This document shows, in pieces, positions 1 through 36,256 of a stretch of 36,256 nucleotides of DNA. This DNA comes from Alphaproteobacteria bacterium (GTDB taxonomy: Bacteria; Pseudomonadota; Alphaproteobacteria; RF32; CAG-239), in the NCBI GenBank assembly GCA_017444525.1, contig JAFSWL010000045.1, forward strand, positions 1 to 36,256, read 5' to 3'. The position numbers were made by a program, and so were the translations under genes. The notes beneath the pieces were generated by a model. The model saw only the letters and a program-made list of their open reading frames with translations, had not been told where the DNA came from and did no database searches. Numbering within the stretch: position 1 is the stretch's first letter; every line of letters begins with the position of its first letter.

Positions 1-104
1 GGTATTTTGTCAGTACCGTAGGGGTTAATGAGGCAGTGATACAACGCTATATAGAATATCAGGGACGCGAAGATTTAGGACAAGCTTGGCTTGACCTAAA
101 ATGA
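1..104 (+). CDS. tnpA: IS200/IS605 transposase TnpA, C-terminal fragment (cut by window edge)
   Basis: From base 3 the frame encodes the last 33 residues of a TnpA-like protein and stops at 102-104. The end resembles the TnpA C-terminus: a V-S-T-V-G-V-N segment and then Q-R-Y-I-E-Y-Q, where the Tyr is expected to be the DNA-attacking nucleophile of the Y1 transposase family. The sequence differs from the TnpA near 35556, so this is a different element. The N-terminal HUH motif lies upstream of the window, so integrity cannot be judged. Confidence 0.75.
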   Translation, partial: YFVSTVGVNEAVIQRYIEYQGREDLGQAWLDLK

Positions 105-106
105 TA

Positions 107-126
107 CCACCGGCGTAAGCCGGTGG
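107..126 (+). repeat. IS right-end hairpin
   Basis: CCACCGGC and GCCGGTGG form a perfect 8-bp stem around a GTAA loop, starting two bases after the transposase stop codon. IS200/IS605 transposases recognise such subterminal hairpins. The in-frame TAA in the loop also stops the interrupted transporter frame. Confidence 0.7.
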
Positions 127-538
127 AGTTTCATGTTTATTGGGTGCAATTGCAATTTGCACTGGAGTTTGGACTTATTCTCATAAAGTTATAAAAACGG
201 TCGGAAACGGCTTAATGCGAATGTCGCCGGCGGTGGCGCTTATTATTGTCTTATCACAATCGGTTGTATTGTTGTTGTTTTCATCAGTAAGCCTGCATGA
301 TTGGTTGGCAGCATCTTCTTTGCCAACAATTCCTTTGGTGCCGGTTTCCAGTACTCAGGCGGTTATCGGCGCAGTTATTGGTATCGGTTTAATCAAAGGC
401 GGACGGGGACTTAATTGGGGTATCATCGGAAAAATTGTTGCAGGATGGATAACTGCACCGTTGATGGCTATGTTGATATGCTTTATATGTTTGTTCTTTT
501 TGGAAAATGTATTCAATCAGACGGTGTTTTTACCTTAG
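119..538 (+). pseudogene. PiT-family inorganic phosphate transporter, C-terminal fragment truncated by IS insertion
   Basis: The open frame encodes about 135 residues that match the C-terminal part of PiT phosphate permeases: an early membrane segment, Y-S-H-K-V-I-K-T-V-G, then the family hallmark P-V-S-S-T-Q-A-V-I-G-A-V-I-G followed by G-L-I-K-G-G and a last membrane helix. PiT proteins are usually 400-500 residues, so two thirds is missing. The frame is closed on its 5' side by a stop within the IS right-end hairpin, so the gene appears interrupted there. The only start is a TTG at 140 without a ribosome-binding site. A fragment of this size should not transport phosphate. The rest of the gene may lie beyond the IS, outside the window. 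Confidence 0.75.
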
Positions 539-546
539 TCAATTAT

Positions 547-583
547 AAAAAAACCGCAAACAGATTAAGTTCGCGGCTTTTTC
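547..583. terminator. Bidirectional rho-independent terminator
   Basis: CCGCAAAC (554-561) pairs with GTTCGCGG (569-576) with one mismatch, flanked by an A-run on the left and a T-run on the right. It sits between the convergent transporter fragment and the orphan gene at 588. Confidence 0.55.
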
Positions 584-587
584 ATGA

Positions 588-1475
588 TTAGAATTTAAGT
601 AAATGATATTTGTCGCCAATTCCGAGCAAGAGTTCTTTCTGCTCTTCACTGTAAGAAACAAAATCAACTGTATGCAGTCGTAAATCTTCTCCGAACGGTT
701 GCCCGTTATACCGATACAACATGAATTTATTGCCGCGTTTCAAACAAAAAATTGCCGCTGTATCAAAAATCTGAATGTTGTCGGCTCGTTCAAAAGCGGA
801 ATAAGTACCGCGATAATAGCTCTGAATAACTCCTCTTAGATCGCTGCAAATGGCAAAATCATGATTTTTACTGCACAATATGAGCTGCTTTTTTTCAAAC
901 AGTGTGGCTCCTTGTATCGTATATCTGTGATACTGTTTTAAAGAATAAAGTGTATGATTACCTACGGAGTGGACAATCATAAAATCACCACATATTTCTA
1001 TGTTGTGATCATCACTACATTCTGTTTCCAATATCAGAGCCCCGCCAATGGTATATACATTCCAATATTTATCTCTGCAAATATAGAGAGCTAAATATTT
1101 TTTTGTGAGCATCAGACGATTTCCGAAAGCAAAAGCATATTTTCGCTTTCCGTTCCACCAAACAACATAGTATCTGACGTTACAATCTTGCTTATAATCC
1201 AAAACAATGATTGCAGAACTTCCAAAGCTGTATACCTGAACTTCAGCCCCCAAACGCGAGATGATTGTTTGCTCATCCAGCGTATAAATAATATGAGAAG
1301 TTACGATTATGTTCTGCTGCGGATATACCTTGATATCAGTGTGATCGGCAGACAAATATCGCATAGGTAAGAGTTTAAGCGTATTATCATCAGATTTTTC
1401 TACCCTGTAAAGGCGCGATTTTCGCTCATATTGAACAAGCATAAGACCGCATTTTTCATAATAAGTCTGTTGCAT
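588..1475 (-). CDS. Hypothetical beta-rich protein, 295 aa
   Basis: I do not recognise this protein. It has no signal peptide or membrane segment. It is rich in short beta-strand patterns ending in aromatic residues (for example YYVVWWNGKRKYAF and YHRYTIQGATLF) that recur about every 40 residues, which suggests a repeated blade-like fold such as a beta-propeller; no WD or kelch signature is clear. It is a single gene facing away from the accD operon, separated by the operon's terminator. The start ATG at 1475 is the first Met of the frame. Function unknown. Confidence 0.7.
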   Translation of the reverse strand: MQQTYYEKCGLMLVQYERKSRLYRVEKSDDNTLKLLPMRYLSADHTDIKVYPQQNIIVTSHIIYTLDEQTIISRLGAEVQVYSFGSSAIIVLDYKQDCNVRYYVVWWNGKRKYAFAFGNRLMLTKKYLALYICRDKYWNVYTIGGALILETECSDDHNIEICGDFMIVHSVGNHTLYSLKQYHRYTIQGATLFEKKQLILCSKNHDFAICSDLRGVIQSYYRGTYSAFERADNIQIFDTAAIFCLKRGNKFMLYRYNGQPFGEDLRLHTVDFVSYSEEQKELLLGIGDKYHLLKF

Positions 1476-1535
1476 AAATATATGTAAATTAATTCATTTT
1501 CCTGTAATTTAACTCTTCTTTTATTTTCTGTCAAC

Positions 1536-1568
1536 AAAAAATATCGACATTGCTGTCGGTGTTTTTTT
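1536..1568. terminator. Terminator of the accD operon (bidirectional)
   Basis: A 14-bp stem including two G-U pairs (1536-1549 with 1554-1567) around a TTGC loop, with an A-run and a T-run at its two feet. It lies 40 bases after the accD stop on the minus strand. Confidence 0.75.
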
Positions 1569-1608
1569 CTTTAATAGAGTGTCCTTTTTTGACATAATTA
1601 AAAACGGA

Positions 1609-2466
1609 TTATTTTCCTTTAAGGTGTGCGGTCAAAACTTTGAGAACCTTAATTAGCTCCGATTTCATCTGCGAGCGTTCGACCACCATATCAACCATCC
1701 CGTGCGCTAACAAGTATTCGGCACGTTGAAAACCTTCCGGTAATTTTTCATGAATTGTTTGCTCTATAACTCGCGGACCGGCAAAGCCGATGAGACATCC
1801 CTTTTCAGCCATATTAATATCACCGAGCATGGCAAATGAGGCCGAAACGCCGCCTGTCGTCGGATCAGTTAAAATTGAAATATACGGAATGCCGGCTTCT
1901 TTTAATTCATTTACTGCAGCGGTAGTGCGAGCCATTTGCATCAAAGAAAGCATACCTTCCTGCATTCGCGCTCCACCCGATGCAGAGATAGTAATAAACG
2001 GTTCTCTGTTTTTGAGCGCAATATGAGCCGCTGCAACAATACCTTCGCCGACGGCCAATCCCATAGACCCCCCCATAAACGAAAAGTCAATGGCGGCAAC
2101 TACACAACTGATACCACCGATTTTTCCGCGTGCGACTTGAATTGCATCGTTTTCTCCGGTTTTTTTTCGGTTAGCTTTAAGCCGATCGGTATACTTTTGG
2201 ATATCCTTAAATTTAAGCGGATCATCACAAATCGGAGGAAGATTTATTTGAGTATACTTGTCATTATCAAACAATAATCTGAACCTTTTTTCGACATAAA
2301 GTCTCAAATGATGTCCGCAAGAAGTGCATACATAAAAAGATTCTTTCAATTCCTTAGAAAATAGCATCTGATTACAGTTTGGACAGCGCACCCAAAGATT
2401 ATCGGCAATTTCTTTCGGAGTTGTCTTTTGTATTTTTGGGCGAACAATGTCAGTAAGCCAATTCAT
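1609..2466 (-). CDS. accD: Acetyl-CoA carboxylase carboxyltransferase subunit beta
   Basis: AccD with AccA transfers the carboxyl group from carboxybiotin to acetyl-CoA, giving malonyl-CoA for fatty acid synthesis in the cytoplasm. The 285-aa length is normal. Residues 28-50 form the N-terminal four-Cys zinc ribbon (C28, C31, C47, C50). The crotonase-like core carries SGGARMQEG, DPTTGGVSASFA and FAGPRVIEQT. It is the last gene of the ihfB - LapA-like - accD run and starts directly after the LapA-like gene's stop. In many Alphaproteobacteria trpF/trpB/trpA sit between lapA and accD; here they are absent. Confidence 0.97.
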   Translation of the reverse strand: MNWLTDIVRPKIQKTTPKEIADNLWVRCPNCNQMLFSKELKESFYVCTSCGHHLRLYVEKRFRLLFDNDKYTQINLPPICDDPLKFKDIQKYTDRLKANRKKTGENDAIQVARGKIGGISCVVAAIDFSFMGGSMGLAVGEGIVAAAHIALKNREPFITISASGGARMQEGMLSLMQMARTTAAVNELKEAGIPYISILTDPTTGGVSASFAMLGDINMAEKGCLIGFAGPRVIEQTIHEKLPEGFQRAEYLLAHGMVDMVVERSQMKSELIKVLKVLTAHLKGK

Positions 2467-2874
2467 TTACGAATTTCCTTTCTTGCTCGGTTTTTTAAAA
2501 ATTTCCCACCAATGTTTGATTTCTTTATTGGTATTCGGGGTTTGCTGCACTTTTGCCTGCATACCTATGATATCCTGCTTTAAGCCGGTGACTGTTTCGT
2601 TTAATTTTATTTGTTCCTTGTTGAGAGCTTTGTTTGTCTTTTTTTGCACACGTAAATCACGACGTAACGGCGAATAACCGAACCATGCACCGATTCGCCC
2701 CGTAAAATATCCGAAAATTAAAAAAACCGTTAAAACATATTGCGTTTTAAATCCATCTTCTGGTCCGAATGGAAATCTAATTCCATTAGTTTCAGTAACT
2801 GTTTCCGCACCGAAAATTGCCCATAGAGCAACACCGAATAACGGTAATATAACAAGATAATGAAGAAACTTCAT
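2467..2874 (-). CDS. LapA-domain-like inner-membrane protein, 135 aa
   Basis: Two predicted membrane helices (about residues 5-22 and 46-66) are followed by a charged, coiled-coil-like tail (about 75-115) and a basic C-terminus. This layout and its place between ihfB and accD fit the LapA/DUF1049 family, proteins linked to lipopolysaccharide assembly in Proteobacteria. The family assignment rests mainly on topology and gene order; no strongly diagnostic residue is seen. An AGGAGAG ribosome-binding site precedes the ATG at 2874. Confidence 0.7.
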   Translation of the reverse strand: MKFLHYLVILPLFGVALWAIFGAETVTETNGIRFPFGPEDGFKTQYVLTVFLIFGYFTGRIGAWFGYSPLRRDLRVQKKTNKALNKEQIKLNETVTGLKQDIIGMQAKVQQTPNTNKEIKHWWEIFKKPSKKGNS

Positions 2875-2903
2875 GATGCTCTCCTCATATAATCAAATTA
2901 AAT

Positions 2904-3182
2904 TTACGCGTTAAGACGTGAATGTAATTCTTTACCTGTTTTGAAATGAACAATATTTTTTGATGGAACTTCAACCATTGTTTTGTTCTTCGGGTTTATG
3001 GCAATACGCGGATTACGGGTACGAATCGAAAAAGCTCCGAAACCACGAATTTCCACTCTGTCGCCGTTAGCCAACGCATTTGTAAGCTTTTCAAAAACAA
3101 CGCTGACAATGCTTTCAATGTCTTTCAATGTTAAATTAGGCATTTTTGCCGCAATCTTTTCAATTAATTCCGATCTTGTCAC
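2904..3182 (-). CDS. ihfB: Integration host factor subunit beta
   Basis: A 92-aa DNA-bending protein of the HU/IHF family that works as a heterodimer with IhfA in nucleoid structure, transcription and recombination. The start TRSELIEKIA, the EIRGFGAFSIR strand and the arm RNPRIAINPKNK are as in IHF-beta, as is KTGKELHSRLN at the end. Translation starts at GTG (3182) after a GTGAGG ribosome-binding site. It is the first gene of the run ending in accD. A second HU-family gene lies at 31474. Confidence 0.93.
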   Translation of the reverse strand: MTRSELIEKIAAKMPNLTLKDIESIVSVVFEKLTNALANGDRVEIRGFGAFSIRTRNPRIAINPKNKTMVEVPSKNIVHFKTGKELHSRLNA

Positions 3183-3263
3183 TTTATCCTCACTTTAAAA
3201 TATAATTGATTTGAAAATTTATAACATTAATACACTCATATTTTACAGATAGCCAGATAATTT

Positions 3264-3923
3264 TTATGATTTTACACAAACATCGGGGGCTCTTAAATAG
3301 AGCGGTTTGGGATAGTTCAATTTTTTGGCGTTATATTTTTGGATGGCACATGCTGCAATATCGGAAACAGCTACACATCTGTCCATGCGAATGGCGTGCA
3401 AAACTAATCCGCTCGGCTTATCCAAAAAGCGTTCGACACCATTGCCGATAAGCGTAACGGTTTTTCCTTTTAACTTGTCGATAATTTCATCATAATCGGC
3501 AGCAGTCGGGTCGGAAAGCTTTTCTAATTTGCCGTTATATAATTGAAAATAGAAGTCATCGCGCTTTGTTTCTATAATTACGGCATTATATGAAGATAAT
3601 TCGCTGATATCAAGTGAATGGATATATGCTTCAAAAGCAGTTACCCCCGTAACTGACAGATGCGGAGCGGACAAAGCAAACGCACGTGCGGCAGCAATCG
3701 AAGATCTGACTCCGGTAAAAGAGCCCGGACCAACGCATACACCCAAAAGGTCAATTTGCGAAAATTTCAGTCCCGCGCTTGTCAACATTTTCTGTATTTG
3801 CGGTATCAAAACCTCCGCTTGTCCGAATTCCATTTCTTCATTGAATTTTGCAGTAATTTTAGTATCATGCAGCAGTGCTGCCGAGCATCCGTTTGCGGTT
3901 GTATCAAAGGCTAATGTGTACAT
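3264..3923 (-). CDS. tsaB: tRNA threonylcarbamoyladenosine biosynthesis protein TsaB
   Basis: TsaB (YeaZ) is the scaffold partner of TsaD in making t6A37 in ANN-reading tRNAs. The 219-aa protein begins with the ASKHA-type LAFDTTANGCSAAL and carries the typical VGPGSFTGVRSSIAAARAFA block at about residues 64-85. Length and motifs are normal. It faces away from the PAS gene across a 109-base AT-rich region and runs in the same direction as ihfB, from which it is separated by 81 bases. Confidence 0.95.
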   Translation of the reverse strand: MYTLAFDTTANGCSAALLHDTKITAKFNEEMEFGQAEVLIPQIQKMLTSAGLKFSQIDLLGVCVGPGSFTGVRSSIAAARAFALSAPHLSVTGVTAFEAYIHSLDISELSSYNAVIIETKRDDFYFQLYNGKLEKLSDPTAADYDEIIDKLKGKTVTLIGNGVERFLDKPSGLVLHAIRMDRCVAVSDIAACAIQKYNAKKLNYPKPLYLRAPDVCVKS

Positions 3924-4032
3924 TCTTTTTTTTACCTTTAAAAATTAAAAATGTTTGCTAAAATATCTTTTGATTGATTTATATAATATAAAATCGTTTG
4001 AAGCGCAAACTTTTTTTTGTAAAGATATACAA

Positions 4033-5700
4033 ATGGATATGGAATTGCTTAAATACATTATGATTGCCAGCATTATCGTTGAAACGGTAATGGTGTGTAT
4101 GATTATCGTAATGCAAACCAAAATAGCAAAATATCAACGTAAGATTTACTTTATAAAGCGTGATCGTGAACGTTGCAATGAAGTTCTTTATTCGGCAAAA
4201 GACGGATATTTTTGTTTTGTTTATCCGGATCAAAAGGTAAAAGATGCGCAAAAGGGGATAGTAGAAAAATGTTCACGCCGAATGGCTGTGATACTCGGTC
4301 TCAAAAGCGGCACGGCGGCATCATTTTCCGAAGTTGCAGATTCTTTTTATAAAGAAGATGCAAGGATTTTAAAAAAATACGTAACTTTACTGCAACAGGA
4401 GGGGCATGCGTTCGAAGATGTATTACGTCTGAAAGGCAACCAACGTCCGGTGTGTGTTTATGGTAGCAGAATAAACGGAGCGGATAATAATTTATATTGC
4501 GATATTATATGGTGCCGTGACGTTTCAACTCAGGTTGAAAAGATAAATATATTGGAAGATGAAATTACTACGGCGCAGAATCATGTTAAAGAACTGGAAA
4601 ATATGGTGGATGGTGTTAACTATCCGCTGTGGCTGCGAGATGAAAGCCTTAACTTGATTACTGTTAATAAAAAGTACGTAGAATACAGTATGTTAAATAA
4701 TAAAAATGAAGTAATAAATCAAGGGATTGAGCTAAGTAACGTAAACGGTGAGGTTGTGGCAAAAAGGGTTGCTCTTGAAGCACAAAAGAGCAAAAAGCTA
4801 CAGAAAAAGTCTTTTAAGATGGTGCGCGGCGGTGCGCTTTATAACTATGAGATTCAGGAAAATCCGTATTTTGTGGGAGATACGCTGGATAAAGTCGGTA
4901 CGGTCGGTTATTTAGCCGATAATACCGAATTGGAACAGCTTAAACGTAGTTTTAAGGCTAATCAAAATAGCCACCTGGAAATTTTGGGTACTCTCGGAAC
5001 GGCATTTGCTATTTTTGACGGGAGAGGTAATTTATTCTTCTATAACAATGCATTCCGCGATTTATGGGGATTGGATAACGAGTTTTTGGAAAAAAACCCT
5101 ACGTATTTGCAATTTTTGGAAACGGTGCGAGAGCGGAAGATGTTGCCGCCGGTACCTGACTATAAAGCATACAAAGAAGATGAAATGTCAGTATTCGGCG
5201 GTTTATTGGAAACTCGTGAAGATTTGTTGCATTTACCGGACGGAAGAGCCATCAGACGCTTTCGTACTCCGCATCCCAATGGTGTTATTTTTGCGTTTGA
5301 AGATGTTTCCGATCGTTTAGCGACCATGCGTCGTTTGAATGAACTGACATCAATGCAACAGACTATTTTGGATAATCTCAGCGATTCGGTTTTGATGTTT
5401 GGAGCCAATCAGCGCCTGAAATCATACAATCGCGCTTATTTGAAGTTGTGGGGTTTGGATTTTGATAAAATGCAGGACGAACCGAAGCTAGATAAAATTT
5501 TAGCCTATCAAAAATTGTTTTTTTCTAACGTAGACGATTGGGATTCGTTTAAGCAAAGTATGGTGTCAAATATTACCGAGGGACGCAAATTTGATTTACT
5601 GCGCGATGATAATGTCAGCATTGCGGTTTCTCCACTGCTTTTCTATGACGGCTCATTTATGATAACATACACGATGAAATCGGCTCGGAAGGGTAAATAA
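4033..5700 (+). CDS. Membrane-anchored multi-PAS protein lacking a kinase domain
   Basis: The 555-aa protein (from the ATG at 4033) has one N-terminal membrane helix (about residues 6-27), a basic linker, and then several PAS-like segments; the clearest are those with GTAFAIFDGRGNLFFYNNAFRDLW and SDSVLMFGANQRLKSYNRAY. Related alphaproteobacterial proteins are PAS histidine kinases. Here the frame ends right after the last PAS segment, with no His box and no HATPase domain. It may be a sensor that signals through a partner or a decayed kinase. An in-frame TTG at 3955 would extend it but has no ribosome-binding site. The following gene starts with no gap after its stop, so the two are probably co-translated. 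Confidence 0.8.
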   Translation: MDMELLKYIMIASIIVETVMVCMIIVMQTKIAKYQRKIYFIKRDRERCNEVLYSAKDGYFCFVYPDQKVKDAQKGIVEKCSRRMAVILGLKSGTAASFSEVADSFYKEDARILKKYVTLLQQEGHAFEDVLRLKGNQRPVCVYGSRINGADNNLYCDIIWCRDVSTQVEKINILEDEITTAQNHVKELENMVDGVNYPLWLRDESLNLITVNKKYVEYSMLNNKNEVINQGIELSNVNGEVVAKRVALEAQKSKKLQKKSFKMVRGGALYNYEIQENPYFVGDTLDKVGTVGYLADNTELEQLKRSFKANQNSHLEILGTLGTAFAIFDGRGNLFFYNNAFRDLWGLDNEFLEKNPTYLQFLETVRERKMLPPVPDYKAYKEDEMSVFGGLLETREDLLHLPDGRAIRRFRTPHPNGVIFAFEDVSDRLATMRRLNELTSMQQTILDNLSDSVLMFGANQRLKSYNRAYLKLWGLDFDKMQDEPKLDKILAYQKLFFSNVDDWDSFKQSMVSNITEGRKFDLLRDDNVSIAVSPLLFYDGSFMITYTMKSARKGK

Positions 5701-6621
5701 ATGATTACGGACAACGAAGCTAAAAACAAAGATAATGATTTAACGGAATTTGATGACACTGAGTTGGAATTGCTGGGGATAAAAAAAGGTTTTGACGATA
5801 GTGAACGCTTAACCTTACGGATAGATGCGCTGGAAGCTGAAAAATATCAGGCAAAAAAGACTAAAAATACTAAAAATCGTTTACCGAAAAATATCAATAA
5901 AATAAAAACCCGCGTACGCCAACTTGATGATGAAGACGAGGATGAAGATGATGATTTAATGGATCATGATGCTATTAGATCGCTTAATCAGTTGCACCGT
6001 ATGCAAATAAATCGACAAGATTCCACCAATTCCGATACTTCTTTGCTTAATGCTTTGGAGATTGACGAGCGTCGGCAGGTTATGCAGAATATAACCACCG
6101 AGATAACGCGTCAGCAGGAAAATGCTGGACGGCACAATGCACTGGAGCAGGCAGATACACTTCTGCGTAAGGCTAATTTGAATAAGATGAATACGCAAGA
6201 TTTTATGAATGAAATGAAAGACGCAATTTATAATCCGAGTAAGTTGCGCCGTGAAGCATTGGCCGAGAACATTGCAAAACAGATGGGAATAGAAGGTAAG
6301 ATTGTTAAGCATAGCGAAGGTGAAGTTGTCGAAGGTGTACGTAAAGTTAAAGAATTAAGCAAAGATCGCAAGGTAAATGCTCTGGAAATGGATGATGCCC
6401 GCAGGATCGGTCATAAAAATATGAGCCAAAACGAGACCGCTGAGCTTATTTTGAAAAAATCAGGACAAACAGCGCGCCTTTCGGAAATCAAACGGCAAAA
6501 ATCAGGCTCAAAATCTCAGACAGATACTACAGGAAAAGGCAAAAGCAATAAGTCGTATTCGGCACAAATGAAAGAATTGCTACGAGAATCGCTAAAGAAA
6601 AACGATAAAGTGGGGAGATAA
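5701..6621 (+). CDS. Hypothetical highly charged protein, 306 aa
   Basis: I do not recognise this protein. It starts at the base after the PAS gene's stop, so the two are an operon. It is very polar: an acidic cluster (about residues 79-91, DDEDEDEDDD), long Lys/Arg/Glu/Gln-rich stretches that suggest helix or coiled coil, and a basic, Ser-rich end. No membrane segment, signal peptide or catalytic motif is seen. It looks largely disordered and could be an adaptor for the PAS protein; that role is only inferred from position. Confidence 0.75.
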   Translation: MITDNEAKNKDNDLTEFDDTELELLGIKKGFDDSERLTLRIDALEAEKYQAKKTKNTKNRLPKNINKIKTRVRQLDDEDEDEDDDLMDHDAIRSLNQLHRMQINRQDSTNSDTSLLNALEIDERRQVMQNITTEITRQQENAGRHNALEQADTLLRKANLNKMNTQDFMNEMKDAIYNPSKLRREALAENIAKQMGIEGKIVKHSEGEVVEGVRKVKELSKDRKVNALEMDDARRIGHKNMSQNETAELILKKSGQTARLSEIKRQKSGSKSQTDTTGKGKSNKSYSAQMKELLRESLKKNDKVGR

Positions 6622-6697
6622 TCAAAAGTTACGATTTACTTTAAAAAAAAAATAGGATAGAGTGAAGACACTAAATAACTTCTTTAAGGAATAAAAC

Positions 6698-7117
6698 ATG
6701 GAAAATCAATATTACACACTTATGGAAAAACAAGATTTTTTTGAGATTATCGAAAATAAATACGGCGAATTAGCTGTTTTTATAGATGCGCGTGATGGCG
6801 AACCGCAAGAGCCGATTTTGCAGTTTGACGGCAAAAAAACAGCATTGCTTAAACGTGATGAACGTCGTTCGATTATTTTGGACAATATCGATGCTGAAAC
6901 GAAAGGGGTATTGGCAGAATCCGAAGTGGTGATGATTTGCGAATTACACGGAGATGTCGTAGTCCGAGTTTATGCAGTAGCGGTTGAAAATGTTGAGGAT
7001 ATTGTTTTGAATGGTCGTCGCACACGTGCCGATGAAATATTCAGAGCCAAGAGTAAAGAAGAATTACTCAAATCTTTTGGCGCAATAAAGACTTGGACCG
7101 GTGGTATTTCAAAATGA
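6698..7117 (+). CDS. Hypothetical 139-aa protein upstream of the PTS genes
   Basis: Function unknown. The protein is soluble, mixed alpha/beta, with a strand-rich middle (VVMICELHGDVVVRVYAVAVENVEDIVL) and no known motif. It has an AAGGA ribosome-binding site before the ATG at 6698. Its stop overlaps the start of the EIIA gene by 4 bases (ATGA), so it is translationally coupled to the PTS genes and probably acts with them. Confidence 0.75.
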   Translation: MENQYYTLMEKQDFFEIIENKYGELAVFIDARDGEPQEPILQFDGKKTALLKRDERRSIILDNIDAETKGVLAESEVVMICELHGDVVVRVYAVAVENVEDIVLNGRRTRADEIFRAKSKEELLKSFGAIKTWTGGISK

Positions 7118-7521
7118 TCGGACTGTTATTCGTAACGCACGGCAATTTAGCTCTTGAGTTTTTGTCGGCGATGGAGCATGTGGTAGGCAAACAAGATAAA
7201 GTTGCTTGTGTTTGCATCGGACCGGATGATGATATGGAAGCTCGCCGTCAGGAAATATTAACCAAGGCAAAATCGGTGGATTCGGGAGCAGGGGTATTGC
7301 TTTTGACCGATATGTTCGGCGGAACTCCGTCCAATTTAGCTATGTCGGCAATCAGCCACGGCAATTTTGATGTGATTGCCGGAGTTAATTTACCGATGCT
7401 GATTAAATTGGGCGAGGCTCGCAAAAATATGAGCCTTGCGGATTGCGCTGATTGCGCTCAAGAAGCCGGAAAAAAGTATATCAATGTTGCCTCACAACTG
7501 CTGAACGGAACATCTAAATGA
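7114..7521 (+). CDS. PTS EIIA(Man)-family protein
   Basis: A 135-aa EIIA of the mannose family, which accepts a phosphoryl group from HPr on a His. The active site is His9 in LLFVTHGNLA, and the later LLLTDMFGGTPSN motif is typical of the family. No EIIB, EIIC or EIID gene is near, so a regulatory role is likely, as in the alphaproteobacterial EIIA(Man)-HPr-HprK systems. The ATG at 7114 overlaps the upstream stop by 4 bases, which decides it against an in-frame TTG at 7093. It overlaps the HPr gene by 4 bases too. Confidence 0.93.
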   Translation: MIGLLFVTHGNLALEFLSAMEHVVGKQDKVACVCIGPDDDMEARRQEILTKAKSVDSGAGVLLLTDMFGGTPSNLAMSAISHGNFDVIAGVNLPMLIKLGEARKNMSLADCADCAQEAGKKYINVASQLLNGTSK

Positions 7522-7793
7522 GTGTGGCCGAAGCTAAAGTTGTTATTTGCAATCAAAAAGGTTTGCACGCGCGAGCCGCAGCGGCGTTTGTTAAATGTAT
7601 TGCCGATACAGATGTTGCAGTTACCGTGGAAAAGGATGGTGTAGAGGTTGATGGCAGTTCTATTTTGAGCTTGATGATGTTGGCTGCTTCTAAAGGCAGT
7701 TCCATAAAGATAAAAGCCATCGGCAATGAGGCGCAGAAAGCCATTGATGATTTGATTTTACTTATTAACAATCGTTTTGGTGAAGAAGTGTGA
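7518..7793 (+). CDS. ptsH: Phosphocarrier protein HPr
   Basis: A 91-aa HPr that passes phosphate from enzyme I to EIIA. The active-site His17 lies in NQKGLHARAAA, and the regulatory Ser (about residue 48) in DGSSILSLMML, the site phosphorylated by HprK in organisms that have it. Its ATG overlaps the EIIA stop, and its stop overlaps the GTG start of the methyltransferase gene. EI and HprK genes are not in the window. Confidence 0.95.
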   Translation: MSVAEAKVVICNQKGLHARAAAAFVKCIADTDVAVTVEKDGVEVDGSSILSLMMLAASKGSSIKIKAIGNEAQKAIDDLILLINNRFGEEV

Positions 7794-8737
7794 TTGAGAA
7801 AAAAACAACACGAAACAAAACCATAAGCTTGAGACTTCAGGAAGAAGTTGCATTGTCACGTCGCGCGGTAAAATTTGCGCCGTTTAGAGAAATCCCTGAT
7901 TTAGAAAATCAAATTGTGTGGCAGGATACGTTTTATGCGTTGCGTTATATTCCGAATAATTTTGCCGATTTGATGGTTGTCGATCCTCCGTATAATTTAA
8001 CTAAGAATTTCGGTAAAAACGTATTCAAACAGACAGATTTGCAAACTTATAAAAAATGGCTTGATAAATGGCTGTCGAAAACTGTACGCATATTAAAACC
8101 GAATGCCAGTATTTATATTTGTTCCGATTGGCAAAGTTCGTTGGTTATACCGGAAGTTGCATCTAAATATTTTATTTTGCGCAACCGCATTTCGTGGGAA
8201 CGGGAAAAAGGGCGTGCTGCCGCTAATAATTGGAAAAACTGCTTGGAAGATATTTGGTATTTTACTAAATCCGATAATTTTACTTTTAATTTAGATGCGG
8301 TAAAGGTACAGCGTAAAGTTTTGGCTCCATATCGTGATGTCAGCGGCAACCCCAAAGATTGGCAGGAAACAGCAGGGCAAAAGGTTCGTTATACGGCTCC
8401 TTCGAACATTTGGACGGATATAACGGTACCGTTTTGGTCTATGCCGGAAAACACAGAACATCCTACTCAAAAGCCGGAAAAATTAATAGCTAAACTTATT
8501 TTAGCTTCAAGTAATGCCGGAGATATGGTTTTTGATCCGTTTGTAGGTTCCGGTACTACTGCAGTTGTGGCAAAAAAATTAGGTCGTCATTTTTTGGGGA
8601 TTGAACGTGAGCGCAAATATGTGGCATTAGCATTAAAACGCTTGGATTTAGCCACAGATAATCCAACAATACAAGGGTATGAAAACGGCGTGTTTAAAAA
8701 TCGCAATGCCGAAAATTTTGCTGAATTGATACTGTAA
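7790..8737 (+). CDS. Solitary site-specific DNA methyltransferase, beta class
   Basis: A 315-aa S-adenosylmethionine-dependent DNA methyltransferase (adenine-N6 or cytosine-N4). The catalytic motif DPPYNL is at residues 65-70 and the SAM-binding FVGSGTT at 251-257, so motif IV precedes motif I, as in the beta class. TEHPTQKPEKLIAKL before motif I is also typical. No restriction gene is adjacent. The GTG start at 7790 overlaps the HPr stop by 4 bases, so it is translated as part of the PTS operon. The length (315 aa) and absence of a C-terminal RAMA-like extension argue against it being CcrM. Specificity cannot be read from the sequence. Confidence 0.92.
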   Translation: MIEKKTTRNKTISLRLQEEVALSRRAVKFAPFREIPDLENQIVWQDTFYALRYIPNNFADLMVVDPPYNLTKNFGKNVFKQTDLQTYKKWLDKWLSKTVRILKPNASIYICSDWQSSLVIPEVASKYFILRNRISWEREKGRAAANNWKNCLEDIWYFTKSDNFTFNLDAVKVQRKVLAPYRDVSGNPKDWQETAGQKVRYTAPSNIWTDITVPFWSMPENTEHPTQKPEKLIAKLILASSNAGDMVFDPFVGSGTTAVVAKKLGRHFLGIERERKYVALALKRLDLATDNPTIQGYENGVFKNRNAENFAELIL

Positions 8738-8865
8738 ACTGAAGTAAATTAAATCGGTTATGACAATATTCGTTTATTTTTTCTTTTGCGGTATTGTTCC
8801 ATGTTTATACTTAGTGATGTACTTGTAACAGTTTTCCTTTTTGAAAGTTTTTTGCCTTAAAGTGC

Positions 8866-8902
8866 AAAAAAGCTGCCGGATTTTATTCCGACAGCTTTTT
8901 TA
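8866..8902. terminator. Bidirectional terminator between convergent genes
   Basis: AAAAAAGCTGCCGG (8866-8879) pairs with CCGACAGCTTTTTT (8888-8901) with one mismatch. It serves the PTS-methyltransferase operon and the minus-strand orphan ending at 8915. Confidence 0.85.
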
Positions 8903-8914
8903 ATTCGACTAGGG

Positions 8915-10252
8915 TTAATCGTCCCATTCGGGATCCGGTTCAAGACGAAGGCCACGCTTTTTGCATTCTTCAAAAACTTCTGCATCAAGCTTATAATCTT
9001 CAGAAAACCAACTCTGCATAAGATAGTATCCAAGAACCCCGTCGGCATTCTCCAACTCCAACATACGTTTGTGAAACTTTTGTGGCAACGGATAAAAACC
9101 AATGTAATCAATAACCAATTGACCGGCATTCGGACAGTCAAACATTTTGTTTATCTGCTCTTCGGTCAACTCCTCACGGTTACAAATACGCTGTTCCAGA
9201 TCTTTCTCAATCAGAGCGATATTGGCATCATTGAAGATATTCTTCAGCTCCGGTTTCTTTTCAATCAATTCCTTGATGTCGTCATTGGCAATTCCGAAGT
9301 TCGGCTCATACTCAAAGATTAACTTTGGGATCATACTATAATAATTGTGTTTCAAGATGTGCAAAATTGCCTCGGCATCGAGAGTATGGCCGGTCTTGTG
9401 GAAGACGTGGTACTGTTCAAGTCCCATTTCCATCTGCGCCTGCGGGCAGATTTCCTTGGTTGTTTCGCAGAATGCCAACCAAGCATCGGTCTGCATGGTG
9501 CCGCGCTGAGACTTTGTGAACACACGCTGACTGTAGATGTTCTGACGCTTCTCAACTTCTTCCTTGAATTTGGCGGAACTCGGACGCTCTAAAAGGTTTT
9601 TGAGCATCTCTTGACCAAGACCGCAACGCTCAACGTAGTCGTAGAAGACCAACGCCAACCAAGTGTTGCTGTAAATTCCTCCCGTGCTGTCTCTGGCTTC
9701 ATCAGCCAAACACTCAACCAACTCTTTGGAAATGGTGCCGCGCTTGAGATAATCGCTCAGCGTAGACATGTCGTCTTCTTGGATGCTCTTCTGGATAAAA
9801 GCTCGGAACAACTCAGGACTCATTTTAATTTCGTTGATGTTCTTTTTGAAACCCTCGAAATTGTTGCCCATACCGTCGTCAATAACGGCAAGCGAGGCCT
9901 CAGTGGACATTGCCGCCAAGGTTTTGGCAGAGCAATCTACGTCATAGTAGTAGTCTAACTGTCTCTCTACGGATAACTCTTTCAGCTCCTCACGAGTGTA
10001 CCACCACTTTGCCCAGTGCCACGGCCATTCCTTAGCCTGCTCGGTAAAGAATTCCTGAGATTTCTTGTCATACAAAGCATCAGAATGAGCCATACTCCTT
10101 GCCCAACGGGGCTTGAAGATGTTCAGCACGAACAGCGTGAGAGGGTTGAAGATCAGGAGTAACTGCACTTTCCACAGAAAACCCACCAAAAGAAAAAGTT
10201 GTGTTGTCACCGATAAGTCAAAAAATGACTTTGAATTGTTTGTAGTAGCCAT
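8915..10252 (-). CDS. Hypothetical membrane-anchored protein, 445 aa
   Basis: Not recognised. A hydrophobic N-terminal stretch (about residues 14-47, probably two short helices or a hairpin in the membrane) is followed by about 390 residues of mostly helical, acidic, soluble-looking sequence with scattered Trp (PWHWAKWWYTREEL) and several helix-turn-helix repeat-like segments ending in an acidic PDPEWDD. It may be a solenoid of short helical repeats. It has more C/G-ending codons than accD or ligA and no clear Shine-Dalgarno site before the ATG at 10252. It is a single-gene unit with a consensus promoter at 10478-10506 and a long leader. Confidence 0.75.
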   Translation of the reverse strand: MATTNNSKSFFDLSVTTQLFLLVGFLWKVQLLLIFNPLTLFVLNIFKPRWARSMAHSDALYDKKSQEFFTEQAKEWPWHWAKWWYTREELKELSVERQLDYYYDVDCSAKTLAAMSTEASLAVIDDGMGNNFEGFKKNINEIKMSPELFRAFIQKSIQEDDMSTLSDYLKRGTISKELVECLADEARDSTGGIYSNTWLALVFYDYVERCGLGQEMLKNLLERPSSAKFKEEVEKRQNIYSQRVFTKSQRGTMQTDAWLAFCETTKEICPQAQMEMGLEQYHVFHKTGHTLDAEAILHILKHNYYSMIPKLIFEYEPNFGIANDDIKELIEKKPELKNIFNDANIALIEKDLEQRICNREELTEEQINKMFDCPNAGQLVIDYIGFYPLPQKFHKRMLELENADGVLGYYLMQSWFSEDYKLDAEVFEECKKRGLRLEPDPEWDD

Positions 10253-10304
10253 AATATGAAAAATTTGAAAGGCTCGCCCAGTTCCTCGTAGGCAAAAGTT
10301 ATTA

Positions 10305-10358
10305 AGATTGTCTGGGGAAACTTAACATCTGTTTGAGCAGACATTAGACAGACAATCT
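10305..10358 (-). promoter_or_regulatory. Stem-loop in the 5' leader of the 445-aa orphan gene
   Basis: AGATTGTCT (10305-10313) pairs perfectly with AGACAATCT (10350-10358), with a smaller inner TCTG/CAGA pair. It lies within the roughly 215-base untranslated leader expected from the promoter at 10478-10506. Role unknown. Confidence 0.4.
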
Positions 10359-10477
10359 GCTCCGAACATAATCAAAACCAATTCTGAAATACCGTCACAT
10401 CACCCTATAGTGCCTAAGCCCTAATCAGATAATAGTAAATCATCATTATAGAATATAATTACTCGTAAAACATAGTC

Positions 10478-10506
10478 ATTATACAATTAGCCAAAAAATT
10501 TGTCAA
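10478..10506 (-). promoter_or_regulatory. Consensus sigma70-type promoter for the 445-aa orphan gene
   Basis: On the minus strand TTGACA (10506-10501) and TATAAT (10483-10478) are both perfect matches with the ideal 17-base spacer. The expected transcript start is near 10471, giving a leader of about 215 bases before the ATG at 10252. The remaining sequence to 10628 is AT-rich and without a plausible gene. Confidence 0.8.
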
Positions 10507-10555
10507 GAGGTTAAAAATATATTCAACGAGTTTTAAATGATATTTTTTAAATTTT

Positions 10556-10613
10556 GCTTGCTTTTTCGATAAGTTTCGTCTAAAATCATCCTCAAAATCA
10601 AATTATAATGTAT
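10556..10613 (+). promoter_or_regulatory. Promoter block of the orphan at 10635, shared with 13371-13430
   Basis: A CTTGCTTTTTCGATAA box, TTTCGTCTAAAATC, and then AATTATAATGTATTTATT, containing the -10 hexamer TATAAT (10604-10609), are nearly identical to the sequence before the orphan at 13470. No good -35 hexamer is present at the normal distance; the conserved TCTAAAATC may take its place. The 13470 copy goes on into a hairpin leader that is absent here. Confidence 0.55.
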
Positions 10614-10634
10614 TTATTCTAAAATTTAGTGCCT

Positions 10635-11342
10635 ATGCGAAAGATAAAAGCAGAGGACGGTAAACTTTACGAAGTGCCCGTCATTTTGATTATCAGTGAT
10701 GGTATTACCTACGAGTTGAGTGAGGCTGTCTACAACTCATTTTTTGAGGCAGTAGAACGCGTCTATGGCGTTGGTTGGGGGCGAAAAGGCTATCAAAGGG
10801 TTTATGTTGATGAATGGAATACCGATGTTTATATAGACAGCAATCCGTTCGACTATGTACACCCTGTCGGTAAAGAATATCGCCAACAATACGATGAAAT
10901 GGTGCAAAAGGCTGTAGAAAAGTTTCGTGCTGACATTGAAGCAAATCCTTTTACTAAGTGGAGTATTTCACATCAGTATTACCCAGATGTAGCAAACGAG
11001 ATACATTCCTCAGTTCCCAAATCGGCATTTCCGTTGCTGTATTTTCTGGGGTATGAGCCGACTACACAACTGGCTGAACATGATGTGCCGCGTGATGAAC
11101 AATGGAAGTTAATGGCCTATATGATACGGCAGCTACACCACAGAAGAACGTGGATAGATGCTGTTTTTGTGGATGCCATCAACCATCTCTCGGAAGATTC
11201 CTATGATGCTTCGGCTATACCGCCGGTTCTTGAGAATCTGCCGGTTACCATTTTCAACTCGCCGGAGCATCTGACCGAGTTGCTGATTAAGGACAAGGTG
11301 TTCTTAAGCGTGAAAGAATTCACGCCGCCGACCAAGAAGTAA
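10635..11342 (+). CDS. Hypothetical protein, 235 aa
   Basis: Not recognised. A soluble alpha/beta protein with many aromatic residues (VYGVGWGRKGYQRVYVDEWN) and a Pro-rich tail; no membrane segment or signal peptide. The ATG at 10635 is chosen; an in-frame GTG at 10629 is also possible. Neither has a Shine-Dalgarno site. It is a single-gene unit bounded by the shared promoter block and the terminator at 11360, and it uses more C/G-ending codons than the housekeeping genes here. Confidence 0.7.
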   Translation: MRKIKAEDGKLYEVPVILIISDGITYELSEAVYNSFFEAVERVYGVGWGRKGYQRVYVDEWNTDVYIDSNPFDYVHPVGKEYRQQYDEMVQKAVEKFRADIEANPFTKWSISHQYYPDVANEIHSSVPKSAFPLLYFLGYEPTTQLAEHDVPRDEQWKLMAYMIRQLHHRRTWIDAVFVDAINHLSEDSYDASAIPPVLENLPVTIFNSPEHLTELLIKDKVFLSVKEFTPPTKK

Positions 11343-11359
11343 TTTAGTGTTGTTTAACG

Positions 11360-11398
11360 AAAAATCCCCCACCGCCACCATGCCGCGAGGGATTTTTT
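11360..11398. terminator. Rho-independent terminator
   Basis: AAAAATCCC (11360-11368) pairs with GGGATTTTT (11389-11397), with a T-run on the right. It follows the 235-aa orphan by 17 bases. The same design (TCCC...GAGGGATTTT with CCGC-rich loop) recurs at 12078. Confidence 0.7.
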
Positions 11399-11478
11399 GT
11401 TGTTTAATTGCGAAAATCATTGAAACACCGGATGTTTAATGGTATAGCTTGCATATAATAAACTATAAGGCAATAGTC

Positions 11479-12075
11479 ATGAAAAAAGTTTTCTACATCT
11501 TTCGCCACGGCGAAACCGAACTAAACGCCAAAAAGGTGTGGCAAGGAACATCCGCCAATCCGAACTTAAACGGTCGCGGACGGGAACAAGCCGCTGAACT
11601 CGGGCAAAAGATAAAAAATTACGGTATCAAAACCATATATTCTTCGCCGTTTTTGCGAGCAAAATGCACTGCCGAAATTGTCAACGAGTGCTTAAAGGTG
11701 CCGCTTGAAATAGAGGATAATTTGCACGAATGCTGTTTTGGCGATGCCGAGGGATACACCATGGATGAAATCGGCGCAAAGTGGCCGCAGTTAATGCATG
11801 ATGTTCTCTATCCGACACCGACGACATGGGATAGTAAATATCCGGGAGCCGATGCCGAGAGCAAACATCAGGTGTTTGACCGCGTTAATGCGGCTTTGCT
11901 TAAAATTGCCCGTCAGTCACCGCATAACGTCATCGGCATTTCAACTCACGGCGGCGTGATGTCATCATTGTTGGCCGGTCTTAAATCGTATGGTTTGGGC
12001 TTGCCGAACTGTTGCGTGGCGCAAGTGGACTATGACTCCGACACCGACGAGTTATCTTTTGTAAAAATGCTGTAA
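11479..12075 (+). CDS. Histidine phosphatase family protein
   Basis: A 198-aa member of the phosphoglycerate mutase/histidine phosphatase superfamily. The catalytic motif FRHGETELN lies at residues 8-16 (His10), ARG and LNGRGREQA follow, and the second catalytic His is in STHGGVMSSLL near residue 165. Substrate cannot be told; members act on phospho-sugars, cobalamin precursors or other phosphate esters. The ATG at 11479, after an AAGG box, is preferred to the upstream TTG at 11449. TATAAT at 11454-11459 may be its -10 box. Confidence 0.9.
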   Translation: MKKVFYIFRHGETELNAKKVWQGTSANPNLNGRGREQAAELGQKIKNYGIKTIYSSPFLRAKCTAEIVNECLKVPLEIEDNLHECCFGDAEGYTMDEIGAKWPQLMHDVLYPTPTTWDSKYPGADAESKHQVFDRVNAALLKIARQSPHNVIGISTHGGVMSSLLAGLKSYGLGLPNCCVAQVDYDSDTDELSFVKML

Positions 12076-12077
12076 AA

Positions 12078-12117
12078 TTAAATCCCCCGCCGCTTAACCG
12101 CCGCGAGGGATTTTTTT
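12078..12117. terminator. Rho-independent terminator
   Basis: AAATCCCCCGC (12080-12090) pairs with GCGAGGGATTT with one mismatch, followed by a run of seven Ts. It ends the histidine phosphatase unit. Confidence 0.75.
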
Positions 12118-12139
12118 GTTTGCCATATGTAAAATTTCG

Positions 12140-12168
12140 TTGAATTATAAGGCAGTGGATGATATAAG
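12140..12168 (+). promoter_or_regulatory. Probable sigma70-type promoter of the MFS gene
   Basis: TTGAAT (12140-12145), a 17-base spacer and TATAAG (12163-12168), 30 bases before the MFS start. Confidence 0.5.
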
Positions 12169-12197
12169 TCGGCTAAAGACAAACAGAAAGTGCAAAA

Positions 12198-13352
12198 ATG
12201 GAAAAGAATGTAAAATATCTGCATTGGTATAGCTTCTGGGATAATTTTATCCTTTTTTATCCGATAAAGATTTTGTTTTTTGCACAAGTTTGCGGTAGTC
12301 TTGTCGCGGCAATGAGCCTTTTTGCCATTCAGAATATATCCATTACACTTTTGGAAATTCCCACCGGATGCCTTTCGGACAGATGGGGCAGAAAATGGGT
12401 ATGTTGTGCCGGTGCCGCGTCTATGCTTCTTTCCGTTATTCTTTATGCGGTTGCCCACAATTATTTTACCTTGGTTATCGCTTCGGTTTTGAACGGGTTA
12501 TACCACGCTTTGGAGAGCGGAAATAATAATGCTTTGCTTTACGACAGCCTTGTACAAATAAAAAGAAAGCAGGATTATCACAAGGAAATCTCTAAAAATA
12601 CATCTTTGGGGCAATTATCTTTAGCCATAGGTTCTCTTGCCGGAATGGCTTTCGTCTTTATCTCTCTGCGTGCCGTGATGATTGCCGCCATTATCCCTGC
12701 CGTCATTGCCTTTGTGATAACATTAAGACTTGTGGAAACAAAAAAATCGTATAATAACGAAACAACAAACTTTTTGCACATATTCAAGTCCTTAAAATAT
12801 CTCCTTAAACACAAAAGATTAAGAACCATATCTTTGGCCGAAACTTTGCACTACGGATTAAACGAAGCCGCTTTTGACTTCAATTCCGTATTTTTCAAGC
12901 AATTTGTACCGGAGTGGAGTTTGGGGATATTCAGAAGTATTGGGCATTTTGCCAATAGTCTCGGCAATTACCTGTCATTTTTTGCGGCAAAACGTTGGGG
13001 ACTAAGGTTTACCATTCTGTTTGGCGTGTGTTGCGATAATTTCAGCAATATCATTTCTGTTTTGGCGGCAAGTGTTTGGAGCCCGATTATCAAAATCATC
13101 TCTACGTTTTGTAGCGGTTTGAAAGAACCGGCGGAAGATACGCTTATTCAAAACGATTGTAACGAACAGGAAAGAGCCACCCTTTTATCAATTATTTCCT
13201 TATTTGGCTCATTGTTTTATTCACTCTGCGCCGTTTTAATCGGAATGTTGGCGGATATAACCAGTCCTTATACCGCCATGCTGTGTTTTTATATTTTGGC
13301 TTTAACGAGTAACAGTCTGTTTTTTGTTGCCCTTAAAAACACGAAAAAATAA
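12198..13352 (+). CDS. MFS transporter
   Basis: A 384-aa inner-membrane protein with about 12 hydrophobic segments. The MFS motif A is present between helices 2 and 3 as GCLSDRWGRKW (about residues 57-67), after an E-I-P-T-G helix 2 end typical of drug-efflux-like members. Substrate unknown; an efflux role is likely from the EIPTG-type sequence. It stands alone with its own promoter. No adjacent regulator is seen. Confidence 0.88.
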   Translation: MEKNVKYLHWYSFWDNFILFYPIKILFFAQVCGSLVAAMSLFAIQNISITLLEIPTGCLSDRWGRKWVCCAGAASMLLSVILYAVAHNYFTLVIASVLNGLYHALESGNNNALLYDSLVQIKRKQDYHKEISKNTSLGQLSLAIGSLAGMAFVFISLRAVMIAAIIPAVIAFVITLRLVETKKSYNNETTNFLHIFKSLKYLLKHKRLRTISLAETLHYGLNEAAFDFNSVFFKQFVPEWSLGIFRSIGHFANSLGNYLSFFAAKRWGLRFTILFGVCCDNFSNIISVLAASVWSPIIKIISTFCSGLKEPAEDTLIQNDCNEQERATLLSIISLFGSLFYSLCAVLIGMLADITSPYTAMLCFYILALTSNSLFFVALKNTKK

Positions 13353-13370
13353 CAACAGGATTTTTTCTCT

Positions 13371-13430
13371 TGCTTTTTCGATAATTTTCGTCTAAAATCG
13401 TTTTCAGAATTGAAATTATAATGTATTTAT
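13371..13430 (+). promoter_or_regulatory. Promoter block of the orphan at 13470
   Basis: Matches 10556-10613: CTTGCTTTTTCGATAA, TTTTCGTCTAAAATC, then ATTATAATGTATTTATT with the -10 hexamer TATAAT at 13417-13422. The second half (ATTATA, then GTATTTATT) recurs at 19261-19277 before the 19314 gene. Confidence 0.6.
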
Positions 13431-13438
13431 TTAAGAAC

Positions 13439-13456
13439 CTCACGACAAGGCGTGAG
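13439..13456 (+). promoter_or_regulatory. Leader hairpin, copy 1
   Basis: CTCACG, loop ACAAGG and CGTGAG form a perfect 6-bp stem 13 bases before the ATG at 13470. The hairpin and its flanks (AACC before, TAATTA after) are identical to 19283-19300. It should lie at the 5' end of the transcript (expected start near 13429). Confidence 0.65.
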
Positions 13457-13469
13457 TAATTATAGAGTT

Positions 13470-14291
13470 ATGTATACACTCGACAGAGAAAGTCTCAAAC
13501 AGTTTGGAGTGCCCGAAAAATTTGAGCCGTTGTTTTACAACGTTTTCAAGGGCGAAGACGGTGGCATTTATGCCGCATACGGCGAGACAATGCACTTGCT
13601 GGCAAAGAGTTCCGTTGCTTATCGCATTTTCTGCGGTAAGAATGATCTTCCCTATTATGTGGCAGAAATTCAAAGAAAGATTTATTCTCCCAGCCAAGCC
13701 GGAGGCGAGCTTCGTAAGGCTGTAGATGACTTACATGCCAAGTGGAAAGATCTGTGCTGGTGCTTTGTTACCGAGAACATCTACACCCACGAGTATAAGG
13801 TGTTTGCCAAGTCGGCAACAGACTACGGAGAACTGCCGGAATGGGATGTCATCAGTATCGGCGGTGCCGCAAAGGCTCTGATTGCCGGAGGTGTTTTGAT
13901 GATCAAGGGCAAGGATTGCTACGAGATTGTTGATTTTGTTCCGTTTTTCGGAGCATCCGGAGGTAGCACGATTTTCTGGGCCGGTGAACAGGAACTTCTT
14001 GAAGCCTGTTTTGAGGCCGGAAAGCTGAAATTCCGCTACTTCGGACGTATTGAGAAGTTCACTCAGACGGCTGTCAGCAATCTGCTTGAAGTCAAGAAAG
14101 ATGAAGGCAAGTATGCCCTGTATCATCTCGGTAAAACCATGAGGTTTGTGGCATACTCGCTCTTTGAGAATGGTTTCAGAATTAAGGAGGATACCGGTGC
14201 AATTCGGTGCCGCTCTGCTGTTTGCTGTGATGGCATTCAAGACACTTCAGATGTCTACGTCTTTAAGAACGGGCGGTATGAAAGAGCTTAA
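13470..14291 (+). CDS. Hypothetical protein, 273 aa
   Basis: Not recognised. Soluble, alpha/beta, with no signal peptide; a Gly-rich middle (SIGGAAKALIAGGVLMIKGKD and FFGASGGSTIFWAGE) is notable, but it matches no nucleotide-binding motif I know. The start is the ATG at 13470; a GTG at 13452 in frame lies inside the leader hairpin and is rejected. No Shine-Dalgarno site. Codon use is richer in C/G-ending codons than that of ligA or the PAS gene. Confidence 0.72.
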   Translation: MYTLDRESLKQFGVPEKFEPLFYNVFKGEDGGIYAAYGETMHLLAKSSVAYRIFCGKNDLPYYVAEIQRKIYSPSQAGGELRKAVDDLHAKWKDLCWCFVTENIYTHEYKVFAKSATDYGELPEWDVISIGGAAKALIAGGVLMIKGKDCYEIVDFVPFFGASGGSTIFWAGEQELLEACFEAGKLKFRYFGRIEKFTQTAVSNLLEVKKDEGKYALYHLGKTMRFVAYSLFENGFRIKEDTGAIRCRSAVCCDGIQDTSDVYVFKNGRYERA

Positions 14292-14294
14292 CTT

Positions 14295-14336
14295 TGAGAG
14301 CTGTTGGCAGAAATGCTGACAGCTCTTAATTTTTTA
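14295..14336. terminator. Terminator between convergent genes
   Basis: AGAGCTGT (14297-14304) pairs with ACAGCTCT (14319-14326), followed by TTAATTTTTT. It ends the 273-aa orphan; the minus-strand fusion gene stops at 14334. Confidence 0.7.
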
Positions 14337-15338
14337 TAAAAACACCTCATAGTCATAATGGTTTAATATTGCATTTTTGAAAAACAGCACATCGTCTTCA
14401 CTGATTGGGCGAAAATGATTGGCATCAACGGCGACATTTAATCCGTTTTGACTTACCTTTCTTAAGCCGTGAATGTGTCCGAACAAGTTAAACATATCAC
14501 GCTTGCACTCGCTCGGTTTATGGGTTAAATACACCGGTTCGCCGTTTTTCAAAGTCAGCGTATCGTGCGGCAAAACACTGGCAAAACATTTTTCCAATTC
14601 GGTCCGCAACGCCGGATTTTTCTTTAAGGCATCGGTTTCATAGTTGCCCAAAATCAAGTGAATCTTACCGTGCAAATATGGACGAACATTCAAATCTCCA
14701 AAGTCCCCCAAATGATACACCACATCATCGGAAGCCACCTCATTATTCCAATTTAAGATAAGAGAGGTGTCCATTTCTTTAACCGAAGTAAACGGACGAC
14801 GCGAAAGAGTCATCGCCCGCTCACTGCCAAAATGTGTATCAGAAGTAAAGAAAACCCGCCCGCCGCTTTTTAATAACGAGCGAACTTTACTGAGGGTTTC
14901 GGCATAAGTGGAATAAACCGGCACATTTTCCGCCGCTAAACGCTTAACGATATAGCTTTTGCCGAAAAAGGCATCATCAATCCCAACCACCACTTGCTTG
15001 TGCGTTTGATTATAATTAGTTTTGGCCATCCACTCCGCCAATTCAAAACGCGAAGTTTGGGCATAATCGCGACCGGCAACATCTGTCTCTTTCGGCGGAA
15101 TCCAAAACATAATCACATCGGCGAGCGCCAAAAACTTACTCTCCCAACCGACTTGCAAATCAAGGTTAAAGTTCCGCACATTTTCACGGCGCGGATTGGC
15201 AACATACACATCTAAATCCGCCAAGTCTTTAATGGCTTGAGCCTGCCAATCGGGCGCACCTTTAATCGGTCCCGCCAAAAATACGATTTTTTTATCGGCA
15301 TAATCCCTTTCCGGCGATACTGGTGTTATCAGTTCCAT
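14334..15338 (-). CDS. Nucleoside 2-deoxyribosyltransferase-like domain fused to a calcineurin-like metallophosphoesterase
   Basis: The 334-aa protein has two parts. Residues about 15-155 match the nucleoside 2-deoxyribosyltransferase-like fold: VFLAGPIKGAPDWQ, VANPRRE, ADVIMFWIPP, and a Glu in SRFELAEW at the place of the family's nucleophile. Residues about 160-320 match metallophosphoesterases: FFTSDTHFGSERAM (metal-binding D-x-H), HLGDFGD, LILGNYE (usual GNHE, His replaced by Tyr), and FGHIHG. The gene follows nagZ by 13 bases with an AGAGGG ribosome-binding site, so they form an operon. Substrates of either domain are unknown; a role in nucleotide salvage or clearance is plausible. Confidence 0.85.
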   Translation of the reverse strand: MELITPVSPERDYADKKIVFLAGPIKGAPDWQAQAIKDLADLDVYVANPRRENVRNFNLDLQVGWESKFLALADVIMFWIPPKETDVAGRDYAQTSRFELAEWMAKTNYNQTHKQVVVGIDDAFFGKSYIVKRLAAENVPVYSTYAETLSKVRSLLKSGGRVFFTSDTHFGSERAMTLSRRPFTSVKEMDTSLILNWNNEVASDDVVYHLGDFGDLNVRPYLHGKIHLILGNYETDALKKNPALRTELEKCFASVLPHDTLTLKNGEPVYLTHKPSECKRDMFNLFGHIHGLRKVSQNGLNVAVDANHFRPISEDDVLFFKNAILNHYDYEVFL

Positions 15339-15351
15339 TTTTACCCTCTAT

Positions 15352-16395
15352 TTATTTCTCGCGTTCTTTCATATTTTCCATAACCATGGTCATGTCATCG
15401 GCTTTGGAATACGCTTTAAGCTCGCCGGTCAACGCCAAATATTCATTATAGTCATACTTTTCGTTTGACAATGGTTTGGCAATAACCTGATATACTTTCT
15501 CCAACCTCTCAGCCGTTTTATCGCTCATAGGCAAACAATTTGCAACCATATCATTAAGCTCATTCATATCGCCACTGCAATAAAGTGCCAAATCACAGCC
15601 GGCTTCCAAAACTTGCCGAGTTCTTTGGCCGATTGTGCCTTTCAGGGCATCCATTTCCATGGCATCGGAAATCAGCAAGCCGTTAAAACCGATTTCCTGG
15701 CGAATAAGAGTGTCTATGCCTTTTTTACTAATCGTAATCGGCTTTTGGTCATCCACCGCCGAAATGACGATGTGTGCCGTTATCGCCGCCGGAGCATTGT
15801 GATTAACCATAAACGGATAAAAATCGGTTGCCAATTCTTCTAAACTTTTGCTGACAACCGGCAAGCCGAGATGTGAATCCGTAACCGCCGAGCCATGTCC
15901 CGGGAGATGCTTCATTATCGGGCATATGCCGTTTTTCATATAAGTAGAAATCATTTCGCGCCCGAGTGCGGCAACGAGTTTTTTATCACTTCCGAAAGAG
16001 CGTGAGCCGATAACCGAACTGGTATCGGAACGCAACACATCTAAAACCGGCGCACTGTTCATATTTAATCCGAGTTCTTTAAAGTCGGCGCTGATTAAAC
16101 CGGCGTGCAAGCGCGTAGCTTTGGGCGAAATCTGTCCCAATCTTTGCTCCGGCGCATAAGTGCGGAAATCTTGCCCTGCCAAGCGACAAACCTGTCCGCC
16201 TTCTTGGTCAATATAGAGCAATATTTTTTCATTGTCGGTAACATCTTTTATTTGGTCGAGCAGTTTTTTGAACTGTTGTTTATTTTTAATGTTATTATCA
16301 AAAAAACTTATGCCGGCAGGCTGATTTTTAGAAAGCCAATATTTCTCGTCATCGGTCAATTCATATCCGGCAACGGAAGCAACAATCGGTAACAT
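15352..16395 (-). CDS. nagZ: Beta-N-acetylhexosaminidase NagZ (GH3)
   Basis: A 347-aa cytoplasmic glycoside hydrolase family 3 enzyme that removes N-acetylglucosamine from muropeptides in cell-wall recycling. Visible motifs: YIDQEGGQVCRL (residues 61-72), SRSFG (131-135), the sugar-binding KHLPGHG (162-168), the catalytic loop TDSHLGLP with its His (about 175) and the nucleophile Asp244 in LISDAMEMDAL. Size and motifs are normal. An AGGAG box precedes the ATG. It is the first gene of a two-gene operon with the fusion protein at 14334. Confidence 0.95.
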   Translation of the reverse strand: MLPIVASVAGYELTDDEKYWLSKNQPAGISFFDNNIKNKQQFKKLLDQIKDVTDNEKILLYIDQEGGQVCRLAGQDFRTYAPEQRLGQISPKATRLHAGLISADFKELGLNMNSAPVLDVLRSDTSSVIGSRSFGSDKKLVAALGREMISTYMKNGICPIMKHLPGHGSAVTDSHLGLPVVSKSLEELATDFYPFMVNHNAPAAITAHIVISAVDDQKPITISKKGIDTLIRQEIGFNGLLISDAMEMDALKGTIGQRTRQVLEAGCDLALYCSGDMNELNDMVANCLPMSDKTAERLEKVYQVIAKPLSNEKYDYNEYLALTGELKAYSKADDMTMVMENMKEREK

Positions 16396-16488
16396 TTCAA
16401 CGCTCCTTTTTTATTTTAAGTTAGCCCTTTTATAACATTAAAATCAACCATAAAACAAGCAAAAATAAAGTTTTGTTATCATTTTGGG

Positions 16489-16517
16489 TTGCTTTTATTG
16501 TAAAAATACACTATAAT
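16489..16517 (+). promoter_or_regulatory. Probable sigma70-type promoter of the orphan at 16557
   Basis: TTGCTT (16489-16494), a 17-base spacer and a perfect TATAAT (16512-16517), 39 bases before the start codon. Confidence 0.6.
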
Positions 16518-16556
16518 CGCGCAAAATTAAATCTTAAACCATTGGAAATATAAGAT

Positions 16557-17663
16557 ATGGAAAAAATTAAATGTCCGTCTGACATACTCTACGAAAAAGA
16601 ATGGCGCTCCGCATACGGCAACCGTTGTAATGCCATTTTTTTAAGTGATGTTATGAACGATCATGAATCAATGCGTAAATTATTTCATTCTAACGGCGAT
16701 ACACATAGTATGTCTCCATTGGTCGGCATTTTTTATGATTATTATAAAGACCACGACAAGGAAAAAATGCTGGACCGAGTAAAAGAGGCAACAACCGATA
16801 GCAGCGGTCATCATTATTTCGGTATGCCTTTCTCTGTTGAGGAATATAAAGGAAAACACCTCCTGAAAGATTGGAGCTGTTTACACTCTTTTTACAGCGG
16901 AAACGATGAATCTCCGTGGGCTGATTTAAAAAATTATGAAGAAAGAGCAACCGTAAACATAACCGATGAATTCAGTTCCGGTCAAAGTGTTTATTACGAT
17001 AATAAAAGCGTTGCCGAAGTGCTAAGAGATGCGGCGGAAAAAACAACATTTTTAGAAAAACAAATAGAAGAACCGACTAAGAATGAACAGTTGGATTTAT
17101 TGGTGAAAAACCTGCAGAATAATCGTGATGAAAAGCTTCACCTACCAACGTATGCGAAAGCCTTAAGACTGATAAATGATGATTTAACTTCGGCTTTTGA
17201 GGGTAGAACAGAACCGCTTGAAGCTGATGCCTATGTACCGGTAATCATTATGCTTGATGAAATGTCGGCGGAAGTTTTCAACCAAATAGATTATAAGCAA
17301 CAGCGCACATTTCATAAATCTGATTTGGGTCAGGAAATGTTGAGGTTTTCGTATTTGACTACCCAAAATATGTTTAGAAAAGGTAACTCATACAACGGCT
17401 TTTCTTCAAATGCTATGAATGCTTGGCTGTCTGATATAAAAAATACCGATTTGTGGCAGGTGGCACAACGCAAAATCACGGAGGCAATTGTTGAAAGATG
17501 GGCGCATCGGGTTAAAGTCGGTAGTCTTTTAAATAATCGGATGATGGAACTGGCAACAATTAAACCAAAGCCTAAAGAAGCAATGTATGCCGATTATTGG
17601 CAAGAAGACAAAAACCGCTCAATGTATATGAATTTATACGTTAAGCCGCAAAATATTCGATAG
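16557..17663 (+). CDS. Hypothetical protein, 368 aa
   Basis: Not recognised. A soluble, mostly helical, polar protein rich in His, Met, Asp and Glu, without a signal peptide or a membrane segment. HSNGDTHSMSPL and SSGHHYFGMPFSVEEY are striking but fit no known metal site. The C-terminal third looks like a helical bundle. The DMT transporter starts 19 bases downstream with an AGAGG site, so the two may be co-transcribed. AT-rich codon use like the core genes here, unlike the other orphans. Confidence 0.75.
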   Translation: MEKIKCPSDILYEKEWRSAYGNRCNAIFLSDVMNDHESMRKLFHSNGDTHSMSPLVGIFYDYYKDHDKEKMLDRVKEATTDSSGHHYFGMPFSVEEYKGKHLLKDWSCLHSFYSGNDESPWADLKNYEERATVNITDEFSSGQSVYYDNKSVAEVLRDAAEKTTFLEKQIEEPTKNEQLDLLVKNLQNNRDEKLHLPTYAKALRLINDDLTSAFEGRTEPLEADAYVPVIIMLDEMSAEVFNQIDYKQQRTFHKSDLGQEMLRFSYLTTQNMFRKGNSYNGFSSNAMNAWLSDIKNTDLWQVAQRKITEAIVERWAHRVKVGSLLNNRMMELATIKPKPKEAMYADYWQEDKNRSMYMNLYVKPQNIR

Positions 17664-17682
17664 CCGCACAAGAGGTAGTTAA

Positions 17683-18561
17683 ATGACAGACAAACGATAC
17701 ACCGCCGTGTTGGCGACTTTGTTTGACTCGGCTGCCGATGCCACGCTGGACTATGCCGTCAGCCGTCACAATATTCATAAAATGGTGTTTTTGCTCTCGC
17801 TGATTGCCGGTATCGGGCAAGTGGCTATCGGCGCGTTTATCGGCATTGATTGCACGTTTAAGGCCTTGCCTTATGTGGCGCTTCACGGCATATTGATTCT
17901 GCTCGGCTACATTTTCTTTTTGAAATCACTCAAATACACGCCGATTGCGCTGATTGGCTTGGTGCAGAGTAGCGAACTGTTTTTTACCGCCATTATTGAC
18001 TGTATGCTCGGTTATTTAACGCTTTCGACGCGCTTTTTGGTGTTATTAAGCTTGTTTGTGTTTGCCATCGCACTGTTTTATATCAACTGCATCAAAAACG
18101 AAAAAACTTCGGTTAAAGAGGTCAAGCCGATTGGGATTGTGCTGACACTCGGCACAATGTTCTTGTATGTGGTGGCAACTTATCTGATTAAGATATCGGC
18201 GGCGTATGGGGCAAGCGAAATCACGCTCAACCTCGGCTATTATGTGGTGGCGTTGCCGTATTTCGGCTGGCTTGCGCTCAAAGGCAAAGATGATGATACA
18301 AAAAACACCGCCAATCCGCGCTGGTATAACGGCTTTTATTTTCTGGCCTTTGCCATCGGCATTTTGGAAACGATTTTCTATGTGTTAGAAACATTCAGCT
18401 TTATTAACGACACGCCGACCATCGTGATGGCCATTAAGCAAATGGGGATTTTTGTGATGTTTTTCCTCTCGGTGCTGTTTAAAACGGATAAATTCACACC
18501 GCAAAAACTCCTTGCCCTTATCCTCGGCTTTATCGCCATTACCGGTCTGTATTTTAACTAA
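17683..18561 (+). CDS. DMT/EamA-like permease
   Basis: A 292-aa inner-membrane protein with about ten hydrophobic segments, in two similar halves, as in the drug/metabolite transporter superfamily. FFLKSLKYTPIALIGLVQSSELFF in the first half and the end ALILGFIAITGLYFN are typical of the family. Substrate unknown. The last 44 bases of the gene are part of a 101-bp segment that is repeated 488 bases downstream. Confidence 0.85.
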   Translation: MTDKRYTAVLATLFDSAADATLDYAVSRHNIHKMVFLLSLIAGIGQVAIGAFIGIDCTFKALPYVALHGILILLGYIFFLKSLKYTPIALIGLVQSSELFFTAIIDCMLGYLTLSTRFLVLLSLFVFAIALFYINCIKNEKTSVKEVKPIGIVLTLGTMFLYVVATYLIKISAAYGASEITLNLGYYVVALPYFGWLALKGKDDDTKNTANPRWYNGFYFLAFAIGILETIFYVLETFSFINDTPTIVMAIKQMGIFVMFFLSVLFKTDKFTPQKLLALILGFIAITGLYFN

Positions 18562-18618
18562 ACGAAGCGTCATCCCTCGATTTTGCACCGCAAAATCGTC
18601 AAGGGATCTTCAAATTAT
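18518..18618 (+). repeat. 101-bp direct repeat, copy A (DMT gene end plus REP-like palindrome)
   Basis: Contains the last 44 bases of the DMT gene and the first REP-like palindrome. It matches 19006-19106 at 99 of 101 positions (counted by eye; the two mismatches are within ATTACCGGTCTG/ATTACGGGGCTG). Confidence 0.9.
18567..18617 (-). repeat. REP-like palindrome R1
   Basis: On the minus strand it reads GATCCCTTGACGATTTTGC, short loop, GCAAAATCGAGGGATGACGC: a 9-bp inner stem (CGATTTTGC/GCAAAATCG) with outer ATCCCT/AGGGAT pairs. The constant outer frame GAT..(C)TGACG - stem - CGAG..ATGAC is shared with R2, R3 and R4, while the stem differs. Confidence 0.75.
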
Positions 18619-18961
18619 TTATTTGACATACATTAACAGATATAATACCTTGAAAATATGAAAAATATGTATGTTTATATAATGACAAATGCAAATAACA
18701 CTACATTGTACGTTGGGGTAACGAATGATATAGTGCGTCGCATTTGGGAGCATAAAAATGATATACATAAAGGTTTTACCTGCGAATATAATTTGCATAA
18801 ATTAGTTTATTTTGAAGTTTACGAAGATGAAGTGACGGCTATTGAACGGGAAAAATATCTCAAAAAATGTTATAAAAAAACAAAGATAAAACTCATTACT
18901 GAGCAGAATCCGCAGTGGAACGATTTATATGATGAAATAACTCCAATTTAATTTGAAGATC
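18605..18961 (+). mobile_element. Candidate REP-bounded GIY-YIG element
   Basis: The GIY-YIG gene is enclosed by a perfect 13-base inverted repeat, GATCTTCAAATTA (18605-18617) and TAATTTGAAGATC (18949-18961), whose outer ends continue into the inverted REP-like palindromes R1 and R2. The gene's stop codon (18949-18951) overlaps the right repeat. A TATAAT at 18641-18646 lies inside, so the unit could carry its own promoter. Classification as a mobile unit is an inference. Confidence 0.5.
18658..18951 (+). CDS. GIY-YIG domain nuclease, 97 aa
   Basis: A single-domain member of the small GIY-YIG family (UPF0213/YhbQ type). The signature strands are MYVYIMTN (residues 4-11) and LYVGVTND (17-24, the GIY and YIG equivalents), then the Arg of VRRIWEHK and the Glu of AIEREKYLKK, which are positions of the catalytic residues. 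Such proteins are predicted structure-specific DNA nucleases; their biological role is poorly known. The gene lies inside inverted REP-like palindromes and between direct repeats of the upstream gene's end. Confidence 0.88.
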   Translation: MKNMYVYIMTNANNTTLYVGVTNDIVRRIWEHKNDIHKGFTCEYNLHKLVYFEVYEDEVTAIEREKYLKKCYKKTKIKLITEQNPQWNDLYDEITPI

Positions 18962-19000
18962 GCTGACGCATTTGCCTGACGGCAAAGCGAGCGATGACAT
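18957..19000 (+). repeat. REP-like palindrome R2
   Basis: GATCGCTGACGCATTTGCC, TGAC loop, GGCAAAGCGAGCGATGAC. Stem TTTGCC/GGCAAA with outer GC and ATCGCT/AGCGAT pairs. Same constant frame as R1 but the opposite orientation, so the GIY-YIG gene sits between an inverted pair. Confidence 0.75.
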
Positions 19001-19005
19001 TTATT

Positions 19006-19106
19006 TTATCCTCGGCTTTATCGCCATTACGGGGCTGTATTTTAACTAAACGAAGCGTCATCCCTCGATTTTGCACCGCAAAATCGTCAAGGGATCTTCA
19101 AATTAT
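19006..19106 (+). repeat. 101-bp direct repeat, copy B
   Basis: Second copy of 18518-18618, with the final codons and stop of the DMT gene and palindrome R3 (19055-19105, identical to R1). It has no gene of its own; the DMT tail here is out of any expressed context. R2 directly precedes it. Confidence 0.9.
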
Positions 19107-19118
19107 AAAAAAAAAGCG

Positions 19119-19158
19119 GAAGATGCCCTGACGATTCCTGTCGGAATCGAGGCATGAC
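19119..19158 (+). repeat. REP-like palindrome R4
   Basis: GATGCCCTGACGATTCC, TGTC loop, GGAATCGAGGCATGAC: stem CGATTCC/GGAATCG with outer ATGCC/GGCAT. Same constant frame as R1-R3 but a third stem sequence. It is followed at 19167-19190 by a third, partial copy of the DMT gene end (ATTACGGGACTATATTTTAA, 3 differences). The 360 bases from 18952 to 19313 hold only these repeats and a promoter. Confidence 0.7.
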
Positions 19159-19215
19159 TTTCTTTTATTACGGGACTATATTTTAATTAAAATTCACATT
19201 GCCAAAAATTTATTC

Positions 19216-19244
19216 TTGACAAAACTTGCAGAAAATTATATAGT
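19216..19244 (+). promoter_or_regulatory. Sigma70-type promoter upstream of the 19314 operon
   Basis: TTGACA (19216-19221), a 17-base spacer and TATAGT (19239-19244). A second possible -10, TATAGT in the conserved ATTATAGTGTATTTATT, lies at 19263-19268, in the position it has before the 13470 gene. Confidence 0.6.
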
Positions 19245-19282
19245 TTTTTGTAGAAAGAAAATTATAGTGTATTTATTAGAAC

Positions 19283-19300
19283 CTCACGACAAGGCGTGAG
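19283..19300 (+). promoter_or_regulatory. Leader hairpin, copy 2
   Basis: CTCACG, loop ACAAGG, CGTGAG, identical to 13439-13456 including AACC before and TAATTA after it. It lies 13 bases before the ATG at 19314. Confidence 0.65.
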
Positions 19301-19313
19301 TAATTAGAGGCTT

Positions 19314-19580
19314 ATGGTAAAGATTACTATTACCGGAAAAGTATTGAAGGTAGATGCAAGTCGCATGGGATTATTCATTGATGTATCCAGTCCTGAAAAG
19401 TATTGCGGCGAAGTTATCAAAATCAATCTGCATAAGAGGAACTGCCGCCAACATCCAGCCGAGTGGCTTAGGCTTGAGGATGGCACTAAAGTCGCTATTA
19501 CAAGAACTCAGGATGAGAAGAATACTATGTACTCATACACAGTACTCAAGAGAGTAATAAACATTGACGATGTTAAATGA
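19314..19580 (+). CDS. Hypothetical small beta-rich protein, 88 aa
   Basis: Not recognised. Alternating strand patterns (VKITITGKVLKVDA, GLFIDVSS, KVAITRTQD, YSYTVLKRV) suggest a small beta-barrel such as an OB-like fold; this is inferred from pattern only. It has the leader hairpin upstream and overlaps the next gene by 4 bases (ATGA), so the two proteins are probably made together. Confidence 0.72.
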   Translation: MVKITITGKVLKVDASRMGLFIDVSSPEKYCGEVIKINLHKRNCRQHPAEWLRLEDGTKVAITRTQDEKNTMYSYTVLKRVINIDDVK

Positions 19581-20020
19581 AAAATCGTAGGCTTATGAAA
19601 ACTATTATTAAGTTCTTCTTGAACGGCTATGTGTTGATGTACATTATAGCAACAATAGCCCTGGTATTCGAGTTTTATTTGATTACTCCGATGCTATGCA
19701 AGTGGTGGCACCAAGCGCTGGCCGTTTTCTCTGTGCTATTTTTGGAAGATGTGATAGCGGCCGTTATCTGCACACACTTCTACCTCTCGTGGAAAAGAAG
19801 TCCTAAGGTCTATGATGCGAGAATAGTTGGCATAGTGTTTACTTTCTTCATCTGCTATATCACGTTAGCAGTTATGGTGGGAATTTATGCCTGGTCAATA
19901 GCTCTCTGGATGTTTATACCAACCGTGGCCGTGGCATTGATCTTACTCTACATAGGAGCCGGCATCAATGGTGTCCCAGCCAAAGCGGTAAAAGAATTCG
20001 GTGAATTTATGAAAATCTGA
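19577..20020 (+). CDS. Hypothetical inner-membrane protein, 147 aa
   Basis: Not recognised. Four predicted membrane helices (about residues 16-36, 43-68, 83-105 and 108-130) and a short cytoplasmic-looking tail. Its ATG overlaps the stop of the 88-aa gene. A downstream ATG at 19595 (MKTIIKFF) is an alternative start. Together the pair forms a two-gene unit between the leader hairpin and the terminator at 20027. Confidence 0.72.
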   Translation: MKNRRLMKTIIKFFLNGYVLMYIIATIALVFEFYLITPMLCKWWHQALAVFSVLFLEDVIAAVICTHFYLSWKRSPKVYDARIVGIVFTFFICYITLAVMVGIYAWSIALWMFIPTVAVALILLYIGAGINGVPAKAVKEFGEFMKI

Positions 20021-20026
20021 CAATAA

Positions 20027-20058
20027 CCCCTCGCAGTTTAACCGCTGTGAGGTGTTTT
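20027..20058 (+). terminator. Rho-independent terminator
   Basis: CCTCGCAG (20029-20036) pairs with CTGTGAGG (20045-20052) with one G-U pair, followed by a T-rich run. Confidence 0.75.
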
Positions 20059-20143
20059 TGTTTTTAAACATAAAAAATTAGCCGGTTGATTATCAAAAAT
20101 AAATATGCTATCGTATAGCCAATTTTTTAGAAAGAGGCGCAAA

Positions 20144-20761
20144 ATGCAGCAACAGAAAGTTATTCTCATTACCGGTATGCCGGGGGCAGGAAAAACCACG
20201 CTCGTCAAAGAGTTGCAGAAAAAATATGCCAATGCGGTTGCCGTGTCGGTCGATTTAATTCAGGAAAGTTTGTACGATACGCTGGGCTTTGCTTCGCCGG
20301 ACGAGCGGCGCAAATTAAAAGCCGCCGCGTTCAAAATTGCCTTGGACGAAGCTTTGGATTATATAGAGCAAGGTCTTGTGCCGCTGTTGGAATATCCTTT
20401 CTGCGACCGCCACAAAGAAATGCTGACTTCTGCCCTTAAAAACAAAAACATCCTTAATTTGCGGCTTGATTTGCCGCTCAAAGTTGCCTATCGCCGTTTT
20501 CATGAACGTGATTTATCCGGCAAGCGGCACCCAGGGCATTACTTCCAGAGTTATCCGCCTAAAGACGGCGATAAACCGGCATATCAGATTTTTGAAGATT
20601 ACCAAAGCGCAATGCACCGCACGCATACGCCGGAATTTGAAATGGGCAGAACCTTAAAAATTGATGCTACGCATTTCCCTTTGCCGATGGATAAAATCTG
20701 CGCCTTTATTGACAGCTCCGATACACCTAAACCCAATTCGAGAACAAGTGATGGCCGATAA
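20144..20761 (+). CDS. P-loop kinase (AAA_33/zeta-toxin-like)
   Basis: A 205-aa nucleotide-binding protein. The Walker A loop GMPGAGKTTL is at residues 10-19, and later VSVDLIQESLYD, LLEYPFCDRHKEML and the Arg-rich lid YRRFHERDLSGKRHPGH fit small-molecule or zeta-type kinases. Substrate unknown. The ATG at 20144 has an AAAGAGG site; an ATG at 20105 in frame would add 13 residues but lacks one. It is the first gene of a three-gene operon with overlapping ends. Confidence 0.82.
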   Translation: MQQQKVILITGMPGAGKTTLVKELQKKYANAVAVSVDLIQESLYDTLGFASPDERRKLKAAAFKIALDEALDYIEQGLVPLLEYPFCDRHKEMLTSALKNKNILNLRLDLPLKVAYRRFHERDLSGKRHPGHYFQSYPPKDGDKPAYQIFEDYQSAMHRTHTPEFEMGRTLKIDATHFPLPMDKICAFIDSSDTPKPNSRTSDGR

Positions 20762-21404
20762 ATTGCTGATTGTGGATTGCGACGGCGTTTTGTATCATCC
20801 GTCCGAGCTTGACATTAACGCTATGGTGTATGCGTTTAATGAGGTGTGCGATGATTTCGGCTTAAAGGGCGAAAAGTTTAATTATATTGAAAATTGTACC
20901 CGCGACAAACCCATCAGCGGATTTTACAATTATATCGCTTCCGTGGCGCAGAAAGTCGGTGTGCCGACCGAGGATTTTATCTTAAAAATGGTTGATCATA
21001 TTGACTATTCCGGCATAAAAGCCGACAGCGACGGCATTTTGCAAAAATTATCAAAGCTCAGCCGAAAATGTCAAATTTGTATTTGCACCAACAATCATCT
21101 GGCGCATTTAAATCATGTCTTAAAGGCAAAATTTAATATTGTGGCGAATGATTTGCCGTTTGCGGTGTTTGATATGCGTTTTGCTGAGAAAAATGGTAAT
21201 TTTCATGCCAAAGAATCACCGGTTTTTGTGGCTAAACTTGAACAGTATTTCGGTATTCCGGCGCATAATTTTGTGTGGATTGACGACAATCCGAACATAT
21301 TGGAGAAAGTTAAGTCATTCGGCAGTCAGAGCATACAGGTAACAGAAGAAAATCGTCTTAAGGATATTTTAGAGTATTTAGAAGAAAAGGAATATATAAA
21401 ATGA
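20751..21404 (+). CDS. HAD-superfamily hydrolase
   Basis: A 217-aa HAD phosphatase-like protein. Motif I is LLIVDCDGVLY (Asp nucleophile and Asp general acid about residues 8-10), motif II ICTNNH with its Thr, a Lys in AKESPVF, and motif IV WIDDNPN. Substrate unknown. The ATG at 20751 overlaps the kinase gene by 11 bases. It overlaps the next gene by 4 bases. Confidence 0.85.
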   Translation: MADKLLIVDCDGVLYHPSELDINAMVYAFNEVCDDFGLKGEKFNYIENCTRDKPISGFYNYIASVAQKVGVPTEDFILKMVDHIDYSGIKADSDGILQKLSKLSRKCQICICTNNHLAHLNHVLKAKFNIVANDLPFAVFDMRFAEKNGNFHAKESPVFVAKLEQYFGIPAHNFVWIDDNPNILEKVKSFGSQSIQVTEENRLKDILEYLEEKEYIK

Positions 21405-21970
21405 CTAAGATTATAGCCGGTTTCGGCGGTGTCGGTAAAACAACGCTGGCAAAAAAATATAAGAACGTTTTGGATTTGGAATCTACGCCATATAAATATG
21501 TGGTTGAAAACTACGAACAATATGACGCCGAGGCGGTTAAAGGTCAAGGTATTGCGAAAAAAGAACTTAATCCGGATTTTCCGAATAATTACGTTGCCGC
21601 CGTTCAAGAAAACATCGGTAATTACGATTATATCCTCGTTTGGTGTCATCCGGAGCAGTCTTTGCCACATTTAGATAAAGCCGGTATTGATTACGAGATA
21701 TTTTTGCCGACACGCGATGCTTTGGACGAGTATCGTCAGCGTTTTATCAACCGCGGCAATTCGGAGGAGTATGTCAACCGCGTCAGTTCTAAAGAAGGTT
21801 ATGATAAACGCTTGCCGCAATGGCAAGCAACCGGCAAGCCGATTATATATTTAGAGGCCGGCGAGACATTGGAAAGCTATTTGCAAGCACATCCTAATTA
21901 TCCCAAACTCCTACCGAGAGAGATAAATCCGCTCAATCTCAAAAAATCAAAAGCCGAAATTGAAAGATAA
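21401..21970 (+). CDS. P-loop NTPase, possible nucleotide kinase-like protein
   Basis: A 189-aa protein that opens with a Walker A motif, AGFGGVGKTTLAKKY (residues 6-20). DYILVWCHPEQSLPHL (about 75-90) could be a Walker B-like strand. RDALDEYRQRFINRGNSEEYVNR resembles the lid region of small kinases. Not assigned to a named family. It is the last gene of the kinase - HAD - P-loop operon (ATGA overlap). Confidence 0.72.
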   Translation: MTKIIAGFGGVGKTTLAKKYKNVLDLESTPYKYVVENYEQYDAEAVKGQGIAKKELNPDFPNNYVAAVQENIGNYDYILVWCHPEQSLPHLDKAGIDYEIFLPTRDALDEYRQRFINRGNSEEYVNRVSSKEGYDKRLPQWQATGKPIIYLEAGETLESYLQAHPNYPKLLPREINPLNLKKSKAEIER

Positions 21971-21984
21971 TATTTAAAACAAAA

Positions 21985-22060
21985 AAATGCCCTGACGATA
22001 CTGTTGTACATAATACTATAATCATCGCTCGTTCGGCACACTTCATCCGTCATCTTAGCA
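21985..22060 (+). repeat. Degenerate REP-like sequence
   Basis: ATGCCCTGACGATACTG matches the left arm of R4, and ATCATCGCTCG matches the right arm of R2 in reverse, but no intact stem remains. The 220 bases from 21971 to 22192 show nothing else apart from AT-rich promoter-like sequence. Confidence 0.35.
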
Positions 22061-22192
22061 CGTCCTTCATAAAAAATATGCTGCTGTTCTTTTTTATGTA
22101 TTTTCGGCAATAAGCTCTTGACTTGTTTATATGAGGTTATATATTCAACTAAGATTGTCGTATTATTAATCATATTTTTAAAACTTATTTTT

Positions 22193-22762
22193 ATGGAAAT
22201 ACAAGGTATTTTGAACGAGCAGAACATTCTTGTAAAACCCGGAATGTTCAATTTGACGGACGGGAGAAACGTTAGTCAGCTTAGTGAGAATGACCGCCGC
22301 TACGTGCGTGCCGTTATTTTCTTTGTTGATGAGGAACGTCATTGTGCAATTGGTTTGTGTCCGGTATGTACGATGTTGCCTTTTTCGTTTAGCTGCCTAA
22401 GCTCGGTAACGGAAGATATTCTGTCCGGACGCGAGGCAACCAAGATCTTGTTGAAAGAAGCAGTCAAACAAGGAATTGAACTGCCGGCTGCCGAATTCTG
22501 TGTTGCTTATGACAAAAACGGTGTTCAAGCAGGAGAAGCTTTTTTAGCTTCTGCGTACGAGATGAAAAAAATGTCGTTACGGGCTTTGAGGACGGCATGG
22601 AAAACAATCGGTTTCAACAACTGTGTCGGTAGTCTATGGAGTTCATCAATTTCTCAGGATTTTTCGGTATGGATGCAGAATGTCGGTGCTGTTATGCCCA
22701 GTAGTTGGCAGATTCAGTATCGTACTTTCGGAGTGATGCCAGCGATTGAAATTCCTTTATAA
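22193..22762 (+). CDS. Hypothetical protein, 189 aa
   Basis: Not recognised. Soluble, with several Cys, including CPVCTM, and a hydrophobic SFSCLSSV segment; no signal peptide. The ATG at 22193 is preferred to an in-frame TTG at 22118. There is no Shine-Dalgarno site, only AT-rich sequence. The stop codon lies in the stem of the terminator at 22761-22801. Codon use resembles the other orphans. Confidence 0.7.
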   Translation: MEIQGILNEQNILVKPGMFNLTDGRNVSQLSENDRRYVRAVIFFVDEERHCAIGLCPVCTMLPFSFSCLSSVTEDILSGREATKILLKEAVKQGIELPAAEFCVAYDKNGVQAGEAFLASAYEMKKMSLRALRTAWKTIGFNNCVGSLWSSSISQDFSVWMQNVGAVMPSSWQIQYRTFGVMPAIEIPL

Positions 22763-22801
22763 ATTAAAAGGGAAGCTTGATAACAGCTTCCCTTTTAATT
22801 T
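22761..22801. terminator. Bidirectional terminator holding both stop codons
   Basis: A perfect 17-bp stem (22761-22777 with 22785-22801) with A/T-rich feet. The stop codon of the plus-strand orphan (22760-22762) and that of the minus-strand permease (22797-22795) both overlap it. Confidence 0.85.
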
Positions 22802-23919
22802 ATGCGCTTGTTGAAAAACCACGAGGCAAAGCTCATGGTGCATATACCGATGATAAGCAGTGGCCATATGTTTGCCCAAACGGTAAGACCGTCGATATCC
22901 TTTAAAAAGAGACCGCGTGCCAGCTGGAAAAAGTAAGTAAGCGGATTAAAAATACTGAATTTTTGTAATATCATCGGCATATTTTCAATCGGAGTAATAA
23001 AGCCGGAGAGTAAGAATGTCGGTGCTAAAAAGGCAAATACACCGAATATGGCTTGTTGCTGAGTGTTGCAAATTGTTGAGATAAACAAACCTATACCGGA
23101 TATAGAAAACAAAAACACCAATACACAACCATAAATCAGCAGATATCCGCCTTCTGCCGGAATATGAAATATAAAATGTCCGGCAATCAGCATAATCGTA
23201 AAATCTATATAAGTTACTGCAATTGCCGGAATGGTTTTACCAATGAGAATCTGAAATGGTGTAAGTGGTGACACCAATACCTGATCAAAAGTACCGAGTT
23301 CTTTTTCCTGCGCTACGGAAAGTGCAGTTATAGCCAGCATCATAACCGTAACCAATACTCCCATAAAAGATATAACGATATACCATTGATAGTTCAGATT
23401 TGGATTATACCAATTACGCACTCGTATCTTAATAGGGATTTGCGGAAGGGTTATGCCGTTTGTTTCATATTGAAACGCTGCAAAAATTTGGGTTAGATAG
23501 CTGCTGACAACCTGTGCCGTATTCGATTTACGGCCATCTAAAATCAGCTGTACGGTTGGCGATTCCTCCAAGTAAGTTTTCTTGGCGAAATCATCGGGTA
23601 TGGTTAAAGCAACAAAAGCTTGCTCCGTATCTATTTTATTTTGTAAGTCGTGAGGATTGTCTACAAAATACAAGTGCTTTACATAAGGTGTATTGGCAAT
23701 TTTAGCAGTGAGAGCACGCGATACCGGAGAATTATCTTTATCATAAATTACCATCGCAATACTGTTTACTTCAAAAGTTGCTGCAAAAGCAAACACTGTC
23801 AGCATTAACAATGGTGGAAGCAATATCATTGCGCGATTTTTCGGATCTGACCAGATTATCTGAAATTCCTTGATTATAAGAGCCCAAATGGCAGTAAATT
23901 TTGCGATAATATTCGTCAT
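22795..23919 (-). CDS. ybhR: ABC-2 type permease (YbhR-like)
   Basis: A 374-aa ABC exporter membrane subunit: one N-terminal helix, a large extracytoplasmic domain (about residues 45-180), then five or six C-terminal helices with the family block EKELGTFDQVLVSPLTPFQILIGKTIPA. With the second permease, the dual ATPase and the membrane fusion protein it forms a YbhGFSR-type exporter. The order G-F-S-R matches the E. coli ybhGFSR operon. It overlaps the upstream gene by one base (TAATG). Confidence 0.87.
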   Translation of the reverse strand: MTNIIAKFTAIWALIIKEFQIIWSDPKNRAMILLPPLLMLTVFAFAATFEVNSIAMVIYDKDNSPVSRALTAKIANTPYVKHLYFVDNPHDLQNKIDTEQAFVALTIPDDFAKKTYLEESPTVQLILDGRKSNTAQVVSSYLTQIFAAFQYETNGITLPQIPIKIRVRNWYNPNLNYQWYIVISFMGVLVTVMMLAITALSVAQEKELGTFDQVLVSPLTPFQILIGKTIPAIAVTYIDFTIMLIAGHFIFHIPAEGGYLLIYGCVLVFLFSISGIGLFISTICNTQQQAIFGVFAFLAPTFLLSGFITPIENMPMILQKFSIFNPLTYFFQLARGLFLKDIDGLTVWANIWPLLIIGICTMSFASWFFNKRIN

Positions 23920-25028
23920 TATTCCAACCTTTCTTTGGTTACGCTGTACAAAAGTACAAACATGACTATCCCAAATATAAATAAATTAAAACTTTCCCTA
24001 AAAATTATATCCCATATATTGCCGGCCATAAATAAGTTTTTTATAATGGGTACAAAATGAGTTGCCGGAATAATGTTGGTGGCAATTTGGATAAGCGGCG
24101 GCATAGAGGAAATTTCAAATAATCCGCCGGAAAGGATAACTGCCGGTAAAAAGCCGAACATAGCGGCAGCCACCGAGGCTAAAAATTGGTTGCGCGTCAA
24201 CGTGGAAATTAAGCATCCCATACCGATTGATACAAACAGAAACAGACTTGAAGTAACAAAATAAACCAAAAGCGAACCGCGAAACGGTACTCCGAATATT
24301 ACAACACTTAAAAAGGTGCAAAATGAGGCAGAAAGTATGGCCAGACAATAATAAGATATATATTTGGATAAGATAATCTGCAGTTTTGTTGCTTTGGTGG
24401 TGAGTAACGATTCCATGGTGCCGCGTTCCCATTCGCGGGCAATTACCAGTGCGGTCAGCAACATGCCGATAAGCGTCATAATAATGGCAATTGAATTGGG
24501 CAAAATAAAGTAACGGCTTTTCAATTCGGGGTTATACCACGATATTTGTTCTATTTGAATACCTACCGATTTTTGATAACCGTAAGCGTCCATTAAAATT
24601 TTTTGGGCTGTAGCCATAATTCCCTGAACGTACGCGGCCGTAAACAATGCAATATTCGGATCAGAAGCATCGGATATTACTTGCACTGTTGCCGATTGTT
24701 CACCGATAAATGCTTTAGCAAAATCATTGGGCAGAACCACCAAAGCTCGAATATCGCCTCTTGTTAATGCTTCTTGTGCTGCTTTGCGGTTGTCATAGCG
24801 ACGTATGGTTAGAAATCGCGAACCGTCAAAAGACGAAATAATATCATTAACCTGTCCGCGATTACCTTCTATGACCAATCCGGTTTCAATGGAATTATTA
24901 TCCAGATTGATAGCTGTAGCAAAAATCGTTATCAATATAAAAGGTAAAATGAAAGCAATTAAAATACTGCTGGGATCACGGATGATTTGCAAAAATTCTT
25001 TATAAACCAACGCTTTTAATATTCTCAT
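23919..25028 (-). CDS. ybhS: ABC-2 type permease (YbhS-like)
   Basis: A 369-aa paralogue of the neighbouring permease with the same layout: helix near the N-terminus, periplasmic domain to about residue 170, then C-terminal helices with REWERGTMESLLTTKATKLQIILSK. One-base overlap with the ATPase gene. Confidence 0.87.
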   Translation of the reverse strand: MRILKALVYKEFLQIIRDPSSILIAFILPFILITIFATAINLDNNSIETGLVIEGNRGQVNDIISSFDGSRFLTIRRYDNRKAAQEALTRGDIRALVVLPNDFAKAFIGEQSATVQVISDASDPNIALFTAAYVQGIMATAQKILMDAYGYQKSVGIQIEQISWYNPELKSRYFILPNSIAIIMTLIGMLLTALVIAREWERGTMESLLTTKATKLQIILSKYISYYCLAILSASFCTFLSVVIFGVPFRGSLLVYFVTSSLFLFVSIGMGCLISTLTRNQFLASVAAAMFGFLPAVILSGGLFEISSMPPLIQIATNIIPATHFVPIIKNLFMAGNIWDIIFRESFNLFIFGIVMFVLLYSVTKERLE

Positions 25029-26710
25029 TACGCAGCCTCATTTTTATATTCGTTTATCAGGCGGATAAATGCTTCTTCCATGGTTTCTCCATGATTTTTA
25101 AGCTCATCCGGAGTACCGATTTTTATAGCCTGCCCCTGATAAATAAGGGCAATGCGATCGCAATATTCAGCCTCATCCATAAAATGCGTTGTTACCATTA
25201 CGGTTACTCCTTTTTCCACCATAGAATTGATATGGTTCCAAAACTCACGGCGTGTCAACGGATCTACTCCCGAAGTCGGTTCATCTAAAAATAAAATCGG
25301 CGGATTATGCATGATGGCACAGGCTAAGGCCAGACGCTGTTTAAATCCAAGCGGTAAATCACCTGCCGGTTGCTGCAAATAAGGTTTGAGTTCAAATTCA
25401 ACAATCATTTGTTTGATGCGATTATCGCGCTCTTTGCCTCTAAGTCCGTAAATTCCAGAAAAAAAACGCAAATTTTGTATAACCGAAAGAGTAGAAAACA
25501 AAGAAAATTTTTGTGCCATATACCCCAAGTAAGAACGAGCTGAAGCCGCATTTTTAATCATGTCCGTGTTTAAGATAAAACCATATCCCAATGTGGGTTT
25601 GACTAATCCGCACAGCATTTTGAAGGTAGTTGATTTTCCGGCACCGTTTGGGCCAAGCAGTCCAAAAATTTCACCCCGCTTGATGTTAAATGAAATATTT
25701 TTTGCTGCAGTAAAATCGCCGTACATTTTAGTCAGTTTTTCGGCACGGATAACCGTATCGGGGATGTCAGTCAGCTCGATTCTTTTAGCAATCCGCGATG
25801 GGCGCATCGGAGCACCACCCAAAATGTCGATCACGGCATCTTCAAAACGTGGCGCAATTGCTTCTAGTGGAAATTTAATAAGTGAAATATCCGAATTTTG
25901 TTTAAAGAGCAGACGCACGTGACTGCCGGAAATAACTGCATCGGTAAGCGGTAAATTGCTCTTCATCAGTTGCCTTATTAAGCAACGGGGATTGAGGCTT
26001 GGATCTTTGGTTTGAAAAACGCGATTGCTTACTTTAGCCGTCAAGTCTTGAGGTTTGCCGTTAAAAATCAATTTTCCGCTGTTTAAGAGCAGGACTCTGT
26101 CAAAATTCTCCGCTTCATCAAGATATGAAGTTGACCATAGGACGGTGATGCCGTCATCGCGTAAACTGTATACCATTTTCATCAATTCGCGGCGTGAAAT
26201 CGGATCAACTCCGACACTCGGTTCATCAAGCAACAAAAAATGCGGATTACCCAATAAAGTACAAGCTAATCCCGATTTTTGTTTCATGCCGCCGGAAAGC
26301 TGACCGGCCAAACGTTTGATAAAAGGGGTAAGTCCGGTAAATTGTAATAGCCGCGTAAATTGTTTGTGTCGTTCTTTGGCAGATAATTCTTTGAGATCGG
26401 CATACAAATTCATATTTTCAGCTATGCTTAAATCTTCATATAGTCCGAATTTTTGCGGCATATATCCGATAAGCCGGTGTAAAGATTGGGTTTGTTCGGT
26501 CGGATTCAAGCCTAATACCGAAATATTACCTTCGGTTGGAACAAGTAACCCCAGAAGTAACCTGATAAGGGTGGTCTTACCGGAGCCGTCCGGTCCGATT
26601 AAACCGATGACTTCGCCTTGCGGTAGAGTCAAGTTTATGTTATCAATCGCAGTAATATCCGGATTTTTGAAAATTTTGCTTAAGTGTTTTATTTCGACAA
26701 CGTTAATCAT
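25028..26710 (-). CDS. ybhF: Dual ABC ATPase (YbhF-like)
   Basis: A 560-aa protein with two ABC domains in tandem. The first has Walker A GPDGSGKTT (about residues 37-45), signature LSGGMKQKSGLA and Walker B FLLLDEPSVGVDP. The second has GPNGAGKSTT (about 345-354), a degenerate signature LPLGFKQRLALA, and ILFLDEPTSGVDP. A short linker (about 225-310) joins them. It powers the two permeases. The drift in the second signature is common in YbhF/RbbA-type proteins, as far as I know. Confidence 0.92.
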   Translation of the reverse strand: MINVVEIKHLSKIFKNPDITAIDNINLTLPQGEVIGLIGPDGSGKTTLIRLLLGLLVPTEGNISVLGLNPTEQTQSLHRLIGYMPQKFGLYEDLSIAENMNLYADLKELSAKERHKQFTRLLQFTGLTPFIKRLAGQLSGGMKQKSGLACTLLGNPHFLLLDEPSVGVDPISRRELMKMVYSLRDDGITVLWSTSYLDEAENFDRVLLLNSGKLIFNGKPQDLTAKVSNRVFQTKDPSLNPRCLIRQLMKSNLPLTDAVISGSHVRLLFKQNSDISLIKFPLEAIAPRFEDAVIDILGGAPMRPSRIAKRIELTDIPDTVIRAEKLTKMYGDFTAAKNISFNIKRGEIFGLLGPNGAGKSTTFKMLCGLVKPTLGYGFILNTDMIKNAASARSYLGYMAQKFSLFSTLSVIQNLRFFSGIYGLRGKERDNRIKQMIVEFELKPYLQQPAGDLPLGFKQRLALACAIMHNPPILFLDEPTSGVDPLTRREFWNHINSMVEKGVTVMVTTHFMDEAEYCDRIALIYQGQAIKIGTPDELKNHGETMEEAFIRLINEYKNEAA

Positions 26711-27522
26711 TATTGCGCCAATTTTATCGTTACCGGCATTCCCTGTTTCAAATAGTCATCGGCATCGTCTATTACTATTCTAAGCCTATATACCAAATCG
26801 GTACGCAGACTTGCTGTTTCAATGCTTTTTGGGGTAAATTCGGCTGTGGAAGAAATAAACCCGATATGACCATTGTAAATCTTGGTATCAGAGTCGGTGT
26901 ATATTTTTACCGGCGAACCGATTTTGACTTTACCCAGTTCGGTTTCTTTGATATAAGCGCGTACCCACATTTTGCCACTCAGTGAAATAGTATAAACCGG
27001 TACTCCGGCAGATATCATGGTTCCTGGTTCTAAAATACGAATCAGTACTATACCGTCGGACGGAGCAGTTAAGGTTGCATCATCTAAGGCTGTTTGAGTT
27101 ACATCTGCACTTGATTTGGCATATTCGAGATCGGCTTCTGCGATTTCTTGTGCGGCCTGAGCATTATCACAGTCTTGCTTAGAAGCATTTTGGGTTTTGC
27201 AAAGTGCCTGTTTTCGATTATTAATGCGTTTGGCATTTTCGAGAGATGCAACAGCCTGAGCAACTTTAGCTGTTGCCTGATTTTGCGCATTAATGAAAGT
27301 GTCGTCATCAAGAGTAGCTAATACATCCCCTTTATGAACTATATCTCCTTCTTCAAAATTCATGGTTTCCAAGCGACCGCCGACACGGAAAGCAGTGTTG
27401 ACCTGCCGAATATCAATATTGCCGTATAAAGTGAGCGGTTGTTCTGTTTGTGGCCGATTGTAGTAATATATTCCGCCGAATGTCAGCAAAACAACAAGCA
27501 AGAAAAACAGCTTTTTCATCAT
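26710..27522 (-). CDS. ybhG: Membrane fusion protein of the exporter (HlyD/YbhG-like)
   Basis: A 270-aa periplasmic adaptor with an N-terminal membrane anchor (residues 4-20), biotinyl-lipoyl-like halves (FRVGGRLETMNFEEGDIVHKGDVLATLD and DATLTAPSDGIVLIRILEPGTMI) around a coiled-coil hairpin (about 75-150), and a beta-barrel domain. It links the pump to the outer membrane. First gene of the operon; the sequence before its ATG (27522) is AT-rich with a GGAGAAT site. The coiled coil is short, which makes the protein smaller than E. coli YbhG. Confidence 0.9.
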   Translation of the reverse strand: MMKKLFFLLVVLLTFGGIYYYNRPQTEQPLTLYGNIDIRQVNTAFRVGGRLETMNFEEGDIVHKGDVLATLDDDTFINAQNQATAKVAQAVASLENAKRINNRKQALCKTQNASKQDCDNAQAAQEIAEADLEYAKSSADVTQTALDDATLTAPSDGIVLIRILEPGTMISAGVPVYTISLSGKMWVRAYIKETELGKVKIGSPVKIYTDSDTKIYNGHIGFISSTAEFTPKSIETASLRTDLVYRLRIVIDDADDYLKQGMPVTIKLAQ

Positions 27523-27601
27523 ATTCTCCTTAGGTTGTGACTTATATGTTTAATCTATCCGCTTCAAAAGTAAAAGCAAGCAGAAAGTACGGTTATTATA
27601 C

Positions 27602-27630
27602 TTGATTTTTGTATAAAATCATCGTATAAT
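27602..27630 (+). promoter_or_regulatory. Sigma70-type promoter for the candidate RNA
   Basis: TTGATT (27602-27607), a 17-base spacer and a perfect TATAAT (27625-27630). Expected start near 27637, three bases before a 10-bp inverted repeat that closes the RNA. Confidence 0.65.
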
Positions 27631-27636
27631 GATATT

Positions 27637-27837
27637 GCTAAACCTAGGGATTATGTTTTAAGAATATAAATATTATTTTTTCTTATTAGAAACATAGTTC
27701 AACTTGTACGACGCTAGAGTGCTTGAACATTTATTTCTTCGAGCTTTATAAGCGGCTTGAATTGAGATAAATCGGATACATTCGGTGCGGTTGGATTTCT
27801 TTTTTGAAGTTCATTTATGTACGAGCCCTAGGTTTTT
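27637..27837 (+). ncRNA. Candidate structured RNA, about 200 nt
   Basis: A 10-bp closing helix (AAACCTAGGG 27640-27649 with CCCTAGGTTT 27826-27835) ends in a T-run. Between its arms lie an almost continuous 13-bp hairpin (27652-27664 with 27680-27696), a 6-bp pair GTTCAA/TTGAAC (27697-27702/27723-27728), a 7-bp pair with one G-U (27738-27744/27755-27761) and AAATC/GATTT (27769-27773/27794-27798). No reading frame fits. Overall shape (5' and 3' ends paired, about 200 nt, own promoter) recalls 6S RNA, but I cannot match its sequence to it. A mobile MITE is the alternative. Confidence 0.5.
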
Positions 27838-28082
27838 GATAAGAATGTTTTACAACGTAGCCGGTTAGGCTTGTTTCTATCGATATTTAAAATGTGATTA
27901 TTGCTTTCAAATCTCATCGTTAAGAGAAAGATGAGAGAACCGTTTTACGGAGTGCGATTTTATCGTGTGTGTGAAGTTTCAGGGCTTGCTTTTTGGGGTG
28001 AGTTTTGAGTAGCGCATAGTCAGTAATATGAGTGTTTTGAATATACGGAACAAGTAATCCCGGTGAGTTAAAATAATAGAGT
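27838..28082. other. Gene-free AT-rich stretch
   Basis: Apart from a 7-bp hairpin (27912-27918 with 27930-27936) I see no coding frame or repeat. The sequence just before the next start codon, GGTGAGTTAAAATAATAGAGT, weakly resembles the post-hairpin leader before 13470. Confidence 0.4.
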
Positions 28083-28337
28083 ATGAAGAAGAATATCATC
28101 ATTACTCTTATTTCGGTGGTTGTTCTTTTTATCGCACTGCCTTTCAAGGTGGCATTAGCCATCGTGATAGGTAGCTTGCTTTTCAGTGCTTTTTTTGCAC
28201 TGCTTTATGCAGTATCAAGGAAAGCCGACGAGGAGTTGGCAAAGATCGAGGAGAGCAACCCAGAGCTGGCGAAGAAGATTCGCCTTCAGATGATGGAGGA
28301 CGAACTTCGACGCAATCAGATGATGGGTATTTTTTGA
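28083..28337 (+). CDS. Small membrane protein, 84 aa (paralogue of 28946)
   Basis: Two hydrophobic helices (about residues 4-22 and 24-43) and a charged tail with IEESNPELAKKIRLQMMEDELRR. The last part matches IEKKDPELAKKLLME of the 81-aa gene at 28946, and the helix order and spacing are the same, so the two are paralogues. Function unknown. No Shine-Dalgarno site. A strong terminator follows. Confidence 0.75.
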   Translation: MKKNIIITLISVVVLFIALPFKVALAIVIGSLLFSAFFALLYAVSRKADEELAKIEESNPELAKKIRLQMMEDELRRNQMMGIF

Positions 28338-28354
28338 TATCTGTCATCTGAGTC

Positions 28355-28403
28355 ACACCCCGCAATTTGTTGAGAAGTCATCAAGTTGCGGGGTGTTTCG
28401 TTT
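28355..28403 (+). terminator. Rho-independent terminator
   Basis: ACACCCCGCAA (28355-28365) pairs perfectly with TTGCGGGGTGT (28386-28396), followed by TTCGTTTT. Confidence 0.8.
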
Positions 28404-28431
28404 TAAAAATATAAAATCCGGTATTTTTAGC

Positions 28432-28460
28432 TTGATTTTTTGTCAAAAGTATTTTATATT
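28432..28460 (+). promoter_or_regulatory. Probable promoter of the 28494 gene
   Basis: TTGATT (28432-28437), a 17-base spacer and TATATT (28455-28460). The expected start near 28467 excludes the TTG start at 28440 and supports ATG 28494. Confidence 0.55.
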
Positions 28461-28493
28461 CGCCTCAGAAAACGAATTATTTCAAAAAAAATT

Positions 28494-28922
28494 ATGAGAA
28501 AAAAAGAAATGATGCTCCCGCTGCTGCTTGCAGCCGTTGCGTTTGTACATTGTGTCCTTTGCTTGCTTTCAGTGAGCGGAGGATGGTTTTCTTCCCTCGA
28601 CAACACCGTCGATTTCGTCAGTATGCTGGTTATGGCGTTTTGCGCCGTTCTGATAACAGCGTATCCTTACCATTTGCTGCGACCGCATGGTCTTAACATT
28701 ATGGAGTATGCTCTGTCAAAGTCGATTGTATTCGGCTGTTGTGCCTTGCCGTTTTTAGCGCTGATGGCATATATCTATCATACCTATGGCGACGGTTGGC
28801 GACCGGTGGTGGTCGAGAATGTGTGGTCATTTTCTATGGCCTATGTAATGTGTTGCTGGGGATTTATGATATTCTTGGTAACAACCTCTTACGACTTGCG
28901 CAGGCAAGAACGAAATCTTTAG
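28494..28922 (+). CDS. Hypothetical membrane protein, 142 aa
   Basis: Not recognised. Four predicted membrane helices (about residues 7-30, 38-60, 76-98 and 113-133) with a loop rich in Gly/Trp (YHTYGDGWRPVVVENVW). It starts at the ATG at 28494 and has no Shine-Dalgarno site. It lies between the two paralogous small membrane protein genes and ends 23 bases before the second one, so it may be co-transcribed with it. Confidence 0.75.
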   Translation: MRKKEMMLPLLLAAVAFVHCVLCLLSVSGGWFSSLDNTVDFVSMLVMAFCAVLITAYPYHLLRPHGLNIMEYALSKSIVFGCCALPFLALMAYIYHTYGDGWRPVVVENVWSFSMAYVMCCWGFMIFLVTTSYDLRRQERNL

Positions 28923-28945
28923 TATTATTATAAGACCAAAAAACT

Positions 28946-29191
28946 ATGAATATGAAAAAAATCTTACTGGCTGTAGCAGTAGTAGTTGTATCGACGATTG
29001 TAGCTATGTTTTTTTCAATTAAAATTGCTGCTGCAATCGCTTTGGGTTCCATGCTGATTGGTATGTTTCTTATCGCCGCGTTAATTAATATTAAAGTGTG
29101 GTTGGATATTGAAAAAAAAGACCCGGAGTTGGCAAAAAAACTGTTAATGGAAACATTGATAAATAGCAACTTCTATAAGGTGTTGTATTAA
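28946..29191 (+). CDS. Small membrane protein, 81 aa (paralogue of 28083)
   Basis: Two hydrophobic helices (about residues 5-23 and 26-48) and a short charged tail IEKKDPELAKKLLMETL. Related to the 84-aa protein at 28083. A possible inner start is the ATG at 28952. Function unknown. Confidence 0.75.
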   Translation: MNMKKILLAVAVVVVSTIVAMFFSIKIAAAIALGSMLIGMFLIAALINIKVWLDIEKKDPELAKKLLMETLINSNFYKVLY

Positions 29192-29204
29192 TCTTCTGGT
29201 ATGT

Positions 29205-29245
29205 ACCGCATTTCGTTCCTCAAAAGACGTTATGCGGTTTTTTTG
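29205..29245 (+). terminator. Rho-independent terminator
   Basis: ACCGCA (29205-29210) pairs with TGCGGT (29233-29238), with more pairs inside, followed by a run of Ts. Confidence 0.7.
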
Positions 29246-29288
29246 TGTTTAAAACCCATCGGTTACTTTTGACTTTTGCTGATGATAA

Positions 29289-31403
<2,115 letters not shown>

Positions 31404-31423
31404 AATTAAATAGTCGCGCAACA

Positions 31424-31458
31424 AAAAAAGCAGAAGAACGATTTTCTTCTGCTTTTTG
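31424..31458. terminator. Bidirectional terminator between ligA and HU genes
   Basis: A perfect 12-bp stem AAAAAGCAGAAG (31426-31437)/CTTCTGCTTTTT (31447-31458). Confidence 0.85.
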
Positions 31459-31473
31459 ATGTGTTATTGCAAA

Positions 31474-31755
31474 TTATTTTTTGCTGTTAACAACATTCTG
31501 CAAAACTTTGCCAGCCTTAAATTTAGCAACTTTGCGAGCCGGAACCTTAACTGTCTGACGGGTGCGCGGATTAATAGCGGTGGTAGCGGCTCTGCTGGAG
31601 GTAGCAAAAGTGCCGAAACCTACCAAACGAACATCATTGCCTGATTTCAAAGCGGCAGAAATGGTTGAAATGAATGCGTCCAAAGCTTTGGCACTGTCTG
31701 TTTTTGTTAAACCGGAAGTAGCAGAAATGCTGTTAATCAATTCATTCTTATTCAT
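31474..31755 (-). CDS. hup: DNA-binding protein HU
   Basis: A 93-aa HU-type nucleoid protein: MNKNELINSISATSGLTKTD, VRLVGFGTFATSSRAA, the DNA-binding arm with INPRTRQTVKVPARK, and FKAGKVLQ at the end. It makes dimers that bend DNA without sequence preference. The ATG at 31755 with a TAAGAGGAAT box is chosen over an in-frame ATG 33 bases upstream. With ihfB at 2904 it is the second HU/IHF protein of the window. Confidence 0.92.
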   Translation of the reverse strand: MNKNELINSISATSGLTKTDSAKALDAFISTISAALKSGNDVRLVGFGTFATSSRAATTAINPRTRQTVKVPARKVAKFKAGKVLQNVVNSKK

Positions 31756-31980
31756 TGTATAATTCCTCTTAAAGTTATATAATTGCAATACTGAGAAATA
31801 TAATTCTCAGCGCTTATAGTAGTATCAATGAAAAATAAATGTCAAATAAAAATTTGCTAAAATCCCGTAAAACAGCGCATTTTACATAAATTTTAACATA
31901 AATTGTGTGTCAGTTGTATTCATATTTGACATTTTATACCGAACCTCATACATTTATGGCATAAGAAAGGGAGACAACTT

Positions 31981-32508
31981 ATGCGAATCGCGTTAATTGT
32001 ATTTTGTTGCATTATAAGTTTAAGTGCATGCAAAAAATCAGATAAGAAAGAGATATATAATGAAAACAATACTTCGGTTATGGACGGAGTTGTTTATGAT
32101 ATTGATGAAAAACCAATTAACGGTTTGTATAAAACTTATTTTTCTAACGGCAATGTAAAAATGGAAGTATACAGCCAAAACGGCAAGCCGAACGGCACCG
32201 GTAAATTTTATAATGAGCGAGGCAGATTGATATATGAAGGAATGTTTGTCGATGGCAGACCTGTAGGTACAATGTACCAATATTATGCAAACGGCAATGT
32301 GCATAATGAGATGAATTATACAGACGGAATGCTCGATGGAACGCAACGCGCATATGATAAAAGAGGCGAACTGATGGTGGAAATTGTTTTTGATAAAGGG
32401 CAAGCTGTTTCAGGATATGCAATTGTAGATGGCGAACCAGTGAATTTACTTCTGAAGAATTGCAGAAATTTAATCATTAAAAATGGAGGGATTAAACAAA
32501 TTTGTTGA
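31981..32508 (+). CDS. Lipoprotein with MORN/YwqK-type repeats
   Basis: The 175-aa protein starts with a lipoprotein signal (lipobox LSAC, Cys17) and so should be anchored in a membrane. The body holds repeats of about 22 residues of the MORN_2/YwqK type, with GLYKTYFSNGNVKMEVYSQNG, GKFYNERGRLIYEGMFVDG and MYQYYANGNVHNEMNYTDG as units. Databases often name such proteins antitoxin; nothing here supports that. A strong AAGGGAGA site precedes the ATG. Confidence 0.85.
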   Translation: MRIALIVFCCIISLSACKKSDKKEIYNENNTSVMDGVVYDIDEKPINGLYKTYFSNGNVKMEVYSQNGKPNGTGKFYNERGRLIYEGMFVDGRPVGTMYQYYANGNVHNEMNYTDGMLDGTQRAYDKRGELMVEIVFDKGQAVSGYAIVDGEPVNLLLKNCRNLIIKNGGIKQIC

Positions 32509-32559
32509 TTTTATACGAATATCTCTCGACCAAATCTTGCGGTTTGAAGGGACGGTTCT

Positions 32560-32594
32560 AATATCATGCACTGTATCATAAGAGCTATGATATT
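32560..32594. repeat. Hairpin in the 32509-32950 gene-free stretch
   Basis: AATATCAT (32560-32567) pairs perfectly with ATGATATT (32587-32594). It is not followed by a T-run, so it is not a classic terminator. The remaining 440 bases to 32950 are very AT-rich with no credible gene. Confidence 0.35.
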
Positions 32595-32868
32595 GATGCT
32601 TATCAACAAAATTATTTAATACAGCCTAAAAATTAAATTGTGAATAACTTGAAATAGTGTTGTAAAGGAATAATTTAAAATCGGTAAATTTGATATATAT
32701 TTTGCGAATCGAGAAAATTAGATAAAATTACGATTTTTCAACACGTTATGAAAATTTTGTATTTTATCGCTTCCTGAAACAAAAAAATTAAATTATTATT
32801 CTTTCTGTCTAAAAGTATCTGTTTTTAGGTATTTTTTGTACATTTATTAAGAAAAATCAAAAAAACAC

Positions 32869-32897
32869 TTAACATTTTATTAATTTTCTGTTAATAA
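32869..32897 (+). promoter_or_regulatory. Probable promoter of the Cys-rich lipoprotein gene
   Basis: TTAACA (32869-32874), a 17-base spacer and TAATAA (32892-32897). TTAACA and TGTTAA (32889-32894) also form an inverted repeat over the promoter, a possible operator. Confidence 0.45.
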
Positions 32898-32950
32898 TAA
32901 AACCAGAGTTGTGAATATTCAAATTTTCAGGAAATTAACTGGAGGTATTT

Positions 32951-33367
32951 ATGAAAAACTTATTTTATTTATCAGTGTTGGTGTTGACTGCCGGATTAGC
33001 AGCATGTGCCAGCGATGAAGTGAACGAAGGTCGTAACTATCGTTATGCCGGCGAAGAGGATTGTGGAACCAATGTAGTGCAGCAGATTGCGCCAAGACCG
33101 GCTCCTGTTATGGCAGCTCCGGCTCCTGTTATGGCTGCTTCGCCTTGCCCTTGCCAGGCACCTGCAATGGATTGCGGTTGTCCGGCTAAAGAATATACTG
33201 TAAGAACACCGGTTAAAGTTGTATATCAGAACACAACTTATCGTACAGTATATGAGCCACGCACATTCCAAACTACTTCTTTCGAAACTCGTCCGTACAA
33301 CAGAGCGGAAGTTTGTGAAGGTGGTAACTGTGGTACTCCGGCTTTAGTAAGCCGTCGTCCGATGTAA
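32951..33367 (+). CDS. Cys- and Pro-rich lipoprotein, 138 aa
   Basis: A lipoprotein signal (lipobox LAAC, Cys19) is followed by a Pro/Ala repeat (PAPVMAAPAPVMAA) and a cluster of Cys (SPCPCQAPAMDCGCPAKE), then a Thr/Tyr-rich beta segment. The function is unknown. The high Cys count suggests disulfides or a metal-binding surface on the outer membrane. A strong GGAGG site precedes the ATG at 32951, and a good promoter and terminator surround it, so it is probably well expressed. Confidence 0.85.
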   Translation: MKNLFYLSVLVLTAGLAACASDEVNEGRNYRYAGEEDCGTNVVQQIAPRPAPVMAAPAPVMAASPCPCQAPAMDCGCPAKEYTVRTPVKVVYQNTTYRTVYEPRTFQTTSFETRPYNRAEVCEGGNCGTPALVSRRPM

Positions 33368-33396
33368 TTTACTTACATATCTGGTAAAATTTTCTG

Positions 33397-33434
33397 AAAA
33401 AAAAAGAGGGGAGCCGAAAGTCTCCTCTTTTTTG
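33397..33434 (+). terminator. Rho-independent terminator
   Basis: AAAGAGG-GGAG pairs with CTCCTCTTT with a small bulge, followed by T-run. Confidence 0.75.
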
Positions 33435-33447
33435 TGTAATAAATATT

Positions 33448-33575
33448 GTCATATCGATTTTGCACAGCAAAAATTGAAAGCACAAATCTCCAAACTGATG
33501 AAAGACGAATATGATGAAATTGCTTGCAAAAAAAGCATTTATGAATATGTACTTTCGGAGATGAGCAGTGCTTAA
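33448..33575 (+). pseudogene. REP-like remnant fused to a coding remnant
   Basis: GTCATATCGATTTTGCACAG resembles the R1/R3 palindrome's core (TCGATTTTGCACCGCAAAA) with small changes. A frame through this sequence, 33456-33575, encodes about 39 coding-like residues (...KLKAQISKLMKDEYDEIACK...) and a stop, with no start codon. It may be the tail of a lost gene. No function can be given. Confidence 0.3.
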
Positions 33576-33626
33576 GTATTTGTGTGTTTAATGACAGCGA
33601 AAAGTGTGTGTTTTATATGTCTATTA

Positions 33627-35156
33627 TTACTGAGATTTACTCAAATCCGGTTTGCGTGCTACAATAACATAACCATAAACCGGTATTTCTGCTTCGTTAC
33701 GCAGAATGTGCTTTTCTGCCGAAATTATCTTAAATCCGACGCTTTTAAGCACCTTTTCCACATAAGAATAAGAATGAACAAAACGGCCGCTTGGAGCCAT
33801 GAAAAAGTCTTCTTTATTAAAATCATTTTCGGAAAAAGTAAAAACAAACAAACCATCTGGAGTGAGTGAACGCCAGATTCTGACGAATACTTTGGTTAAG
33901 TCACCAAAATACGTCAGTACATCTGCAGCGGTCATTATATGGAAAAAGTATTCGCTATTTTCCATATAATGACAAATATCATCGCAGATAAGTTGAGCGT
34001 AAACCTCTTTTTGTTCAGCTATTTCGAGCATTTTATCTGATAAATCGACTCCGATTAAGCCACGGCTCGAGGCAAACGGCTTGATGGCTTGTCCGCATAG
34101 TCCGGTTCCGCAGCCTAAATCAAGTATATGATACTTTTTAAAAATTGATTTTTTCAGATTCTTTTCCAGTGCTTCCATAATCAGTTTTGGAGCCTGATAT
34201 TCCAAGTCGGTCAATGTAGTCTCAAACTCAGGGGCAAAAGAATTAAAGGTTTCTCGAATAAAATCGGCATCTGAATTTTGCATGGCCTTACCATTAGTCA
34301 ATGCTAAACCTAGGTGCTGGGTTATTTTGTTGTCAGGAAAGAACTTAAGCCATTTCTGAGCATATTTTTTTGCTAAATCCGTACTTTTTTCGGAATAGCA
34401 TTCATATAGTAAATAACCAAAATTCAAGTGTGCAGCATTAGTTGGTTGAGCCAAATTTTTTATATAGCGCCAAGCAAAAAGTATACAATTTTCCCAATCG
34501 TTGTTTGAACGATAAGCATCGCTGAGGGAATTAAGCATTTCTAAATTAGTATTATCCAATTCAAAAGCACGCAGATACATATCTATGGCTTTTTCATATT
34601 TTCCCATAGAGTTAAGAGAGTTACCGGCTAAAATATAGGCGGTAGTGCTGGACGGATGGCGAGTCATAGATCTTTTTGCAAAATCGAGAGCCATAACATA
34701 TTTGCCGAGATAGTAATAAGTATTTGCCAGATTAATCATGGCAATATAACTATTGTTATTGAGATCATACATTTTTTGATAATATTGCAATGCTTCTTCG
34801 TATTCGGTATTGCAAAATGCAATATTGGCAAGATTCTGCCATGCAGCAATATTTTTTTTATTCAGGTTGAGAACCTTATGTGCATATTCACGCGCATGGT
34901 CGAAATCTTTCAATTCATAATAAGTGGTAGAAAGGTTGAGAGCCGCAGCTTCTGAATTATGGTTTGTTCTGTAAGCTTCAAGATAGTACGCAACAGCAGC
35001 TTCTTTATCTCCCAAAGCATCGAAACAGTTGCCGCAAGATATGGCGTACTTTTCGTTTTTGGGATTATCTCGCAGTAGTAATTGATAAATTTCGAGAGCT
35101 TTTGCGTATTCTTTCTCTCCGAACAATAAAGATGCCTGATGCTCTAAGTTTTCCAC
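33627..35156 (-). CDS. TPR-repeat methyltransferase (COG4976-like)
   Basis: A 509-aa soluble protein. Residues 1-270 hold about seven TPR repeats (for example AAWQNLANIAFCNTEYEEALQYYQKMYDLN), a protein-binding solenoid. Residues about 305-500 are a class I SAM-dependent methyltransferase with HILDLGCGTGLCGQAI as motif I and a segment FNSFAPEFETTL..LEYQAPKLIMEAL typical of TPR-methyltransferases. Substrate unknown. It is a single-gene unit; the DNA before its start is AT-rich. Confidence 0.87.
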   Translation of the reverse strand: MENLEHQASLLFGEKEYAKALEIYQLLLRDNPKNEKYAISCGNCFDALGDKEAAVAYYLEAYRTNHNSEAAALNLSTTYYELKDFDHAREYAHKVLNLNKKNIAAWQNLANIAFCNTEYEEALQYYQKMYDLNNNSYIAMINLANTYYYLGKYVMALDFAKRSMTRHPSSTTAYILAGNSLNSMGKYEKAIDMYLRAFELDNTNLEMLNSLSDAYRSNNDWENCILFAWRYIKNLAQPTNAAHLNFGYLLYECYSEKSTDLAKKYAQKWLKFFPDNKITQHLGLALTNGKAMQNSDADFIRETFNSFAPEFETTLTDLEYQAPKLIMEALEKNLKKSIFKKYHILDLGCGTGLCGQAIKPFASSRGLIGVDLSDKMLEIAEQKEVYAQLICDDICHYMENSEYFFHIMTAADVLTYFGDLTKVFVRIWRSLTPDGLFVFTFSENDFNKEDFFMAPSGRFVHSYSYVEKVLKSVGFKIISAEKHILRNEAEIPVYGYVIVARKPDLSKSQ

Positions 35157-35256
35157 ATTAACCTCAATTCAATAAACTGACAAGGAGTATACCATAGATT
35201 TAGGTAAAATAAAAGTAAAAATAAATACATTTTTATAAAAAAAATCAAAAAAAGTA

Positions 35257-35285
35257 TTGACTAGCGAAAATAAATATAGTAATAG
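35257..35285 (+). promoter_or_regulatory. Probable promoter of tRNA-Leu
   Basis: TTGACT (35257-35262), a 17-base spacer and TAATAG (35280-35285), 14 bases before the tRNA. Confidence 0.5.
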
Positions 35286-35299
35286 GTGTGATTGTCGAT

Positions 35300-35384
35300 G
35301 GGGTTGTGGCGGAATTGGTAGACGCGTCAGACTCAAAATCTGGTTCCTTCGGGAGTGAGAGTTCGATTCTCTCCGGCCCTACCA
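35300..35384 (+). tRNA. tRNA-Leu (CAA)
   Basis: An 85-nt class II tRNA with encoded CCA. Acceptor GGGGTTG/CGGCCCT, T-arm GAGAG-TTCGATT-CTCTC, and anticodon loop CTCAAAA in the stem TCAGA/TCTGG give anticodon CAA (reads TTG). A variable arm GTTCCTTCGGGAGT is typical of leucine tRNAs. Confidence 0.95.
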
Positions 35385-35388
35385 TCTA

Positions 35389-35427
35389 ATATCCTAACTT
35401 ATTGAAGTTAGGATATATTTTTTTTTG
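35389..35427 (+). terminator. Terminator of tRNA-Leu
   Basis: A perfect 12-bp stem ATATCCTAACTT/AAGTTAGGATAT with an ATTG loop and a long T-run. Confidence 0.9.
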
Positions 35428-35493
35428 AATCCTGAAAACCCCGCATTAGAAGCGTGGTTCAGTAAAGCTTATAGCAGTGAGGTTGTCAAAGCG

Positions 35494-35548
35494 CTCCAAT
35501 TAGGTTAAAATTTTGCTTTTCTCAAGACGCAAAATAACCTAATTGGAG
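35494..35548 (+). promoter_or_regulatory. Hairpin that can hide the tnpA ribosome-binding site
   Basis: CTCCAATTAGGTTA (35494-35507) pairs perfectly with TAACCTAATTGGAG (35535-35548), with an inner TTTTGC/GCAAAA pair. The right arm contains the GGAG of the ribosome-binding site, so the RNA can block translation of tnpA. This kind of control is known for IS200. Confidence 0.75.
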
Positions 35549-35555
35549 GTCAATT

Positions 35556-36010
35556 ATGAAAACTGACTTAGATAGATTAGCACATACAACATGGAATTGT
35601 AAATACCATATTGTATTCGCACCAAAGTATCGTCGTAAAGTGTTTTACGGTGGTAAACGCAATGAAATAGTAAAAATATTAAAAGAATTATGCAGGTGGA
35701 AAGGTGTAGAAATATTGGAAGGAGAAGCTTGTCCAGACCACATACACATATTAGTAAAGATACCACCAAAAATGAGTATTTCAGGATTTATGGGATTCTT
35801 AAAAGGAAAGAGTAGTCTCATGATATATAAAAGTGGAGCAACATAAAATACCAATACCGAAACAGAGAATTTTGGTGTAAGGGGTACTATGTTGATACGA
35901 CAGGTAAGAATACCGAAAAAATCATGGAATATATCAGAAATCAGCTTAAGGAAGATCAAATCGCCGAACAACTGACAATGGATTTGAACGACCCGTTTAC
36001 GGGTAAGTAG
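35556..36010 (+). pseudogene. tnpA: IS200/IS605 transposase TnpA, frameshifted
   Basis: The first 96 residues show a normal TnpA with the HUH-type motif DHIHILVKIP (His62 and His64). The frame then stops early (stop 35844-35846). A second frame continues from 35834 with WSN, CKGYYVDTTGKNTEK and MEYIRNQLK, the part with the catalytic Tyr, and stops at 36010. A one-base loss in the A-run at 35829-35832 explains it; -1 slippage there would also restore the frame. A sequencing error cannot be ruled out. Confidence 0.8.
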
Positions 36011-36090
36011 TAACAGATTGCGTCTGGCAGATTTTTGAGTGCCCCGTTCAGGGGATGCCAGTGGTAAAGGCTTATAGCCGCATATGAAGA

Positions 36091-36112
36091 ACCCCGCGTT
36101 TTACGCGGGGGT
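36091..36112 (+). repeat. IS right-end hairpin
   Basis: ACCCCGCG and CGCGGGG(G)T around a TTTTA loop, 80 bases after the tnpA stop. Confidence 0.7.
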
Positions 36113-36124
36113 TTCTTTTTGTAA

Positions 36125-36256
36125 TAAGAAAACCCCCAGATAGTCTGGGGGTTCCGGAAAGCTTATAGCTTTACATCGTAAAACCTCCTTTATATACTGA
36201 GTTAGACAGTCTGACCACTGAAAAACAAAATAATATAAAGGAGGTTTTAAAATGAC
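36125..36256 (+). mobile_element. Second IS200/IS605-type element, left end (cut by window edge)
   Basis: A perfect 10-bp left-end hairpin (36131-36140 with 36144-36153), then AAAGCTTATAGC (36158-36169, identical to the first element) and a 16-bp hairpin (36180-36195 with 36233-36248), whose right arm contains the AAGGAGG of the next transposase. The start codon ATG is at 36252. It directly follows the first element in the same direction. Confidence 0.7.
36252..36256 (+). CDS. tnpA: Start of a second transposase gene (5 bases in window)
   Basis: Only the start codon and two bases are inside the window. The call rests on the IS200-like left end and the ribosome-binding-site hairpin in front of it. 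Confidence 0.45.

Follow-up and report, generated by a model that had tools for sequence, protein, structure and literature searches.

What could account for a small nuclease gene that lies between inverted palindromes, with repeated copies of a neighboring gene's end outside them? The question is raised by one locus in the window, as we call the whole 36,256-nucleotide stretch of DNA that was analyzed. The best reading is that of a REPtron-like mobile element in which a GIY-YIG nuclease replaces the RAYT transposase. It is probable that the locus holds a small insertion element, composed of a CGTC palindrome, a GIY-YIG gene, and an inverted CGTC palindrome, that has inserted at the 3′ end of a transporter gene and whose movement is driven by its nuclease.

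The insertion site is the 3′ end of an intact EamA/DMT-family transporter gene (17683..18561, plus strand; Pfam EamA, E 2.3e-10), as comparison with empty-site relatives indicates. Copy A of the gene end (18518..18561, plus strand), the left target duplication, lies in direct repeat D1 and is followed by R1 (18569..18608, minus strand), a CGTC-tagged palindrome that forms the left end of the nuclease element. The gene between R1 and R2 encodes a single-domain GIY-YIG nuclease of 97 residues (18658..18951, plus strand; Pfam PF01541, E 1.8e-16), confirming the original prediction on this point, and R2 (18958..18998, plus strand), a CGTC-type palindrome, forms the right end of the element. Both palindromes were identified by a frame scan and by single-stranded DNA folding. 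Copy B of the gene end (19006..19049, plus strand) also lies in D1, has a counterpart in a similar junction at a related locus (L263), and is at once the right duplication of the nuclease element and the left duplication of a gene-less palindrome pair. That pair, R3 (19057..19096, minus strand) and R4 (19122..19158, plus strand), is defined by the frame scan and site comparison. Copy C, the third partial gene end expected after R4, is present at 19167..19190 (plus strand) as ATTACGGGACTATATTTTAATTAA, on the evidence of sequence and site comparison. It is followed by native downstream sequence, which is what directly follows the transporter gene in empty sites.

The two direct repeats (18518-18618 and 19006-19106) are 101 nucleotides long and identical at 99/101 positions (98%), and they contain the gene end together with R1 or R3, as had been described; R1 and R3 are themselves identical. 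The perfect 13-base inverted repeat that was said to surround the gene is present as GATCTTCAAATTA (18605..18617, plus strand), which overlaps the inner edge of R1, and TAATTTGAAGATC (18949..18961, plus strand), which overlaps the inner edge of R2 as well as the stop codon. It lies inside a 16-nucleotide inverted repeat of 94% complementarity, with arms at 18602-18617 and 18949-18964. The frame GATnnn...nnnATGAC is common to R1, R2, R3, and R4. Scanning for this frame gives 9 matches in 152 kb of shuffled sequence versus four within 600 nucleotides at the locus, and the palindrome cluster is therefore not due to chance. When folded as single-stranded DNA, R1–R3 have z-scores of −4.8 to −5.9 and R4 is weaker, at −2.3. 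A constant outer frame around different stems had been proposed; the GAT/ATGAC frame and a TGAC-type bulge are indeed constant, but beyond them the outer stem varies as well as the inner one. A known RNA family was considered for the palindromes and rejected, as Rfam at gathering thresholds returned only tRNA and STnc490 matches, located elsewhere in the window. The STnc490 match (RF01405; 36131-36241; 63.7 bits versus a cut-off of 56) is a separate observation in an Alphaproteobacteria genome.

Read on the opposite strand, the palindromes begin with GTCAT, in which the tag is unpaired and AT forms the first stem pairs. An unpaired CGTC, or TGTC or CCTC, followed by a complementary AT is the mark of the CGTC-tagged REP superfamily, to which, judging from their sequence, the palindromes belong: R1 and R3 have CGTC-AT, R2 has the tolerated TGTC, and R4 has AGTC, one letter off. 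In the 2013 survey by Di Nocera et al. (PMC3733652), CGTC REPs are described as having a CGTC tag and a complementary AT at the outer end of the stem, as occurring mostly as dimers and mainly in Alphaproteobacteria, and as including Neisseria dRS3 and rickettsial RPE-4 and RPE-6. CGTC-tagged palindromes were found in five phyla, and REPs are mostly intergenic. According to the same text, CGTC REPs "apparently lack a dedicated transposase"; they lie near transposase genes in a few fortuitous cases only and are otherwise unassociated with them. The term "GIY" is absent from the survey's text. The palindromes of the window's own genus have longer stems with a 3-nucleotide bulge and are variable in the stem, whereas a CGTC REP is expected to have a stem of 8–9 bp and a loop of 4–5 nucleotides; they would therefore constitute a new subfamily. 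The classic 8-bp form, 24 nucleotides long, flanks the same nuclease gene in other genomes. One palindrome pattern has 12 copies in the window's genome and 0–27 copies in 12 further genomes of the genus, and a reversed control pattern had no match in the genus genomes scanned.

The original prediction proposed a mobile unit that restores the 3′ end of its target gene and called for loci that lack the insertion. In the genus, 13 of the 27 genomes contain the end of the transporter gene, at 15 places in total, and 11 of these places were read. Four of these sites are empty (L250, L251, L252, and L254), with the stop codon directly followed by AATTCACATTG. A palindrome pair alone occupies the transporter end at two sites (L262 and L257), and at L263 a nuclease element with a broken nuclease frame has a copy of the gene end on either side. 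The window combines both insertions in tandem at one site, in the order A-R1-nuclease-R2-B-R3-R4-C and then AATTCACATTG, so that the gene-less R3-R4 pair adjoins the nuclease element. Empty L251 and pair-bearing L262 are two sites in a single genome (G581). Of the remaining sites, L253 and L256 lack the native downstream sequence and are free of palindromes. L255, a paralogue with 74% identity, carries a palindrome and an interrupted nuclease gene and no second gene end. Each insertion at the transporter site duplicates 24–44 bp of the gene end, and because the target is duplicated the neighboring gene keeps an intact end. Gene and palindromes thus form one unit, found at some of the corresponding sites and missing from others, with target duplication, and empty and occupied sites of this kind are what defines a transposable element. 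Frameshifts or internal stops break the nuclease copies at L263, L010, and L017 in the window's genus, as would be expected of decaying mobile copies.

A similar layout is seen at a second target. At a sufB-like gene end (L022), a nuclease 48% identical to that of the window lies with a different palindrome type, and the sufB end is repeated after the element and again after a further short palindrome remnant. In five genomes a nuclease gene is located at the end of sufB or between sufB and sufC. The sufB gene is annotated at L169 and was recognized in Shinella (L268) by its match to L169; at L022, L086, and L097 the sole basis for recognizing it is the C-terminal motif LEGSVG. In Azospirillum the sufB-sufC gap is empty (L264-L267), with no tagged palindrome by scan; the Azospirillum and Sinorhizobium pairs show presence and absence of the insertion without a clean junction. 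Separately, in Sphingomonas parapaucimobilis (L269) a DUF559 gene is located at the sufB 3′ end or in the sufB-sufC gap.

Duplications outside the palindromes were also scored across the wider set of loci with palindromes on both sides. A score of at least 12 was reached at 21/98 loci versus 0 of about 1500 permuted pairs, in a test with palindromes masked that supersedes an earlier one with palindromes unmasked (14/55 versus 0.6% of permuted pairs at the same score). The flanking duplications are 12 to 54 nucleotides long. In only a few of the 21 can the sequence be assigned to a target gene (the transporter end, the sufB end, and a gene start at L093), and several are tandem copies in one genome, including three in G651. 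The L093 duplication spans a gene start, so that gene ends and gene starts could both be preserved. A simple staggered cut would not readily account for duplications of such length and variability, which counts against the insertion-element reading. Near-identical nuclease genes with their palindromes are also observed in tandem, at offsets of ~0.41 kb (L312, in G651) and ~0.54 kb (L314, in G677), and several kb apart at L313 (G638).

How general is the pairing of gene and palindrome? A profile built from 23 relatives matched in 114/289 genomes of the window's class, and one gene with its flanks was fetched from each of 80 of these 114. A tagged palindrome lies within 150 nucleotides of the nuclease gene at 55/80 loci and on both sides at 27/80, versus 45/685 and 2/685 for control ORFs in the same stretches (Fisher p 1e-36 for any side and 1e-26 for both), and the clustering of palindromes at small GIY-YIG genes anticipated for related genomes is thereby borne out. 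One of the 2 both-sided control ORFs is an antisense ORF that overlaps a second GIY-YIG gene. Palindrome density is 2.42 per kb near the gene versus 0.147 per kb away from it, a 16-fold difference; the scanner keeps nested and overlapping matches, such that densities double-count some palindromes and the any-side and both-side counts are unaffected. A tag-free test for alike hairpins on both sides gave 29/80 nuclease loci versus 1/683 controls. Among other classes of the window's phylum, presumably largely Gammaproteobacteria, a palindrome was found near the gene at 19/20 loci, taken from 20 of the 26 genomes with a match below 1e-26. In the phylum of a Chitinophaga genome (G584, locus L051), which we take to be Bacteroidota, the count was 28/30, with 30 loci tested from 64 matching genomes. 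Palindromes lie near the gene in Azospirillum lipoferum, Shinella, Sphingobium, Aeromonas caviae, Planktothrix, and Neisseria gonorrhoeae; they are on one side by scan in Sinorhizobium meliloti and downstream only in Photobacterium. In S. meliloti, a truncated nuclease remnant with a palindrome was observed directly before an intact copy (L164, ~2190-2285). No palindrome was found at the nuclease genes of Rhizobium K1/93 and L51/94, and 25 of the 80 nuclease genes sampled from the window's class are without a tagged palindrome, 11 of which are without a hairpin by the generic test too.

The association is specific. A sister GIY-YIG family, which we take to be YhbQ-like, has a tagged palindrome at 0/30 loci; the set scored 45–62 bits against the profile, and the 30 loci stand for 30 of 40 low-scoring genomes. 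The REP-type and YhbQ-like groups are split on one branch of the tree (support 97, from few columns). One palindrome type is found in 13/20 genomes with a REP-type nuclease versus 4/40 with the YhbQ type only, and the YhbQ-like control (0/30) is partly confounded because 36/40 of those genomes do not have the palindrome type tested. For stand-alone DUF559 nuclease genes, CGTC palindromes were found at 1/28 loci; these genes come from 14 genomes, 9 of which also belong to the set of 80. The proposal that such palindromes accompany every small nuclease gene is thus rejected by the DUF559 count and by the partly confounded YhbQ-like count. As evidence against itself, the original prediction had named palindromes with no link to GIY-YIG genes, or GIY-YIG genes always in palindrome-free loci. 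Instead, palindromes cluster at the genes, and the tested set of GIY-YIG genes that proved free of palindromes is that of the sister family, with the qualification that some REP-type genes also stand without palindromes.

Nuclease lineage and palindrome type are matched, as in a REPtron. The coupling set comprised 202 nuclease genes, 157 with a palindrome and 98 with palindromes on both sides; near-identical copies were counted once per genome, and genes below 70 bits were omitted. Nuclease lineages within a genome differ in their palindromes, and protein identity correlates with palindrome similarity within genomes (rho 0.64, 82 pairs, permutation p 0.002), with tandem copies feeding the high-identity end of the correlation. 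Same-genome pairs at 40–60% protein identity have a palindrome likeness of 0.42 versus 0.46–0.48 for random pairs, and palindromes on either side of the same gene reach a likeness of 0.81 versus 0.46 at random. On the protein tree, palindrome type requires 32 changes versus 73.8 for shuffled labels, a count that omits 36 palindromes typed as "other". The pairs are oriented in different ways (58 −+, 19 +−, and 21 same-strand; n = 98), and orientation as a lineage trait was rejected, with 17 changes on the tree versus 17.1 for shuffled labels. Together, the flank statistics and the within-genome coupling support the predicted REPtron-like layout with a GIY-YIG gene in place of RAYT.

Both the domain match and the conserved residues place the protein among GIY-YIG nucleases. 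Invariant columns in the alignment of 23 relatives include Y7, Y18, G20, R28, E65, and N84, of which Y7, Y18, R28, E65, and N84 presumably correspond to the catalytic residues of I-TevI. Pairs within the genus with finite dS have dN/dS values of 0.04–0.25, with dS near saturation. The nuclease fold is predicted confidently (pLDDT 93.5), and the prediction served solely as a check of domain integrity. Closest by sequence among solved structures are the UPF0213 proteins 1zg2 and 1ywl, followed by SLX1 (7cq2), a structure-specific nuclease, and UvrC (1yd6). The GIY-YIG domain fills the whole protein, so that a separate DNA-binding domain could not be accommodated, which would fit recognition of DNA structure by the nuclease. 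Assignment to the group I intron homing endonucleases (TIGR01453) was rejected at 21.9 bits versus the curated NCBIfam cut-off of 56. A Pfam search of the element returned GIY-YIG alone and no Y1 HUH transposase.

Could the gene and the palindromes have separate histories? GIY-YIG domains are well-known homing nucleases, and a homing-type gene might have inserted into pre-existing palindrome pairs as landing sites, the palindromes being moved by another enzyme. Gene-less pairs at the same transporter site (L262 and L257) and the identity of R1 and R3, as though the gene had entered beside an existing palindrome, would agree with such a history. However, empty transporter sites (L250, L251, L252, and L254) and empty Azospirillum sites (L264-L267) are without a tagged palindrome by scan, so that the gene may well come in along with its palindromes. 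L263, which has the nuclease element and no extra pair, likewise shows a duplication of target-gene DNA beyond the palindromes. We consider the homing-type origin unlikely. It is less likely still that the GIY-YIG gene is a passenger or a domesticated modulator that rides along with, or resolves the hairpins of, palindromes mobilized by another enzyme. Persistence of palindromes in genomes without a detected gene speaks for a passenger: among the 12 palindrome-scanned genomes of the genus, the palindrome type is kept in 4/6 without a detected nuclease gene, namely G001 (13 palindromes), G004 (19), G005 (4), and G012 (3), which are 95, 84, 89, and 72% complete. The same genomes count against cutting of the palindromes by the nuclease. 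Genomes without RAYT likewise keep REPs. A passenger would not be expected to match its palindrome type by lineage within genomes, nor would the tested sister family (YhbQ-like) then be unlinked to palindromes; moreover, CGTC repeats are unassociated with transposase genes save in a few fortuitous cases, according to PMC3733652.

It is also conceivable, and in our view very improbable, that the palindromes are ordinary intergenic hairpins, such as terminators or mRNA-stability elements, that accumulated near a small gene where the intergenic DNA is mutable and local tandem duplication takes place. REPs are mostly intergenic (PMC3733652), and tandem copies of the locus do exist, but the palindromes are infrequent at control ORFs (45/685 any side, 2/685 both sides), at the sister nuclease (0/30), and at DUF559 genes (1/28). 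The terminator reading itself was rejected, with two terminator-like sites in 18500-19250, both weak and on the minus strand.

We return, then, to a REPtron-like element moved by its nuclease. By analogy, it appears to work like a RAYT REPtron. In RAYT or TnpA-REP REPtrons, too, a small nuclease gene is bracketed by tagged palindromes, the palindromes are lineage-specific, and gene-less pairs (REPIN-like) occur. RAYT REPtrons, however, use a Y1 HUH transposase of the IS200/IS605 type and GTAG REPs, whereas the element described here has a GIY-YIG nuclease and a CGTC tag (GTCAT/ATGAC). Because tests for a Y1 HUH gene and for the GTAG tag both fail, the element falls outside the RAYT family. Y1 single-strand transposition is not known to leave a target duplication, unlike the element, which produces duplications of ~24–44 bp. 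The element nuclease belongs by sequence to the same fold family as the UPF0213/YhbQ-type and SLX1-type GIY-YIG proteins, but YhbQ-like proteins are on the other side of the tree branch and have palindromes at 0/30 loci. Free-standing GIY-YIG homing endonucleases and Penelope-like elements likewise use a GIY-YIG nuclease for mobility, and Penelope-like elements with a GIY-YIG domain have variable target duplications; the element differs in its several target sites and palindromic ends and in that no intron or reverse transcriptase was seen.

We infer that the nuclease cuts the palindromes. Most likely it would recognize the palindrome type that belongs to it, in hairpin or cruciform form, and nick near the CGTC tag. 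Offset nicks by the nuclease at the target could give rise to the duplication, with host replication or repair copying the element in and filling the offset, and gene-less palindrome pairs might move in trans, like REPINs.

The GIY-YIG nuclease is therefore a candidate for the missing mobilizer of CGTC REPs. The spread of these REPs has been an open question since the 2013 survey found no dedicated transposase (PMC3733652); the palindromes of the element are the CGTC REPs of that survey, and the nuclease partner is proposed here and not in that text. In open-licence literature judged by title or by the start of the abstract, and for PMC12306157 and PMC6006769 by terms only, no link between a GIY-YIG gene and REP palindromes was seen. 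Tying CGTC palindromes to one small conserved clade of nucleases makes the question directly testable and would assign a function to many genes annotated just as "GIY-YIG nuclease family protein". We lean toward the broader view that the element stands for a class of prokaryotic transposable elements that is new in its enzyme, a GIY-YIG nuclease of ~95 residues being the sole protein, and that it mobilizes CGTC REPs in at least two phyla and is one of several independent nuclease-palindrome partnerships. If so, the partnerships would be RAYT with GTAG REPs, GIY-YIG with CGTC REPs, and DUF559 with CCCTCTCCC palindromes, and much of the palindromic repeat content of bacterial genomes would have been left behind by tiny nuclease elements. 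This suggests that unrelated nucleases repeatedly evolved a palindrome-bracketed way of life.

The DUF559 pairing runs in parallel. Stand-alone DUF559 (PF04480) genes are bracketed by a pyrimidine-rich CCCTCTCCC...GGGAGAGGG palindrome that differs from the CGTC type. In the window's class, 28/30 DUF559 loci (L377-L406) were tested, with L399 and L402 omitted as broken or partial. A CCCTCTCCC-type palindrome lies within 260 nucleotides of the gene on any side at 24/28 loci and on both sides at 13/28, at a density of 2.36 versus 0.14 per kb; the same type is found at 1/80 GIY-YIG loci. A literature search for DUF559 with palindromes returned nothing relevant by title.

A further repeat is present in the window. 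A leader with a CCTCACGACAAGGCGTGAG-kind hairpin, which has no Rfam match at gathering thresholds, is repeated just before short ORFs at 19230-19313 and 13413-13472 and, in relatives, downstream of the transporter gene at L250, L251, and L254.
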